From Gammaproteobacteria bacterium (lineage in GTDB: Bacteria; Pseudomonadota; Gammaproteobacteria; GCA-002705445; GCA-002716945), in NCBI GenBank assembly GCA_016779485.1, contig JADHNN010000007.1, forward strand, positions 1 to 57,163: DNA of 57,163 nucleotides, read 5' to 3'. Position 1 is the stretch's first letter. Each line of letters starts with the position of its first letter. The notes beneath the pieces are model-generated. The model saw only the letters and a list, made by a program, of their open reading frames with translations, did not search any database and was not told the DNA's origin. The translations under genes were made by a program, and so were the position numbers. Shown here in pieces: positions 1 to 57,163 of the stretch.

Positions 1-100
1 AAATCTAATTACCAAATGTGTTCAATGTAACGTGCTGCTGCTGTATGTTCTTACAGATGAGTTTTGTATTTCTTATACTGTCAAAAATAAATTATAGTTA

Positions 101-520
101 CTAATCATTTTTTTTATTGTATTTCTCAAGGTCTCGAATATGTAAATTGAGCGCGTAGTGTGACTGTTGAGTTTCAATTATAAATAAAATGATAGCTATA
201 GCTAAAATAAAGACTGCGATGCTAAAAAGATTCAATGCTAAGTTCATCAAGTTAATATAACCAAAAAAAATAGTTAATAAATTGAATAAAAATGAAACTC
301 CGCATAAAGATTGCATCCATCTAAGCAGTAATAGTCTTGACGATAATATTTGTATCCTCTCTGCTGATAGATAATTTCCTGAATTGTCATAGGACAAAAC
401 GTGCAGTTTCCTAATTAGCATAGCAAGTGCTGTATATTTATTAGTAAAAACAAGAAGCATTATTGGAATTGCAGGAAATAGTAATGCTGGATACCATATA
501 AATAAATCTAAATCTTTCAT
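101..520 (-). CDS. DUF2721 family inner-membrane protein
   Basis: The 139-residue protein has three hydrophobic segments, at about residues 8-25, 66-88 and 92-115. The motif PALLFPAIPIMLLVFTNKY near the N-terminus and a charged tail with the pattern NLHIRDLE fit the DUF2721 family as I remember it. The linker of about 40 residues between the first two membrane segments is basic and probably cytoplasmic. No enzymatic role is known for the family. It stands alone, with a degraded strip upstream on its 5' side. Family assignment is fairly sure; function is unknown. Confidence 0.75.
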   Translation of the reverse strand: MKDLDLFIWYPALLFPAIPIMLLVFTNKYTALAMLIRKLHVLSYDNSGNYLSAERIQILSSRLLLLRWMQSLCGVSFLFNLLTIFFGYINLMNLALNLFSIAVFILAIAIILFIIETQQSHYALNLHIRDLEKYNKKND

Positions 521-583
521 GTTAATTCCGATGCATAATTCATGCCATAAGTTTAGTTATTATAGTTATTAGTCTGCAAACCT

Positions 584-617
584 GTGCTAGCCATATGGTG
601 TAATTTATGACTAGCAC
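584..617. repeat. Short inverted repeat near an orphan Shine-Dalgarno-like sequence
   Basis: GTGCTAG at 584-590 is matched by CTAGCAC at 611-617, with 20 bases between. About 12 bases further on lies a strong purine-rich Shine-Dalgarno-like run (GAGGAGG) with no usable start codon behind it. The pair could be an old operator or a remnant of a lost gene. It may also be chance, because the arms are only 7 bases. Confidence 0.25.
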
Positions 618-702
618 TCACTACCGAGGAGGAAAAGATAGCTAATCATAAAATTTGATAATTACAATTTAATTAATAATCAGTGAAAGTTCAGTTATAA
701 AA

Positions 703-801
703 CTAACTTAGTTTCTGTTGTAGTTTTTTCATGATGAATTTGTTTTGTGATGCTAGTTCAATTATCTTATTTGCTAGTTCTTCATCACTTAGCTTGTTCA
801 T
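703..801 (-). CDS. Possible 32-aa ORF
   Basis: A complete reading frame runs leftward from an ATG at 801 to a TAG at 703. The product begins MNKLSDEELANKIIEL and is an amphipathic, charged helix-like peptide. It abuts the winged-helix-like fragment on the other strand head to head. There is no Shine-Dalgarno sequence. It may be a true microprotein, an N-terminal remnant of a lost gene, or chance. I recognise no family. Confidence 0.22.
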   Translation of the reverse strand: MNKLSDEELANKIIELASQNKFIMKKLQQKLS

Positions 802-1017
802 GTGCTCGTGATCGGCAGAGCCGATACTCGCACTAGAATTACTGAAGATATTCTCGAAAACTCAGATATCAATTGCAGTGACGCATCTGCGCGGACATAT
901 ATTCATAACTTAAAAGATCTTAAATATATAGAATTCATACAATGTAAAAACGATAAAAGGAAAAAAGTTATTGTTGCGACTGATAAGCTTATCAACGCAT
1001 TCAATATTGATTTATAA
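802..1017 (+). pseudogene. Winged-helix-like DNA-binding fragment
   Basis: The open frame starts after a stop at 790 and the first usable start is GTG at 802, giving 71 residues. The segment SARTYIHNLKDLKYIEF followed by NDKRKKVIVATDKL resembles the recognition helix and wing of MarR-like or phage-type winged-helix proteins. About 20-30 residues of a normal N-terminal part are missing, the start is a weak GTG without a ribosome site, and the flank looks degraded. I therefore favour a truncated gene. A small intact regulator cannot be ruled out. Confidence 0.35.
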
Positions 1018-1055
1018 TATATGCATATAAAACTAATTAATCACAATTTATACTT

Positions 1056-1193
1056 ATGAAAAAAGATATTCCTTATAAGAAAGAAAGAAAAACCTCCAAA
1101 GTACATGAACAAAAGAAAAATGATTATGATGAATATGGGGATAAAATGAATGAAAAAATTGACTATGAAAAGGATAAACCTCCTCACTGGTAA
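1056..1193 (+). CDS. Small charged protein ending in PPHW, 45 aa
   Basis: An ATG-initiated frame encodes 45 residues, extremely rich in Lys, Glu and Asp, with no hydrophobic segment. It ends in the distinctive tail DKPPHW. It stops 6 bases before the 3' end of gltX, which is on the other strand. The composition and the ordered tail make chance less likely, but I cannot assign a family. It is probably a small soluble, intrinsically disordered protein if expressed. Confidence 0.45.
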   Translation: MKKDIPYKKERKTSKVHEQKKNDYDEYGDKMNEKIDYEKDKPPHW

Positions 1194-1199
1194 TATCAA

Positions 1200-2561
1200 C
1201 TATTGATATAATTCTAGAAATCTTGAAATTCTCTCAACTACCCTCTTTTTACCTAAAACAAAACATAAGTCATCAATAGAAGGAGCATTTAATCTTCCGG
1301 TTGTTGAAAATCTAATGAGAGGACCAACATCTTTAAACTTAAGAGACAAATCTTTACAGGTAGCTTTAACACATGCACTAATGGATGGTTTATCATTAAA
1401 GTCTACAATGAAAAGTTTTGCAATTATATCTCTTAGAATTTTGATTGTTTGTTCTTTATCAAACTTTTCAATAATGCTCATGTCATATTCAATTTCATTT
1501 TCGTAAAAATATGTAATACTGTTTGCAATATTTTTCATTGAATATTCTCTTTCAATTCCTAGTAACAATATATCTTCAAGATACTTATCATTTTTAGGGA
1601 CATTTGGTAATTCTAAAGAAGATAAGAAAGGAAGAATCTGTTCTGCAATATTTTCAATTGAATCGTTTTTGATGTAATGCTGATTAAGCCAATTAAGCTT
1701 CTCTATATCGAAAGCCGCAGCTGATTTTGTTATTCTATCTAAACTAAATAACTCAATAAGCTCATCTATACTAAATATTTCTTGATCCCCATGAGACCAT
1801 CCAGTTTTGGCTAAATAATTTAATATTGCATCAACACGATACCCTTCATTTAAAAAGTAATTAATGTCAACTGCTCCATGTCTTTTTGATAACCTCTTGC
1901 CATCTGTACCATGAATCATAGGTAAGTGAGAAAAAGCAGGTACAACTGCATTGAATGCTCTGAATAAATTTACTTGAACAGGGAGATTACTGAGATGATC
2001 GTCTCCTCTTATTAAATGAGTTATCCCCATATCGATATCATCAACTACAGAAGTTAGATTATAGGTTGGCACGCCATTTGATCTTAGTATCACCACATCA
2101 AAAAAGACTTTTGGGTCAAAAGTAATTTCACCGTGGACACTATCATTAATTTTAATACTACTTTCTTTTTGATTTCTAAACCTTATTACATAGCCTTCTT
2201 TATTCAATTGATTATTATACTGAATTGATAGATCCGTATCTTTAGTTTTTTCATTAACCTCGACTTCATCGTAGTATGCAAGGTCATTGTCCAAAAGGTA
2301 TTGAATTTTATCTATGTAGTGTTCAAATCTTTTAGATTGATAAGTGATTTCATCATCATGATTTAATCCAAGTTGATTTAATGCGGATATGATTGAAATT
2401 TTATATTCTTCTGTGCTTCTTGTTGTGTCAGTATCATCTATTCTTAAAAAGAATTTGCCATTATTCTTTTTTGCATACAGCCATGAATACAATGCTGTTC
2501 TTACTCCGCCAATATGAAGCCATCCTGTTGGGCTTGGTGCAAATCTAGTTTTAATCATCAT
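1200..2561 (-). CDS. gltX: Glutamate--tRNA ligase
   Basis: The enzyme charges tRNA(Glu) with glutamate using ATP, in the cytoplasm. The 453-residue protein starts with the class I signature FAPSPTGWLHIGG (HIGH-type motif at residues 16-19). The second catalytic motif is KRLSKRHG at about 222-229. The C-terminal 130 residues would be the helical anticodon-binding region. It is slightly shorter than the usual 465-480 residues, and no zinc-binding cysteine cluster is seen in the acceptor-binding region. It overlaps the end of the TldE gene upstream by 4 bases, so the two are probably cotranscribed. Whether it also charges tRNA(Gln) cannot be told from the sequence. Confidence 0.97.
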   Translation of the reverse strand: MMIKTRFAPSPTGWLHIGGVRTALYSWLYAKKNNGKFFLRIDDTDTTRSTEEYKISIISALNQLGLNHDDEITYQSKRFEHYIDKIQYLLDNDLAYYDEVEVNEKTKDTDLSIQYNNQLNKEGYVIRFRNQKESSIKINDSVHGEITFDPKVFFDVVILRSNGVPTYNLTSVVDDIDMGITHLIRGDDHLSNLPVQVNLFRAFNAVVPAFSHLPMIHGTDGKRLSKRHGAVDINYFLNEGYRVDAILNYLAKTGWSHGDQEIFSIDELIELFSLDRITKSAAAFDIEKLNWLNQHYIKNDSIENIAEQILPFLSSLELPNVPKNDKYLEDILLLGIEREYSMKNIANSITYFYENEIEYDMSIIEKFDKEQTIKILRDIIAKLFIVDFNDKPSISACVKATCKDLSLKFKDVGPLIRFSTTGRLNAPSIDDLCFVLGKKRVVERISRFLELYQ

Positions 2562-3883
2562 AAAGTCATCTTAAAGTTGTTTATTATAGCGCCCGGTAAC
2601 CGTGCACTAGAGGTTGATCTCTCTTCATAAGTTCCTGAGTCGATTAAAAGTTCTCTATTTGCAGTTAGTCCGACTAAATTTTCTCCTAACATACTATATA
2701 CACTATCATCAAATCTCATAGTATTTATCGGTGCAGTAAGCTTGCCATTCTCAACTAAAAAACATCCAAATCTAGTCAAACCAGTCATCCTTCCATTATT
2801 TCTATCTGAAAAGTTTAAGTACCAAAGATTGCTGATATAAATTCCGTTATCAATAGTATTTAATATTTCATCATTATTTATTTTCCCTGCGCTCATATCA
2901 ATAGAGCATGGATATTCAGAAGATCCCGCGGCATTGTGTGTTGCAGAATATTCCAGAGAAGATCTAGGAGAAGTTAAGGACTCTACAAATTTACCATTAG
3001 TAATCATTGCTATCTGTTCAGGCTTTATAAATCCATCTGAATTAAAATTGGCTGAAATACCATCTTTGATATTTTCATCTATTGATACCGAACTATTTAA
3101 TTCCCTCTCATTTTTACTCAATAAATGCAAAGGGCTAGTCCCAATTTTATTTGATTTATAACTAAATCCACCCCAAGCCATCATATCAATGATTTCATTA
3201 AGAGCAGCTGGCTCTAAATATACGCGATATTCACCTGTTCCGATCGTCTTGCCTGGTCTCGATAGTACATCTAATTTTTCTATACCTTTTTGTAGAATAG
3301 AATCATAATCTTCATGATTCCACTTCTTCGATGAGTAGTTTAATTTAATTGCATTATTATTCTTGTTATATATTGAGTAATCAAAACTAAATGAATAGTT
3401 GCTATGCCAATTAGTTTGACCAAGTGAATTAGCTAAACCGGTGTAGATAGGCCCTGACGAATAAATGCCAACTAGATCAAGATTAGATGAACTCATAAGG
3501 ATATGATCAAGCATTTCTTTATCATCTATATTTTCTATATTTTCTGAAATTTCAGTTGAATGGACATTAGTCGAAAAGAGCATATAGGGATCTTTTGGCA
3601 AATCTGGTAATTCTCTTCTTAAGTAATTAAGAGTTTTAGTAAGTGTATGAATATCTCTGTCGTAGCTTCCATTTAATCTTACGGATGATTTTAAATTTTT
3701 TTTATCCTTGTTTGATAAACTCATTGTCATAGAGATTTGTTTTACACTTCCTGCTTGCCTTATCTTAGCCTTATTTAAACGAACAAAATTAGATTCTTCG
3801 GCATCAAAATTTACAATTAATAACTCATTGCTTTTGATATTTTTAAATAATTCTCCCGTTATACGTTCGAAATATTCGCGCAT
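2558..3883 (-). CDS. pmbA: PmbA/TldE-type subunit of the TldD/TldE metalloprotease
   Basis: This 441-residue protein pairs with the TldD-like product encoded just upstream. In characterised systems TldD and TldE form a heterodimeric protease that degrades unfolded peptides and removes leader peptides from some modified peptides. TldE lacks the zinc site; accordingly no HExxxH motif is present here. C-terminal features such as GMTGLTRFGCFLVENGKL fit the family. It starts 1 base inside the tldD stop codon and overlaps gltX at its 3' end, so the three genes form a unit. Family assignment is firm, but the natural substrate is unknown. Confidence 0.85.
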   Translation of the reverse strand: MREYFERITGELFKNIKSNELLIVNFDAEESNFVRLNKAKIRQAGSVKQISMTMSLSNKDKKNLKSSVRLNGSYDRDIHTLTKTLNYLRRELPDLPKDPYMLFSTNVHSTEISENIENIDDKEMLDHILMSSSNLDLVGIYSSGPIYTGLANSLGQTNWHSNYSFSFDYSIYNKNNNAIKLNYSSKKWNHEDYDSILQKGIEKLDVLSRPGKTIGTGEYRVYLEPAALNEIIDMMAWGGFSYKSNKIGTSPLHLLSKNERELNSSVSIDENIKDGISANFNSDGFIKPEQIAMITNGKFVESLTSPRSSLEYSATHNAAGSSEYPCSIDMSAGKINNDEILNTIDNGIYISNLWYLNFSDRNNGRMTGLTRFGCFLVENGKLTAPINTMRFDDSVYSMLGENLVGLTANRELLIDSGTYEERSTSSARLPGAIINNFKMTL

Positions 3884-5316
3884 TATTCGCCGCCAAAGAC
3901 ATCTATGTCTCTAAATAAACAAGATGGCGTCGCATGACCTACAAAAATTGTCTGGTTAGGTTCGCCTTTTCCACAGTTAGCAGTTCCAAGTATAGAGAAA
4001 GATGATTTATCACCAACCATGCTTAGATTATGCCAAAAGTCTTTTGTGATACCGCGGTAATTTGGATTTTTTACCACTCCTTTGAGTTCTCCGTTTTTTA
4101 TGATGGTTCCTTTTTCACAACCAAATTGGAACTTGTTTCTATAATCATCGATAGACCATGAGTTATTAGTTTCTAGTAGGATGCCATCATCCACAGATGC
4201 AATCATATCTGTAATTGAAGAATCACCTGGCTCCATATTAATATTTCCCATTCTATCAATAGGAGGTCTATTCCAACTAGTAGCTCTTGAACATGCCACA
4301 TAATCTTGACCTGCTCTTTGTGCGGAATAGAAACTACCTATCGGTCTTTTAAGAATCCCATTTTGTATAAGATATTTTTTTTCAGCAGCTGTTCCATCAT
4401 CATCAAAATTATATGTAGCTAATTCAGTTTCTTGTTCAGGATTAAATGATATGTTTAGTAATTCTGATCCATACTTATAATTTCCAAACATTTCTAGGTT
4501 TACAAAACTAGATCCTGCATAGTTTCTCTCATCTCCAAGTATTCTGTCTAATTCAAGTGGATGCCCTATTGATTCATGAATTTGTAATATCATTTGATCA
4601 GGGGCTATTAACGCATCAATGCTATCACTAGGACAATTTGGAGCCATAGATAATTCGATAGCATCATTTGCTATAGTTGTTGCTTGATTGATCAAATCAG
4701 AATCTTTTAAAAAGTTGTAACCTATTTGTCTAGCATGAGCATGGCCGCCATATGTTCTTGTTTGGATTTGTTTTTTATACTCTGCACATGCGATTAGCTG
4801 AGGAAGTATATATGAAATATTTTGTCTAAACTTACTGCCATTAGTATCAGTAAAAAGCGTTTCTATTTTGTTGTACCTAAAACTAGCTCCCCAATTAGAG
4901 ATAGTTGGCTTTGATTTTAAGTACTTATTTACTTCCATGAGATAATCAACTTTGTCTATGTTCGATTCTCTTGCCCATGTATCTTTTTCATGAGTGAAAT
5001 ATTGACCATTATCTATAGACTCTTGCGGCGGAATAGGTTGATGAATTAATTTACCTTTTGTGAACTCAGACCAACTTTTCGCTTCATTTGTAGCTTTCAA
5101 AATCCCCTCTTTAGTAAGATTACTGGTCGCAGAATAACCAAAGCCACCGTCATGTATCACAGTAACCATGAGTCCTTCATCTTCGATAATTTCTATAGGC
5201 TCAAGAACATTTCTTGTAACAGAGAGAACATTTGTGTATTTGTTTACAAATCTAAATGAACAATAGTCTACATTGGGTAGGTATGTATTTATTTGTGTTA
5301 AAAATTCGTTTTTCAT
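3883..5316 (-). CDS. tldD: TldD-type catalytic subunit of the TldD/TldE metalloprotease
   Basis: I chose the ATG at 5316 (477 residues). A longer frame to 5343 would add nine atypical residues and run into the divergent gene. The zinc-protease motif HESIGH lies at residues 247-252, followed by the family pattern ELDRILGDERNYAGSSF. A Cys in the sequence FGCEKGTIIKNG near the C-terminus is the expected further ligand region. With TldE immediately downstream it should form the heterodimeric peptidase. Only 39 bases separate its start from that of the radical SAM gene arsS on the other strand. A TldD/TldE pair beside a radical SAM gene recalls peptide-modification loci, but ArsS explains that neighbour better. 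Confidence 0.88.
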   Translation of the reverse strand: MKNEFLTQINTYLPNVDYCSFRFVNKYTNVLSVTRNVLEPIEIIEDEGLMVTVIHDGGFGYSATSNLTKEGILKATNEAKSWSEFTKGKLIHQPIPPQESIDNGQYFTHEKDTWARESNIDKVDYLMEVNKYLKSKPTISNWGASFRYNKIETLFTDTNGSKFRQNISYILPQLIACAEYKKQIQTRTYGGHAHARQIGYNFLKDSDLINQATTIANDAIELSMAPNCPSDSIDALIAPDQMILQIHESIGHPLELDRILGDERNYAGSSFVNLEMFGNYKYGSELLNISFNPEQETELATYNFDDDGTAAEKKYLIQNGILKRPIGSFYSAQRAGQDYVACSRATSWNRPPIDRMGNINMEPGDSSITDMIASVDDGILLETNNSWSIDDYRNKFQFGCEKGTIIKNGELKGVVKNPNYRGITKDFWHNLSMVGDKSSFSILGTANCGKGEPNQTIFVGHATPSCLFRDIDVFGGE

Positions 5317-5355
5317 GTTTTTGCAGAAAATACATTGTATCATTTAAGTAAAGTT

Positions 5356-6306
5356 ATGCATAAAATTTATCCTTTAATAAAAGATACTGACTTTCCACAA
5401 ATCACAAGATTATCTTTAAAGACACTTCAAGTGAATCTTGGCTATAAATGCAATCAAAGCTGTTTACATTGTCATGTTAATGCAAGCCCAAAAAGAACGG
5501 AAATGATGAATAAACACACCATAGATGAGGTTATTAGTTTTTCTTATCAGAATAATGTGGGAACTGTTGATCTTACAGGCGGTGCACCAGAAATGAACCA
5601 ATACTTTGAGTATATGATTAAAAAATTAAGAGAAAAAAATATCCATATTATCGATCGGTGTAACTTAACTATTTTAGAAGAAAAAGGAATGTCTAGAATG
5701 ATTGATTTTTTAGCTGAACATGAAGTAGAGATAGTAGCTTCACTTCCATGTTATAAAGATATAAACGTAGATGCCCAGAGAGGAAAAGGTGTATTCACTA
5801 AAAGTATAAAAGCTCTGCAACGACTAAATAAAAAAGGATATGGTATGAACAAGAAATTAATGTTAAATCTTGTTTACAACCCACAAGGCGCTGAGTTGCC
5901 ACCCAAACAGACGGAACTTGAACTTGAATACAAATCATATCTTCTTGAGAATTATAATATCTTGTTCAATAACCTTTTTACGATTACTAATATGCCTATA
6001 AATAGATTTGGTAGTACGCTAATCAGCAAGAAAATGTTTCATAGTTATATGGATTTGTTAAAATCAACTTTTTCTCAAATAGCAAAAGAAAATGTTATGT
6101 GTAGAAATCTACTTAGTATCGACTATGAAGGTTATGTATATGATTGTGATTTTAATCAAATGCTAGGTGTAGATATATCAAATAAAAAAACTCATATTAC
6201 AGATATCAAAAAAGATGAGTTAGTAAATAAGATTATTGCTACAGGTGATCATTGTTATGGCTGTACTGCTGGTTCTGGAAGTAGTTGTGGTGGCGTAATC
6301 TCATAA
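5356..6306 (+). CDS. arsS: ArsS-type radical SAM protein (arsenosugar biosynthesis)
   Basis: ArsS is thought to attach a 5'-deoxyadenosyl group to methylated arsenic, giving arsenosugar precursors. The ATG at 5356 is preferred to a TTG at 5335, giving 316 residues. The radical SAM cluster motif CNQSCLHC places cysteines at residues 32, 36 and 39. The C-terminal Cys-rich (DUF3641-type) domain shows CRNLLSIDYEGYVYDCDFN and ends with CYGCTAGSGSSCGG. It is followed after 4 bases by two glycosyltransferases whose families bear arsenosugar names, which supports the role. No ArsM methyltransferase is encoded in this window. Assignment is strong; the actual product in this organism is inferred. Confidence 0.88.
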   Translation: MHKIYPLIKDTDFPQITRLSLKTLQVNLGYKCNQSCLHCHVNASPKRTEMMNKHTIDEVISFSYQNNVGTVDLTGGAPEMNQYFEYMIKKLREKNIHIIDRCNLTILEEKGMSRMIDFLAEHEVEIVASLPCYKDINVDAQRGKGVFTKSIKALQRLNKKGYGMNKKLMLNLVYNPQGAELPPKQTELELEYKSYLLENYNILFNNLFTITNMPINRFGSTLISKKMFHSYMDLLKSTFSQIAKENVMCRNLLSIDYEGYVYDCDFNQMLGVDISNKKTHITDIKKDELVNKIIATGDHCYGCTAGSGSSCGGVIS

Positions 6307-6310
6307 AAAC

Positions 6311-6979
6311 ATGTTTTCTATAATCATTCCCACACTAAATGAAGAACATATTCTATTTGAAAACACTTTATTTTATGAAAAAATAAAAGATAAACTCAAT
6401 GCAGAGATTATTGTTGTTGATGGGGGAAGCGATGATGCCACAATCCATGTAGCAAAAAAATTTTCTTGTAAAGTAGTAAAGAGCAGTGCCTCAAGATCAA
6501 AACAGCAAAATATAGGTGCAAAATATGCCTCTGGAGATTTTTTAATCTTTATGCATGCAGACACTATAATCAGTGATGAAGCAATTAAATATATTAAAAA
6601 GCTTACAAACGATTTTATATGGGGATTCTTTAAAGTAAATTTAAATTCAAATAAGACAAAATATAAAGTTCTTTCATATCTAATTAATTTAAGAAGTAAA
6701 ATATTTAATTATGCAACCGGGGATCAAGTTCTTATAATCCAAAAGGATTTTTTTAATAAAAATAAAGGTTTTAAAAATATATGTTTGATGGAAGATATTG
6801 AGTTTACTAATAGAATAAAGAGGATTAAAAAGCCTATACAAATAAATGAACATGCATTTACGTCTGCTAGGAGATGGGAAGAAAAAGGATTTATTAAAAC
6901 TATCATTATTATGAGACTTTTGAGATTATTTTATTGTTGTGGCGCTAACGATAAATTATTAAATAAACTTTATAAATGA
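6311..6979 (+). CDS. TIGR04283-type family 2 glycosyltransferase (arsenosugar cluster)
   Basis: This is a single-domain GT2-fold enzyme of 222 residues. It begins with IIIPTLNEE (residues 4-12). A nucleotide-binding VDGGSDD segment lies at 36-42, and a metal-binding DxD-like HADT at 82-85. No membrane segment is evident. It sits 4 bases after arsS and overlaps the next gene by 4 bases, so the three are one operon. From memory, the family regularly occurs with ArsS and the TIGR04282 family; the sugar transferred has not, to my knowledge, been defined. Confidence 0.8.
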   Translation: MFSIIIPTLNEEHILFENTLFYEKIKDKLNAEIIVVDGGSDDATIHVAKKFSCKVVKSSASRSKQQNIGAKYASGDFLIFMHADTIISDEAIKYIKKLTNDFIWGFFKVNLNSNKTKYKVLSYLINLRSKIFNYATGDQVLIIQKDFFNKNKGFKNICLMEDIEFTNRIKRIKKPIQINEHAFTSARRWEEKGFIKTIIIMRLLRLFYCCGANDKLLNKLYK

Positions 6980-7560
6980 ATACAGTAATAAACATCTTAT
7001 CAAAAAATCCAGATCAAACAAATTGTAAAACAAGACTTAAAACGCTCTTATCTAAAGATGATAGATCTTTTATCTCAAAAGTAATGCTTGAGATGACATG
7101 TAAAGCTATTTCCAAGATAGATGTAAAAAAAAGATTATATTTATATCCTAATATCAAAGGAGATTTTATTAAAAATTTGTCAGAAGATTTTAAATTGTCT
7201 GTATCTATACAAAAAAATGGATTTTTGAGTGACAAGATTTATTCAGTTTTGAATGTACAAGATAAAACAATATCCAAAAGAATATTAGTTGGATCAGATA
7301 TCCCGTCTATTAACACAAGTGATTTTGAAGAATGTATTGGTCTCCTTGATAGATATGATGTAGTTTTAGGCCCCTCAAAGGATGGTGGTTTTTATTTTGT
7401 AGGTGTAAAAAATAACGCTCATGAAGTCTTTAAATATTTAAAACTAGATCATATTACCCTTAATAAGATGATAGAGGAATGTTTAAGATATAAATTTGAT
7501 TACGGTCTTACTAGAGTACTCAAAGATATTGACAGTTGTGAGGATTTATTATTTATCTGA
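6976..7560 (+). CDS. TIGR04282/DUF2064-type glycosyl- or nucleotidyltransferase (arsenosugar cluster)
   Basis: The 194-residue product has the layout of the DUF2064 family, a GT-A-like fold related to nucleotidyltransferases. The N-terminus reads INILSKNPDQTNCKTRLKT, the core GSDIPS is at 106-111, and GPSKDGGFYFVG is at 132-143. It is the third gene of the arsS operon and its start overlaps the preceding gene by 4 bases. Its 3' end overlaps the convergent glycosyltransferase gene by 12 bases, so no separate terminator fits between them. It probably prepares or transfers a sugar in the same pathway; this is inference from context. Confidence 0.78.
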   Translation: MNTVINILSKNPDQTNCKTRLKTLLSKDDRSFISKVMLEMTCKAISKIDVKKRLYLYPNIKGDFIKNLSEDFKLSVSIQKNGFLSDKIYSVLNVQDKTISKRILVGSDIPSINTSDFEECIGLLDRYDVVLGPSKDGGFYFVGVKNNAHEVFKYLKLDHITLNKMIEECLRYKFDYGLTRVLKDIDSCEDLLFI

Positions 7561-8313
7561 TGAATCCTTTTTTTTATGTAGTTCATTTAGCTTAGTATAT
7601 TTAAGATACGTATTAAACATTGTGGTCAGAGCTACTCTAAATCCATTGCTTCCCTGAAACAAACCACCTTTAATGAAAAGTTTTTTGAAAAGAGCAAATA
7701 ATGATCTGATAATTGGCCTTAGTACGGACGGCATCTTTCCATCTTTAAATAACTGCTGTGCGCTCATACTACTTCTAAAGTTCATTTTGCTAACCCATTC
7801 TTCCATTGAGCTATAAGTATTATGAATAATATGGACTTTAGTCTTATATGTTTTGGTGCTATTAACTGCTGCATGGTCTGCCCTGGTATCATAGTTAACA
7901 AAATTCTTATTATATAATCTCGTAACAGAATCAGGATAAAATCCAGCTGCTTTTATCCACTCTTCGCCACAAAAGTTTTTTCTTCTAAATGAATAACTAT
8001 CAAAAGACTTATCGTCAAGATTAATTTTATTCATAAAATCTATCAAATCAGAATCTAAATATTCATCTGCATCTAAACTAAATATCCAGTCATTTTTTGA
8101 GAATTTTGAGGCTTCTTTTTTTTGACCACCATCACCTAAAAAAGGTTGAATAAAAACTTTAGCACCAGCTGAGGATGCGATATCTCTTGTTGAATCAGTG
8201 CTTTCAGAATCAAGAACTATTATCTCATCACATATTTTACTTAGGCTTTTTATAGCTCTAAGTATATATTTTTCAGCATTGAGAGTTATGATAGTGCCTG
8301 TAATCTGATGCAT
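7549..8313 (-). CDS. WaaE/KdtX-like family 2 glycosyltransferase
   Basis: The 254-residue enzyme has the GT2 start GTIITLNAEKYI, VLDSESTD at 33-40 and the DxD-like DADE at 81-84, giving a compact GT-A domain. The sequence order resembles WaaE/KdtX proteins that add glucose to inner-core heptose of lipopolysaccharide. It lies downstream of a GT4 gene with a 2-base gap and near waaF and hldD, which supports a role in the core. Its 3' end overlaps the convergent arsenosugar operon. The exact sugar is not determined. Confidence 0.75.
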   Translation of the reverse strand: MHQITGTIITLNAEKYILRAIKSLSKICDEIIVLDSESTDSTRDIASSAGAKVFIQPFLGDGGQKKEASKFSKNDWIFSLDADEYLDSDLIDFMNKINLDDKSFDSYSFRRKNFCGEEWIKAAGFYPDSVTRLYNKNFVNYDTRADHAAVNSTKTYKTKVHIIHNTYSSMEEWVSKMNFRSSMSAQQLFKDGKMPSVLRPIIRSLFALFKKLFIKGGLFQGSNGFRVALTTMFNTYLKYTKLNELHKKKDSSDK

Positions 8314-8315
8314 AA

Positions 8316-9407
8316 TTAAATTGAATCGATCATTTTCTCTAATTTATCAAAATGAGCCTCATAAGCATACTGTTTATTAGCATAATCATAACCATTTAAG
8401 ATGAGTTTATTTCTTAGGTCAGAATCATTTAATAAAATGTTTATTTGTTCTGAGAGATCGTTCGCATTTTTTGTTTCAAATAATAGTCCATTTTCTCTAT
8501 TAGATATAATCTCTGGGACACCTCCTGCATTACTACCTATAACAGCGACTTTCATTAACATAGCTTCTGCAACAATTAGTCCAAATGTCTCTTCATAAGT
8601 TGGAAGAATAATTATGTCGAAACAAGGCATATATGACATAGGTGATTCTACAAAATCAATAAATCTGAGATTATTAGTTAAATTATAATCTGCAGCATCC
8701 TTTAATAGTCTATTTTTATATTCATTATCCATTGCATGACCAATGATGCATAATTGAATATTATCAATATATTGATTTATTGCATCTAATACTAAATGTT
8801 GACCTTTTTGTTCTTCAATGCGAGAAAAAATGCCTACAGTAGGAATATTTTCATCTAAACTATTTTTGCTAAAAAATGTTTTTTTATCTACAACTTTTGA
8901 AAAAGGTGGTATTTCAATTCCATAGGTGAGCTTTTTTATCTTATTTGATGGTACTGGCAGATACTTTTTTGCTTCTGCTTTTAAATTATCTGTAATTACC
9001 AAAAACAAATCAATATTTTTATATATAAATTTATGATAAAAATCTTTTTTCGATCTAGACAGTTTCATTTGTCGATAAAAAATAATTTTAATATTTCCAG
9101 AAGTAAATATTTTTAATAGAACCGCAAGAAAGATATCTTTAGCCCAACTTACATGTAAAAATTCAATATTTTTAATTAAGATGTATTTGCGAAGTAATAT
9201 GAAATTTTTAATAAGTCGAAATACACCTTCATTATGACATTCTATTTTATTATCAGTAACACTTTGTGTGATGTAAGATTTTCTTGTACAGCCAACATGT
9301 ATCTTACGTCCTAACATTTTATAGTACTTTATTAGTTTTATGAAATATAACTCAAGTCCTCCCTGATCTGGAGATAAACAGATTGCTAATATTTTCTCAG
9401 TATTCAT
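8316..9407 (-). CDS. Family 4 (GT-B) glycosyltransferase, lipopolysaccharide-type
   Basis: A 363-residue GT-B enzyme. The N-terminal domain starts LAICLSPDQGGLELYF. The C-terminal nucleotide-sugar domain shows GIFSRIEEQKGQHLVLDAI and the family signature EETFGLIVAEAML followed by GSNAGGVPEII. It has no signal peptide and is presumably a peripheral cytoplasmic-face enzyme building the lipopolysaccharide core. It forms a two-gene operon with the downstream GT2 gene and is divergent from a heptosyltransferase. A perfect TATAAT lies upstream at 9419-9424 on the same strand. Confidence 0.82.
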   Translation of the reverse strand: MNTEKILAICLSPDQGGLELYFIKLIKYYKMLGRKIHVGCTRKSYITQSVTDNKIECHNEGVFRLIKNFILLRKYILIKNIEFLHVSWAKDIFLAVLLKIFTSGNIKIIFYRQMKLSRSKKDFYHKFIYKNIDLFLVITDNLKAEAKKYLPVPSNKIKKLTYGIEIPPFSKVVDKKTFFSKNSLDENIPTVGIFSRIEEQKGQHLVLDAINQYIDNIQLCIIGHAMDNEYKNRLLKDAADYNLTNNLRFIDFVESPMSYMPCFDIIILPTYEETFGLIVAEAMLMKVAVIGSNAGGVPEIISNRENGLLFETKNANDLSEQINILLNDSDLRNKLILNGYDYANKQYAYEAHFDKLEKMIDSI

Positions 9408-9418
9408 ATGTTGTGGCT

Positions 9419-9424
9419 ATTATA
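9419..9424 (-). promoter_or_regulatory. -10 element for the leftward GT4 gene
   Basis: TATAAT on the minus strand lies 11 bases before the ATG at 9407, in an 84-base divergent gap. The predicted mRNA leader would be only about 5 bases. No clear -35 box or Shine-Dalgarno sequence is seen. Confidence 0.45.
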
Positions 9425-9479
9425 GACTTAATCTGAATGGAGTAACAAAGAATAATTTGTAAGAAATATTATTTACTGT

Positions 9480-9485
9480 TGTAAT
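9480..9485 (+). promoter_or_regulatory. -10 element for the rightward heptosyltransferase gene (leaderless)
   Basis: TGTAAT ends 6 bases before the ATG at 9492. A TTGTAA sequence 17 bases upstream can serve as -35. Transcription would begin about at the start codon, so the mRNA would be leaderless. Confidence 0.45.
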
Positions 9486-9491
9486 ACACAT

Positions 9492-10439
9492 ATGAAAAAA
9501 ATTCTTGTGGTTAGAAACGATCGCTTAGGTGACTTGATGCTTATACTTCCTGCTCTGAGAATAATTAAAACATCTATACCAGGTATAACCATAGATTGTC
9601 TAGCAAATAAAAACTATCAAGAACTTAAAAATCTTACTCCATATATAGATAATATTATTACAGATGATGAATTAAATATTAAAATATTCGAGGAAAAGTA
9701 CGAATGTTCTATATCTTTTTTTTCTACTTTTTCAGTCGCGTATAGATTATGCAAAGGAGGCATAAAAAAAAGATATGCGCCTTCAACTAAGCTTGCTCAG
9801 ATTTTTTACAACAAAAAGATAAAGCAAAGAAGGTCTGAATCCATAAAATCTGAATATGAATATAATAATGATTTAGCATTTTTCTTTTTAAATGATAATG
9901 GATACGCCACAGAGATGAGCTCAAATCCTCTGGTAGCTATTGAAAATAATAAGTCAATCCATAGTAAAGGGAAAAAAATTATCTTTATACATCCATATAC
10001 TGGCGGGTCATCAAAGACTCTCTCTGAGAATGATTTTTTGAAACTTTGTCATTCTTTACAAGAGTTTTGTGATTGTAAATTTATATTACATTGTGATCAT
10101 AATGATTACGAAAAATGTCGTAACATAGAGAGACAATCTAATTCACTAGATATGGAAACCATAAAGCCAACTAATAATTTGAAAAAAATGTTTAGTAACA
10201 TTATGCAATGTGATCTATTTATAGCAGGTTCCACGGGTCCACTCCATGTCGCAGCAGCAATGAATAAAAAGACTGTTGGTTTTTATCCATTTAAAAAATC
10301 ATCTACTGCTAAAAGATGGGAAACTATGAATAGTGATAATCTGAAGTTATTTTTTACAGACACAGGTGAAGGTGATTCAAATCTAACTATAAATATTCCA
10401 AAAACTGCAGAAGTAATTTTTAAGAAACTACTCAGTTAA
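9492..10439 (+). CDS. Family 9 (heptosyltransferase-like) glycosyltransferase
   Basis: The 315-residue protein has the GT9 start ILVVRNDRLGDLMLILPAL, which carries the catalytic Asp of the family. The ADP-heptose-binding C-terminal half contains HPYTGGSSKTLS and AGSTGPLHVAAAMNKKTVGFYP. It probably adds a heptose or related sugar to the lipopolysaccharide core. It differs clearly from the WaaF homologue encoded convergently and could be WaaC/WaaQ-like. The last 12 bases overlap the 3' end of waaF. Confidence 0.8.
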   Translation: MKKILVVRNDRLGDLMLILPALRIIKTSIPGITIDCLANKNYQELKNLTPYIDNIITDDELNIKIFEEKYECSISFFSTFSVAYRLCKGGIKKRYAPSTKLAQIFYNKKIKQRRSESIKSEYEYNNDLAFFFLNDNGYATEMSSNPLVAIENNKSIHSKGKKIIFIHPYTGGSSKTLSENDFLKLCHSLQEFCDCKFILHCDHNDYEKCRNIERQSNSLDMETIKPTNNLKKMFSNIMQCDLFIAGSTGPLHVAAAMNKKTVGFYPFKKSSTAKRWETMNSDNLKLFFTDTGEGDSNLTINIPKTAEVIFKKLLS

Positions 10440-11417
10440 TCTAGCTATCGCAGATAGAACCATATCAACTGTTATATAATTAAGACAATTGGTATGTCCT
10501 AAAGGACACGATCTTTTAAAACATGGGCTACAATCTAAATCTTTATAAATAATTTCATGTTTACTCTCTTCACATAATGGAGGCGTGTATTTCGGAGAAG
10601 AAGATCCATATATTCCGACTATAGGTACATCAACTGCTGAGCTTAAATGCATTAAACCAGAGTCATTTGAAACCACACATTCTGCACTTGATAATACTTC
10701 AACCGCATCTTTTAGGCTTGTCTTGCCAATAAGATTAATTATATTATTTGACTCTAAAGTATTTATTTTATTTTTTATGGAGTTATCAAGTCCCACAACT
10801 ACTACTTGATAATTAGAAATTAAATTCTCTACTAAATTCACCCAATTCTGTGCTGGCCATTTTTTAGCTGGACCATATTCAGCATCAGGACATATAACAA
10901 TATATTTTTTGTTTATAGAATATTTTTCTTCAAGTTTTTTTTGGTTATCACCAATATTAAATAATGGTTGTAAATCAGTAGTATATTCTCTATCTAGAAT
11001 ATTCAAATATCTGTTTACCATCCCTTTATTTCGATCTATTGTTTTTATAATCCCATTAATCAAGCCGTATCTATATTCACCTAAATAACTTATTCTATCT
11101 TTAATGCCTGCAATGAAAGGAATAATTGCTGACTTTAAACTGTTTGTAAGTATGTATGATTTAGAATAGTTATTTTTTCTCAGATTGAAACCCAATTGTA
11201 ATCTATAAAAAAAAGAAAACTTACCATGAGAAGTTTTTGAAATAATAATATTTGTAATATTTGGTAAAAACATTGCAATGTCTGATAAGTTTTCATTCAC
11301 CAGTAGATCTATTTGTAAATTACTATCAGATTTTTTCAATGCATTAATAAATGCTGAGCTTATTATTAAATCCCCTATCCAGGCTGGAGCAACAACAAGG
11401 ACTTTATTATTGGACAT
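10428..11417 (-). CDS. waaF: Lipopolysaccharide heptosyltransferase II
   Basis: WaaF adds the second L-glycero-D-manno-heptose to the inner core. The 329-residue protein starts VLVVAPAWIGDLIIS, with the GT9 acceptor motif and catalytic Asp. It has the WaaF-typical CPDAEYGPAKKWPAQNW and then SNDSGLMHLSSAVDVPIVGIYG for donor binding. It follows hldD with a 1-base gap, so the supply of ADP-L-glycero-heptose and its transfer are encoded together. The family name is firm. Confidence 0.9.
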   Translation of the reverse strand: MSNNKVLVVAPAWIGDLIISSAFINALKKSDSNLQIDLLVNENLSDIAMFLPNITNIIISKTSHGKFSFFYRLQLGFNLRKNNYSKSYILTNSLKSAIIPFIAGIKDRISYLGEYRYGLINGIIKTIDRNKGMVNRYLNILDREYTTDLQPLFNIGDNQKKLEEKYSINKKYIVICPDAEYGPAKKWPAQNWVNLVENLISNYQVVVVGLDNSIKNKINTLESNNIINLIGKTSLKDAVEVLSSAECVVSNDSGLMHLSSAVDVPIVGIYGSSSPKYTPPLCEESKHEIIYKDLDCSPCFKRSCPLGHTNCLNYITVDMVLSAIARLTE

Positions 11418-11418
11418 A

Positions 11419-12360
11419 TTAAGATTGATTTAGAAAGTCTAAGTAAGAAGTGACTCCATCTTCTAATTCAGTAGATTTTTTAAGATAACCGCATTTCCGT
11501 AAGTTGGTCATATCTGCCTCTGTAAATGCTTGATACTGCTTTTCTAATCCTTCAGGAAAATCTATGTATTCTATATGACCGGAATTGAAATAATTTATGA
11601 CTGTATTTGCAATATCGTTAAATGATCTACTCTTACCTGTTGCTACATTGTAGATGCCTGATACATTATTTTCCATGAACCAAAGTTTTACATCTATAGT
11701 ATCTTTTACAAATACGAAATCTCTTCTCTGTTCCCCGTCTTTATATCCATGGCTTCCTTTGAAAAGTTTTAACATTCCATATTTTTTAAATTGATTATAA
11801 AAATGGTAAACAACACTACTCATTACTTCTTTGTGTTGTTCATATGGCCCATACACATTAAAATATCGCAATCCAACTATTTGAGATTTTATCTTATCAA
11901 AGTTAGCTCTTACGAAATTATCAAAAAGAAGTTTTGATTCAGAGTAATGATTTAATGTCGACTCATTCTCAGGACCTTCCTTAAAAACCGTTCCATCACC
12001 ATAAACAGAAGCAGATGAAGCATATATCATATCGATATTATTATTGGACGCATTCTTTAAAAGTTTTTTTGAATAGTTAAGATTTACATCCATTATATAG
12101 TCTCTATCAGGCTCAGTAGTTTTTGAACACGCCCCCAGGTGGAATATTTTTTCTATATCATTTTTATATTTTCCATTTATAAAATCATTTAAAAAAATAT
12201 TATGATCAATACAATCTAAAATTTTTAATTTATCTAGATTCTTAAATTTTTTTGTATATTTATCTAATTCTTCAACTACCAAAACCTCATTATTAAGTTC
12301 CAAAAGAGATTGAACAAGATTTGTGCCAATGAATCCAGCGCCGCCAGTTACAATTATCAT
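11419..12360 (-). CDS. hldD: ADP-L-glycero-D-manno-heptose 6-epimerase
   Basis: HldD converts ADP-D-glycero-heptose to the L-glycero form used by heptosyltransferases. The 313-residue extended SDR protein carries the NADP-binding GGAGFIG at 6-12. The catalytic Y139 and K143 lie in HYSESK, and the substrate-loop pattern GEQRRDFVFVKD is present. The segment HLGACSKTTE matches the family. It leads the waaF operon. A -10-like TATAAT lies 23 bases upstream. The other heptose genes (gmhA, hldE, gmhB) are not in this window. Confidence 0.94.
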   Translation of the reverse strand: MIIVTGGAGFIGTNLVQSLLELNNEVLVVEELDKYTKKFKNLDKLKILDCIDHNIFLNDFINGKYKNDIEKIFHLGACSKTTEPDRDYIMDVNLNYSKKLLKNASNNNIDMIYASSASVYGDGTVFKEGPENESTLNHYSESKLLFDNFVRANFDKIKSQIVGLRYFNVYGPYEQHKEVMSSVVYHFYNQFKKYGMLKLFKGSHGYKDGEQRRDFVFVKDTIDVKLWFMENNVSGIYNVATGKSRSFNDIANTVINYFNSGHIEYIDFPEGLEKQYQAFTEADMTNLRKCGYLKKSTELEDGVTSYLDFLNQS

Positions 12361-12383
12361 ACGTGAGATGATACCTTATTTTG

Positions 12384-12389
12384 ATTATA
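12384..12389 (-). promoter_or_regulatory. -10 element for hldD-waaF
   Basis: TATAAT on the minus strand lies 23 bases before the hldD start, allowing a leader of about 15 bases. No convincing -35 box is visible in this AT-rich gap. Confidence 0.4.
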
Positions 12390-12414
12390 AATATAATAAT
12401 TGTTGATAAAAGTA

Positions 12415-12444
12415 TTGTTATGAACTTCGTATAACTGTTACAAT
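12415..12444 (+). promoter_or_regulatory. Promoter for purE-purK
   Basis: TTGTTA (12415-12420) and TACAAT (12439-12444) are separated by 18 bases, a plausible sigma-70 promoter. The purE ATG is 15 bases beyond the -10. No PurR-like palindrome was recognised. Confidence 0.45.
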
Positions 12445-12459
12445 TGTTTTTTTTTAAAA

Positions 12460-12954
12460 ATGAAAAAATCACAAATACTTGTTGGTATAATAATAGGATC
12501 GCAGTCTGATTGGCCAATCATGAAGCATGCGTCAAATACCCTCACAAGTTTATCTATTAAACATGAAAAGAAAGTTGTCTCGGCTCACCGAACTCCTGAT
12601 TTGCTATTTGAATATGCAGAAGAAGCCTATACTCGAGGGATAGAGGTTATAATTGCAGGTGCTGGAGGTGCGGCACATCTTCCCGGTATGACAGCTGCAA
12701 AAACTCATATACCCGTTATAGGTGTCCCGATAAAAACAAAAAGTCTGGAAGGTAAAGATTCATTGCTTTCTATTATTCAAATGCCAGCGGGTATACCTGT
12801 TGCTACAGTTGCGATAGGAAAAGCTGGTGCCGTGAATTCAGGTCTGCTTGCAGCTTCTATATTAAGTATAAAATATCCTGAAATAAATAAATCACTTGTA
12901 AGTTACAGAAAAAAACAAACGAGGCGGGTGCTTAAATCTAGTAAATTACTCTAA
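12460..12954 (+). CDS. purE: N5-carboxyaminoimidazole ribonucleotide mutase
   Basis: PurE moves the carboxyl group of N5-CAIR to C4, giving CAIR in purine synthesis. The 164-residue class I protein shows the phosphate-binding IGSQSDW (residues 12-18), VVSAHRTPD with the catalytic His, and the AGAGGAAHLPGM loop. It overlaps purK by 1 base, and the two enzymes act in sequence. The basic C-terminal tail KKQTRRVLK is ordinary for the family. Confidence 0.96.
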   Translation: MKKSQILVGIIIGSQSDWPIMKHASNTLTSLSIKHEKKVVSAHRTPDLLFEYAEEAYTRGIEVIIAGAGGAAHLPGMTAAKTHIPVIGVPIKTKSLEGKDSLLSIIQMPAGIPVATVAIGKAGAVNSGLLAASILSIKYPEINKSLVSYRKKQTRRVLKSSKLL

Positions 12955-14033
12955 TGAAAATAGCTATATTTGGAGCTGGCCAACTTGCAATGATGATGGT
13001 GCAAGCTGATACCGAAAAAAAACATAAATACACCGTTATAGATCCTAGTGAATCACCACCAGCCTGCAAATACGCCGAACATATACAAACAGAGTATACA
13101 GATATAAATACAATAAAAAAAATATCTAATGACTGTGATTTAGCAACAATAGATTTTGAAAATGTTGATGTATCCGCAATGAAAGAAATTGAAAAAGAAA
13201 TACCTGTTTATCCATCATCAAGAGCATTGGAGATATGCCAAGATAGAATAAAAGAAAAAGATTTATTCAAACATCTAGAAATATCTACAACAAATTATTG
13301 TGAAATTAACTCACTCGAAGATTTAAAAAATAATATAAATAATAAAAAAAGTTACATACTCAAAACAAGGAGATTCGGCTATGATGGTAAAAACCAATAT
13401 AGAATTTACCCTGGTACTCGTCCTTCAACTAATTTAGTTTCATCACCTTGTATTCTCGAAGAGTTTGTGGAATTTCAAGCCGAGGTATCTTTAATCGCAG
13501 TTAGATCAGTAAATGGAACTGTTTTTTTCTACCCTCTAGTCGAGAATCGCCACAAAGACGGCATACTTGATATGAGTATTTATCCCAGTAATTATCAACA
13601 TTTACAAAAATCAGCTGAAGATATTGGTAGTAAGCTTCTTGACAAGATGAATTATGTGGGTGTTTTGGTTGTTGAGTTTTTTATAGATAAAAATGATTAT
13701 TTAGTCGCTAATGAAATGGCACCTCGAGTACATAATTCGGGACACTGGACAATTGAAGGCTCAAATATAAGTCAATTTTCTGCTCATATTTCTGCTATTA
13801 CAAATAGTATAAAATTTGTAAAATTAAAATTAAAGCCATCATTTATGTATAATATTATTTCTAATCATATTGCTGAAGATAAGATTCTACAACTGTCAAA
13901 TAAATTTGATATGTATTTCCATGATTATCACAAAAGTTCCAGAGACAAAAGAAAGTTGGGCCATATTACCTGCACTGTGGAAGATAAAGATAAGCTTAAA
14001 GAAAAAATTAAAGAATTTAAAAGTATAATTTAG
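12954..14033 (+). CDS. purK: N5-carboxyaminoimidazole ribonucleotide synthase
   Basis: PurK uses ATP and bicarbonate to carboxylate AIR, making the substrate of PurE. The 359-residue ATP-grasp protein has IFGAGQLAMMM at the N-terminus. The central ATP-grasp part contains KTRRFGYDGKNQ and CILEEFVEF, and the metal/ATP end is NEMAPRVHNSGHWTIEG. It is translationally coupled to purE through a TAATG overlap. Its stop overlaps the 3' end of the convergent cupin gene by 4 bases. Confidence 0.95.
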   Translation: MKIAIFGAGQLAMMMVQADTEKKHKYTVIDPSESPPACKYAEHIQTEYTDINTIKKISNDCDLATIDFENVDVSAMKEIEKEIPVYPSSRALEICQDRIKEKDLFKHLEISTTNYCEINSLEDLKNNINNKKSYILKTRRFGYDGKNQYRIYPGTRPSTNLVSSPCILEEFVEFQAEVSLIAVRSVNGTVFFYPLVENRHKDGILDMSIYPSNYQHLQKSAEDIGSKLLDKMNYVGVLVVEFFIDKNDYLVANEMAPRVHNSGHWTIEGSNISQFSAHISAITNSIKFVKLKLKPSFMYNIISNHIAEDKILQLSNKFDMYFHDYHKSSRDKRKLGHITCTVEDKDKLKEKIKEFKSII

Positions 14034-14359
14034 TGATTACGTTTACCATCAAAAACACACACAAAATAGCAACCTTTGTTGCCAGCATGAACTCTATGAA
14101 AGTCTCCATCCTCAATTAACACAGTATCCCCTTCTGTTACAAAAAAATTTTTTTCATTTATTTCCATCTCACCACTTCCCTTGATGAAAAAATATATCTC
14201 TTCTTGACCCGAGTGTTTATGACCAGATGTGCTCTTATTGGGTTTGAGATCAGTACTACTTAATACGAGGTTATTAAGTACAGAATTGTCACAGACTTTA
14301 TATCTATCATCTTCTTTTGTAATAGTCCCGCCAATATCAGTAATTTTAAATTTATGCAT
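14030..14359 (-). CDS. Small cupin-domain protein
   Basis: The 109-residue protein is a single cupin barrel. Likely metal ligands are H47, H49, E53 or E54, and H88, in the patterns GHKHSGQEEIYFF and DGDFHRVHA. Such proteins are usually metal-dependent isomerases, dioxygenases or sugar-binding proteins; the substrate cannot be deduced. It lies 51 bases downstream of panD on the same strand, possibly at the end of the pantothenate unit, and overlaps purK tail to tail. Confidence 0.8.
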   Translation of the reverse strand: MHKFKITDIGGTITKEDDRYKVCDNSVLNNLVLSSTDLKPNKSTSGHKHSGQEEIYFFIKGSGEMEINEKNFFVTEGDTVLIEDGDFHRVHAGNKGCYFVCVFDGKRNH

Positions 14360-14410
14360 TGTTATAATTCATCAAATATGCCTCTTTGAAATCATATTTT
14401 ATTAACAAAT

Positions 14411-14788
14411 TTATGCAAATTTAATTTTAATATCTGCATTATCAACTATTTCATTATTAGTGTTTAGATAAAGTATTGTTGGCTTATGGTTATCAATTTC
14501 ATTTTTTTGTAATTCTATATATGAACATATGATTACTTCATCATGTTTATTTATTTTATGACAACATGCGCCGTTAGCACAAATTTCACCAGAGTCTGCT
14601 GGGCCAGCAATCGCATATGTCGTTAGTCTCTCTCCATTGGTGATATTATAAATGTCTATCTTTTCAAAAGGTAAAATCTTGGCGGCATTAAGAATTGATA
14701 TATCTATTAAGCAGGAACCCTCATAGTTAATATCAGTAGCGGTAATAGTGCCTTTATGAATCTTCGAATTTAGAAAGCTTCTAGTCAT
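14411..14788 (-). CDS. panD: Aspartate 1-decarboxylase
   Basis: PanD makes beta-alanine from aspartate for pantothenate. The 125-residue proenzyme has the self-cleavage site at G24-S25 (sequence NYEGSCLID), where the Ser becomes the pyruvoyl group. The downstream NGACCHKINKHDEVII is typical. It follows panC with a 36-base gap, so panB, panC and panD are together on the minus strand. Confidence 0.94.
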   Translation of the reverse strand: MTRSFLNSKIHKGTITATDINYEGSCLIDISILNAAKILPFEKIDIYNITNGERLTTYAIAGPADSGEICANGACCHKINKHDEVIICSYIELQKNEIDNHKPTILYLNTNNEIVDNADIKIKFA

Positions 14789-14824
14789 TTGTCGTATAAT
14801 ACTATCTTTTTAAATAAAATTTAA

Positions 14825-15649
14825 CTATATTTGGATGTTATCTATCAGTCTAACATTATTGATATAACAGGCAATAAATAGTGATGAATTAGAGATGTCA
14901 CCTTTTGCTACATCTAAAGAACTATTCATTCTATGTTCAAGATATTCAACACTAATACTTTTAGATTCTAGTTTTTGAATTTCTTCTTCTTTTACTGTGT
15001 TGAAATCAGCGCCATCAATAATTTTTTGTCTTATGCTTTTGAGGCTAAAAAAGATGCTTTCTGCTCTTACAAGTGATTTTTTATCTAATCTATTAAGCCT
15101 TGAACTTAATGCTATTTTCTCTTTATTTCGTATAGTTTTAACTTCAATTATATCAAGATTAGGGAAATACTTACTTGCCACAAATTTTACTAAAAGGAGT
15201 TGTTGGAAATCTTTAAGTCCAAAGCATGCATAATTAGGTTTTATCATGTCAAAAAGATTCCTTATAATTTTATATACACCAATAAAATGTCCGTCTCTAG
15301 TCTCTCCGCACAAGCAATTCATGAATTTAGGTAAATGTATATCCTTATATTCATTCAAGCTCTTTGCGAAAGACTCATCAGGCATAAAAACCATATCGAC
15401 ATTATGAACTTGGCACTTTGCTATATCTGAATTAATTGTCTTTGGGTAACAATCATAATCATTTGAATTATTGAATTGAAGTTTGTTGATATAAATACTA
15501 ACAATCTTAATAGTATTCGCAGGTGCTTTTTCTATTAATTTCAAGTGCCCTTTATGGAGATTCCCCATTGTAGGTATTAAGGTAATTTTTTTATCAGAGT
15601 TAAATTCTAAATATTTATATAAATCTTTTATGGAGGAAGTTGATTCCAT
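14825..15649 (-). CDS. panC: Pantothenate synthetase
   Basis: PanC joins pantoate and beta-alanine with ATP. The 274-residue protein has the nucleotidyltransferase motif PTMGNLHKGHLKLI (HxGH at residues 32-35), CLCGETRDGHFIGV in the pantoate site, FGLKDFQQL, and the KMSKS-like ALSSRLNRL. Length is normal (about 280). It begins 2 bases after the panB stop, so the two are cotranscribed. Confidence 0.95.
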   Translation of the reverse strand: MESTSSIKDLYKYLEFNSDKKITLIPTMGNLHKGHLKLIEKAPANTIKIVSIYINKLQFNNSNDYDCYPKTINSDIAKCQVHNVDMVFMPDESFAKSLNEYKDIHLPKFMNCLCGETRDGHFIGVYKIIRNLFDMIKPNYACFGLKDFQQLLLVKFVASKYFPNLDIIEVKTIRNKEKIALSSRLNRLDKKSLVRAESIFFSLKSIRQKIIDGADFNTVKEEEIQKLESKSISVEYLEHRMNSSLDVAKGDISNSSLFIACYINNVRLIDNIQI

Positions 15650-15651
15650 TT

Positions 15652-16395
15652 CTATTTTTTATTTATAAAATTTTTTAAAACTTTTATCAGTGAAGAGTCT
15701 ACAGATGATGTAAGTGATGATATTTGATTAAAGCTAATGCCAAGTAAATCATAGATGACTGCAACTTGTCCATCTAATGCATCGCCAGAGCCGATGCCGA
15801 TTACAGGAACTGCACACTTTACTGTTATAATCTTTGCTAAAGCCTCGTCAACACATTCAAGTAAAATTAAATCAGTACCAATTTCATTCAACATCAAAGC
15901 ATTTTTATAGATCAAGGCAGCTTCTTTTTTTGTCTTACCATATTTCCTATACCCTTTTTTATTTTTTATGCTCTGAGGCAATAACCCAATATGCCCACAC
16001 AATGGTATATTTTTAGATACGAGATAACGAGCTATATCCATATTATCATCACCAAGTTCAATTTTTATTAAATCAGCTTTACATTTATCCATAATTTTGA
16101 GTGAATTTTTATATGCTTGCCTCTCATTAAGATATGTATCTTTAGGTAGATCCACCATTAATATAGATTTTTTTATTCCAGCTTTTACACATTTTGAATG
16201 GTAAATAATATCATCAAGACTTACTTTATGTGTTGAATTATCTCCTTTTATCACCTGACCAAGTGAATCTCCAACTAAAATTACATCTACACCCAATCTA
16301 TCGAGAAAACTAGAGAATGTTGCATCATATGCCGTAATACATGAAATATTTTTTCCACTTTCATAAAGCCTCTTCAATCTATTATTTTTTTTCAT
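15652..16395 (-). CDS. panB: 3-methyl-2-oxobutanoate hydroxymethyltransferase
   Basis: PanB transfers a one-carbon unit from methylenetetrahydrofolate to ketoisovalerate, giving ketopantoate. The 247-residue TIM-barrel protein shows ISCITAYDATFSSFLD, VDVILVGDSLGQVIKG with a metal-binding Asp, and IPLCGHIGLLPQ. It is somewhat shorter than the E. coli enzyme (264). It lies between a deoxynucleoside kinase and panC with 2-base gaps on both sides. Confidence 0.94.
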   Translation of the reverse strand: MKKNNRLKRLYESGKNISCITAYDATFSSFLDRLGVDVILVGDSLGQVIKGDNSTHKVSLDDIIYHSKCVKAGIKKSILMVDLPKDTYLNERQAYKNSLKIMDKCKADLIKIELGDDNMDIARYLVSKNIPLCGHIGLLPQSIKNKKGYRKYGKTKKEAALIYKNALMLNEIGTDLILLECVDEALAKIITVKCAVPVIGIGSGDALDGQVAVIYDLLGISFNQISSLTSSVDSSLIKVLKNFINKK

Positions 16396-16397
16396 TA

Positions 16398-17027
16398 TTA
16401 TCTAGAGACAGGGTTAAAGTATTTTTTTCCTTTTATGTCTGATGATATTTCTTCTATTAGTAAATTATAATCATCTGTATTGTTTATATTCACGTTACTT
16501 GTATTGATGATTAATACAGGGGATTGCTTATACTCATGAAAATGTTTCATATATAATTCATTGACTGAATCAATATATTTTTTTTTAATATTTTTTTCTA
16601 TGATGAGATCTCTTTTTTTAATTCTATTAAGCAATATATCTGTGGAGGCTTGTAAATATATTATCAAATCAGGAATTGGCGGAGAAAATTCTAGCTTAGA
16701 TTTGATTTTTGTGTACATCTCATATTCAATATCTGATAGATTAAGTTTTGCAAATAGTTCATCTTTTCCAAAATAAAAATCAGATACTAACATATCGCTA
16801 GACGTATTTAATAATACTAGCTGATCTATTCTTCTAAGAAGAAAATAAAGTTGAGTTGAAAAAGAATTAATTTGATTATTGTCGTAAAAGTTTTTTAGAA
16901 AAGGATTGTCTGAAAAATCTTCAAATAATGTTTGGCACTTCATAGTGTTAGATATGTTTTTAGCTAATGTTGTTTTACCAACACCTATCGCCCCTTCAAT
17001 TGCTATATATTTATTTTTAATCATCAC
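16398..17027 (-). CDS. Deoxynucleoside kinase family protein
   Basis: This 209-residue P-loop kinase has IAIEGAIGVGKTT (Walker A at residues 12-19) and the family segment SDFYFGKDELFAKLNL. Further on it has LIIYLQASTDILLNRIKKRD for lid and phosphate binding. Homologues phosphorylate deoxyguanosine or deoxyadenosine for salvage and are commonly found beside folK and panB. It overlaps folK by 4 bases. The preferred nucleoside cannot be told from the sequence. Confidence 0.87.
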   Translation of the reverse strand: MMIKNKYIAIEGAIGVGKTTLAKNISNTMKCQTLFEDFSDNPFLKNFYDNNQINSFSTQLYFLLRRIDQLVLLNTSSDMLVSDFYFGKDELFAKLNLSDIEYEMYTKIKSKLEFSPPIPDLIIYLQASTDILLNRIKKRDLIIEKNIKKKYIDSVNELYMKHFHEYKQSPVLIINTSNVNINNTDDYNLLIEEISSDIKGKKYFNPVSR

Positions 17028-17479
17028 AAATTTTTTATTAGGTTCATGATCTTCCCATATTTAGGAATTTCATATCCATAACTCGTTATTTCATACAGCG
17101 GCAATAGTACAAAATCTCTATATTTCAAGCCTGGATGCGGAATAACTAACTTATCTGTGTTCATTATAAGCTTATTATAAATCAAAATATCAATATCCAT
17201 GCTTCTTGGGCCCCATCTTTTTGTCTTCTTTCTATTATGTAATTTCTCAAGATGTTGTAATTCATACAGCAATTCCATCGGACTGAGGTTAGTTTTGATT
17301 TCAATCACAGAATTTATAAAATCTGGTTGCGCTTGTGGACCAAGAGGCTTAGTCGCATACAAACTTGACCTTTTTATAATACTTGTAGTTTTTATACGAT
17401 TGATTTGTTTGAGGACGGTATTAATTCGGAAATAAGGATGATTTTTGTTACTACCAATTCCTAAGTATACTTGATTCAA
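17024..17479 (-). CDS. folK: 2-amino-4-hydroxy-6-hydroxymethyldihydropteridine diphosphokinase
   Basis: FolK pyrophosphorylates the pterin precursor of folate. The 151-residue protein has VYLGIGSNKNHP, the pterin-site pattern KPLGPQAQPDFINSV, and the signature RWGPRSMDIDILIYN with the metal-binding Asp pair. It lies 9 bases downstream of rplS and may be read from the rpsP promoter. A folate step next to panB makes sense because PanB uses a folate cofactor. Confidence 0.94.
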   Translation of the reverse strand: MNQVYLGIGSNKNHPYFRINTVLKQINRIKTTSIIKRSSLYATKPLGPQAQPDFINSVIEIKTNLSPMELLYELQHLEKLHNRKKTKRWGPRSMDIDILIYNKLIMNTDKLVIPHPGLKYRDFVLLPLYEITSYGYEIPKYGKIMNLIKNL

Positions 17480-17488
17480 TTTGAGAGG

Positions 17489-17833
17489 TTAATTTAACTT
17501 TTCTTTAATCCTAGCAGATTTACCAGATCTTTCTCTTAGATAATATAGCTTAGCTCTTCTTACAGCTCCTTTGCGTTTAACTTTAATGTTATCAATAATA
17601 GGACTATGTGTTTGAAATACTCTTTCCACGCCTTCGCCATAAGAGATTTTTCTGACCGTAAACGATGAACTTATACCTCTATTTTTAATCGCTACAACTA
17701 TCCCCTCAAAGGCTTGGATTCTCTCTCTTTTTCCTTCTTTTACCTTTACAGATACAACTATAGTATCTCCTGAAGAAAAATTTGGTACAGATTTTAGCTG
17801 CTTAGATGTAATATTTTCTATTATTTTACTCAT
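17489..17833 (-). CDS. rplS: 50S ribosomal protein L19
   Basis: The 114-residue protein matches L19 throughout, with [47 protein letters not shown] and the basic end [19 protein letters not shown]. It is the last gene of the conserved rpsP-rimM-trmD-rplS order and overlaps trmD by 8 bases. Confidence 0.97.
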
Positions 17834-18569
17834 TTTCCTCTTGCTTGCTATCCGCTATAAATTCTTGCAGTAGTCTATCATCTTCTTTTGTAAGTTTCAC
17901 GTTTTTTAATAATTCTGGCCTCCTTAATAAGGTTACTCCTAGTGACTGTTTTCTTCTCCAAGACGCAATGTCCTGATGATTTCCTGACAATAGTACCTTA
18001 GGTACAGCTTTATTATCAATTTGTTCTGGCTTGGTATAATGAGGATGATCAAGAATCCCGTTGTAAAATGAATCGTTAATTATTGAATCTATGCTATCTG
18101 CTACACCTGGTAATAGTCTAGTAATACCCTCAATAATTGTTGCTGCAGGCATCTCACCTCCAGATAATACATAATCACCAATAGATATCTCCTCATCAAC
18201 CAAGTTATCAATAATGCGTTGATCTAACCCTTCATATCTTCCGCACAAAAATGTAACAGCTTCTTCTTTTGAAATATCTATAAGTTTTTTTTGAGACAAA
18301 GTTTTACCTTGTGGGGATAAGAGATAACACTTACCTATTTTGTTAGCATCAAGGCAATCTCTAACGGGTTGATATTGTACAACCATACCTGGGCCACCGC
18401 CATATGTTTTAAAATCTATCCTTTGGTGTTTATCTTTCGTATATAATCTTAAATCTATGACGTTTATTGAAATTGCTCTAATTCCAATAGCCTTTTTTAT
18501 CAATCCATGTTCAAAAAATGATTCAAAAAATTTTGGATATATAGTTATGATATTAAACTGATTCATCAC
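17826..18569 (-). CDS. trmD: tRNA (guanine-N1-)-methyltransferase
   Basis: TrmD methylates G37 of tRNAs, which keeps the reading frame. The 247-residue SPOUT protein starts [15 protein letters not shown]. It has [10 protein letters not shown], the knot region [12 protein letters not shown] and the AdoMet site [14 protein letters not shown]. It overlaps rimM by 17 bases and rplS by 8 bases. Confidence 0.97.
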
Positions 18570-19044
18570 GTATTATAATTTTATTATTATCTATTTTACA
18601 TATATTTTCTTTGATAAAAGCTATATAAGAAATAATATTGTTATTTTTAATAGCCAAAATATCATTTGATCCGCTATTAAAAATAAAATCTACAACACCA
18701 AGATCCGTATTCTTATTTGTTAATACCTTTAGTCCTATCAAATCTTTCCAATAATACTCATTGCCTTCCAAGTTAGGAATAGACTCATTATCAACGCAAA
18801 TATTTTTTCCTATAATATTTTCTGAAGTATTAATATCATCAAAGCTTAGGATTTTGATAATAATTTTTTTTGGCATGACCTTAATATCTAAAATCTTTAT
18901 TTCATGATTTTTATTATCATTTAAAAATGTTTTGTAAGTTTTTAAATTTTCAGGAGGATAAGCATAACAATCAATTGATACCCATCCTTTTATACCATGT
19001 GTAGATAAAATTTTACCAATTACTATAGGTGACGAGCTTTTCAT
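18553..19044 (-). CDS. rimM: 16S rRNA processing protein RimM
   Basis: RimM helps mature the 3' domain of 16S rRNA and binds S19. The 163-residue protein has the N-terminal barrel start IVIGKILSTHGIKGWV and the PRC-barrel entry NEYYWKDLIGLKVL. Length is close to the usual 170-180. It follows rpsP by 27 bases in the conserved order. Confidence 0.93.
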   Translation of the reverse strand: MKSSSPIVIGKILSTHGIKGWVSIDCYAYPPENLKTYKTFLNDNKNHEIKILDIKVMPKKIIIKILSFDDINTSENIIGKNICVDNESIPNLEGNEYYWKDLIGLKVLTNKNTDLGVVDFIFNSGSNDILAIKNNNIISYIAFIKENICKIDNNKIIIRDESV

Positions 19045-19071
19045 TTATAAACATGAAAACTTCTTAGAAAG

Positions 19072-19545
19072 TTAAGTTTTATTTTTTTCAGAGGTTTCTG
19101 CTTCAGCTGTTGTTTCTTCAGCAGGTGCTGCTTCAGCTGTTGTTTCTTCAGCAGGTGCTGCTTCAGCTGTTGTTTCTTCAGCAGGTGCTGCTTCAGCTGT
19201 TGTTTCTTCAGCAGGTGCTGCTTCAGCTTCTTTATCTTTTAATTTTTTGTGTTTAATTTTGTCCAATAATGCACTTTTGATTTTTTGTCTTTTTTCTAGA
19301 TTATTAGGATCGAGACTATATTTTTGGAGCAGTCTAACTCTGTCAGACATCTGTGCGCCAAGGTTTACCCAATGCTCTAACCTATCATGTTTGAGAGATA
19401 TTCGTTTTTCAGATTCAAGACTAGGGTCATAGCTACCTATTCTCTCTATGCATTTACCGTCTCGTTTAGCTTTTTGATCAACTACAACAATGTGGTAGTA
19501 TGGTCTTTTTTTTCCGCCGCCTCTTGATAGTCTTACTCTTACCAT
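19072..19545 (-). CDS. rpsP: 30S ribosomal protein S16 with a repetitive C-terminal tail
   Basis: I chose the ATG at 19545 (157 residues). It gives the standard S16 start MVRVRLSRGGGKKRPYYHI and has a GAG-type ribosome site 7-8 bases upstream. A TTG at 19566 would add seven residues. The S16 fold covers about residues 1-82. A basic linker follows, then four perfect 10-residue repeats (AAPAEETTAE, residues 109-148) and a short end. The tail is acidic, low in complexity and absent from classical S16. An extended -10 promoter lies just upstream. Confidence 0.96.
   Translation of the reverse strand: MVRVRLSRGGGKKRPYYHIVVVDQKAKRDGKCIERIGSYDPSLESEKRISLKHDRLEHWVNLGAQMSDRVRLLQKYSLDPNNLEKRQKIKSALLDKIKHKKLKDKEAEAAPAEETTAEAAPAEETTAEAAPAEETTAEAAPAEETTAEAETSEKNKT
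19102..19221 (-). repeat. Four identical 30-bp tandem repeats inside rpsP
   Basis: Four 30-base units, identical at the DNA level, encode AAPAEETTAE four times. Because the unit is a multiple of three and shows no synonymous drift, the copy number probably changes by slippage or recombination without breaking the frame. The array lies entirely in the S16 C-terminal tail. Confidence 0.95.
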
Positions 19546-19570
19546 ATATATCTCGTTTTTTAACAACGTG

Positions 19571-19576
19571 ATTATA
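19571..19576 (-). promoter_or_regulatory. Extended -10 promoter for rpsP-rimM-trmD-rplS
   Basis: The minus strand reads TGCTATAAT, a perfect -10 with the extended TGn motif. It lies 25 bases before the rpsP ATG. The -35 region is weak, as is usual for extended -10 promoters. It may drive the leftward unit as far as panD. Confidence 0.6.
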
Positions 19577-19651
19577 GCACCTCATTTAAAAAAAACTCAG
19601 CTTTTTAGTTAAAAAAAATGAAATTTTAGGCTAAAAGGTATTTTTTTTATA

Positions 19652-19657
19652 TATAAT
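19652..19657 (+). promoter_or_regulatory. -10 element upstream of the leader ORF and ypjD-like gene (leaderless)
   Basis: TATAAT ends 8 bases before the ATG at 19666, so transcription would start at or within a base or two of that ATG. This is the only clear promoter for the rightward genes from ypjD-like to folE2. Confidence 0.5.
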
Positions 19658-19665
19658 CAACAAAG

Positions 19666-19728
19666 ATGAGTCATATTAAAAAATCTGGAATAAAAACTAC
19701 AAATATTGAGCCGTATCTTAATAGATAA
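19666..19728 (+). CDS. 20-aa leader ORF coupled to the ypjD-like gene
   Basis: A complete small frame (MSHIKKSGIKTTNIEPYLNR) lies between a TATAAT box 8 bases upstream and the next gene, whose ATG overlaps its stop as TAATG. The ypjD-like gene has no Shine-Dalgarno sequence of its own, so the small ORF may load ribosomes for it by termination-reinitiation. The peptide contains no run of a single amino acid typical of attenuators. It may be a true short peptide or only a coupling device. Confidence 0.4.
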   Translation: MSHIKKSGIKTTNIEPYLNR

Positions 19729-20498
19729 TGGCTTATCTTCCTTATATTATTGGCATAATATATTTTGCTATGTCTGCGTGTCTTTTGAATCTTTATATGG
19801 GAAGAGATTGTAAAATACCATTGAGTATCACATACCTAAGGATTATTGGACTATTTCTATTTGGATTGTTTGTTTTTGATTTAGCCTATCCCTTTATGAT
19901 ATTTAATTTCGTCAGCGCTTCTTTCATTACATTATTTATAATAAACCTCTTTTATATAATCCTTAATTATTACAGACCGATAGATTATATAGGTTTGATT
20001 CTCAACCCAGTTGTTTTTATTTCTCTTGCATTGTTTTTAACTTTTGGTTTCTCATCTTCAGGAACAGCTGTTGAGAAGAGCTTATACATTCACATTATAT
20101 TCTCTCTTTCATCATATGGCTTTCTAGTTCTGGCTGGTATGCAGGCTCTAATATTACGGTATCAGATAAATTCCGTTAAAAATATATATTACTCTCCTTT
20201 ATTGAATTCATTTCCATCTATCGAAGAAATGGGTAATATTATGCATAGGTTAATTATTTCTGGATTTATTATATTAACACTATCTCTTCTGTCTGGATTA
20301 CCTTACCTATCGAATAACCTTAATGTTGAGTTAGAACAAAAAATAATATTCTCAGTGGTTGCATGGATAACATTTTTGTATCTGATTTTTAAAAAATTAT
20401 ACTATGGTATAAAAGATATTGCTGCAGCGAATATGACAATAGGTGGTTTAGTTTTTTTACTTTTATCATACTTGGGTACTAAATTACTAGTAAGTTAA
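19728..20498 (+). CDS. YpjD/CcsA-like inner-membrane protein
   Basis: The 256-residue protein has about eight membrane segments and the CcsA/HemX-type pattern KSLYIHIIFSLSSYGFLVLAGMQAL, with a His that in relatives is near haem. In E. coli ypjD lies beside ffh and yfjD; here it is divergent from rpsP and followed by corB, the same neighbourhood without ffh. It is not the CcmC/CcmF of this genome, since ccmF is encoded separately. A role in haem handling or membrane assembly is inferred only. Confidence 0.8.
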   Translation: MAYLPYIIGIIYFAMSACLLNLYMGRDCKIPLSITYLRIIGLFLFGLFVFDLAYPFMIFNFVSASFITLFIINLFYIILNYYRPIDYIGLILNPVVFISLALFLTFGFSSSGTAVEKSLYIHIIFSLSSYGFLVLAGMQALILRYQINSVKNIYYSPLLNSFPSIEEMGNIMHRLIISGFIILTLSLLSGLPYLSNNLNVELEQKIIFSVVAWITFLYLIFKKLYYGIKDIAAANMTIGGLVFLLLSYLGTKLLVS

Positions 20499-20513
20499 TT
20501 TAAAAAAAGAATA

Positions 20514-21767
20514 ATGACTACGCTATCAATCGATAATTTATTTATAATCTTAATTATACTTCTTGTATTATCGGCATTCTTTTCAGGATCTGAAACAGCG
20601 CTAATGAGTATCAATAGATATAAGTTGAAGCATCGCGTAAAAAAAAATGAAATAGCAGCCTTGAGGGTTGATTACTTACTGAATAACCCTGACAAAACAC
20701 TTGGCTTGATTCTATTATTAAATAACTTTGTGAATATATTAGCGTCAGCCATATCAACTATTATAGCGATAGAACTTTATGGTGACAAAGGTGTAGCAAT
20801 TGCTGCGGGTTTTTTAACGTTCGTAATACTAGTGTTTTCTGAGGTGACACCTAAAACATTCGCATCCCATTATTCAGATAGAATAGCTTATAAGATCTCA
20901 TTCTTTTTTTATTATGGTCTTGTGATATTTAATCCACTCGTAAAGTTTATTAATTTTTTTTCAAAATTGATATTAACCATATTTGGAGTAGATAAAAGAA
21001 AAACACAATATGACGATTTAACAAATGAAGAAATTAAAACTATCATACAAGAATCTTCAAAAAAGATTACTGAAAATTATGAAGAAATGATTATTAATTT
21101 ACTAGATTTACAAAAGGTAACTGTCGAACATGCTATGATACCAAAAAATGATATTGAAGGTATTGATATTATCCATAGTGATAATTTAATATATTCAAGA
21201 CTTGTCGATATAAATCATACTCGCCTACCGGTTTATTCAGGCTCATTAAACAATCTCATTGGTTTCATTAACAAAAAGCATGTACCTGCTTTAATAAAAG
21301 AAAATAATAAAATTAAAACTGAAGAACTAAAAAAATGCTTATCAGAACCTTATTATATTCCAGAAGATACATCTTTGCTAAGTCAACTAATAATTTTTAA
21401 AAAGGAGAAAAGACGTATTGGGTGTGTTGTAGACGAATATGGTGATATCAAAGGCATGCTAACCCTTGATGATATTCTTGAGGAGATTGTTGGAGAATAT
21501 GCCACAGTTTATGAAAAAGAGAATTTGATTAAAGATGTTGCTATAGATAATATAGAGGTTCACGGTTCTGTGCAGTTAAGAGAAATTAATAAAAAACTAT
21601 CAATTAATCTAGCTGATAACTCGGTTACAACCATCAATGGGTATATACTAGAATCTTTACAAGAGATACCTCAAGAGGGTATGACATTTAAAAAAGATAA
21701 TATTATTATAGAAGTGTTAGAAGTTAAAAATAATTTTATTGAAAGAATATTAATTAAAAAAGTATGA
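20514..21767 (+). CDS. CorB/HlyC-type transporter with DUF21, CBS and CorC domains
   Basis: The 417-residue protein begins with a DUF21 membrane domain (about residues 1-180, SAFFSGSETALMSINRYK). A CBS pair follows at about 205-330 (MIPKNDIEGID, RLPVYSGSLNNLIGFI, GCVVDEYGDIKGMLTLDDI). It ends in a CorC_HlyC domain. Relatives take part in magnesium or cobalt export or homeostasis in the inner membrane. It follows the ypjD-like gene by 15 bases, as in E. coli (yfjD), and overlaps xseB by 4 bases. Confidence 0.88.
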   Translation: MTTLSIDNLFIILIILLVLSAFFSGSETALMSINRYKLKHRVKKNEIAALRVDYLLNNPDKTLGLILLLNNFVNILASAISTIIAIELYGDKGVAIAAGFLTFVILVFSEVTPKTFASHYSDRIAYKISFFFYYGLVIFNPLVKFINFFSKLILTIFGVDKRKTQYDDLTNEEIKTIIQESSKKITENYEEMIINLLDLQKVTVEHAMIPKNDIEGIDIIHSDNLIYSRLVDINHTRLPVYSGSLNNLIGFINKKHVPALIKENNKIKTEELKKCLSEPYYIPEDTSLLSQLIIFKKEKRRIGCVVDEYGDIKGMLTLDDILEEIVGEYATVYEKENLIKDVAIDNIEVHGSVQLREINKKLSINLADNSVTTINGYILESLQEIPQEGMTFKKDNIIIEVLEVKNNFIERILIKKV

Positions 21768-21967
21768 ATAAAAAAACCACAAAAATTAGTAACTTTGAAG
21801 ATGACTTAAAAAAACTCCAGAGCATACTTGATGATATCGAATCAGATAAATTAACTCTTGAGGATTCAATACAAAAATATAAAGAAGGTATGGAGTTATC
21901 AAAGAAGTGTCAAGAAGCTCTAGATGAAGCTAAACAAGTTATAAAGTTACTTGAAGATGAAAAATAA
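21764..21967 (+). CDS. xseB: Exodeoxyribonuclease VII small subunit
   Basis: The 67-residue protein fits XseB, with FEDDLKKLQSILDDIES and LTLEDSIQKYKEGMELSKKCQEAL. It forms the complex with XseA that degrades single-stranded DNA. xseB next to dxs is the classical order, but the usual farnesyl diphosphate synthase gene ispA between them is missing. It overlaps dxs by 11 bases. Confidence 0.92.
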   Translation: MNKKTTKISNFEDDLKKLQSILDDIESDKLTLEDSIQKYKEGMELSKKCQEALDEAKQVIKLLEDEK

Positions 21968-23846
21968 ATTTTACTCCATTCTTGATAAGGTAAATTATCC
22001 TGAAGATCTTAAAAACTTAAATACAAATGAATTACACACTCTAGCCAGTGATATTAGAGAGTATATTTTAGATGTGATATCAAAAACTGGTGGGCACTTA
22101 GCCGCTGGACTAGGCACCGTTGAGCTATCAATTGCTCTTCATTATGTTTTTAATACGCCTATAGATAAAATCATTTGGGATGTGGGGCATCAGTGCTATC
22201 CACACAAAGTATTAACTGGAAGAAAAAATAAATTAAGCTCTATTCGAAAGCATGGTGGTTTGTCTGGGTTTTTAAAAATTAATGAGAGCAGATATGATGT
22301 TTTCGGTGCGGGTCACTCCAGTACATCTATAAGTGCAGCACTAGGAATCTGTATTGCTAGAGATATTAAAAATGAAAATTATAAAGTAGTTTCAGTTATA
22401 GGTGATGGGGGAATGACTGCTGGTATGTCTTATGAGGCAATGTGTCATGCAGGATATTTGAAAAAAGATATGTTAGTAATTTTAAATGATAATGAAATGT
22501 CTATCTCTCCTAATGTGGGTGCACTTAATAAATATTTGACAAGAATTCTCTCAAACAAAACCTTATCGGACATTAAAGCAAAGGGTGGAAAGTTTTTAAA
22601 TGAAAAAAATCCTTTAAAAAAGCTAGCAAGAAAGATAAAAGAAAATGCACAAAATATTCTATCCCCTGGACAGCTGTTTGAAGAATTGGGTTTTAGTTAT
22701 TATGGTCCAACAGATGGGCATGATATCCATTCATTAAAAACTGTTTTAAAGAATTTGAAGGAAAGGAAAGGACCAATACTCTTACATGTTATAACAAAAA
22801 AAGGCAAAGGCTATAAAATAGCTGAAAACAATCCTATCAAATACCATGGAGTATCACCTTTTAACATAAAGACTGGAACTGCGGATAAGCCCAAGTTAAG
22901 TAATACGCTTACATATACAAATATATTTTCTAAATGGATAAATCATAATGCTAAATATGATGACAATTTTGTTGCAATCACACCTGCTATGCGAGAAGGT
23001 TCAGGACTTGTTGAATTTGAAGAAAATTATCCAAAAAGATTTTTCGATGTAGGAATTGCGGAACAGCATGCTGTTACACTAGCAGCGGGTTTAGCAGTAG
23101 GCAAAATTAAACCGATTGTTGCAATCTATTCAACTTTCCTTCAGAGAGCATATGATCAATTAATACATGATGTAAATCTTCAGAATCTAAATGTAATGTT
23201 TGCAATTGACAGAGCAGGTTTAGTTGGAGCTGATGGTGAAACTCATCATGGAATATATGATATCTCATTTATGAGAATTCTTCCTAACATTGTTTTAATG
23301 TCACCTTCAAGCGAGAATGAGATGTGGAAAATGTTAAATACCGCTTTGTTATATAATGGGCCTGTTGCAGTAAGGTACCCTAGAGGAAATACATGTGGCA
23401 ATGAAATATTAGTAACTGATGAGGTAATTGAGATTGGCGAGTCATTGACAATTTACAAAGGCAAAAGAATAGCATTACTCGTATTTGGACATCTAATAAA
23501 TAATCTTTTTGAAATTTCGATGAAGTTGTCACTTACTCTAGTAGACATGAGATTTGTAAAACCTCTAGATACAAATAAAATAGATGTTCTAGCAAAAGAT
23601 CATGAATGTATCATAACCGTTGAGGATAATGTGGTTATTGGCGGTGCAGGTTCTTCTATAAATGAATATATTAATAAAAAGGGCTTGAAGATAAACACTA
23701 TTAATTTAGGCGTGCCTGATAAAGTGATTTCTCACGGAAGTCAAGAAGACCTATATAGACAAATAGGATTAGACAAGAAATCATTAGAAATAAAAATAAA
23801 TGAGATATACAATCAATTGACCCCAAATAAAAAAATAGTTGATTAG
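21957..23846 (+). CDS. dxs: 1-deoxy-D-xylulose-5-phosphate synthase
   Basis: Dxs makes the first intermediate of the MEP isoprenoid pathway from pyruvate and glyceraldehyde 3-phosphate, with thiamine diphosphate. I prefer the ATG at 21957 (629 residues) over a TTG two codons earlier. The protein shows GGHLAAGLGTVELSIALHYV, the cofactor motif from GDGGMTAG to ILNDNEMSIS, the transketolase part RFFDVGIAEQHAVTLAAG, and RAGLVGADGETHHGIYD. It is coupled to xseB by overlap and followed by queD after 3 bases. Confidence 0.97.
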   Translation: MKNKFYSILDKVNYPEDLKNLNTNELHTLASDIREYILDVISKTGGHLAAGLGTVELSIALHYVFNTPIDKIIWDVGHQCYPHKVLTGRKNKLSSIRKHGGLSGFLKINESRYDVFGAGHSSTSISAALGICIARDIKNENYKVVSVIGDGGMTAGMSYEAMCHAGYLKKDMLVILNDNEMSISPNVGALNKYLTRILSNKTLSDIKAKGGKFLNEKNPLKKLARKIKENAQNILSPGQLFEELGFSYYGPTDGHDIHSLKTVLKNLKERKGPILLHVITKKGKGYKIAENNPIKYHGVSPFNIKTGTADKPKLSNTLTYTNIFSKWINHNAKYDDNFVAITPAMREGSGLVEFEENYPKRFFDVGIAEQHAVTLAAGLAVGKIKPIVAIYSTFLQRAYDQLIHDVNLQNLNVMFAIDRAGLVGADGETHHGIYDISFMRILPNIVLMSPSSENEMWKMLNTALLYNGPVAVRYPRGNTCGNEILVTDEVIEIGESLTIYKGKRIALLVFGHLINNLFEISMKLSLTLVDMRFVKPLDTNKIDVLAKDHECIITVEDNVVIGGAGSSINEYINKKGLKINTINLGVPDKVISHGSQEDLYRQIGLDKKSLEIKINEIYNQLTPNKKIVD

Positions 23847-23849
23847 AAT

Positions 23850-24218
23850 ATGTTTAAATTGATAGTAAAAAAAGAATTCTCGTCTGCACATATTCTTCAT
23901 GGACACCCAGGCGATTGCAAAAGGATGCATGGACATAACTGGCTTGTTGAGGCTGAAGTAAGAGGTAGTAATATCAATGAAATTGGTATGGTAATAGATT
24001 TCAAAGATATAAAAAATAATTTACAGGGTATTATCGACAAATTAGATCATCAATACCTCAATGATATTGAGCCATTTATAAATGAAAACCCTACTGCAGA
24101 AAATATTTCCAAATATATTTATAAAGAACTATCAAAAAATATTAATACTGATAATATTAAGGTCAGTGAAATTAAACTTTGGGAAACAAGCAACTCTGCA
24201 GTAACATACACCGAGTAA
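23850..24218 (+). CDS. queD: 6-carboxytetrahydropterin synthase QueD
   Basis: QueD converts dihydroneopterin triphosphate to 6-carboxytetrahydropterin for queuosine. The 122-residue protein has all expected residues: zinc histidines H14, H27 and H29, the catalytic C23 in CKRMHGHNW, and the C-terminal Glu in [11 protein letters not shown]. The next gene is folE2, which makes its substrate. This complete active site contrasts with the degenerate homologue at 44061. Confidence 0.92.
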
Positions 24219-24222
24219 TTAT

Positions 24223-25032
24223 ATGTCAACTTCAAAATCAAAATTAGAGATAACAAACTTACCAGATACACAAGGGCAAGCAGATACAAGAAATATGCCA
24301 ATTAATAAGGTGGGTATAAAAGATATTATACACCCTATGGTAATTAAACAAAGATCTGGCAAGCAACAGTCAACAGTTGCAAATTTTAATATGTATGTAA
24401 ATTTACCTCATGATTTCAAAGGTACTCATATGTCGAGATTCGTACATATACTAAATAATCATGAAGAGCAAATTACTGTTGATTCTTTCAAGAAAATGAT
24501 TGATGAAATGTTATTACTATTAGAAGCTGAATCCGGTCATATTGAAATGAGATTTCCATACTTCATCAATAAAACAGCTCCAGTTTCAAAAGTACAGAGT
24601 CTGCTAGATTATACTGTTTCTCTAATTGGAGAAATAGAAGACGGTAAAACTAAATTGAAAGTAAAAGTCATGGTACCAGTAACAAGCTTATGCCCATGCT
24701 CAAAAAAGATATCTGACTATGGCGCTCATAATCAGAGATCTCATGTTACAATCACTGCCACTATAAAAGATTTTATTTGGATTGAAGAAATTATTGATAT
24801 TGTTGAGAGTGAAGCCTCGTCTGAACTTTATGGTTTACTAAAAAGACCTGATGAAAAGTTTGTTACTGAGAGAGCTTATGATCATCCTAAATTTGTTGAA
24901 GATATGGTGAGGGATATAGCTGTCCACTTCAATAATGATGAAAGGGTAACAGAATATGTAGTAGAGTCAGAAAATTTTGAATCAATACATAATCACTCAG
25001 CATATGCGCAGATTCATAAAATCAAAGATTAA
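24223..25032 (+). CDS. folE2: GTP cyclohydrolase IB (type IB, FolE2)
   Basis: FolE2 converts GTP to dihydroneopterin triphosphate, the entry to folate and queuosine, and can use metals other than zinc. The 269-residue protein has [20 protein letters not shown] and the catalytic-Cys region [20 protein letters not shown], which are diagnostic for the family. It lies 4 bases after queD and ends 4 bases before the convergent bamC stop. A classical folE was not seen in the window. Confidence 0.93.
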
Positions 25033-25036
25033 TTCT

Positions 25037-26128
25037 TTATCTCAGCTTAACGTATAAGCCTCTTAAAATTTCCTCAGATGCAGGGCTATCCATTTGGACA
25101 AACGAATTATTTTCAATTGTAATGAGCGTGGCTGAATTATTTTCTCCACCTAGATCAAGTTTTATAAATAATATTTCAGAAGATGATTTATTGAATATAT
25201 TTGAAAAAAATCCATCATCGCGATTCTCTTTATCATTAAGAGAGATTTTAATATAGCCATCTGATTGCTTTTGATCAATGATATTTATTCCTAAGATATC
25301 TAGCGCAGTCACTACTGCAGGATATGTTCTTTCATAGATATCAGGCACATAAAGAGTTTGTAGATTATTGTCATCTGAATATATAGAAACTTGATTTCTT
25401 ATACCTGTTGATTTTGCTACAATATATCCTGTCTCCCTAGCTTCATTACCTCCAAGATAAATGTACATTCGGCTTATCATTTCATTTTCAAATTCAGGAT
25501 CTCTTGCCCTATTCTGCCATCTGAAGTCAGAATCACCATCAGACATAAATTCTTTCCCATAATGAGTGATTAAAATATCGTAACCATCATCTTTTTTAAT
25601 TAATCTCGTCTTGTAGCTATCCCTGGTCTCAGGTGAGACTAAAAGCGGGACATATCTTCCAACTACTCTTTGAATAGCTCCTAACTGAACTTCACTCAAA
25701 TTCTCAAGATAATTTGTTCTCATAGAAGAGACGGTTAAATCTGAATTTACTAATAAGAACCCTTCTTGCCTCCAAAAAGTTTTTATTTTTTCCCATAAAG
25801 AAATTTTGTCTTGTGTTTTTACAGAGAGAAACATACTAGTGCCTTGTTTATATACTTTAATCCCCTCTAGCTTTGTATCTATAGTAAATAATTTTTCAGT
25901 ATTATTTTCAACTATCTCAGGAAGTGACAAAGAATTTTTTGTATCAGGATTATTTAGATTAGGAGGTAATATTAAATCAATTTGGCCAGAAGAATAATCT
26001 TCATTAGTTTTGTAAACTAATTTTTCATTTCTTGGGTCAGAAATAATATTTTTAGCATAGTCTGCCATGGTAGAACAGCCAGTTATTAGAAATGATATTA
26101 AAATAAAGACATATATATTTTTATTCAT
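25037..26128 (-). CDS. bamC: Outer-membrane assembly lipoprotein BamC
   Basis: This is a lipoprotein of the BAM complex that inserts outer-membrane beta-barrels. The 363-residue precursor has a signal peptide with lipobox LITGC (lipidated C18). The N-terminal mature part is unstructured (DYAKNIISDPRNEKLVYK) and two helix-grip domains follow. It overlaps the end of dapA by 8 bases, the same dapA-bamC order as in E. coli. The sequence is divergent, so order and architecture carry much of the assignment. Confidence 0.85.
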   Translation of the reverse strand: MNKNIYVFILISFLITGCSTMADYAKNIISDPRNEKLVYKTNEDYSSGQIDLILPPNLNNPDTKNSLSLPEIVENNTEKLFTIDTKLEGIKVYKQGTSMFLSVKTQDKISLWEKIKTFWRQEGFLLVNSDLTVSSMRTNYLENLSEVQLGAIQRVVGRYVPLLVSPETRDSYKTRLIKKDDGYDILITHYGKEFMSDGDSDFRWQNRARDPEFENEMISRMYIYLGGNEARETGYIVAKSTGIRNQVSIYSDDNNLQTLYVPDIYERTYPAVVTALDILGINIIDQKQSDGYIKISLNDKENRDDGFFSNIFNKSSSEILFIKLDLGGENNSATLITIENNSFVQMDSPASEEILRGLYVKLR

Positions 26129-27008
26129 TTACTGCTCCGGAACCTAATAATGCCTGATTGAGTTGCTCATGATATTTTTCATCGAGCCATGTCAATGGGA
26201 GGCGTATCCCTTTCTTTATCAAACCCATTCTGTTAAGACACCATTTAACAGGTATTGGATTTGATTCACAAAATAATACATCATGTAATACATCTATTTG
26301 ATCATTTAATTCAGAAGCCTTCTCTATATCTCCTTCCATAGCATACTTGCACATCATGTGCATTTGTTTTGGTACAACATTTGCTGTTACTGATATATTC
26401 CCTGAAAATCCATCGAGAAGATCACCTAGTGATGTTTTATCGTCACCTGTAAATATTTGCATGTTATCTGAACATAAACTTAGCAGTTCTTTTGAACGTT
26501 GTTTGTCTCCAGAAGCTTCCTTGATACCAACTATATTACTATGCGAGGATAAGCGATAAACAGTTTTTGGTTCCATGTCTACAGATGTTCTACCTGGGAC
26601 GTTATATAATATTTGTGGTATGGAAACCTGATCCGCTATTTTCTTATAGTGTTGATACAGACCCTCTTGGGTGGGTTTATTATAATAAGGTGTCACTAGC
26701 AAACAGCCATCAGCTCCATTTTTTTTAGCACTTACAGTTAACTCTATAGCTTCTGATGTTGAATTTGCGCCCGTACCTGCAATAACAGGTATCCTTCCGT
26801 TTACCAGGTCGATAGTTGTTTTTATTACTTTGGAATGTTCATTAAAATCTAATGTTGCAGATTCTCCAGTTGTACCAACGGAGATAATTACATCAGTTAA
26901 ATTATCTACATGAAATTCTATAAGTTTTTCCAGTGACTCAAAGTCTAGCGACCCATCTTCATTCATTGGAGTTGCTATCGCAACCATGCTTCCTTTAAAA
27001 ATACTCAT
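26121..27008 (-). CDS. dapA: 4-hydroxy-tetrahydrodipicolinate synthase
   Basis: DapA condenses pyruvate and aspartate semialdehyde in lysine and peptidoglycan synthesis. The 295-residue TIM barrel has TTGES at 46-50, the catalytic Tyr at 135 in LYNVPGR with R140, and the Schiff-base lysine K163 in GIKEASGD. It starts 2 bases after the permease gene stop and overlaps bamC. Confidence 0.96.
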   Translation of the reverse strand: MSIFKGSMVAIATPMNEDGSLDFESLEKLIEFHVDNLTDVIISVGTTGESATLDFNEHSKVIKTTIDLVNGRIPVIAGTGANSTSEAIELTVSAKKNGADGCLLVTPYYNKPTQEGLYQHYKKIADQVSIPQILYNVPGRTSVDMEPKTVYRLSSHSNIVGIKEASGDKQRSKELLSLCSDNMQIFTGDDKTSLGDLLDGFSGNISVTANVVPKQMHMMCKYAMEGDIEKASELNDQIDVLHDVLFCESNPIPVKWCLNRMGLIKKGIRLPLTWLDEKYHEQLNQALLGSGAVNE

Positions 27009-27010
27009 AT

Positions 27011-28069
27011 TTAACCTGTTGCCGGCCTTTCAGGCCAAACATTCAAAATTGTATTTATTAACACTGCTAGAGGTATAGCAAAGAAAACTCCCCATATGCC
27101 CCAAACAGACCCAAAAAATAATATAGACAATAGTATAGCAAATGGATGTATGTTTACAGCGTCGGAAAACAAAATAGGAACAACTACATTTCCGTCCACA
27201 GCCTGAATTAGTAAATGTCCTATAATCACATACCAGAATTCAGAACCAAGTGCCCACTGAAAGTAAGCTACAAGAATAATAGGTATAGTCACAGCTATCA
27301 TTCCAACGTATGGAATTATAACAGACAATCCACACAAAAAGCTTAGTAGTAACGAATAGTTCAAACCTAGTGCGAAAAATAAAATAAATGATAATATCCA
27401 AACAATCATAATTTCAATGAACTTACACCTTATGTAATTGCCTATTTTCAAATTTAATTCTGAATATGCCTTTCTGGTTAATTCAAGTTTCTTAGGGAAG
27501 AATCTAGCAACCCAACAGTATATTGTTTCCTTATCAAACAACATGAAAAATATCAAAATTGGAACTAGTATTGCGTACACAATTATAGCGAATAAGCCAC
27601 CCGCTGAAGTTAATGAAAATGTGAAGATTGAGTTACCTACTTTTGATGTTTCTCCTTGTAAGCCAAGAAATATATTATCTATATAATCTTTTGGTATATA
27701 TTCGTTTTCATCGTAAAGTCCTAAAATTAATTGTTTGCTCTTATTAAAAATTTCAGGAAGAGACTTAACAAGTAACGTGAGTTGATCAAGAAGAAGTGGT
27801 AACAGCATAAAAAGAGTTAAAATACTTATGATTAAAAATAGGAAAAAAACAACTATTACAGAAAAGTGTCTAGTTGCTGTAGTAATTTTCATTAGATGCT
27901 GAACCAAACCTTCTAACATATATGCTAAAACAATAGCCACTAAAATGGGTGCGATAGTTTGGACTATTATGTACGTCAGTATGATAGAAAATATTAATAC
28001 AAGCACCAGTGAGACTTGATTAGGATCAGTAAAGTTGTCTGTGTACCAATCTTTTATTAATTTTATCAT
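27011..28069 (-). CDS. AI-2E family (PerM-like) membrane permease
   Basis: The 352-residue protein has about eight membrane segments in the AI-2E pattern. There is an N-terminal pair (IIVQTIAPILVAIVLAYML), a soluble middle part, and a C-terminal bundle with VIIPYVGMIAVTIPIIL and PLAVLINTILNVWP. Members export small molecules or ions; the cargo is not predictable. In many gammaproteobacteria a relative sits next to hda; here it leads dapA-bamC, with hda about 2.6 kb away. Confidence 0.85.
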   Translation of the reverse strand: MIKLIKDWYTDNFTDPNQVSLVLVLIFSIILTYIIVQTIAPILVAIVLAYMLEGLVQHLMKITTATRHFSVIVVFFLFLIISILTLFMLLPLLLDQLTLLVKSLPEIFNKSKQLILGLYDENEYIPKDYIDNIFLGLQGETSKVGNSIFTFSLTSAGGLFAIIVYAILVPILIFFMLFDKETIYCWVARFFPKKLELTRKAYSELNLKIGNYIRCKFIEIMIVWILSFILFFALGLNYSLLLSFLCGLSVIIPYVGMIAVTIPIILVAYFQWALGSEFWYVIIGHLLIQAVDGNVVVPILFSDAVNIHPFAILLSILFFGSVWGIWGVFFAIPLAVLINTILNVWPERPATG

Positions 28070-28091
28070 TGATTTAGTTTAACTTAATTAT

Positions 28092-28113
28092 TGATACATA
28101 TGATACATATAAT
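28092..28113 (+). promoter_or_regulatory. Tandem 9-bp repeat and -10 box before proS
   Basis: TGATACATA occurs twice in tandem (28092-28100 and 28101-28109) and its end merges into TATAAT (28108-28113). The arrangement could be a regulator site overlapping the proS promoter, which lies 39 bases before the start codon, or simple sequence duplication. Confidence 0.35.
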
Positions 28114-28152
28114 CATGGTAAACTTAAATACAAAAAAAATGGTAGTTCCAAA

Positions 28153-29412
28153 ATGAAAGCATCATCATATCCTTTGTTTACTCAAAAAAATGACCCTTCA
28201 GATGCTGAAATAATCAGTCACAAACTAATGCTTAAAGCAGGACTTATAAGACAACAGTCGACAGGACAATACAGTTTTCTACCTATAGGTTACCGTGTGT
28301 TAAAAAAAATAGAAAATATAATTAGAGATGAAATGGATTCTATCGGTTCAGCTGAAATACTCATGCCGTCAGTACAACCTTCTGAGCTCTGGCAAGAATC
28401 TGGTAGATGGGGAACTTATGGATTAGAGCTATTAAGATTAAATGATAGACATGATAGAAAATACTGTCTAGGCCCAACGTTTGAAGAAGTTATAACTGAT
28501 TTGGTCAGAAAAGATTTAAATAGCTATAAACAACTACCATTAAACATGTACCAAATATCAACAAAGTTTAGAGATGAAATTAGACCAAGATTCGGCATTA
28601 TGCGTGCGAGAGAATTTATCATGAAAGACGCATATTCATTTCATATTAATGAGAAATGTCTAGATAATTGGTACCAAAATTACAAGGATGCTTACAATAA
28701 TATTTTTAAAAGATTACAGCTAGATTACACGATGGTGGATGCTGATAGTGGAAATATAGGTGGCAGTAAGTCAAATGAGTTTCATGTACTTGCTGAAGCA
28801 GGTGAAGATGACCTTCTAATCGATGAGAAAGGTATAGGGACTAATTTTGAAATTGCCAAAGCTAAGTATGGATCTAATGATATAGAAAAAATAGTGAATG
28901 AAAATAATTTGATACATAAAAAAGGTATTGAAGTCGGGCATATATTTAAACTTGGAGACAAATATAGTAAATCAATGGGATTATCAATTGCTGATGCTGA
29001 CTTAAATGTTAATCATCTGCAAATGGGTTGTTATGGTATCGGTGTTTCAAGAATCGTAGCTGCAGCTATTGAACAAAATTACGATGAAAAAGGTATTATA
29101 TGGCCAAAAAGCATAAGCCCTTTCCAATTCGCATTAATTGAAATAGACGGACATAAAAATGAATCTGTAAGATCATTTTCTAATGAGATATATCAAACTA
29201 TGAAAAGGAATAGTGTTGAAATAATACTAGATGATAGAAATGCAAAACTTGGCAATAAGCTTCATGATTGGGAATTAATGGGTGTGCCCAACATTGCTAT
29301 TATTGGAAAAAAAGAAGCGCAGAATAATATAGTTACTTTCAAGAAACGTAGCGGTTCAGAAAAAGAGAGTTTAAGTGCTGATCAGTTAATATCAAAATTA
29401 GATACAGATTAA
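28153..29412 (+). CDS. proS: Proline--tRNA ligase, short form without editing domain
   Basis: The enzyme charges tRNA(Pro) with proline. The 419-residue class II protein has motif 2 at about residues 138-163 (FRDEIRPRFGIMRAREFIMKDAYSF) and motif 3 at about 291-303 (MGCYGIGVSRIV), then an anticodon-binding domain. Between motifs 2 and 3 there is only a short linker instead of the roughly 180-residue editing insertion found in the 570-residue E. coli type. It thus resembles the alphaproteobacterial and mitochondrial class. Mischarged alanine would have to be cleared by a separate protein or tolerated. Confidence 0.96.
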   Translation: MKASSYPLFTQKNDPSDAEIISHKLMLKAGLIRQQSTGQYSFLPIGYRVLKKIENIIRDEMDSIGSAEILMPSVQPSELWQESGRWGTYGLELLRLNDRHDRKYCLGPTFEEVITDLVRKDLNSYKQLPLNMYQISTKFRDEIRPRFGIMRAREFIMKDAYSFHINEKCLDNWYQNYKDAYNNIFKRLQLDYTMVDADSGNIGGSKSNEFHVLAEAGEDDLLIDEKGIGTNFEIAKAKYGSNDIEKIVNENNLIHKKGIEVGHIFKLGDKYSKSMGLSIADADLNVNHLQMGCYGIGVSRIVAAAIEQNYDEKGIIWPKSISPFQFALIEIDGHKNESVRSFSNEIYQTMKRNSVEIILDDRNAKLGNKLHDWELMGVPNIAIIGKKEAQNNIVTFKKRSGSEKESLSADQLISKLDTD

Positions 29413-29714
29413 TCTAGAAACCTATAGTTGTCTTTTTGTTTCTCATATTGCTCTAAAGCCATATTTGCTTCATTAAGTGCTTTTTTTGCTAGAGTGATTG
29501 ATTTTTTAAAATCTCTCTTTTTATGAGCTTCTTTTGCACTTTTAATTATCTTCTTTGTATCTCTCCAAGGGTTTTTTACTTTAACTACTTTTTTATAATT
29601 AGTTTCAGCCTGCTTTATGTACTTTGATGATGTGGGTTCATCATAAACATCTGCACTATAACTTACCACTGGAGTCATCATAATCAGGACAAGAAATATA
29701 AAGAGTGCTTTCAT
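29409..29714 (-). CDS. Exported small helical protein, SoxXA-binding-like
   Basis: The 101-residue protein has a signal peptide (cleavage near VVSYSA-DV). The mature part is lysine-rich and helical, with NPWRDTKKIIKSAKEA and KRDFKKSITLAKKALNEANMA. This resembles the small SoxXA-binding or DUF4398-like periplasmic proteins, as I remember them. No sox genes lie in the window, so a role in sulfur oxidation is not supported. It overlaps the upstream LysM gene by 4 bases and proS tail to tail by 4 bases. Confidence 0.6.
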   Translation of the reverse strand: MKALFIFLVLIMMTPVVSYSADVYDEPTSSKYIKQAETNYKKVVKVKNPWRDTKKIIKSAKEAHKKRDFKKSITLAKKALNEANMALEQYEKQKDNYRFLD

Positions 29715-30115
29715 TGGTTAATCTCCAAAAATTTAATATCTAATTCTTCTCTGTAGCCAACTACCCATAAACCTCTGCTACGTGCGTGACTCTCAGCTTT
29801 CCTTTTGGAGTCGAGAGAAATATTGCTATATATTATGATACTTTGTCCAGGCAAAATCAAATCAGCATCATAAATTCTATCAGCATTATTTTTAAATATA
29901 TTTGGCCAATAATAGGGATTACTATAATATTTTTGTGATAATGACCACAATGTGTCACCAAATTTGACATTATGATATATGTATTTTGTTTTATCTACTT
30001 GTATAGATGAGAATTTTGATGTGCCCGATATTTCTGCAACATGCGATGAGCAAGCAACTAATGTTAAAAGACAGATTATCGAAAAAATTTTAAAACTATT
30101 CTTTTTAGTGCTCAT
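29711..30115 (-). CDS. LysM-domain lipoprotein
   Basis: The 134-residue precursor has a lipobox LVAC with lipidated C22 and one LysM domain at about residues 47-97 (VKFGDTLWSLSQKYYSNPYYWP, LILPGQSIII). The residues after the Cys are SSH, compatible with the outer membrane. It probably binds peptidoglycan and pairs with the exported helical protein encoded next. A -10-like TAGAAT lies 7 bases before its ATG, so the mRNA may be leaderless. Confidence 0.82.
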   Translation of the reverse strand: MSTKKNSFKIFSIICLLTLVACSSHVAEISGTSKFSSIQVDKTKYIYHNVKFGDTLWSLSQKYYSNPYYWPNIFKNNADRIYDADLILPGQSIIIYSNISLDSKRKAESHARSRGLWVVGYREELDIKFLEINQ

Positions 30116-30121
30116 TACGGG

Positions 30122-30127
30122 TATTCT
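30122..30127 (+). promoter_or_regulatory. -10 element of wrbA (leaderless), overlapping the opposing promoter
   Basis: TATTCT ends 6 bases before the wrbA ATG at 30134. On the other strand, positions 30123-30128 read TAGAAT, 7 bases before the LysM-gene ATG at 30115. The divergent gap is only 18 bases, so the two -10 boxes overlap almost completely and the two promoters should exclude each other. Confidence 0.45.
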
Positions 30128-30133
30128 ATTTAT

Positions 30134-30697
30134 ATGAAAGATATTCTAATTCTATATTACTCAAAAAATGATTCAACTAAAAGATTGGCACGCGTTATTG
30201 CGAGAGGCATAGAATCGGTCGCAGATACATCTGCAGTAATCAGGACTGTGAAATCATATCATTACAAGGATAATGATGATCTTCTTGTATCAAAACAAGA
30301 TTTAAAATCTTGCTCAGGAATGATTTTAGGTAGTCCAACTCACTTTGGTAACATGGCAGCACCATTAAAAGAATTTCTAGATAGCACAACAGAAGAGTGG
30401 CTAAATAATACTCTAGAAAATAAACTAGGCGGAGTATTCACATCAACTTCAAGCCTTCATGGTGGCCAAGAAACTACTCTTCTGAGCATGATGTTACCTT
30501 TGTTGCATCATGGTATGATTTTAGCTGGTGTTCCTTATAGCGAAAAAGCATTGACTTCTACAACATCTGGCGGAACACCTTATGGTCCATCACATGTATC
30601 TCATAATCAAAAAAGCGAACTGAGCGAAGATGAAAAACAAATATGTCTTACGTATGGTAAAAGATTTGCAAATATTATAAAAAATATGAATTCTTAG
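30134..30697 (+). CDS. wrbA: NAD(P)H:quinone oxidoreductase, WrbA type
   Basis: The 187-residue flavodoxin-like protein has ILYYSKNDSTKRLA for FMN phosphate, GSPTHFGNMAAPLKEFLD, and the WrbA region FTSTSSLHGGQETTLL with GGTPYGPSHVS. It reduces quinones by two electrons and limits oxidative stress. It is a single gene, divergent from the LysM lipoprotein and overlapping hda tail to tail by 4 bases. Confidence 0.92.
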   Translation: MKDILILYYSKNDSTKRLARVIARGIESVADTSAVIRTVKSYHYKDNDDLLVSKQDLKSCSGMILGSPTHFGNMAAPLKEFLDSTTEEWLNNTLENKLGGVFTSTSSLHGGQETTLLSMMLPLLHHGMILAGVPYSEKALTSTTSGGTPYGPSHVSHNQKSELSEDEKQICLTYGKRFANIIKNMNS

Positions 30698-31383
30698 TTT
30701 GCATGTAAACTAATAGCTTTTTTAATAAAAGGTATTGTTACTCTTCTCTTCATCGATAATGAGACATGGTCAAGAGTCTTTATAAATGCACATAAAAAAT
30801 ATAAGTCTCTGCTACAATTGTTGATAATATAATTAAGAACTTTTTCTGATACTTCAAGCCCTCTATCAGAGCAGTAGGACATCATAATTTCTATTTTTTC
30901 CTCATCATTGAGATCTTTAATATTGAAAATCTTATCTGAAATTAGTCGAGATGATAAATCATTAAGTTTTAAATTACATTTATCAATGTCTTTTGTGGAG
31001 GTTACTACAGCTGAAGTATTATTTAATATCTGGTTATTGATAAGTGAAAATATTTTTTCTTCACAATCATTTTTCAGTATTATCTTATCTAAATTATCAA
31101 TAATTATGAGGTCATATTCAGCATGACAATCTATGTTGTCTAATTGAGTATTTTCATTGATATTTAAGTAATGGCCTAAATCTGAATGAGTTAAGGCTTC
31201 GCAAATATGAGACTTACCAGATGATTTCTCTCCATATATAAGTATTAGCTGTTTATCTTTGTTTATATTTAAAAGGGAAGTATATAAATCAAGATTATTG
31301 CCCACTATAAAATTAGAAAATGTTTTCTTTGTGTAGAATCCAAAACTTATTGGTATTTGATCATATACAAGGTCTTGAGTCAT
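30694..31383 (-). CDS. hda: DnaA regulatory inactivator Hda
   Basis: Hda with the DNA clamp stimulates hydrolysis of DnaA-bound ATP and so limits initiation. The 229-residue AAA+ protein has Walker A GEKSSGKSH and Walker B DLIIIDNLDKI. The N-terminal QIPISF could be the clamp-binding motif. There is no DnaA-type DNA-binding domain, and the length is right for Hda (about 233). It is divergent from purM, a common gammaproteobacterial arrangement. A TATAGA sequence lies 7 bases before the ATG. Confidence 0.87.
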   Translation of the reverse strand: MTQDLVYDQIPISFGFYTKKTFSNFIVGNNLDLYTSLLNINKDKQLILIYGEKSSGKSHICEALTHSDLGHYLNINENTQLDNIDCHAEYDLIIIDNLDKIILKNDCEEKIFSLINNQILNNTSAVVTSTKDIDKCNLKLNDLSSRLISDKIFNIKDLNDEEKIEIMMSYCSDRGLEVSEKVLNYIINNCSRDLYFLCAFIKTLDHVSLSMKRRVTIPFIKKAISLHAN

Positions 31384-31411
31384 TTCAGTATCTATAGTAA
31401 TTTCTTTGAGA

Positions 31412-31417
31412 TATAAT
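31412..31417 (+). promoter_or_regulatory. -10 element for purM-purN
   Basis: TATAAT lies 18 bases before the purM ATG at 31436, in the gap shared with hda. No strong -35 box is visible. Confidence 0.4.
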
Positions 31418-31435
31418 TATAACCTATCTGATGCT

Positions 31436-32476
31436 ATGAATAATAAGCAAATACATAAAATTAATTATAAGGACTCTGGAGTAAATATCGAAAAGGCAGA
31501 TAAACTCATAGACTCCATTAAAACTTCACATAAAAAAAACAATAAGAATATACTGTCAGGTATTGGGGGTTTTTCAAGCCTCTATAAGATTGATGAGAAG
31601 ATAAAAAATCCAGTTATAGTTTCTGGTACCGATGGAGTCGGGACTAAGTTAAAAATTGCAAATAAATTAAACATCCATAAATATATTGGACAAGACCTTG
31701 TAGCAATGTGCGTAAATGATGTGATAACCAGTGGTGCTCAGCCATTGTTCTTCCTAGATTATCTAGCAACAAGCAAAATAGATCTAAGTATTCATAAGAC
31801 TGTACTAAAAAGCATAAAGAAAGCTTGTGAGGACTGTGAAATGACACTAATAGGTGGCGAAACTGCTGAGATGCCAGGAATGTATAATAATAAAGAATAT
31901 GATTTGGCTGGATTCTGTGTTGGTATTGTTTCAGAAAAAAAAATAATCAATAACAAAAAAGTTAAAGAAGGAGATTTGATATTAGGTATAAAATCAAGTG
32001 GATTTCATTCTAACGGCTATTCACTTATAAATAAATTAATTGAAAAGGGCAGATTAAAGTTAAAAGATAGTTTAAATAATACTAAAATAAGTTCTCTTTT
32101 AATCAAACCAACGAGATTATATGTAAATATAATTAAAGAATTGATGAAAAAAATTGAAATAAACGCTTTAGCTCATATCACAGGAGGAGGTATAACTGAT
32201 AATGTACCTAGGGTCATACCCGATGAACTTGCGGCTTGCATAAATCTTCATTCTCTCAAAATTCCTAAATCATTTAGATATATTCAAGAGTTATCAAAAA
32301 TAAGTGATGAAGAAATACTAAAAACATTTAACTGTGGTATTGGGATGGTTGTAATTATCAATAAAAAATATCTATCAACAGCTCATAACTTATTAAATAT
32401 AAATAAAGAAAAATATAAAGTTTTAGGTCAGATTATAAAAAAACCAGAAAATTCTAAAATAATATATGTCGATTAA
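31436..32476 (+). CDS. purM: Phosphoribosylformylglycinamidine cyclo-ligase (AIR synthetase)
   Basis: PurM closes the imidazole ring to give AIR, the substrate of PurK. I chose the ATG at 31436 (346 residues); a TTG at 31406 would overlap the promoter. Recognisable segments are GIGGFSSLY, VSGTDGVGTKLKIA, LVAMCVNDVITSGAQPLFFLDYLA, LIGGETAEMPGMY and AHITGGGITDNVPRV. It overlaps purN by 11 bases. Confidence 0.96.
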   Translation: MNNKQIHKINYKDSGVNIEKADKLIDSIKTSHKKNNKNILSGIGGFSSLYKIDEKIKNPVIVSGTDGVGTKLKIANKLNIHKYIGQDLVAMCVNDVITSGAQPLFFLDYLATSKIDLSIHKTVLKSIKKACEDCEMTLIGGETAEMPGMYNNKEYDLAGFCVGIVSEKKIINNKKVKEGDLILGIKSSGFHSNGYSLINKLIEKGRLKLKDSLNNTKISSLLIKPTRLYVNIIKELMKKIEINALAHITGGGITDNVPRVIPDELAACINLHSLKIPKSFRYIQELSKISDEEILKTFNCGIGMVVIINKKYLSTAHNLLNINKEKYKVLGQIIKKPENSKIIYVD

Positions 32477-33104
32477 AAAATGTGTAGTGCTCTTCTCCGG
32501 TGCCGGTTCCAATTTAGAGAATCTTTTAAATCAACAGAACGCATTAAAACATAAACTTAAATATATACATGCATTTACTGACAACTGTAATGCGGGCGGT
32601 ATTAATGTGTGTAAAAAATTTAAGCTTCCAGTGTCAATTGGTAAAAAAGAGAATATAAATAAAGATCTTCAAAGCTTCCTCTTTAATATCAAGCCGGATT
32701 TAATAATATTATCAGGTTATATGAAAATTATACCACCACATATTGTGGATAATTACGTTGGGAAGATTATTAATTTACATCCTTCATTATTGCCTAAATA
32801 TCCAGGACTTAATACATATGAGAAAGTAATTTCAAATAATGATAAATATCATGGTGCAACAGTTCATTTTGTTACAAAAGCACTAGATCAAGGACCCATT
32901 ATCTTGCAAGGTAAGTTTTCAGTTAATGAACAAATGACAAGGCAAGACTTGGAAAGGTTAACACACAAAGCAGAGTATTCTATCTTTCCAGTAGCAGTTG
33001 AATGGTTTGCTAATGATTTGCTCAAATATAATGGTAATAATATAATTTTAAAAGATGAGGACATTCATTCACCAATCACTTATATGATAAACCTCAATGA
33101 TTGA
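32466..33104 (+). CDS. purN: Phosphoribosylglycinamide formyltransferase
   Basis: PurN formylates GAR using 10-formyltetrahydrofolate. The 212-residue protein has VLFSGAGSNLENLL, SGYMKIIPPHIVD, the catalytic Asn and His in INLHPSLLPKYPG, and HGATVHFVTKALDQGPII with the active Asp. Its order after purM is the usual one, and it overlaps the DUF3108 gene by 8 bases. Confidence 0.96.
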   Translation: MSIKKCVVLFSGAGSNLENLLNQQNALKHKLKYIHAFTDNCNAGGINVCKKFKLPVSIGKKENINKDLQSFLFNIKPDLIILSGYMKIIPPHIVDNYVGKIINLHPSLLPKYPGLNTYEKVISNNDKYHGATVHFVTKALDQGPIILQGKFSVNEQMTRQDLERLTHKAEYSIFPVAVEWFANDLLKYNGNNIILKDEDIHSPITYMINLND

Positions 33105-33825
33105 TAATTTTTTTTCCAAATGTTTTAAGTGTTTGATAGTAAGCATTTTATTTACAGAAATATCTATTTCTGCACCAAAAGTATATAGTGCTATATATAG
33201 CCTTAAAAAAGGTGGCATAGAATTTGCTCGTTCAAAACATGATCTTAGCTATAACTCTAATTCGGATGAGTGGTGCATAACTTCCTTTAGTTATACAGTT
33301 GGTATTTTTAGCATTAAAAAAGATGACAGAAATGAAACTAGTTGTTTTAAATACAATAAAAATAACCATCTTGATGCAATAAATAGTAATTTTAGTTCTA
33401 ATGATTTTGTAAGAACAAATGCCTACACGTATAATAGAACCATAGGTACAAAGAGCCATACTGTTGAGGTAAAAAGAATTGATGATAGTTTAGTTACAAT
33501 AATAGATGGCACGCCTTCAATGAAAAAGAGTTATGCAAGCATTGATAGATTGGTAGCGCAGCTATTTGGCTATACTTTCAAAAAGATTAAAGTAAACGAC
33601 AAAGGAAGAGAGCGGCAATATGATTTTAAAATAATTAGAAAAGAAACTATATCAACAATTTTTGGAAACACAGAATCGATAGTAGTTAGTAAAAATATTA
33701 ATGAGAGTAAAAGAAGTACCCTGACATGGTATTCAATAAATAACGATTATATTCCCGTAGTAGTAGAGCAATATAGAATTAATGAACATAAATTTACTGC
33801 TACCTTAATAGAGTTTCAAGACTAA
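33097..33825 (+). CDS. DUF3108 exported protein
   Basis: The 242-residue protein has an N-terminal hydrophobic export signal (residues about 8-26). The mature part is the beta-rich DUF3108 domain, with VYSAIYSLKKGGIEFA and, near the end, STLTWYSINNDYIPVVVEQYR. It regularly follows purM-purN in gammaproteobacteria. The function is unknown; it is probably periplasmic. The gene directly abuts the convergent argG stop with no spacer. Confidence 0.82.
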   Translation: MIDNFFSKCFKCLIVSILFTEISISAPKVYSAIYSLKKGGIEFARSKHDLSYNSNSDEWCITSFSYTVGIFSIKKDDRNETSCFKYNKNNHLDAINSNFSSNDFVRTNAYTYNRTIGTKSHTVEVKRIDDSLVTIIDGTPSMKKSYASIDRLVAQLFGYTFKKIKVNDKGRERQYDFKIIRKETISTIFGNTESIVVSKNINESKRSTLTWYSINNDYIPVVVEQYRINEHKFTATLIEFQD

Positions 33826-35022
33826 TTATTTTTTTCGTGTTTTAAGTCTTAATGAATTAATTTTTATAAAGCCTTCGGCATCTCTTTGGTCATAAGCGCC
33901 TGAATCATTTTCAAATGTAGACAAGTCCTCTGAATATAATGAATTTGGGGATCTTCTGCCTTCGATTATAACGTTTCCTCTGAATAGTTTAACTTTTACG
34001 TCGCCTGAAACTTTGTTTTGAGATTTATCTATCAAACCTTGTAATGATTCTCTTTCTGGACTGAACCAATAGCCGTTATATATGAGTCTTGAATATCTAT
34101 TAGTTAAATCCTCTTTTAAATGTAACATTTCTCTATCAAGGGTGATTGATTCCATTGCTTTATGAGCTTTAAAATAAATAGTTCCGCCAGGTGTCTCATA
34201 ACAGCCTCTGGATTTAATTCCAACGTATCTGTTCTCAACAATATCGTCTCTGCCTATTCCATGATTACCTGCTAGTACATTAAGTTCATTTAATATTTTG
34301 GAAGGATTCATTTTTTTTCCATTAATAGCAGAAACATCCCCTTTATCAAAAGATAATGTAATTGTTTGAGGTTTTGACTTACTCTTTTCGATAGATTTTG
34401 TTCTCAACCACATTGACTCCTCTGGTTTTTTCCAAGGATCTTCAAGAATGCCACCTTCATAAGAGGTATGTAAAATATTAGCATCCATCGAATAAGGACT
34501 TTTTTTACCTTTATCAAAATCAACAGCAATTTTATGCTTCTTTGCATAAGCCATCAAATCAGATCTAGATACAAAATTCCATTCTCGCCAAGGAGCAATG
34601 ACTTTTATTTTTGGGTTAAGCGCATATGCAGCCAATTCAAATCTTACTTGATCGTTCCCTTTTCCTGTCGCGCCATGGCATATATATTCCGCTTTTTCTT
34701 TTTTGGCTATTTCAATAAGTCTTTTGCTTATTAATGGACGTGCAATTGATGTCCCTAGAAAGTACTCTCCTTCATAAATAGCATTTGCTCTAAACATAGG
34801 ATAGACATAGTTTGTTACAAAATCTTCTCTTAAATCCTCTATGTATATTTTTTTTATTCCAAGTTTTTTAGCTTTAGCTTTAGCATCTCGAGTTTCCTCG
34901 CCTTGACCAATATCAGCAGTAAATGTGATAACTTCAAGATCATAATGTTCCATTAGCCATTTAGCTATGACAGATGTATCTAAACCACCTGAGTATGCGA
35001 GAACAACTTTTTTAGACTTCAC
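33826..35022 (-). CDS. argG: Argininosuccinate synthase
   Basis: ArgG joins citrulline and aspartate with ATP in arginine synthesis. The 398-residue protein starts [18 protein letters not shown] (PP-loop at about 10-17) and has [17 protein letters not shown] and PSPERESL-like C-terminal elements such as [16 protein letters not shown]. Its start overlaps the end of moaE on the same strand by 11 bases, an unusual pairing that looks like compaction rather than shared function. Confidence 0.96.
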
Positions 35023-35470
35023 TGTTATTATCTGTTTGGTTAGTCTCAGGTTCTACCCATCTAAAACCTTTATCTGTAGATTCTTTTTTCCAAAAAGGCG
35101 CTTCAGATTTTAATGATTCCATGATTTGTCTTGTTGCCTCAAATGCTTCATCTCTGTGCTCAGACCATGTTGCAACTAAAACTATAGGATCTGATGGAGT
35201 CACTAGACCCACTCTATGTAAAACTATTGAATCAATAATTTTAAATTTTTTAGTAGAACTATCAATAATTTTCTCAAGATATGATTCAGTCATATCAGGG
35301 TAATGTTGTAGTTCCATAGATTTAATGGTATCTCCAGAATTGATATCTCTCATAGTTCCTAAAAATACGCTACATGCCCCTATGTTTGTTCTCTCTTTTA
35401 ATTGTGACCTTTTATATTCGACTAGCTTTTGCCATGGATCAAACTCTTCATTTATAATTTCAATATACAT
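35012..35470 (-). CDS. moaE: Molybdopterin synthase catalytic subunit
   Basis: MoaE with thiocarboxylated MoaD inserts sulfur into precursor Z to make molybdopterin. The 152-residue protein has [17 protein letters not shown], the helix [19 protein letters not shown], and the lysine-bearing APFWKKES with the end FRWVEPE. It lies 2 bases after moaD and overlaps argG. Confidence 0.93.
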
Positions 35471-35472
35471 TT

Positions 35473-35706
35473 TTAACCACCTGTTACTGGGGGGAAGAAT
35501 GCAATTTCATCATGATCTTGAAGAAGATAATTCATATCTACGTATTCATGATTTACTGCAACCATCACTTTTCCAGTGTATTTTATATCTTTTGAAACAT
35601 CTGACCAAACATCATCAGCAGTAACTCCTGGCTGAATATTTATTTTTTCAGAGGCTTTTCCTATCGCATCACTGATACTTGCAAAGTATTTTACTACAAT
35701 TACCAT
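35473..35706 (-). CDS. moaD: Molybdopterin synthase sulfur carrier subunit
   Basis: I chose the ATG at 35706 (77 residues), since the frame to 35727 adds seven atypical residues. The product is a ubiquitin-like protein starting MVIVVKYFASI and ending FFPPVTGG. The terminal Gly-Gly is adenylated by MoeB and then carries sulfur to MoaE. The MoeB gene lies about 1.3 kb upstream on the same strand. Confidence 0.93.
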   Translation of the reverse strand: MVIVVKYFASISDAIGKASEKINIQPGVTADDVWSDVSKDIKYTGKVMVAVNHEYVDMNYLLQDHDEIAFFPPVTGG

Positions 35707-35760
35707 TATTATCAGTGAATGATACATTTATGTCACATTAAACTCAAATTTAAATATTTT

Positions 35761-36024
35761 CTATCTCTGAGATTTGCGAGCTTTATTACCTAAGATTACC
35801 CCAAAAAGAATACTTGTATAACATATTAATAGATATAGCCATTCCCCATCATTAATAAGAGGGTATATTGGAATAAGCGGAAAGAACATTGCTGTACCAA
35901 TCAAACCAATAGTGATGTGAAAAATGCCATAATCTGGAAATGTTTGTGAGAGTATTTGAAAACTTATAAGTAATGAAATAACCATTGCTATCGCATAAAA
36001 GATATATGAAAGTATTTTTAGCAA
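35761..36024 (-). CDS. Small membrane protein between moaA and moaD
   Basis: The 87-residue protein has three hydrophobic segments, at about 5-25, 35-54 and 62-80, and a basic end KARKSQR. It starts 1 base after the moaA stop, so it is cotranscribed with the molybdopterin genes. I do not recognise the family. It may only be carried along in the operon. Confidence 0.6.
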   Translation of the reverse strand: MLKILSYIFYAIAMVISLLISFQILSQTFPDYGIFHITIGLIGTAMFFPLIPIYPLINDGEWLYLLICYTSILFGVILGNKARKSQR

Positions 36025-36025
36025 A

Positions 36026-37045
36026 TTAACCCCCGATATAAGACATTTCGACTTTAGGTGAATCTTTTTTTTGCATAAATCTTACCTCTGAATATCTGTC
36101 TGACCTTTTTGACCATAAATTATAAAAATAATCTAAAATAGCTTGATCACTCTGATTCTTTCTAATTATTTTTTTTATATCATGACCTTCTGTTGCAAAT
36201 AGGCAAGTATACATTTTACCATCCACAGATAGTCTCGCCCTGTTACAGTCATTGCAAAATGGTTCTGTAATTGAAGAGATAAATCCAACAGATGAACTTG
36301 TATTTTTCAATGCCCATTTTTTGGATGTCGATGATTTATCAGTTTTTATAGCTGACAATTCATATTTAGAATTGATGAGTTCATATAATTCTTGAGATGG
36401 AATGATTTTACTAAAATTCCAGTCGTTCGATTCACCCACATCCATGTATTCAATAAATCTAATTTCAGATCTTAAAGTACTTATCTTGTTTACAATATCA
36501 AGAACTTCATTATCATTTATATCTTTAATTACAACAGTATTGGTTTTAACAGTAGTAAAGTATTTTTCTATTCCAGTTAAAACCATATCAAGATCAAAAT
36601 GTTTTTTTGTTCCATTAATCTTAGTAGTCTTTTTGGGATCTAAGGTATCAAGACTAAGAGTGATAGAATCTAAACCTGAAGATTTTAACTGTTTAAGTTT
36701 GCTATCCGTAAGTAAAGATCCATTAGTAGTCATACTAACATTATCAATTCCTGATTCAGTCTTTAGTTTATAGACTAATTTATCAATGTTTTTTCTCAGT
36801 AAAGGCTCGCCTCCTGTAATTCTTAATTTTCTTAGACCTATTGTTTTAAGAATGGAACAGAGATGTATTATCTCCTCATATGAAAGTATTTTATTTTGTG
36901 CTATGTAACTGTAGTTATTATTAAAAACCTCCGAGGGCATGCAATAACTGCATCTGTAATTACAACGATCAGTTACTGATATTCTGAGATATTCAAATTT
37001 TCGAGATAACATGTCACTAAAGGTCTTTTTATTCACAATGGACAC
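36026..37045 (-). CDS. moaA: GTP 3',8-cyclase MoaA
   Basis: MoaA is the radical SAM enzyme that starts molybdopterin synthesis from GTP. The 339-residue protein has the SAM cluster cysteines at 28, 32 and 35 (CNYRCSYC). The C-terminal cluster is CNDCNRARLSVDGKMYTC. The ending is Gly-Gly, required for activity in this family. It overlaps the moeB gene upstream by 17 bases. MoaC and MoaB/MogA are not encoded in this window. Confidence 0.96.
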   Translation of the reverse strand: MSIVNKKTFSDMLSRKFEYLRISVTDRCNYRCSYCMPSEVFNNNYSYIAQNKILSYEEIIHLCSILKTIGLRKLRITGGEPLLRKNIDKLVYKLKTESGIDNVSMTTNGSLLTDSKLKQLKSSGLDSITLSLDTLDPKKTTKINGTKKHFDLDMVLTGIEKYFTTVKTNTVVIKDINDNEVLDIVNKISTLRSEIRFIEYMDVGESNDWNFSKIIPSQELYELINSKYELSAIKTDKSSTSKKWALKNTSSSVGFISSITEPFCNDCNRARLSVDGKMYTCLFATEGHDIKKIIRKNQSDQAILDYFYNLWSKRSDRYSEVRFMQKKDSPKVEMSYIGG

Positions 37046-37796
37046 ACTTTTTGTCTTTGTTAATTTTTATAGTCTTGAAATCATTATTTTTTAAATCTAT
37101 TAAAAAGAGTTTACTGTCAAAATTATTACCAAAATTACAAATGAACTTTATGCATTCATTAGCTAAAACTGTTCCCACAAACCCAGCTACACTTCCAAGG
37201 ATACCTGTATCTACACATGATCCTGAAGTTGCAGGTAAATCAGGATATAAGCAGCGATAACAAGGAGCTGTGTCTAAATCATTTCTAAATAGTGCAACTT
37301 GTCCTTCAAATTTAAGCGCCGCCCCTGTAATTAGGGGAATCTTATTTAATAACGCTATTTGATTGATAATAGTTCTCGTTTCAAAGTTGTCAGTGCAGTC
37401 TATGATGATGTCATATGTTTTTATAAATCTATCATTAAAATCTTTGTCAATTTTAATATATTTTGTGTTGACAGATACTTCAGAATTAAACTTCAAAAGT
37501 CTTTGTTTCGCTGCATCAACTTTTCTTTTATCTATATCAGTTTCTGTAAATAATGTTTGCCTATTTAGATTAGACAGTGAGACATCATCGTGATCTACGA
37601 GTAGCATAGTGCCAATACCAGATGACACTAGATAAGTTGCAGCGGGACATCCCAAGCCACCTAAACCAATTATTGCAATTTTTGCGTTACTAAGAAGATT
37701 TTGTCCATTAATGTCAATTTCAGGGAGTACAATTTGTCTGTTGTATCTGAGTAATTGATTGTCAGTTAGATCAGCCTTTGTTTTTTTGGCTTGCAT
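37029..37796 (-). CDS. moeB: Molybdopterin-synthase adenylyltransferase
   Basis: MoeB adenylates the C-terminal glycine of MoaD. The ATG at 37796 is chosen (255 residues, MQAKKTKADLTDNQLLRYNRQ). An upstream in-frame start at 37868 would put 24 extra residues inside the preceding gene. The protein has the nucleotide-binding IIGLGGLGCPAATYL, the DCTDNFETR loop and two zinc CxxC motifs (CYRC and CVHC). There is no rhodanese domain, so it is MoeB rather than the MOCS3 type. Confidence 0.92.
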   Translation of the reverse strand: MQAKKTKADLTDNQLLRYNRQIVLPEIDINGQNLLSNAKIAIIGLGGLGCPAATYLVSSGIGTMLLVDHDDVSLSNLNRQTLFTETDIDKRKVDAAKQRLLKFNSEVSVNTKYIKIDKDFNDRFIKTYDIIIDCTDNFETRTIINQIALLNKIPLITGAALKFEGQVALFRNDLDTAPCYRCLYPDLPATSGSCVDTGILGSVAGFVGTVLANECIKFICNFGNNFDSKLFLIDLKNNDFKTIKINKDKKCVHCE

Positions 37797-38064
37797 TAAA
37801 TTTATCCAATTGTTCTTTGGTGGCCTCTTTTTGAAATTTCTCTTTATACTCTTTGTAAGGCATACCATACACTAAAGCTCTAGCATCATCATAAGATAAT
37901 TCATTTCCTAGTGCAGATGACTCAGATACGTACCATTTTGATATACAATTTCTACAAAAGTTTGCTAGGTTCATTAGGTCTATGTTTTGTACATCAGGAT
38001 TATCCTGCAAATGCTTTATAATCCTTCTGAACGTTGCTGCTTCAATTTCAGTTTTTTTATCCAT
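37771..38064 (-). CDS. DUF1244 family protein
   Basis: The 97-residue soluble protein has the DUF1244 pattern, with AATFRRIIKHLQDNPDVQN, LANFCRNCISKWY and DDARALVYGMPYKEYKEK. The CxxC-like FCRNC is conserved in the family as far as I recall. Its function is not established. It precedes moeB with a 26-base overlap, so the two are probably coupled. Confidence 0.85.
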   Translation of the reverse strand: MDKKTEIEAATFRRIIKHLQDNPDVQNIDLMNLANFCRNCISKWYVSESSALGNELSYDDARALVYGMPYKEYKEKFQKEATKEQLDKFNASQKNKG

Positions 38065-38103
38065 AATCTTATTCTACTATATATAGTGCTATCTATAAAT
38101 AAT

Positions 38104-38985
38104 TTAACGGGTTGAATTAGCTAATTTTATGCCAGATAAAATTATTAATAGGCCGAAAATATAGTTCCAACTAAAATCATCATTAAGTATTAAAATACCA
38201 AAGAGTATTGCCCATAGAGGTATTAAAAAATTCATAATTGATAGAAATGAAGCTCCAGCTGTCTGCAATATTTGAAAATATATTATCGTTGCAATAGCAG
38301 TACAAAGAATACCTAATAGCAAAATATTATAATTTACAAGGAGCATAGGAATACTAACATTACTTTCATCAATGAATATGAGGTAAATTAACATAAAGAA
38401 GGTAGCAAATAGAATTGTACCTGTAGATGCGCTCACTGGATCTGTCATTTTATACTTCTTTCCATATATTGCTGCAATAGAATAAAGTGTAGATCCCAAC
38501 ATAACTTGAAGCTGAGATATCAAAGTTTTACTAAAAGAATTATTTATGAATAAGTCTTCTCTATAAATTAAAATGAATACTCCAAAAAAAGAAATCAAAA
38601 ATCCAATAAATTTTTGTTGATTTATTTTCTCATCTACTAGAAAAAAATGGGACAAAAGTATAGTTGTTATTGGCATAGTTGCCATAAGTATACCTGCCAT
38701 AGCACTGTCAATATTTCTCTGTCCATTTATTATTGCAATAAACGGTATCACTATACCTACAAGACTCATGAACAGGTAATAATTAAGTTGCGATAAATTA
38801 AATGAGAATCTTTTATAGATGAAATAAATAAGAACAATTAGAAAAGCTGAACCAACAATCAGACGCCCTGCCACAATCACCTCTGGTATATATATATCAA
38901 GAGCTATTTTGTTTAGCGTGAAAGCCCCGCCCCATATTGCAGAGAGTAAAATCAGAAGGAACCAGTTAGTTTTAAATAAATTCAT
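38104..38985 (-). CDS. EamA/DMT-family transporter
   Basis: The 293-residue protein has ten predicted membrane helices in two EamA halves. The first half starts LLSAIWGGAFTLNKIAL and includes ATMPITTILLSHFFLVDEKI. The second includes GSTLYSIAAIYGKKY and FLIPLWAILFGILILNDDF. Members export amino acids or other metabolites; the substrate is unknown. It is divergent from the MOSC gene across a 23-base gap. Confidence 0.87.
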   Translation of the reverse strand: MNLFKTNWFLLILLSAIWGGAFTLNKIALDIYIPEVIVAGRLIVGSAFLIVLIYFIYKRFSFNLSQLNYYLFMSLVGIVIPFIAIINGQRNIDSAMAGILMATMPITTILLSHFFLVDEKINQQKFIGFLISFFGVFILIYREDLFINNSFSKTLISQLQVMLGSTLYSIAAIYGKKYKMTDPVSASTGTILFATFFMLIYLIFIDESNVSIPMLLVNYNILLLGILCTAIATIIYFQILQTAGASFLSIMNFLIPLWAILFGILILNDDFSWNYIFGLLIILSGIKLANSTR

Positions 38986-38996
38986 GTTAATATCAG

Positions 38997-39002
38997 TAGA
39001 AT
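38997..39002 (+). promoter_or_regulatory. -10 element of the MOSC gene (leaderless)
   Basis: TAGAAT ends 6 bases before the ATG at 39009. In the 23-base divergent gap there is no room for a leader, so the mRNA probably starts at the initiation codon. Confidence 0.45.
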
Positions 39003-39008
39003 AAGCGT

Positions 39009-39668
39009 ATGAAAATTCTATCTATAAATGTTTCTGAACCACAAAAGGTTATTTTTAATGGTAAAGAGCTTATCACAAGTATTTATAAAAAACCTGTAAG
39101 TAACTTAGTTCATGTGTCATCTCAAGGTATAGATGGTGATAGACAAACTGATTTAACAGTACATGGTGGTTATGATAAAGCAGTTTATGCCTACTCCCAT
39201 GCGCACTATAAAACATGGGCAACTGAAATGAAAAAAGAATTTAATGAATATGGCCTCGTTGGCGAAAACCTCACAATAGATGACTTTAATGAGAGTGAGA
39301 TTAATATCGGCGACCAATTCAAAATTAATGAATGTATACTTCAAGTTAGTCAGCCACGTATACCATGTTATAAAATTGGAATTAAGATGAATAGTAGAGA
39401 TTTTCCAAAAATGTTCTCACAATCTGGCTTACTTGGCAGTTACCTTCGAGTTATTAAAGATGGAGATATTACTGCGGGTGATGAAATACAAAAAATACAT
39501 GATGAAGAAAATTCAATGTCACTAAAAGATATTGCAAACATTCTTTTTGTTGATATAAAAAATATAGAGCTTATGAAAAAAGCATTAAACATCGATACTC
39601 TTACTGAAGAAATTAAGGAGAAGTTTAGAGAAAGATTAATGAAGTTAGGAGATTTTTCATCTTTGTAA
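39009..39668 (+). CDS. MOSC-domain protein, YiiM-like
   Basis: The 219-residue protein has a MOSC domain (GIDGDRQTDLTVHGGYDKAV, GLVGENLTI, INIGDQFKI) with the conserved Cys in QPRIPCYKIG, then a C-terminal three-helix domain as in E. coli YiiM. Such proteins bind the molybdenum cofactor and reduce N-hydroxylated compounds. The nearby moa/moeB genes fit this use. It is followed after 3 bases by a zinc-finger gene. Confidence 0.88.
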   Translation: MKILSINVSEPQKVIFNGKELITSIYKKPVSNLVHVSSQGIDGDRQTDLTVHGGYDKAVYAYSHAHYKTWATEMKKEFNEYGLVGENLTIDDFNESEINIGDQFKINECILQVSQPRIPCYKIGIKMNSRDFPKMFSQSGLLGSYLRVIKDGDITAGDEIQKIHDEENSMSLKDIANILFVDIKNIELMKKALNIDTLTEEIKEKFRERLMKLGDFSSL

Positions 39669-39671
39669 ATA

Positions 39672-39893
39672 ATGATTAAACGTCAAAATTTAAAAATACT
39701 AAAAAATCATGAAACATCTATATCATGTGATGGAGATAGTGTTAGCGGAAGGCATCCAAAAATTTTCCTTACATTGAAAGATGGGAGTGCAGAATGCTAT
39801 TACTGTGGTAAACTATTTGTCACTGAAGATACTCATGAAAAGTATCTCAACAAAGCTAGGAAAAACTTTAAGAAAAATAAAAAAAATGTTTAA
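39672..39893 (+). CDS. CHCC zinc-finger protein (NDUFS6-like fold)
   Basis: The 73-residue protein has the zinc ligands C19, H28, C42 and C45, in the patterns SCDGDSVSGRHPKIFLTL and CYYCGKLF. This matches the bacterial zf-CHCC family related to the complex I subunit NDUFS6. No complex I genes are present here, so its partner is unknown. Its basic end overlaps the start of hisI by 8 bases. Confidence 0.85.
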   Translation: MIKRQNLKILKNHETSISCDGDSVSGRHPKIFLTLKDGSAECYYCGKLFVTEDTHEKYLNKARKNFKKNKKNV

Positions 39894-40341
39894 AAAAAGA
39901 GAAACTATTAAGCAAGTTGAAGAAGGTAATGATTTAGCACCTAAGTTTGATGCAAATGGGTTTATTCCCGTTGTTACTACAGATGTTGATTCAGGAATTG
40001 TTCTGATGCACGCATATATGAATAATGAAGCATTGAAAAAGACAATCACAACAAAAGAGGCTCATTATTATAGTAGAAGTAGAAAATGTCTGTGGCATAA
40101 AGGAGCAACAAGCGGTTTAATCCAAGATGTAAAAAATATATATATAGATGATGATCAAGATTGTATTTGGCTTAATGTGGTTGTTAGAGGTAAGGCAAGT
40201 TGCCATGTCGGATATAAATCATGTTTTTATCGAGAAATAAATCTAGAATCCGAACAGCTTGAACTAAAGTTTATAGAAGACGAAAAAATATTTGATCCTG
40301 ATGAAGTCTATGGAGACGCTCCCAATCCAACAATTTTATAA
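39886..40341 (+). CDS. hisI: Phosphoribosyl-AMP cyclohydrolase, stand-alone
   Basis: HisI opens the adenine ring of phosphoribosyl-AMP in histidine synthesis. The ATG at 39886 gives 151 residues; the longer frame upstream lies inside the zinc-finger gene. The protein has HAYMNNEALKKT, SRSRKCLWHKGATSG, the magnesium motif DDDQD and the zinc region ASCHVGYKSCFYRE, so the active site is complete. There is no HisE domain and no other his gene in the window. Its neighbours act on pteridine-like chemistry, so a second role is possible but unproven. Confidence 0.92.
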   Translation: MFKKRETIKQVEEGNDLAPKFDANGFIPVVTTDVDSGIVLMHAYMNNEALKKTITTKEAHYYSRSRKCLWHKGATSGLIQDVKNIYIDDDQDCIWLNVVVRGKASCHVGYKSCFYREINLESEQLELKFIEDEKIFDPDEVYGDAPNPTIL

Positions 40342-40563
40342 GTTCAAGTTTCTTATAAAAAAGTTTGCCAGCATTCCAGTTATGTACAACGTGATAGCTA
40401 AATAAACCACACCAAATGACATTGAAGAGAAAAAGTATAAGATAGATGGAATTGGGCTATACTGAGAAAAGTATCCATGTGTGAAATGGATAAATATTAA
40501 TAGCGGAACTGAAATTAAAGCCCCATGAAGAACATTATTGATTATATTTTTTAAATAACTCAT
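40336..40563 (-). CDS. Small two-helix membrane protein
   Basis: The 75-residue protein has two long hydrophobic segments (about 13-32 and 40-68) and a basic end. It overlaps hisI tail to tail by 6 bases and is divergent from the RibD-domain gene across 12 bases. I recognise no family. Placement between two complete genes with minimal gaps supports a real gene. Confidence 0.5.
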   Translation of the reverse strand: MSYLKNIINNVLHGALISVPLLIFIHFTHGYFSQYSPIPSILYFFSSMSFGVVYLAITLYITGMLANFFIRNLNL

Positions 40564-40575
40564 AAACTATTTATT

Positions 40576-41352
40576 ATGCCTAAAATCAGTATAACAAAAA
40601 AAACAGCTTGGTCACTTATTTTAAAAATTAATAAAGATACTCCGCGTGTCATAAAGAATATATTAACTATTAATGAAAAGATTGATAAAAATAATATTTT
40701 TATATCCTATGATCTTAAAAAGAATTTAATTAAAGAATCAAACGTTCTTATAAATAAGTATGCAGAAAACTTATTTAAAATTTTTTTACCAATTATATCT
40801 AATCACAAAAAAAACCAATATATAGCTCATATTGCTCAATCTCTTGATGGGTACATTGCAACTCAAAGCGGAGAATCCAAATATATAAGTGGTAAGGAAA
40901 ATCTTCAACATATACATATGCTCAGAGCTATATCAGATTTTATAATAGTGGGAGCAAACACTTACATTGAGGACAAACCTAAACTTACAACAAGATTAGT
41001 TAAAGGGAATAGTCCAAAGATTTTTGTATTTGATCCTAAGGGAATTATTAAGAAAAAAGATTTGAAGTCCAATATAACTCATCTATCAGGTGATCTTAAG
41101 TTAATGACTCAATTATTGAAATCGAGAAAAAGAACGCTAGTCTATATAGAAGGTGGAGGTAAAACGATATCTTATTTTATCAAAAAGAATCTACTTGATA
41201 AGCTGCATGTATGTTTATGCCCAATCATATTAGGAGGTGGGAGACCTTCTTTTATTGAAGATAGATATATTAAGTTATCAGCTGTAAAATCTTATAAACC
41301 AGATCATTACCGCATGGGTGAGGATATATTATTTGATATAAATATTAATTAG
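40576..41352 (+). CDS. RibD C-terminal (DHFR-like) reductase domain protein
   Basis: The 258-residue protein has an unfamiliar N-terminal 80 residues, then a RibD_C domain: YIAHIAQSLDGYIATQSGES, HMLRAISDFIIVGANTYIEDKPKLTTR, YIEGGGKTISYFI and CPIILGGGRPSF. The fold uses NADPH to reduce a ribosylamino-pyrimidine or a pterin. The deaminase domain of RibD is absent, so it is not simply the riboflavin enzyme. It converges on the flippase gene with an 8-base overlap. I infer that it makes or reduces a pteridine-like precursor in the cluster at 41345-46135. Confidence 0.82.
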   Translation: MPKISITKKTAWSLILKINKDTPRVIKNILTINEKIDKNNIFISYDLKKNLIKESNVLINKYAENLFKIFLPIISNHKKNQYIAHIAQSLDGYIATQSGESKYISGKENLQHIHMLRAISDFIIVGANTYIEDKPKLTTRLVKGNSPKIFVFDPKGIIKKKDLKSNITHLSGDLKLMTQLLKSRKRTLVYIEGGGKTISYFIKKNLLDKLHVCLCPIILGGGRPSFIEDRYIKLSAVKSYKPDHYRMGEDILFDININ

Positions 41353-42214
41353 ATTTCTTATTAATTAGAAAATACAGTCCAGGGACAGAACATATTAAAT
41401 TAGTCAAACCATAGACAATAGCTACTGTAACACTTGCAGATACTGATAATCCAAGAAGAAATGAAACAGCTAAAGCTGCTGTTTCCCTTACTCCCCATCC
41501 ACCAATACTAACAGGCAAAGTCATAGAAAATAAAACTAGCGGGGCAAAAACAAAGAAGCTTACAATATCAATATTTAGTTCTAATGCCAGAGCACAAATA
41601 ATATATGTAGTTATATAGGTGATAACAATTATTAATGATAAAAAGAAATGTTTATAAAATAGTTTACCGCTAAAAATATACTTAAAGTTATTTATATACT
41701 TGCTTTTTAAATTAAATTTAAAAAATAGGTTTATTAATAATATTAATATTATGATTAAAGTTAGAGTATAGAAAAATGCTTCATATTTTTTATTAATAAA
41801 AAAAAGAAATGCCAAGGATAGAATAAAAGTAACTAATAATGAGACTTGTCCTGATAGGCGCTCAAAGATAACTGATTGAAATGATTTTAAGAAGTCTCCT
41901 TTTTCATCGTTTACTTTTATATTCATCGTTCGATAAATATCTCCAAGAATCCCTGTGGGAAGTATGTTATTTAAAAAACCTGAAATGTAATAAAACTTGA
42001 TTGCGTCTAGATAATCAATTTTAGATTTTGTATTTGAAGCTATAAAGTGCCACCTCCATGCAGAGAGTAAGTATTGAAAAATACTAAGAAGAATAACTAG
42101 AGGTAAATAAATTAAGTTGATATTTTTTATTATTAGCTGAATTTCACTGCCATAGCTAAATAATACATATGACATTAAAAATATAGATATAATGTATTTG
42201 GTCAGCCTCTTCAC
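41345..42214 (-). CDS. LPG synthase-type transmembrane protein (flippase-like)
   Basis: The 289-residue protein has seven to eight membrane helices of the lysylphosphatidylglycerol synthetase TM family, with LLSAWRWHFIASNTK, LPTGILGDIYR and PVSIGGWGVRETAA. It lacks the soluble aminoacyl-transferase domain, so it is of the stand-alone kind associated with lipid flipping or glycolipid loci. It is the last gene of the five-gene leftward operon and overlaps the methyltransferase gene by 4 bases. It could move a lipid-linked product across the inner membrane; this is inferred. Confidence 0.78.
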   Translation of the reverse strand: MKRLTKYIISIFLMSYVLFSYGSEIQLIIKNINLIYLPLVILLSIFQYLLSAWRWHFIASNTKSKIDYLDAIKFYYISGFLNNILPTGILGDIYRTMNIKVNDEKGDFLKSFQSVIFERLSGQVSLLVTFILSLAFLFFINKKYEAFFYTLTLIIILILLINLFFKFNLKSKYINNFKYIFSGKLFYKHFFLSLIIVITYITTYIICALALELNIDIVSFFVFAPLVLFSMTLPVSIGGWGVRETAALAVSFLLGLSVSASVTVAIVYGLTNLICSVPGLYFLINKKSN

Positions 42215-43083
42215 TTTTGTTGTATCAAAATATCATTATGTCCAACATATAAACTGATTTTTTTATTTTCTATCTCATACTTTTTTTGTTCATGCCATAA
42301 CTTCAATATGTTTCTATCTATTCCTTCCATATGAAACAGAGATTTCTTAGTATCTAAGATATATCTTTTCATGAATATTTTATCTTTCTCTGAAAGATTT
42401 TTAATTACCCAAGGCGCGTTTTTAATTGTAACTGTGAGATCTGCTTTGTTTGCTTTGTTTGAAATGTATTCTATTGATTTAGAGCCTAATGCTAATCCAA
42501 ACCCCTTATCTGATCTTTGATGATTATTAAAAAATGATAAGATATATTTATCCATTGTATTAGAGGGAGTCCACTTAACTTTACCATTGAAACAAAGAGA
42601 TAAATATAAGGGGCAATCACTTTGTACTTTCTTTAATAGATTATTAATTGTTGATTTTGACATAAGATCTAAAACTGCTGAAAAACTTATTAAGTGATAC
42701 TTATCATTGTTATGTTTATATTTATTACAATCATTTTTTTTTATTTCTACTTTTGATACTGTATCTTCATTTTTTTTAATTATTAGATCAAGATTGTTCG
42801 TATTAGATCTAATTTTATGTGATGGCTTTATAACAGACCTGATATTTTTTTTTATCTTTTTGAGAAGTTTAGTGTCATAATCGACCAGTACATATTTTTT
42901 ATAATTAATATTATTTTTAATCAACCAGGCTAAAAAACTTCCAGATCCGCAATATAAATCTAGAAGATTGATTTTCTGAGTTTTAGAAACTGTACTTAGG
43001 TATTCAATTAACAGACCACTGCGAGCTTGCATATCATATGCTTGTCTCATTTCTATCCACGATGGGCTAAATTTATTATCCAT
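42211..43083 (-). CDS. Class I SAM-dependent methyltransferase
   Basis: The ATG at 43083 (290 residues, MDNKFSPSWIEMRQAYDMQARS) is preferred. An upstream start at 43176 would lie inside the glycosyltransferase gene. AdoMet-binding motif I is NLLDLYCGSGSFLAWLI, followed by the acidic VLVDYD of motif II. The C-terminal half contains GFGLALGSKSIEYIS. The methyl acceptor is unknown. It overlaps the GT4 gene by 8 bases, so it is coupled to it within the operon. Confidence 0.8.
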   Translation of the reverse strand: MDNKFSPSWIEMRQAYDMQARSGLLIEYLSTVSKTQKINLLDLYCGSGSFLAWLIKNNINYKKYVLVDYDTKLLKKIKKNIRSVIKPSHKIRSNTNNLDLIIKKNEDTVSKVEIKKNDCNKYKHNNDKYHLISFSAVLDLMSKSTINNLLKKVQSDCPLYLSLCFNGKVKWTPSNTMDKYILSFFNNHQRSDKGFGLALGSKSIEYISNKANKADLTVTIKNAPWVIKNLSEKDKIFMKRYILDTKKSLFHMEGIDRNILKLWHEQKKYEIENKKISLYVGHNDILIQQK

Positions 43084-44059
43084 ATAATACCTTCTTAAAA
43101 GAATGACCAACATCTTTCCATGTCTTGAATTTAGTTCTTTTTTTTGTATAAGAGGATTCAGTAATAGCAGAAACAATAGATTTTATATTATTCAGGTTTA
43201 CATATTTCCTATTCAAACCAACTAAGTTTTCTCTAAAAACAGGTATGTCAGAAACAACTAGCGGTAAACCCAAAGCTGAACTTTCAATATTTGCCATACC
43301 ATATCCCTCATACCTACTAAGGCACAGATACACATTAGCTTTTTTAAGATAATCAATTAAAATATTTATATCTTGAATACATTCAATAAACTTAATCCTG
43401 CTATTGAGTCCATACTTATCTATCAGAGAAGTGAGATATAAAAAATAAGAACTTTTTTGATCATTTTTACCTATAATCGTAAGAGTCCATTTATCATCCA
43501 TATACTTTAATGCTTCAATAGAAGTTTCTAGATTTTTTCTAGGAATGACCGATCCAGTAGTAATGATATTATATTTTTGTTGTGTTGGAATACTCTCATC
43601 ATTATTATAAAAAATATTATCAACACCTGGACTAATAACCTTTATATCTATATTTTTATTTAATATTTTCTTTATTACCCGTTTCATAGTTTTACTAACC
43701 GTAATGATTTTGCTAGCAGCGGAGAATATTTGCTTCTCTTTCAATTTAATAAAAATATCTCCATATTGATTATTTTCATACGATACTGGATGATGGATAA
43801 GTAAAATTACTTTAAATTTCTTGGATAATATTTTTGACAGATGATTAATGTGAGATGCAATCAAACCGTCTATTATTATGGTGGACTTATTGGGTATTAT
43901 ATTTAGATTAAAGAATATTTTCTCTAATCTCATTCTAGTTTGTGTTACAGGAATATTTATAAGTTTACATCTATGTGAGTTGAGGTACTGAAGGACTTTT
44001 AAATCATATTTGTTACCGCCAGAAATGGTTGTAAGATCAGGAGTAATAAAATAATTCAC
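43076..44059 (-). CDS. Family 4 glycosyltransferase of the pteridine-like cluster
   Basis: The 327-residue GT-B protein starts MNYFITPDLTTISGGNKYD. It has ISPGVDNIFY and ITTGSVIPRKNLETSIEAL for the donor domain and the signature RYEGYGMANIESSALGLPLVVSD. It starts 1 base after the PTPS-like gene ends and overlaps the methyltransferase gene. It probably glycosylates the product of the preceding enzymes. It is unlike the lipopolysaccharide GT4 at 8316. Confidence 0.83.
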   Translation of the reverse strand: MNYFITPDLTTISGGNKYDLKVLQYLNSHRCKLINIPVTQTRMRLEKIFFNLNIIPNKSTIIIDGLIASHINHLSKILSKKFKVILLIHHPVSYENNQYGDIFIKLKEKQIFSAASKIITVSKTMKRVIKKILNKNIDIKVISPGVDNIFYNNDESIPTQQKYNIITTGSVIPRKNLETSIEALKYMDDKWTLTIIGKNDQKSSYFLYLTSLIDKYGLNSRIKFIECIQDINILIDYLKKANVYLCLSRYEGYGMANIESSALGLPLVVSDIPVFRENLVGLNRKYVNLNNIKSIVSAITESSYTKKRTKFKTWKDVGHSFKKVLYG

Positions 44060-44060
44060 T

Positions 44061-44453
44061 TTAAATTTTTTTTAAAAATGAAGCTGATGCTAAATGATTT
44101 TCTTTTAAATTAATTTTTATAGAATGAATTTTATGTAATGGATAATCAATTTTATCTAACTCTGCATAGATATCATCCGCAAATTGTTTAGCCATATATT
44201 CTGTAGTAGTAATCTCACCATTAAATTTATCTAAATCATCTAGATTCTTATAATTATATTGCTCGATAACTTGTTTGAGAATTTTAGTAATAAGTCCAAT
44301 ATCGATAATCACATTTTTTTCAATAAGCGTAAATGATGAAATAGTAAGTTCAATAACATAGGTGACTCCATGAAGATTTTTTGCAGGACCAAAAAATTCA
44401 TCATTTAAACTATGCGCAATAAAACAATAATCTTTGATTTTTAATTCATACAT
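44061..44453 (-). CDS. PTPS/QueD-like protein with altered active site
   Basis: The 130-residue protein has the tunnelling fold of 6-pyruvoyltetrahydropterin synthases, with an N-terminal FIAHSLNDEFFGPAKNLHGVTYVIEL. The first zinc His (AHS) and the first His of the HGH motif remain, but the second is Val (HGV) and the catalytic Cys four residues earlier is Ala. The later segment EITTTEYMAKQFADDIY replaces the usual PTAEN-type element. A true QueD exists at 23850, so this is a paralogue with different chemistry. I recall the same GPAxxLHGxTY variant in alphaproteobacterial clusters; this was not checked. Confidence 0.85.
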   Translation of the reverse strand: MYELKIKDYCFIAHSLNDEFFGPAKNLHGVTYVIELTISSFTLIEKNVIIDIGLITKILKQVIEQYNYKNLDDLDKFNGEITTTEYMAKQFADDIYAELDKIDYPLHKIHSIKINLKENHLASASFLKKI

Positions 44454-45422
44454 TTAATATTTCACAACTTTACATAAGCCTTTTGGATTTCCTTTTTTAA
44501 AAAATACAGGAAGATCACTTAAGGACAATTCATTATTATCAATTAGAATATCTAACTTATCATCCTTTAACATTTTTAATGCTAAAAGTCTTCTATCAAG
44601 ATTATTCCATTTTTTTGATTTATAAGATGTGATATTGCCAACTTGAGAAAATATTAACTCCAGTCTTCTAGAAAAACAATTTTCTCCCATTTTAATCTTG
44701 GCTTGCTGTTTACCATACCAACTCAAAATACAAATCTTCGTCTCAAGAGGTGAATTGTTAATTATCTCGTCTAGAACATCGACAGAACCTGAACATTCAT
44801 AGACGATATCTGGATCTTTGATATGATCTAGGTTTTTTTTATAAGTAATACCAAATGCACTACAAAGCTTCTTCTTTTTAGTATCTCTATCGATTACAGT
44901 TACATCTATACCGAAAGTATTTTTTAATACATAAGCCATTAAAAGCCCAACTATGCCTGCTCCTATCACAAAAGTTTTATCACCTATCGAAGGTTTTGAA
45001 TCCCACATTGCGTTAATAGCAGTTTCCATATTAGCTGTAAGTAATGCTCTCTTAATTGGTATTTCATTAGGTATGAGCGTTATCAAAGATGAACTAATTT
45101 TATAAATAGATTGATGCGGAAACATAGTGTAGACATTTTTATCAATAAGTTTTTTTGGCCCCTCAATAATCTTTCCTACACTTAAGTAACCATATTTGAC
45201 AGAACCATTAAATTCACCAACTTGATGCGGTGCTTTCATAAAATTATATTGATTCCTGGGTACTTGTGAATCAAAAACTATTTTTTCAGTACCATAACTT
45301 ACTCCTGAATATATAGCTTGAACTACGACATCATTATCTGCAAGTTCGGAATCAATTATCTCTTTTCTTATTGTCCCTTTTTTATTAGATACCCAAAATG
45401 ATTGTGATGTATACTGTTTCAT
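44454..45422 (-). CDS. Zinc-type medium-chain dehydrogenase/reductase
   Basis: The 322-residue protein has an N-terminal GroES-like part with SGVSYGTEKIVF and a Rossmann domain with FVIGAGIVGLLMAYVL and TVIDRD. The catalytic zinc Cys-His arrangement of alcohol dehydrogenases is not obvious. It is the first gene of the leftward operon and directly abuts the PTPS-like gene. A TATAAT lies 6 bases before its ATG, inside the opposite gene. It probably oxidises or reduces a sugar or pteridine side chain; the substrate is unknown. Confidence 0.82.
   Translation of the reverse strand: MKQYTSQSFWVSNKKGTIRKEIIDSELADNDVVVQAIYSGVSYGTEKIVFDSQVPRNQYNFMKAPHQVGEFNGSVKYGYLSVGKIIEGPKKLIDKNVYTMFPHQSIYKISSSLITLIPNEIPIKRALLTANMETAINAMWDSKPSIGDKTFVIGAGIVGLLMAYVLKNTFGIDVTVIDRDTKKKKLCSAFGITYKKNLDHIKDPDIVYECSGSVDVLDEIINNSPLETKICILSWYGKQQAKIKMGENCFSRRLELIFSQVGNITSYKSKKWNNLDRRLLALKMLKDDKLDILIDNNELSLSDLPVFFKKGNPKGLCKVVKY
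45410..45415 (+). promoter_or_regulatory. -10 element of the CDP-alcohol transferase gene (leaderless)
   Basis: TATACT ends 9 bases before the ATG at 45425 and lies within the first codons of the opposite dehydrogenase gene. The divergent start codons are only 2 bases apart. Confidence 0.4.
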
Positions 45423-45424
45423 GG

Positions 45425-46135
45425 ATGAATTATAGCAAATTTACATTATCTACGTATACATACATTCAGCTAATTATAATTAATTTAGCATTGTTACTTA
45501 TTTTGATAATTTCTTTGACAAAAGAAGATCTATTATTATCTATAATTTATAAATCAGTAGTAATATATTCAATTATATTTAGTTTATTTATTTTCTTTTT
45601 TAGAAAAATGAATATTTTTATAAATATACCAAATTTAACTACCAACTATAGGTTGATTATTAATAGTTTCATTTTAGTGATTGTGGTTAATTTAGTGCAC
45701 TATGATCTTAATTTACTTCTAACGCTTTGCTTGATCAGTTTATTTCTTGATGGTATGGATGGATTGATATCAAGATATTTAAATCAAAGTACAAAGTTTG
45801 GTGAAATTTTTGACCAAGAAGTTGATAATCTTTTGATACTGATTCTCAGCTTCTCGCTAGTGTATAATTATAATTATAACTTATTAATCTTGATTATACC
45901 TTTTTATAGATACATATTCTTAATTTTGATGAGATATAATTATATAGGTAAGCAAAAGCTTCTAGAATCTTTTTTTCGAAAAATGACATGCGTTTTAGTT
46001 ATAATTGCTCTATTGCTTTGTAATTATTTTTATACTAATAATTTAATTATAAATTTATATTATATAAGTATACTATTGATTACATACTCTTTTTCTAGAG
46101 ATATGGTCTGGTTATATAGGAGGAAAAATGTTTAA
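45425..46135 (+). CDS. CDP-alcohol phosphatidyltransferase
   Basis: The ATG at 45425 (236 residues) is 2 bases from the divergent start; an ATG at 45398 would overlap the other gene. The protein has about six membrane helices. The full catalytic signature lies at about residues 110-135: two Asp in DGMDG, then S-R, Gly eight residues later, and Asp-x3-Asp (FGEIFDQEVD). Family enzymes transfer a phospho-alkyl group from a CDP-activated lipid to an alcohol. Next to a glycosyltransferase and a flippase-like protein this suggests a lipid-anchored product. It overlaps yceI by 8 bases. Confidence 0.82.
   Translation: MNYSKFTLSTYTYIQLIIINLALLLILIISLTKEDLLLSIIYKSVVIYSIIFSLFIFFFRKMNIFINIPNLTTNYRLIINSFILVIVVNLVHYDLNLLLTLCLISLFLDGMDGLISRYLNQSTKFGEIFDQEVDNLLILILSFSLVYNYNYNLLILIIPFYRYIFLILMRYNYIGKQKLLESFFRKMTCVLVIIALLLCNYFYTNNLIINLYYISILLITYSFSRDMVWLYRRKNV
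45429..45434 (-). promoter_or_regulatory. -10 element of the dehydrogenase-PTPS operon (leaderless)
   Basis: TATAAT on the minus strand lies 6 bases before the ATG at 45422 and inside the first codons of the divergent CDP-alcohol transferase gene. Together with the opposing TATACT it forms interlocked promoters. Confidence 0.5.
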
Positions 46136-46703
46136 AAAAATTATCATATTATTATTGATACCGATAATTGTATTTGGATCAGAGGATAAATATGTTATCG
46201 ATAAAACGCACTTTTCTGTTGGATTTCTTGTTGAACATGTAGGATACGCGAAAACGCTTGGTATGTTTAGAGAAATAGATGGTAGTTATACCCATGACTT
46301 AGAAAATAATAAAATCAATGATATAAAAATTGTTATCAATACAAACAGTGTATTTACAAATCATGACAAAAGAGATAAACATCTGATAAGCCCTGATTTT
46401 TTAGATGTTGAAAAACATCCAGAGATGATATTTGTGGCAAATAATATCAATATTAATAAAAATGAAACGCTGATAAATGGCTCATTGACTTTATTAGGTG
46501 TGACTAAACCTCTGACGCTCAAAGGAAAAATTAATAAAATTGGAAAATATCCTTTTGGCGGTCTTATAAAGCCCTACGTCATGGGTATCTCAGCTAGAGG
46601 GATTATAAAAAGATCAGATTATGGAATGATGTATGCCCTTAAAGATAATCTTGTAGGTGATGATATAGAATTAATTATTGAGTTTGAAGCAAGAAGACAA
46701 TAA
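46128..46703 (+). CDS. YceI-family periplasmic protein
   Basis: The 191-residue protein has a signal peptide (residues 1 to about 17, ending VFGS). A lipocalin-like YceI barrel follows, with YVIDKTHFSVGFLVEHVGYA, GSLTLLGVTKPLTLKG and GISARGIIKRSDYGM. Relatives bind polyprenoids or other amphiphilic molecules. It overlaps the CDP-alcohol transferase gene by 8 bases and the next gene by 1 base, so a lipid-like ligand related to the cluster is conceivable. Confidence 0.9.
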   Translation: MFKKIIILLLIPIIVFGSEDKYVIDKTHFSVGFLVEHVGYAKTLGMFREIDGSYTHDLENNKINDIKIVINTNSVFTNHDKRDKHLISPDFLDVEKHPEMIFVANNININKNETLINGSLTLLGVTKPLTLKGKINKIGKYPFGGLIKPYVMGISARGIIKRSDYGMMYALKDNLVGDDIELIIEFEARRQ

Positions 46704-47365
46704 TGTCTTTAGAATCTCCTATCATTTCGCAGCAATTAAAGAATTACATTAATTCGGTTGGCTACAATGAATCAGAACTTCTTAAAAAGAATCGTGAAGA
46801 AACAAAAAAGTTTGGTGCATTATCAATAATGCAAATCGGAGCAGCTCAAGGTGCTCTTTTATCCATAATTTGTAAATTATCTAAGTTTAAAAATTGTTTA
46901 GAGATAGGAGTATTTACTGGTTATAGTTCGTTGTGTATAGGCACATCAATACCTGATAAATCTAAACTAACATGTATAGATAACAATGAAGAATATACAA
47001 ACATTGCAAAACGGTACTGGGATGAGGCAAAAATTGAACATAAAATAAACTTATTTACCGGCAGTGCAATTGCTGTTCTTGATAAATTGATTGAAGATAA
47101 TAACGAAAAGTTTGATTTTGCTTTTATCGATGCAGATAAATCAAATTATGTCTCATATTACGAAAAAGTTATGGGAATGATGGAATCAGGAGGAGTAGTT
47201 ATTATTGATAATACACTATGGAAAGGAAAGGTTTTTGATAAAGATGTAACCAATAAAAGTACACAAACTATAAGAGATATAAATAAATTAATTAAAGATG
47301 ACAAAAGAGTTGAACACTCATTACTAACTATTTATGATGGCATGACAATTTGCTATGTTAAATAA
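46703..47365 (+). CDS. O-methyltransferase, caffeoyl-CoA OMT-like
   Basis: The 220-residue protein matches family 3 O-methyltransferases, with CLEIGVFTGYSSLCIG as AdoMet motif I, DFAFIDADKSNY with metal-binding Asp residues, and GGVVIIDNTLWKGKVFD. The acceptor of bacterial members is rarely known. It overlaps its neighbours on both sides by 1 base, forming a yceI-OMT-trhO unit. Confidence 0.9.
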   Translation: MSLESPIISQQLKNYINSVGYNESELLKKNREETKKFGALSIMQIGAAQGALLSIICKLSKFKNCLEIGVFTGYSSLCIGTSIPDKSKLTCIDNNEEYTNIAKRYWDEAKIEHKINLFTGSAIAVLDKLIEDNNEKFDFAFIDADKSNYVSYYEKVMGMMESGGVVIIDNTLWKGKVFDKDVTNKSTQTIRDINKLIKDDKRVEHSLLTIYDGMTICYVK

Positions 47366-48060
47366 TGAAGGTATATAGTTTTTATAAATTTATCCATCTT
47401 AATGATTTGCCCAAGCTGAAGCGTGATATTTTATCATGCCTAAGTAATAACAATATAAAAGGAACAGTACTGCTATCTTCTGAAGGCATTAATGCGAATA
47501 TCAGTCAGGAAAGCAGTATACTAGAAAAAGCTATTGATAATATAGGAAAATATGTAGATTTAACTAACATTTTTATTAATAAATCTAAAAGTAAAGGTAT
47601 AGCTTTTCAGAAATTAAAAGTAAAAATAAAAAAAGAAATTATTAAATTTAATGGTCCTATTGGTGATAGCAAAACTAACTCAAAGCATCTTACATCACTA
47701 AAACCGAGTCAATGGGAACAACTTCTTAACCAAGATATTCAATTAGTTGATATGAGAAATAGCTTTGAATATTCGCTTGGAACATTTAAGGGTGCTATAG
47801 ATTTAGGTTTAAAGAATTTCACTGATTTAAAACAGAAATCAAAAGAACTAAATTCACTTGATAAAAATAAAAAAACAGCAATTTTTTGTACAGGTGGAAT
47901 TAGATGTGAAAAAGCAGGATTATTTCTCAATGAGCTTGGTTTCGATCAAGTGTATCAATTAGATGGAGGAATCATTAATTACTTAAACTCAAATAAAACA
48001 AATGATAAATGGAAAGGTGACTGTTTTGTATTTGATGATAGGATTCTTATTAAAAGTTAA
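47365..48060 (+). CDS. trhO: tRNA uridine(34) hydroxylase, rhodanese-like (TrhO type)
   Basis: TrhO hydroxylates U34 of some tRNAs, leading to 5-methoxy- or carboxymethoxyuridine. The 231-residue protein has an N-terminal domain with KGTVLLSSEGINANIS and a rhodanese domain with LVDMRNSFEYSLGTFKGA and the active-site Cys in FCTGGIRCEKAG. It lacks the long C-terminal region of the E. coli protein (350 residues) but is like many shorter homologues. It overlaps ccmI tail to tail by 11 bases. Confidence 0.88.
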   Translation: MKVYSFYKFIHLNDLPKLKRDILSCLSNNNIKGTVLLSSEGINANISQESSILEKAIDNIGKYVDLTNIFINKSKSKGIAFQKLKVKIKKEIIKFNGPIGDSKTNSKHLTSLKPSQWEQLLNQDIQLVDMRNSFEYSLGTFKGAIDLGLKNFTDLKQKSKELNSLDKNKKTAIFCTGGIRCEKAGLFLNELGFDQVYQLDGGIINYLNSNKTNDKWKGDCFVFDDRILIKS

Positions 48061-49018
48061 TCTTTAAGATGTCATTCTTAATAGACTGATAATTCTTTAT
48101 CTCTTTTTTATATACTTCGATAGGTTTATTATCTTGAGAAAAACTCTCCGCAGCTGAATGTTTAATTATAAAGTCAAATTGGTTTGGAATGCTTGAGTTA
48201 CTTTTAATCATAAAGTCATTATTAGTTATTTTTATATTATAACTACTCTTGTTGGCTTCAATTCTTTTTATTGCAAATGGCTGATTAATATTTTTTTGTT
48301 TTAATATAATGAAGAAAAAACCAGGGTAATTCCCTTTGACCATAATATTTATATCTAGAATATTTTGAGTTGGTGATCTGTTATTTATTAACTGAGTGAG
48401 TAAGTTTTTATACTGATCTTTATTCACTATTTCTGGATGTTTTATCAAATTATTTAGAGCTGATTCAGCCAATAGATTATCATTGATTGAAAAAGCAAAG
48501 CTTAGTTGATCTATTAAACCCTGAGCATCATTAGTTTGTGCAAGGTATATTTTAAAATACTTTTTAATTATTTCTTTATTTATGTTTTCACTATCACTTC
48601 TTAAAACAAGTATATATTCTTTAATTATATCCATATTATTAGGTCTCAGATTGATAGCAACTTGATAGGCTCTTAAGGCTTTTTGATAATCGCTTAATAT
48701 AGAATATGATTTGCCTAGCATAAGCCATCCGTTGAAATCATCCGGACTATTTAATAGTCTTGACTCAAGAAGAGGTATATTCTCTTTAATTGTTTTTATA
48801 TTTTTCCTTACTGACACATTTTTGTCATGTATTTTTTTATACTCATGAGTATCTGATAAGTCATATGATAATGAAAATATGAATAGTATAAGGGATGAAA
48901 ATAATATCGATATCAATGCAATTTTATTTCCATTACTCGTCTCCTCTTTACTATGTTTTTTTCTATTGAGAAAAAAGATGTAAGTTAATATCAAAAGAAC
49001 TAAAAGAATATAAATCAT
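48050..49018 (-). CDS. ccmI: Cytochrome c maturation protein CcmI
   Basis: CcmI presents apocytochrome c to the haem lyase. The 322-residue protein has two N-terminal membrane helices (about 1-15 and 30-50), a cytoplasmic loop between them, and a TPR region with DFNGWLMLGKSYSILSDYQKALRAYQVAINLRPNN. A C-terminal periplasmic domain follows. It is the last gene of the ccm unit and overlaps ccmH by 4 bases. Confidence 0.88.
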   Translation of the reverse strand: MIYILLVLLILTYIFFLNRKKHSKEETSNGNKIALISILFSSLILFIFSLSYDLSDTHEYKKIHDKNVSVRKNIKTIKENIPLLESRLLNSPDDFNGWLMLGKSYSILSDYQKALRAYQVAINLRPNNMDIIKEYILVLRSDSENINKEIIKKYFKIYLAQTNDAQGLIDQLSFAFSINDNLLAESALNNLIKHPEIVNKDQYKNLLTQLINNRSPTQNILDINIMVKGNYPGFFFIILKQKNINQPFAIKRIEANKSSYNIKITNNDFMIKSNSSIPNQFDFIIKHSAAESFSQDNKPIEVYKKEIKNYQSIKNDILKINF

Positions 49019-49365
49019 TTTATATAACGCCTAAGTAATACAAAGCTTAATACTATAATAAAAATAAAAGGTGCAAACCAAAGAATGAAATTTTGTTTGT
49101 TAATTGGCGGTTCATACAGAATATATGAGCTATATCGCTCTGAAAGAAATTGTTTTATTTCATTCTTATCTTTACCTGCTTCCAACATTTCTCTTATCTT
49201 TTGTTTCATATCTACAGCAAGTGGAGCTTCTGATTCTGCAAGATTCTGATTTTGACACACCATACATCTTAACTCTTCAATAAGTTCTTTATATTGGTTG
49301 TCTGTATCTGAAGAGTAGGCATTCAAAGGTGAGATTAAAAACAATAATAAAATGACGTTCTTCAT
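49015..49365 (-). CDS. ccmH: Cytochrome c maturation protein CcmH
   Basis: CcmH is the thiol-reducing partner that keeps apocytochrome cysteines ready for haem. The 116-residue precursor has a signal peptide, the redox CMVCQNQ with C34 and C37, LAVDMKQKIREMLEAGK and a C-terminal membrane helix. It is the short form without the TPR region, which is encoded separately as ccmI. It overlaps both neighbours by 4 bases. Confidence 0.94.
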   Translation of the reverse strand: MKNVILLLFLISPLNAYSSDTDNQYKELIEELRCMVCQNQNLAESEAPLAVDMKQKIREMLEAGKDKNEIKQFLSERYSSYILYEPPINKQNFILWFAPFIFIIVLSFVLLRRYIK

Positions 49366-49883
49366 TTATTTTTTACCAATAAAGGCATCATATCATTCTC
49401 TATAATGGTGTTATTAATTGGTCCTATATGTTTAAAAAGTATAGTTTGATTTTCATCGATAATGTATGTTTCTGGCACTCCATACACGCCTAAGTCTAAT
49501 GCTAAGTCTCCAGATTGGTCTGAAATGATTATACGGTATGGGTTTCCTCTCATGCCTAACCACCCTATTGCATCATCTTTTTGATCCTTATAATTAATAC
49601 CGACCAAATCAAAATCATCATTTCTAGATAATTTAACCAAATGAGAATGTTCTCTTTCGCATTCGAGACACCAACTTGCCCAGACATTTACAATTGTTTT
49701 CTTATCAATGAAGCTTGTATTATCAAGCGGTATCTCAAGATATAAATCATTTAATTTAAATTGTGGGAATTGCTTACCAATTAAAGGTGATTGAATTTTT
49801 TTAGGGTCATTATAAAGACCCTTAAATAAAAATAAGCACATTAATCCAACAATAGCAGTAAGAATAAATGTATTTTTATTCAT
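49362..49883 (-). CDS. ccmG: Thiol:disulfide interchange protein CcmG (DsbE)
   Basis: CcmG supplies reductant for cytochrome c maturation. The 173-residue protein has an N-terminal membrane anchor and a thioredoxin fold, with active-site WASWCLEC (C72 and C75), VGINYKDQKDDAIGWLG and YGVPETYIID containing the cis-Pro. It overlaps ccmF by 8 bases. Confidence 0.94.
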   Translation of the reverse strand: MNKNTFILTAIVGLMCLFLFKGLYNDPKKIQSPLIGKQFPQFKLNDLYLEIPLDNTSFIDKKTIVNVWASWCLECEREHSHLVKLSRNDDFDLVGINYKDQKDDAIGWLGMRGNPYRIIISDQSGDLALDLGVYGVPETYIIDENQTILFKHIGPINNTIIENDMMPLLVKNK

Positions 49884-51762
49884 TAAATTTCTTTCTAAGA
49901 CGAATACTTAATATTGAGCCTATAATCATAAATATTGTTCCTATCCAAATAAATCTTATAAATGGCTTATCATATACACGAAGTGACCATTTATTATCGT
50001 CAATCATATTGCCTAATGACACATAAAGATCTCTGTCCAGCTTTGCAAAAATTCCAGCTTCAGTCATAGCAGACTCACTTGAATGATAAAGCCTTTTTTC
50101 AGGTTTAATTTCTGCAACAAATGAATCATTTTTACTTACAAGTACGGAAGCTATTATTGCATCATAATTTACTGATTTTTGTTCTTCTAGCTTATTGAGT
50201 GTATAGTCAAATGATCCAATGCTGGTCGTTTCACCTATGCTAAGAACAAGTTCTTTTTCAATTTTAGTATTTTCTGAAATACTTGCTCCTAAAATAAATA
50301 TTGCTAATCCAAAGTGTGCGAAATACATGCCCATTCTTGACTTGAGTCTTACTAAGTTTTTAGTATACAAAAATAAATCAAAGAAAATATTCATTATAAT
50401 CCACACAGCTGAAAAGAAACCAATGAAATATAATATAGAATTAATCGAAAAGAGTAATGATAAAACTAGACTCGTTAAAAAGATTATTAGTAATTGAAAC
50501 ATTTGTTTATTTTTCGAAATTCGTGATAACAAAATAGGTACATAGCCTACCAGTAATATCAAAGGTATCATTAAAGGTATAAAGACAGCATTATAATATG
50601 GGACTCCCACAGATATTTTTTCTAATCCTAAGATATCCAAAATTAGAGGATACATAGTCCCTAATAGAATTGTAAATGTTGCAGTAACCAAAAGAATATT
50701 ATTCAATAAGAAGAAACCTTCTTTAGAAAAAATTTTTACTTCGTTATCATCTATAAATTTTTTTGAATTCATTGTATAGGCAGCTAAACCGCCACCTATG
50801 AGCATCAACAACATAAGAAGTATAAAGATACCTCGTGACGGGTCGCTTGCAAAAGAGTGGACAGATATCAAAATGCCAGATCTAACTAAGAATGTACCTA
50901 ATAAACTCAGGGAGAATGTGAAAATAGATAAAAGTATTGTCCAGCTTTTGAACATACCTTTTTCTCCTGACGCTATGACAGAATGAATTAATGCAGTAGC
51001 CATAAGCCAAGGCATAAACGATGCATTTTCTACGGGATCCCAGAACCACCAACCACCCCATCCTAATTCATAGTAGGCCCACCAACTGCCGAGAGATATA
51101 CCTAATGTTAAAAATGCCCAAGATGCTAAAACCCATGGTCTAAGCCATTGCGCCCATTCTTTTTTAAATTCTTTTTCAAAACAACATGCCACTGCAAAAG
51201 AAAAGACGACTGACAGACCAACATATCCCATGTACAGCATGGGCGGGTGAATGATTAATCCAAAATCTTGGAGTAAGGGATTGAGGTCTCCTCCATCAAT
51301 AGGAACTGATAAATTCCTAGCAAAAGGGTTAGAGGTTGCAACAACAAAAAGCAAGAATCCTAAATTTAATACTCCCATAATTGTAAGAAAATTTGTGCGA
51401 AGTGTTTCTGGTAAATCGCTACTATATTTACTTGCTAAAAGCATCCAAAAACTTGACACCACACACCATAACAACATAGAACCCTCATGACCTGCCCAAG
51501 CAGCAGAAATTTTATATATAAGAGGCAAGTTCGAATTTGAATTTTTTGCAACATAATCTAGAGAATAGTCTTCTCCTATGAATGTAATAACGAGACAGAT
51601 AAACGAAATAAATAAAATAGGAAAATGAAGCCTACTTGCCGAGAGTAATATACTATTTGAGATATTTAAGCCAGTTACAAATTTTGGAGTTAGTAAAAAC
51701 AAACAATTCATCAAGCCTAATAACAGAAGAAAGTAACCTATGAATCCTATATCTATAATCAT
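49876..51762 (-). CDS. ccmF: Haem lyase subunit CcmF
   Basis: CcmF attaches haem to apocytochrome c at the periplasmic face. The 628-residue protein has about 14-15 membrane helices and the diagnostic tryptophan-rich loop GWGGWWFWDPVENASFMPWL. Conserved haem-ligand histidines lie in AAWAGHEGSMLLWC and VRSGILISVHSFASDPSRG. It overlaps ccmE and ccmG. Confidence 0.97.
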   Translation of the reverse strand: MIIDIGFIGYFLLLLGLMNCLFLLTPKFVTGLNISNSILLSASRLHFPILFISFICLVITFIGEDYSLDYVAKNSNSNLPLIYKISAAWAGHEGSMLLWCVVSSFWMLLASKYSSDLPETLRTNFLTIMGVLNLGFLLFVVATSNPFARNLSVPIDGGDLNPLLQDFGLIIHPPMLYMGYVGLSVVFSFAVACCFEKEFKKEWAQWLRPWVLASWAFLTLGISLGSWWAYYELGWGGWWFWDPVENASFMPWLMATALIHSVIASGEKGMFKSWTILLSIFTFSLSLLGTFLVRSGILISVHSFASDPSRGIFILLMLLMLIGGGLAAYTMNSKKFIDDNEVKIFSKEGFFLLNNILLVTATFTILLGTMYPLILDILGLEKISVGVPYYNAVFIPLMIPLILLVGYVPILLSRISKNKQMFQLLIIFLTSLVLSLLFSINSILYFIGFFSAVWIIMNIFFDLFLYTKNLVRLKSRMGMYFAHFGLAIFILGASISENTKIEKELVLSIGETTSIGSFDYTLNKLEEQKSVNYDAIIASVLVSKNDSFVAEIKPEKRLYHSSESAMTEAGIFAKLDRDLYVSLGNMIDDNKWSLRVYDKPFIRFIWIGTIFMIIGSILSIRLRKKFNE

Positions 51763-52214
51763 TGTTGAATGCTTTCAATTGTTTTATTTTTACTTTTATC
51801 ACTTATACCAAGGGATTCTTGAACCTCTGGGGGCATATATGTTTCATCATGTTTTGCTAGAACTTCCTCAGCAACAAAGTAACTATTTTCCACGTGGCCT
51901 CTTATAACTACGCCTTGTCCTTCTCGAAATAAATCTGGCAAGATACCATCATATTTAATTAACATTTTATTATCGAAATCTGTAACAAAGAACTCAACTT
52001 TCTTGGTTCCTTTTATTCTTATTAGCGAACCCTCTTCCACCATACCACCAATCCTAAAAATATAGTTTTCTGGGAAGTTTCCGTTAACTAGTTGAGTAGG
52101 GCTACGATAATATAAAAGATTGTCATTGAATGTCTTTAAAAACAAAAATAATACAAAGCCAAGAATAACTAGCAAGAATGAGACATAATAGATTCTGATA
52201 GATCTTTTTTTCAT
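51759..52214 (-). CDS. ccmE: Haem chaperone CcmE
   Basis: CcmE carries haem covalently on a His from CcmC to CcmF. The 151-residue protein has an N-terminal membrane anchor, a beta-barrel domain, and the haem-binding H122 with Y126 in LAKHDETYMPPEV. It starts 5 bases after ccmD and overlaps ccmF by 4 bases. Confidence 0.95.
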   Translation of the reverse strand: MKKRSIRIYYVSFLLVILGFVLFLFLKTFNDNLLYYRSPTQLVNGNFPENYIFRIGGMVEEGSLIRIKGTKKVEFFVTDFDNKMLIKYDGILPDLFREGQGVVIRGHVENSYFVAEEVLAKHDETYMPPEVQESLGISDKSKNKTIESIQQ

Positions 52215-52219
52215 ATGAG

Positions 52220-52345
52220 CTACTTTAATTTACGAATGATATTTCTGATCTCTTTTCCTTTTTGGTGCAATATAATCACAACTATTAGCATAGGTACAAG
52301 TACCAAAAAATAAGACCAAAATATATATTCTGCATAGTCAAGCAT
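52220..52345 (-). CDS. ccmD: Haem exporter protein CcmD
   Basis: This is a very small frame of 41 residues, starting MLDYAEYIFWSYFLVLV and continuing into a basic end KEIRNIIRKLK. One membrane helix, the N-terminal aromatic pattern and the basic cytoplasmic tail are those of CcmD, which helps release haem-loaded CcmE from CcmABC. It lies 5 bases before ccmE. The usual ccmA, ccmB and ccmC are not upstream; the operon here begins with ccmD. Confidence 0.85.
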   Translation of the reverse strand: MLDYAEYIFWSYFLVLVPMLIVVIILHQKGKEIRNIIRKLK

Positions 52346-52363
52346 AGTAAAAATATACCTTAA

Positions 52364-52369
52364 ATTATA
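52364..52369 (-). promoter_or_regulatory. -10 element of the ccmD-ccmI operon
   Basis: TATAAT on the minus strand lies 18 bases before the ccmD ATG. It is the only good -10 in this gap and suggests that ccmDEFGHI is a separate transcript from ccmABC. Confidence 0.4.
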
Positions 52370-52430
52370 ATTAATAAAAACATTAAGATTCTAACAGGAA
52401 CTAGGGGTGTTTACTTCAAATATAGTCACT

Positions 52431-52805
52431 TTAGAAGGTATATTTAGTATTAATTTGTAACTCATTATTGTCTTTTGAGTGATTATTGAGCTTACTTTCA
52501 AAATGAACCTTAATATCAATATTATTAAATATTTTTTTTGAAAAACCAGCTCTTAAATATTCATAGGATGAGCCTGAACCAAGGGCTGTTCCGTTATTCA
52601 AATCTTCACCAAAGCCAAGTTCACCAAATGCTCTGAACTCAGAAATTACAACTGTTTTCCCTATTTTAATGTGATGTAAGCTTTAACATAACTAGAGTCA
52701 GACATTTTCATTTCATGTTGAGTAGCGATGTATGTCTCTGCTAAAACATATGGAGTTAAGATTAGTAGGAATAAGAAAGAATAAATTTTAAATTGTATGA
52801 TATTT
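52431..52805 (-). pseudogene. Frameshifted small outer-membrane beta-barrel protein
   Basis: Two frames on the minus strand make one gene. The first (about 52661-52798) encodes a signal peptide and start of a mature protein (FLFLLILTPYVLAETYIATQ) and hits a stop at 52661-52663. The second, one base out of phase (about 52431-52672), continues with FRAFGELGFGEDLNNG, YEYLRAGFSKKIF and ends LQINTKYTF, an outer-membrane C-terminal signature with a final Phe. There is no ATG before the signal peptide. Missing start and frameshift both argue for a decayed porin-like protein of about 120 residues. A sequencing error could explain only the frameshift. Confidence 0.7.
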
Positions 52806-53233
52806 TCCGATAGTGAATTATTGGATGGATAATATCATTGAAGTGAGCTGGGGAAAAGAAGGATAGATTAAGACTGAATAAGTTTGGGAAATAGTTGTTT
52901 AAAACGGCCGAAGCTTGTCTAGGATGAATTCGCGGGATTGATTCTTATGATTTTTATGATGAAGAATTTCATCGACAGAGTGCTCTGTCGTGTGTTGAGC
53001 ATTTATGTACATATCCGTAATAAATATCCTCATACATTAAACATACACCTAAAATAAACTAAGTATTAAAAAAAAATAAATTATTATTATTGACATATTT
53101 GTGTATAAGGATTCATTGAATTACATTAAATAAATCACTCATAATTATTAAATAGAAACAAGATGGTCATTGATGAAAATATTTATTATAATATTGCCTA
53201 TTCTAAATATTTGATGAAAATCTCCAAATAATC
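52806..53233. other. Gene-poor stretch between the decayed porin-like gene and a small membrane protein
   Basis: No convincing gene is seen in these 428 bases. The part at about 52900-53010 is clearly less AT-rich than its surroundings. It holds a 37-codon leftward frame (53012 to 52899, beginning MYINAQHTTEHSVDEIL) and a perfect palindrome. The rest is AT-rich and has TATTAT-like runs but no clear promoter. Confidence 0.4.
52973..52990. repeat. Perfect 8-bp inverted repeat, possible operator
   Basis: CGACAGAG and CTCTGTCG are separated by TG. The symmetry and higher GC content stand out in this AT-rich zone. A hairpin with a 7-base stem and 4-base loop could form, but there is no T-run, so a protein-binding site is more likely than a terminator. 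Confidence 0.5.
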
Positions 53234-53422
53234 ATGAATCAAATAACTCTTATTACACTTTTATCAGCTGCAATAGTCTTTTTTATCTTACGACCTATAT
53301 ACATGAAAGATATTGTCGATTACAAATTCAAAACACTTGCAGATATACTAGCTTTTCTATTTTTATCTTGGGTTGTTGGAACAGTCCTTGGTTTATTATT
53401 AGCAATGAATTTAGCGCCGTAA
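53234..53422 (+). CDS. Small two-helix membrane protein
   Basis: The 62-residue protein begins MNQITLITLLSAAIVFFIL. It has two hydrophobic segments (about 4-22 and 38-60) separated by a charged loop (MKDIVDYKFKT). I recognise no family. It is the first of several very small membrane proteins in the accessory zone 53.2-57.2 kb. Good codon continuity and an ATG start support it, though no ribosome site is obvious. Confidence 0.55.
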   Translation: MNQITLITLLSAAIVFFILRPIYMKDIVDYKFKTLADILAFLFLSWVVGTVLGLLLAMNLAP

Positions 53423-53550
53423 GAGTTTCCTATCACTCTTTTATAGTTAAAATAAATTTATTTAAATAAATATCTCGACAACATTGTGCATAAAAGTTAA
53501 TATATAATTAGGTAGTTACATTAGTCTTTTTAGCTACACGAATCCAAATA

Positions 53551-53721
53551 ATGAAATCCAAAAAAACTTGCTCTATATGTTCGACTTCGGCAAATGCGTT
53601 ATTCAGATGTAGATACAATTATAAAAAAGAATGGGGATTCTTATGTCAACAATGCCTCGCTATAGTCAAAGCTAAATATTCTAAAAGCTATCAATATGGT
53701 GGTACAAAGAAAATTAAATAA
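53551..53721 (+). CDS. Zinc-ribbon microprotein, 56 aa
   Basis: The complete frame encodes 56 residues with two CxxC pairs, CSIC at 7-10 and CQQC at 32-35, plus C20. The rest is basic, with YKKEWGFLC between the pairs. This is a compact zinc-ribbon that may bind nucleic acid or protein. It ends 1 base before the stop of the convergent exported protein. I recognise no named family. Confidence 0.55.
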   Translation: MKSKKTCSICSTSANALFRCRYNYKKEWGFLCQQCLAIVKAKYSKSYQYGGTKKIK

Positions 53722-53722
53722 A

Positions 53723-54091
53723 CTACTTGATTAAAATAGAATTACAAAGATCCTTATATTCACTCTCAATTTTCATGTTTGCAAAACGCTGTCCTTTTTC
53801 TTGGGCTATATATGACCATGACTCTATAACGCTTGTCGCTGATAAGATGAATCCCGCCTGAGAAGAATTAGGGCTTATACTTAAGAACTTCTTATTAAGA
53901 GTATCAAAATATTTTCCATGGTATTCATATTTTTCTTTATTAGAATATTGATTATTTAATTTAGCTTTCAAATGGTATGCAGAACATTTTATAATATTAT
54001 TCCTCTCACTTTTCAAATCTGCCTCATTTGATGAAACTAGTCCAGGTATAATTATTAAGATAATGAAAAATATTTTAATTAAATTTGACAT
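53723..54091 (-). CDS. Exported protein of unknown function
   Basis: The 122-residue protein has a signal peptide (residues 1 to about 21, LIIIPGLVSS). The mature part is helical with two Cys (positions 36 and 115) that could form a disulfide. The segment SSQAGFILSATSVIESWSYIAQEKGQ is notable. I do not recognise the family. It is a single gene, tail to tail with the zinc-ribbon microprotein. Confidence 0.6.
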   Translation of the reverse strand: MSNLIKIFFIILIIIPGLVSSNEADLKSERNNIIKCSAYHLKAKLNNQYSNKEKYEYHGKYFDTLNKKFLSISPNSSQAGFILSATSVIESWSYIAQEKGQRFANMKIESEYKDLCNSILIK

Positions 54092-54162
54092 TGGTGATTT
54101 AGTATAGGCATATTAGAATTAACTTACAAACATATTTAAATTTATGATTCTTTTAAAAAATA

Positions 54163-54285
54163 ATGACTAAAAATACCAAATCAATAATATTAATAATTTT
54201 TAGCGCTGTCGCTTTCTATGTTTATCAGTTTGTAGTTGGTATTTTAGTTCTTGCTTTAGCTATACATACATTTTTTAGAGAATAA
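54163..54285 (+). CDS. Small single-helix membrane protein, 40 aa
   Basis: A 40-residue frame, MTKNTKSIILIIFSAVAFY and onward, has one or two hydrophobic stretches and a short charged end FFRE. It has an ATG start and two stop codons in tandem. Such short frames can occur by chance in AT-rich DNA, but several similar ones cluster here. Confidence 0.35.
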   Translation: MTKNTKSIILIIFSAVAFYVYQFVVGILVLALAIHTFFRE

Positions 54286-54301
54286 TAAATTTATAGTTGA
54301 A

Positions 54302-54412
54302 TTATAAGGCTAGTAGTATCAATGCTGAACTGGAAATTATTATTACAGCAATAACCAGTAACTTAAGCACCTCTAAAAGTATTTTATTTATTGATTTGTC
54401 TTTTTCAGCCAT
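54302..54412 (-). CDS. Small tail-anchored membrane protein, 36 aa
   Basis: The frame begins MAEKDKSINKILLEVLKLL and is hydrophobic from about residue 12 to the end. The charged head and single helix are typical of membrane microproteins. It is divergent from no gene and lies 23 bases downstream of the next small membrane protein gene on the same strand, so the two could be cotranscribed. Confidence 0.4.
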   Translation of the reverse strand: MAEKDKSINKILLEVLKLLVIAVIIISSSALILLAL

Positions 54413-54435
54413 AGATAAAAAAAATCATTAAATAA

Positions 54436-54627
54436 TTATCCAAATATGAAGAACCAGATGATGATTAGAACTAATGGAAATACAACACTACCAAATGGAT
54501 TAGCTTTTAATAATTCAAAGGACATCCTTGGGCTACTAAACCAAGTATTAAGAAATCTATACAAGTCAAAAGCAATGAAAACTGCTATTACACCAATAAT
54601 TATATAGGTAAGTATGTCGATAATCAT
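54436..54627 (-). CDS. Small two-helix membrane protein, 63 aa
   Basis: The protein begins MIIDILTYIIIGVIAVFIAF and has a second helix VVFPLVLIIIWFFIFG, with the polar loop YRFLNTWFSSPRMSFELLKANP between them. The loop is rich in aromatic and basic residues and probably faces the cytoplasm. I recognise no family. Confidence 0.55.
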   Translation of the reverse strand: MIIDILTYIIIGVIAVFIAFDLYRFLNTWFSSPRMSFELLKANPFGSVVFPLVLIIIWFFIFG

Positions 54628-54710
54628 AAATTTAATATAGCATACACAACGCTAAGACTATCTATACCGAGAAAATTATTCACGGTATAGATAAGTTAAA
54701 TTATAAGTAT

Positions 54711-56681
54711 TTAGAACTTATAATCGACCGATATATCAAATCCAAAGCTTGCCCCAGGTAACGGAACGTGTGCTTTTACGAATGATGCATGATTTCTTCT
54801 AGTTTGATCAAGTAAATTACTTGCAAAAAGATTTATGTTTAAATCGTATAGATTACTTAACGTAATTTTATCTGAATACTTAATCGATAAATCTAAATGA
54901 GAATTTGTTTTAGTCTCGATAGATGAGAAATCATTTTGCTTTTCAAAGTGGATAAGGTTTAATGAATATCTTTTATTCTTTTCACCAAAAACTGTAATAT
55001 CAATCATATTACTTGCACTTGGTATTCTAGGAACATAAGTATTGTCATCAAATGTTGCAGAAATGTCATCTCGACTTATCATAAGAAGTGCATCCATACC
55101 TCCAATAAGAAAAGATTTTTCTAGTGAAATTTCATACCCTTCAATAACACCATCTTTTTGAGACCAATTGGCATCTTGATGGTCGCCATCATAATTTGTG
55201 GTCCCTAAGTCTCTTAAGTAAATATAGTTATTGATATTATTCCTATAAAGATCAAAAGATATATAAGTATTATTTAATTTATAATCTATCCCAAGGTCAA
55301 TATTTCTTGATATCTCTCTTTTAAGATTACTATCACCTTTTTCATATCTGTTTGTAGGCCCGTGTTTTCCATCAGCAAATAATTCAGCCGTATTTGGACT
55401 TCTTGATACGTGGGAATATCCAACTGAATATTTCATATTATCTGTAATAGAAAAAATAGAGTTCGCAGAAAAACTTATAGCTGAATCTTCATAGTTTTTA
55501 CCAGCAGTCAGTCTCTCATTGTTGTCATATCTTATTGCAACATCAATATCATGTCCTAGATAGCCACTGTTCATGAAATAAGCAACAGATTTATCATAAG
55601 AATCTGATGTAGGGATATAGGCACCTGATGACATAGGTGACTTTGCATGACTATATGCAACTAATAATCTTCGATTCATATATTCATTATCTAAATTAAA
55701 TTTTAAATTCAAAGCTGATGAATTGTTGTTTAATACTTTAAAGCTTCCATTTTCTTCATGTTCTTTAATAGAAGAATTAGAATTAGTAAATGAAAAATCA
55801 ACAGAATTAGCTATAGCAAGATTATCAAACCTGCCTTTAACTTTGTAATTATCTGTTTTATGAGTACTGTATATTCTGTGCTCACCCTCTTCTTCCTCCT
55901 CTTCCTCTTCCTCTTCAGCATGATATGGAATCCCATAGGTTCCTTTATTGTCTTCAACTGAAAATCCAATGAACCCCCAATCTTTAATTAAAGACAGTCC
56001 AGCAGTTAAATTTTTATCAGCAAAGTCTGAGTTAGCTAATGTATGTTTCTCTGTACCCTCTTCATATAAAGATCCCTCTGACATGTCATAGTTAAAATGA
56101 TCTCTTTTATTATGAGAGAAATACATACTGAGGTCTCCTATATTTCTTTTCATAAGAATATTATTTGAAAAGCCTTCACTTACAGTATCATAAGTCCTGC
56201 CTAGACGAATCATTTGGTCAGAATAAGCTTGATCCGTTATAGAGCCTATAATGACATTGACTATACCACCAGTTGTTCCACCATAGTTAAATATAGATGC
56301 GGGTCCTTTGATTACTTCGATATGAGATGCATTACTGGTATTAACCATATTTGGATGATCTGCACTTATATGACTTAAGTCATTTACATTATCATTATCT
56401 GATAACACTTTGACTCTGTTGCCACCTAAACCACGAATTACTGGTTGGCCCACTGCCGCACCATAATCAGAGTTCGATATGCCCGGTATTCTTTTAATAA
56501 TTGTTCCAATACTCTGTGTTGAGTTAATATCTGTGCTTCCAATTACTGCAAGTGGGTATTTACTATCCCTTACTGTATTTGATAAAAGTGATGACTCCAC
56601 TTCAAGAGGTGTTAAATCATCCGCTTGTACAAAAGTTGCACTCGTAATTATCAAAACGTAAAATAAACGTTTTAAAAACAT
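54711..56681 (-). CDS. TonB-dependent receptor, probably for zinc (ZnuD-like)
   Basis: The 656-residue precursor has a signal peptide to about residue 20, then a plug domain to about 150 (IIKRIPGISN, GQPVIRGLGGNRVKVLSDN, IEVIKGPASIFNYGG). The beta-barrel ends in SVDYKF. The segment NKGTYGIPYH is followed by ten Glu (256-265) and GEH, with His at 254, 268 and 274. An acidic/His metal-catching loop at this place is typical of ZnuD-like receptors. A good AGGAGA ribosome site precedes the ATG. The gene directly follows a His-rich protein, supporting metal uptake. Copper or nickel cannot be excluded. Confidence 0.85.
   Translation of the reverse strand: MFLKRLFYVLIITSATFVQADDLTPLEVESSLLSNTVRDSKYPLAVIGSTDINSTQSIGTIIKRIPGISNSDYGAAVGQPVIRGLGGNRVKVLSDNDNVNDLSHISADHPNMVNTSNASHIEVIKGPASIFNYGGTTGGIVNVIIGSITDQAYSDQMIRLGRTYDTVSEGFSNNILMKRNIGDLSMYFSHNKRDHFNYDMSEGSLYEEGTEKHTLANSDFADKNLTAGLSLIKDWGFIGFSVEDNKGTYGIPYHAEEEEEEEEEEGEHRIYSTHKTDNYKVKGRFDNLAIANSVDFSFTNSNSSIKEHEENGSFKVLNNNSSALNLKFNLDNEYMNRRLLVAYSHAKSPMSSGAYIPTSDSYDKSVAYFMNSGYLGHDIDVAIRYDNNERLTAGKNYEDSAISFSANSIFSITDNMKYSVGYSHVSRSPNTAELFADGKHGPTNRYEKGDSNLKREISRNIDLGIDYKLNNTYISFDLYRNNINNYIYLRDLGTTNYDGDHQDANWSQKDGVIEGYEISLEKSFLIGGMDALLMISRDDISATFDDNTYVPRIPSASNMIDITVFGEKNKRYSLNLIHFEKQNDFSSIETKTNSHLDLSIKYSDKITLSNLYDLNINLFASNLLDQTRRNHASFVKAHVPLPGASFGFDISVDYKF
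55887..55916 (-). repeat. GAA/GAG run encoding ten Glu in the TonB receptor
   Basis: Ten consecutive Glu codons, a mixture of GAA and GAG, form a 30-base low-complexity tract in the metal-binding loop. Length changes in units of three would alter the loop without a frameshift. Confidence 0.8.
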
Positions 56682-56710
56682 TTTTTTCTCCTAAATTTAT
56701 TTTTTACTAT

Positions 56711-56980
56711 TCAAATAAAATTAGAAGCTGGTGGTCCACGAGTATGAAAGTTAGTGACTAAATATTCTTCAAAATCTTTAGATGGAATATTGAACAAGGT
56801 CTGACAAACACAATAGTGATTTTCGATGAAATACTTGGAATGCAACTTACCGCATTGTCCACAAACTTGATCATGGTCATGATTATGGTCATGGTCATGG
56901 TCATGATGACAAATATGTTCTTGGTGACTTTGCACAGATTGATTATATTTAACTATATCTTCGAACATAATAAGGATCAT
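56711..56980 (-). CDS. His-rich, Cys-containing metal-binding protein
   Basis: The 89-residue protein has a run of alternating His and Asp at residues 25-37 (HHDHDHDHNHDHD), then CGQC (40-43), CVC (57-59) and an end RGPPASNFI. An alternative ATG at 56968 would remove four residues; I cannot decide between them. It has no signal peptide, so it may be a cytoplasmic zinc buffer or sensor. It lies 29 bases upstream of the TonB receptor gene on the same strand. The Pro-rich end recalls DUF2946-type proteins weakly. Confidence 0.7.
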   Translation of the reverse strand: MILIMFEDIVKYNQSVQSHQEHICHHDHDHDHNHDHDQVCGQCGKLHSKYFIENHYCVCQTLFNIPSKDFEEYLVTNFHTRGPPASNFI

Positions 56981-56995
56981 AACAAAAAAGCGTAT

Positions 56996-57001
56996 ATTAT
57001 G
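56996..57001 (-). promoter_or_regulatory. -10 element and possible Zur-like site for the His-rich protein and TonB receptor
   Basis: CATAAT on the minus strand lies 15 bases before the ATG at 56980. Just downstream the minus strand reads TTGTTATGATCC and TTATTATG, a loose resemblance to Zur operators (TGTTATA-type half sites). The match is imperfect and only suggestive. Confidence 0.25.
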
Positions 57002-57036
57002 CTAGTCACATAATTTTATTAATGAAATTATTTTTG

Positions 57037-57042
57037 TATATT
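57037..57042 (+). promoter_or_regulatory. -10 element of the last small ORF (leaderless)
   Basis: TATATT ends 7 bases before the ATG at 57050, again too close for a leader. Confidence 0.35.
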
Positions 57043-57049
57043 TTTAATT

Positions 57050-57151
57050 ATGTCTGATTTAGCAAAACTACTCAAAGGGTTTATTGTCGCTGTTATTATA
57101 TTGACAGTCTTTGCATATGTTGGGGTTTATGTAATATCATTACTTATTTAA
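57050..57151 (+). CDS. Single-helix membrane microprotein, 33 aa
   Basis: The frame encodes MSDLAKLLKGFIVAVIILTV and 13 more hydrophobic residues: a short amphipathic head with two lysines and one membrane helix. It resembles subunit-type microproteins of membrane complexes in size only. No partner gene is visible before the window ends. Confidence 0.4.
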   Translation: MSDLAKLLKGFIVAVIILTVFAYVGVYVISLLI

Positions 57152-57163
57152 TTTCATAGCAAG

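What the first reader, a model, noticed from the sequence alone, without database searches (positions are those of the whole stretch)
44061..44453. PTPS-like protein lacking the catalytic Cys and one zinc His, beside an intact QueD elsewhere
The canonical C-x3-HGH motif is A-x3-HGV. The intact QueD at 23850 has C23, H27 and H29, so queuosine synthesis does not need this copy. A preserved fold with altered active site inside a tight operon points to a new reaction or a binding role, not decay.
Basis: seen in the sequence. Interest (0 to 1): 0.7.

Follow-up and report, generated by a model that had tools for sequence, protein, structure and literature searches.

The report
PTPS-IV protein in unknown pterin-like pathway
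The odd pterin-synthase-like gene is not a decaying copy but one more member of a known bacterial subfamily (PTPS-IV) that always lacks the usual catalytic cysteine and one zinc ligand, and it sits in a widely conserved gene cluster that probably turns a GTP-derived ring compound into a still unidentified sugar- or lipid-linked product.

Summary
In detail: the minus-strand gene at 44061-44453 encodes a PTPS-fold protein with A24-x3-H28-G29-V30 where QueD (23850) has C-x3-HGH. The catalytic Asp-His pair is also gone (N67, Y68). This is fixed, not decay. In 124 homologue rows Ala24, His14, His28, Asn70, Asp72, Thr84, Glu85 and Glu118 are invariant, and position 30 is never His. dN/dS is 0.08-0.18.

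The protein belongs to a published subfamily, PTPS-IV (signature FGPAQ; here FGPAK). Its solved representative is SCO6650 (PDB 3d7j; model TM-score 0.94).

What is less documented is the gene cluster. It holds a BchC-like dehydrogenase, PTPS-IV, a GT4 glycosyltransferase and a methyltransferase, usually with a RibD_C reductase, a CDP-alcohol phosphatidyltransferase and a flippase-like protein, and often GTP cyclohydrolase II and a creatininase-family hydrolase. It recurs in Pseudomonadota, Actinomycetota, Bacteroidota and others. In 398 genomes, PTPS-IV and the dehydrogenase occur in exactly the same 27, side by side.

Best reading: PTPS-IV binds, and probably transforms without zinc or cysteine, a 2-amino-4-oxo pyrimidine or pterin made from GTP, which is then glycosylated, methylated and perhaps lipid-linked. 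The reaction and product are unknown. A published link to F420 does not fit: 19 of 20 cluster-bearing genomes lack CofH.

The parts
44061..44453 (-). PTPS-IV protein (130 aa): H14, A24, H28, V30, N67/Y68 in place of the catalytic D/H, T82/T84/E85, E118
44454..45422 (-). BchC-like MDR-fold dehydrogenase (322 aa); the usual zinc-ligand Cys region reads SGVSYGTE; PTPS-IV's constant partner
43076..44059 (-). GT4-family glycosyltransferase (327 aa)
42211..43083 (-). SAM-dependent methyltransferase (290 aa from the ATG at 43083; the longest ORF starts at a TTG at 43176); fused to GT4 in Marinobacter/Halomonas
41345..42214 (-). LPG_synthase_TM / flippase-like membrane protein (289 aa)
40576..41352 (+). 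RibD_C reductase paralogue without deaminase domain (258 aa); nearest solved proteins are 2,5-diamino-6-ribosylamino-4(3H)-pyrimidinone 5'-phosphate reductases
45398..46135 (+). CDP-alcohol phosphatidyltransferase (245 aa; start more likely 45425) with intact DxxDG...G...D...D motif
46128..46703 (+). YceI-like protein, a frequent neighbour in gammaproteobacterial clusters; membership in the pathway uncertain
23850..24218 (+). Canonical QueD (C23, H27, H29), the comparison copy; not part of the cluster

Best explanation
The protein is a PTPS-IV subfamily member. Shown here: the fold, the fixed loss of the PTPS/QueD catalytic Cys, third zinc His and Asp-His pair, the retention of the Glu and Thr-x-Thr-Glu positions that anchor the 2-amino-4-oxo ring in PTPS/QueD, and an obligate partnership with a BchC-like dehydrogenase inside a conserved biosynthetic cluster. 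Inferred: the cluster diverts a GTP-derived ring. GTP cyclohydrolase II (cluster-borne, or housekeeping RibBA in the window's genome) gives 2,5-diamino-6-ribosylamino-4(3H)-pyrimidinone 5'-phosphate; where needed the creatininase-family hydrolase removes a formyl group; the RibD_C paralogue reduces the ribosyl chain or a pterin ring without deaminating C2. PTPS-IV then holds this ring by Glu118 and, with the dehydrogenase, reshapes its side chain or closes the ring without zinc or cysteine. GT4 and the methyltransferase glycosylate and methylate the product; the CDP-alcohol transferase and flippase-like protein may link it to a lipid or move it across the membrane. The exact reaction and product are unknown.
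For: PTPS fold: AF2 pLDDT 95.6, TM 0.94 to 3d7j. Invariant A24, H14, H28, N70, D72, T84, E85, E118 in 124 rows. Purifying selection. PTPS-IV group apart from QueD, support 100/99. Cluster in 58 loci with flanks: dehydrogenase 57, GT4 55, methyltransferase 53, RibD_C 43, CDP-OH 40, LPG_TM 34, GCHII 33, creatininase 24. PTPS-IV and dehydrogenase in exactly the same 27 of 398 genomes, adjacent. RibD_C paralogue closest to non-deaminating DARPP reductases. Nine actinobacterial cluster GCHIIs have Met/His/Leu at the E. coli Tyr105 position, eight of them with a creatininase homologue nearby; creatininase-family BrbF deformylates the same kind of intermediate in S. meliloti (PMC9478397). Published PTPS-IV neighbourhood of PF00925 and PF01872 agrees (PMC5445326).
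Against: Two sister genomes of the window's genus (G006, G008) lack RibBA, RibD and RibH yet keep the cluster, so a GCHII product may not be the obligate input; both keep FolE2. The window's family has neither cluster-borne GCHII nor any creatininase. Alphaproteobacterial and Bacteroidota clusters mostly lack the flippase and often the CDP-OH gene, so lipid linkage is not a core feature. No ligand, metal or activity was observed; pocket roles are transferred from PTPS/QueD.
Confidence: 0.6

Rival explanations
1. PTPS-IV is a non-catalytic binder: a pterin or pyrimidine chaperone, scaffold or sensor that hands an unstable intermediate to the dehydrogenase.
For: All known PTPS catalytic groups and one zinc ligand are missing while ring-anchoring residues are invariant; constant adjacency to one enzyme.
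Against: Many further invariant residues (H14, H28, T31, N70, D72) are more than an anchor needs, and metal-free T-fold enzymes exist (dihydroneopterin aldolase, seen as a remote fold match).
Confidence: 0.27
2. Decaying QueD/PTPS duplicate kept by hitch-hiking in the operon.
For: Loss of catalytic residues; an intact QueD is present in the same genome.
Against: Same substitutions across several phyla, dN/dS 0.08-0.18, open frames in all orthologues, group separate from QueD, 27 of 27 co-occurrence.
Confidence: 0.02
3. PTPS-IV acts in coenzyme F420 synthesis, as mentioned as unpublished in PMC5041015.
For: Statement in PMC5041015; F420 uses a riboflavin-pathway intermediate (established knowledge), and GCHII/RibD_C are neighbours.
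Against: CofH C-terminal domain absent in 19 of 20 PTPS-IV genomes searched; no FbiC-type gene was recognised in the clusters.
Confidence: 0.04

Closest known systems
PTPS-IV subfamily of COG0720 (signature FGPAQ; PMC5445326, Phillips et al. 2012 cited there)
   Same: Signature (FGPAK here, FGPAQ in most), neighbourhood with GTP cyclohydrolase II and RibD_C families
   Different: Window copy has Lys for Gln in the signature and its cluster lacks GCHII; the fuller cluster (dehydrogenase, GT4, methyltransferase, CDP-OH, flippase, creatininase) was not described in the text I could read
SCO6650 of Streptomyces coelicolor (PDB 3d7j)
   Same: Best sequence hit (2.9e-22) and best fold hit (TM 0.94), same Ala and missing third His; from memory, reported to lack zinc and PTPS activity while keeping pterin-binding residues
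   Different: 34% identity; actinobacterial clusters carry GCHII of the SCO6655 kind and creatininase and usually no RibD_C
QueD / PTPS-I (6-carboxytetrahydropterin synthase)
   Same: T-fold, first two His positions, PTxE-like motif, C-terminal Glu
   Different: No catalytic Cys, third zinc His or Asp-His pair; below the QueD equivalog cut-off; separate group in the tree
Archaeal/fungal-type early riboflavin route (GCHIII, ArfB/BrbF deformylase, ArfC/RIB7 reductase)
   Same: Neighbouring genes match each step by family
   Different: Followed here by dehydrogenase, PTPS-IV, GT4 and methyltransferase, not lumazine synthase

Membership tests
PTPS-IV subfamily | FGPAQ-type signature instead of CxxxHGH | tested here: met
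   FGPAK in the window; F21, G22, A24 invariant in 124 rows, P23 in 117, position 25 Gln 105 / Lys 15; definition
PTPS-IV subfamily | Neighbourhood with PF00925 and PF01872 | tested here: met
   RibD_C in the window and in 43 of 58 loci; GCHII in 33 of 58, but not in the window's own cluster
PTPS-IV subfamily | Groups with SCO6650 by sequence and fold | tested here: met
   Profile E 9.2e-60 to 3d7j; TM 0.94
QueD / PTPS-I | CxxxHGH with catalytic Cys and three zinc His | tested here: not met
   A24, H28, V30
QueD / PTPS-I | NCBIfam QueD equivalog cut-off 89.25 bits | tested here: not met
   45.8 bits
PTPS fold (T-fold) superfamily | PTPS Pfam model and T-fold | tested here: met
   67.1 bits against cut-off 22.4
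F420 biosynthesis | Genome encodes CofH/FbiC | tested here: not met
   Absent in the window genome and in 19 of 20 PTPS-IV genomes
PTPS-IV subfamily | No zinc bound and no PTPS activity (reported for SCO6650, from memory) | not testable with these tools
   Needs purified protein

The most novel reading that the evidence does not exclude
The cluster makes an undescribed, widely distributed pterin- or pyrimidine-containing glycoconjugate, possibly lipid-anchored, in which PTPS-IV performs a metal-free, cysteine-free T-fold reaction on a GTP cyclohydrolase-derived ring.
Probability: 0.35. Interest if true: 0.75.

Novelty: new member of a known kind. Interest (0 to 1): 0.45.

Why it matters
PTPS-IV has had a name and a crystal structure for years without a described reaction in the sources I could read. 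The conserved cluster gives a concrete list of partner enzymes and a likely substrate class, so substrate screening becomes a small, defined experiment. Its retention in ~1 Mb genomes argues that the product matters to the cell. The case also warns against the routine annotation '6-carboxytetrahydropterin synthase' for such genes.

Tried and rejected
Decay of a QueD duplicate: rejected. F420 role: contradicted by absence of CofH. A dedicated GCHII/creatininase supply in the window organism: not found. Strict pairing of non-Tyr GCHII with creatininase: only partial, since many Tyr-type clusters also carry creatininase. Literature searches for SCO6650, SCO6655 or the full cluster found nothing on them in the held library; Phillips 2012 is not held, and the DOI I tried for the SCO6650 structure paper was not found. 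My first ORF clustering included antisense ORFs in GC-rich loci and was redone.

Full report
What is there. The gene lies on the minus strand at 44061-44453 and encodes 130 residues. It matches Pfam PTPS at 1.8e-18 and misses the QueD equivalog cut-off by a wide margin. Its motif is A24-x3-H28-G29-V30. Compared with the window's QueD, the pair that supplies the catalytic Asp and His (L-D-H-Q) is replaced by Y-N67-Y68-K. The first histidine (H14), the TTxTE region (T82-E85, corresponding to the PTxE of QueD) and the C-terminal Glu (E118) are kept. That these positions anchor the pterin ring in PTPS/QueD is established knowledge of the family, not measured here.

Is it fixed? A protein search of 57 relatives found 18 orthologues at 97-276 bits, all in the window's own family, against 29 bits or less for QueD-type hits. 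In 398 genomes of the phylum the gap was equally clean: 27 orthologues, window included, at 69 bits or more, and QueD-type hits at 39 bits or less. That scan used a pattern with HG[AV]T and so is biased against HGH; searches are not. In 124 aligned rows (a few duplicated between sources) A24, H14, H28, G29, T31, D51, N70, L71, D72, T84, E85, E118 and A122 are invariant, and position 30 is never His. Between congeners dN/dS is 0.08-0.18 (some dS values near saturation). A tree places the PTPS-IV rows on one side of a branch with support 100/99, QueD on the other (long branches, rooting arbitrary).

A profile of the neighbouring dehydrogenase, independent of PTPS sequence, was run over the same 398 genomes. 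It found strong matches (E below 4e-82) in exactly the 27 genomes that carry PTPS-IV, each next to it. No dehydrogenase orthologue stood beside a Cys-type PTPS.

Structure. AlphaFold2 gave mean pLDDT 95.6, and the best solved match is SCO6650 (3d7j, TM 0.94, rmsd 1.4), ahead of E. coli QueD (TM about 0.73). From memory, the SCO6650 structure paper reported no zinc, no catalytic triad and no PTPS activity, with pterin-binding residues kept; I could not read it.

Known subfamily. PMC5445326 describes PTPS-IV by the signature FGPAQ and a neighbourhood of PF00925 and PF01872, 561 sequences. Its text calls PF00925 a GTP cyclohydrolase I/FolE2; the Pfam family is GTP cyclohydrolase II. PMC5041015 says PTPS-IV is involved in F420 synthesis, as unpublished. 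The F420 gene domain CofH_C is absent from 19 of 20 PTPS-IV genomes.

The cluster. In 58 loci with enough flanking DNA the gene families found were: dehydrogenase 57, GT4 55, methyltransferase 53, RibD_C 43, CDP-OH 40, LPG_TM 34, GCHII 33, creatininase 24, YceI 18. GT4 and methyltransferase are fused in Marinobacter, Halomonas and Cryobacterium. Conserved columns in these families include the usual active-site motifs, for example the CDP-OH aspartates and GCHII cysteines. The dehydrogenase is BchC-like and lacks conserved Cys ligands in the aligned set. The RibD_C paralogue's closest solved relatives are reductases that act before deamination, so its product would keep the 2-amino group that Glu118 could recognise; this link is inference.

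Supply of substrate. In nine actinobacterial clusters the GCHII residue aligned with E. coli Tyr105 is Met, His or Leu, and eight of the nine have a creatininase homologue nearby (the E. coli RibA sequence used for numbering was written from memory). From memory, the Tyr-to-Met change in SCO6655 makes the enzyme stop at the formylated product; a creatininase-family protein, BrbF, deformylates such a product (PMC9478397). Proteobacterial clusters keep Tyr and usually RibD_C. The window's genome has one RibBA, a normal RibD and RibH on another contig and no creatininase. Two sister genomes lack the riboflavin operon altogether yet keep the cluster, which weakens a strict GCHII origin there; both keep FolE2, so a dihydroneopterin route is an alternative.

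Verdict. The protein is a new member of a known, functionally undefined subfamily. The most useful addition is the broad, consistent cluster and the predicted substrate class. Whether PTPS-IV catalyses or only binds is open; I lean to catalysis.

Noticed in passing
G006 and G008 (same genus as the window), compared with G000:C10:4130-6968: Both genomes (92% and 96% complete) lack RibD, RibBA and RibH, which form one locus in the window's genome, while keeping the PTPS-IV cluster with its RibD_C paralogue: possible lineage-wide riboflavin auxotrophy.
   Followed up: partly
L123:14745-15476, L119:14619-15350, L073:9274-10014, L084:7259-7924 and five further actinobacterial loci: Cluster-borne GTP cyclohydrolase II with Met, His or Leu at the position of E. 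coli Tyr105; His and Leu variants may also be formyl-retaining enzymes.
   Followed up: partly
window 45398-45425: The dehydrogenase and CDP-alcohol transferase genes are divergent with starts overlapping by 25 nt or at most 2 nt apart, leaving no room for an ordinary intergenic promoter.
   Followed up: no
window 21951-25032: dxs, queD and folE2 lie in tandem; folE2 is directly downstream of queD.
   Followed up: partly
L056, L060, L070, L080, L126, L128: GT4 and methyltransferase fused in one 627-665 aa protein, suggesting consecutive or complexed action.
   Followed up: partly
L063 (10001-10393), L066 (3941-4333): Records labelled Pelagibacterales and marine Alphaproteobacteria carry the cluster, and their PTPS-IV groups with the window's family and Bacteroidota rather than other Alphaproteobacteria (97/96), hinting at horizontal transfer.
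   Followed up: no
G012:C1:66553-66825: A CofH_C match in a 798-aa frame in one member of the window's family, the only F420-type hit; may be a stray contig.
   Followed up: no
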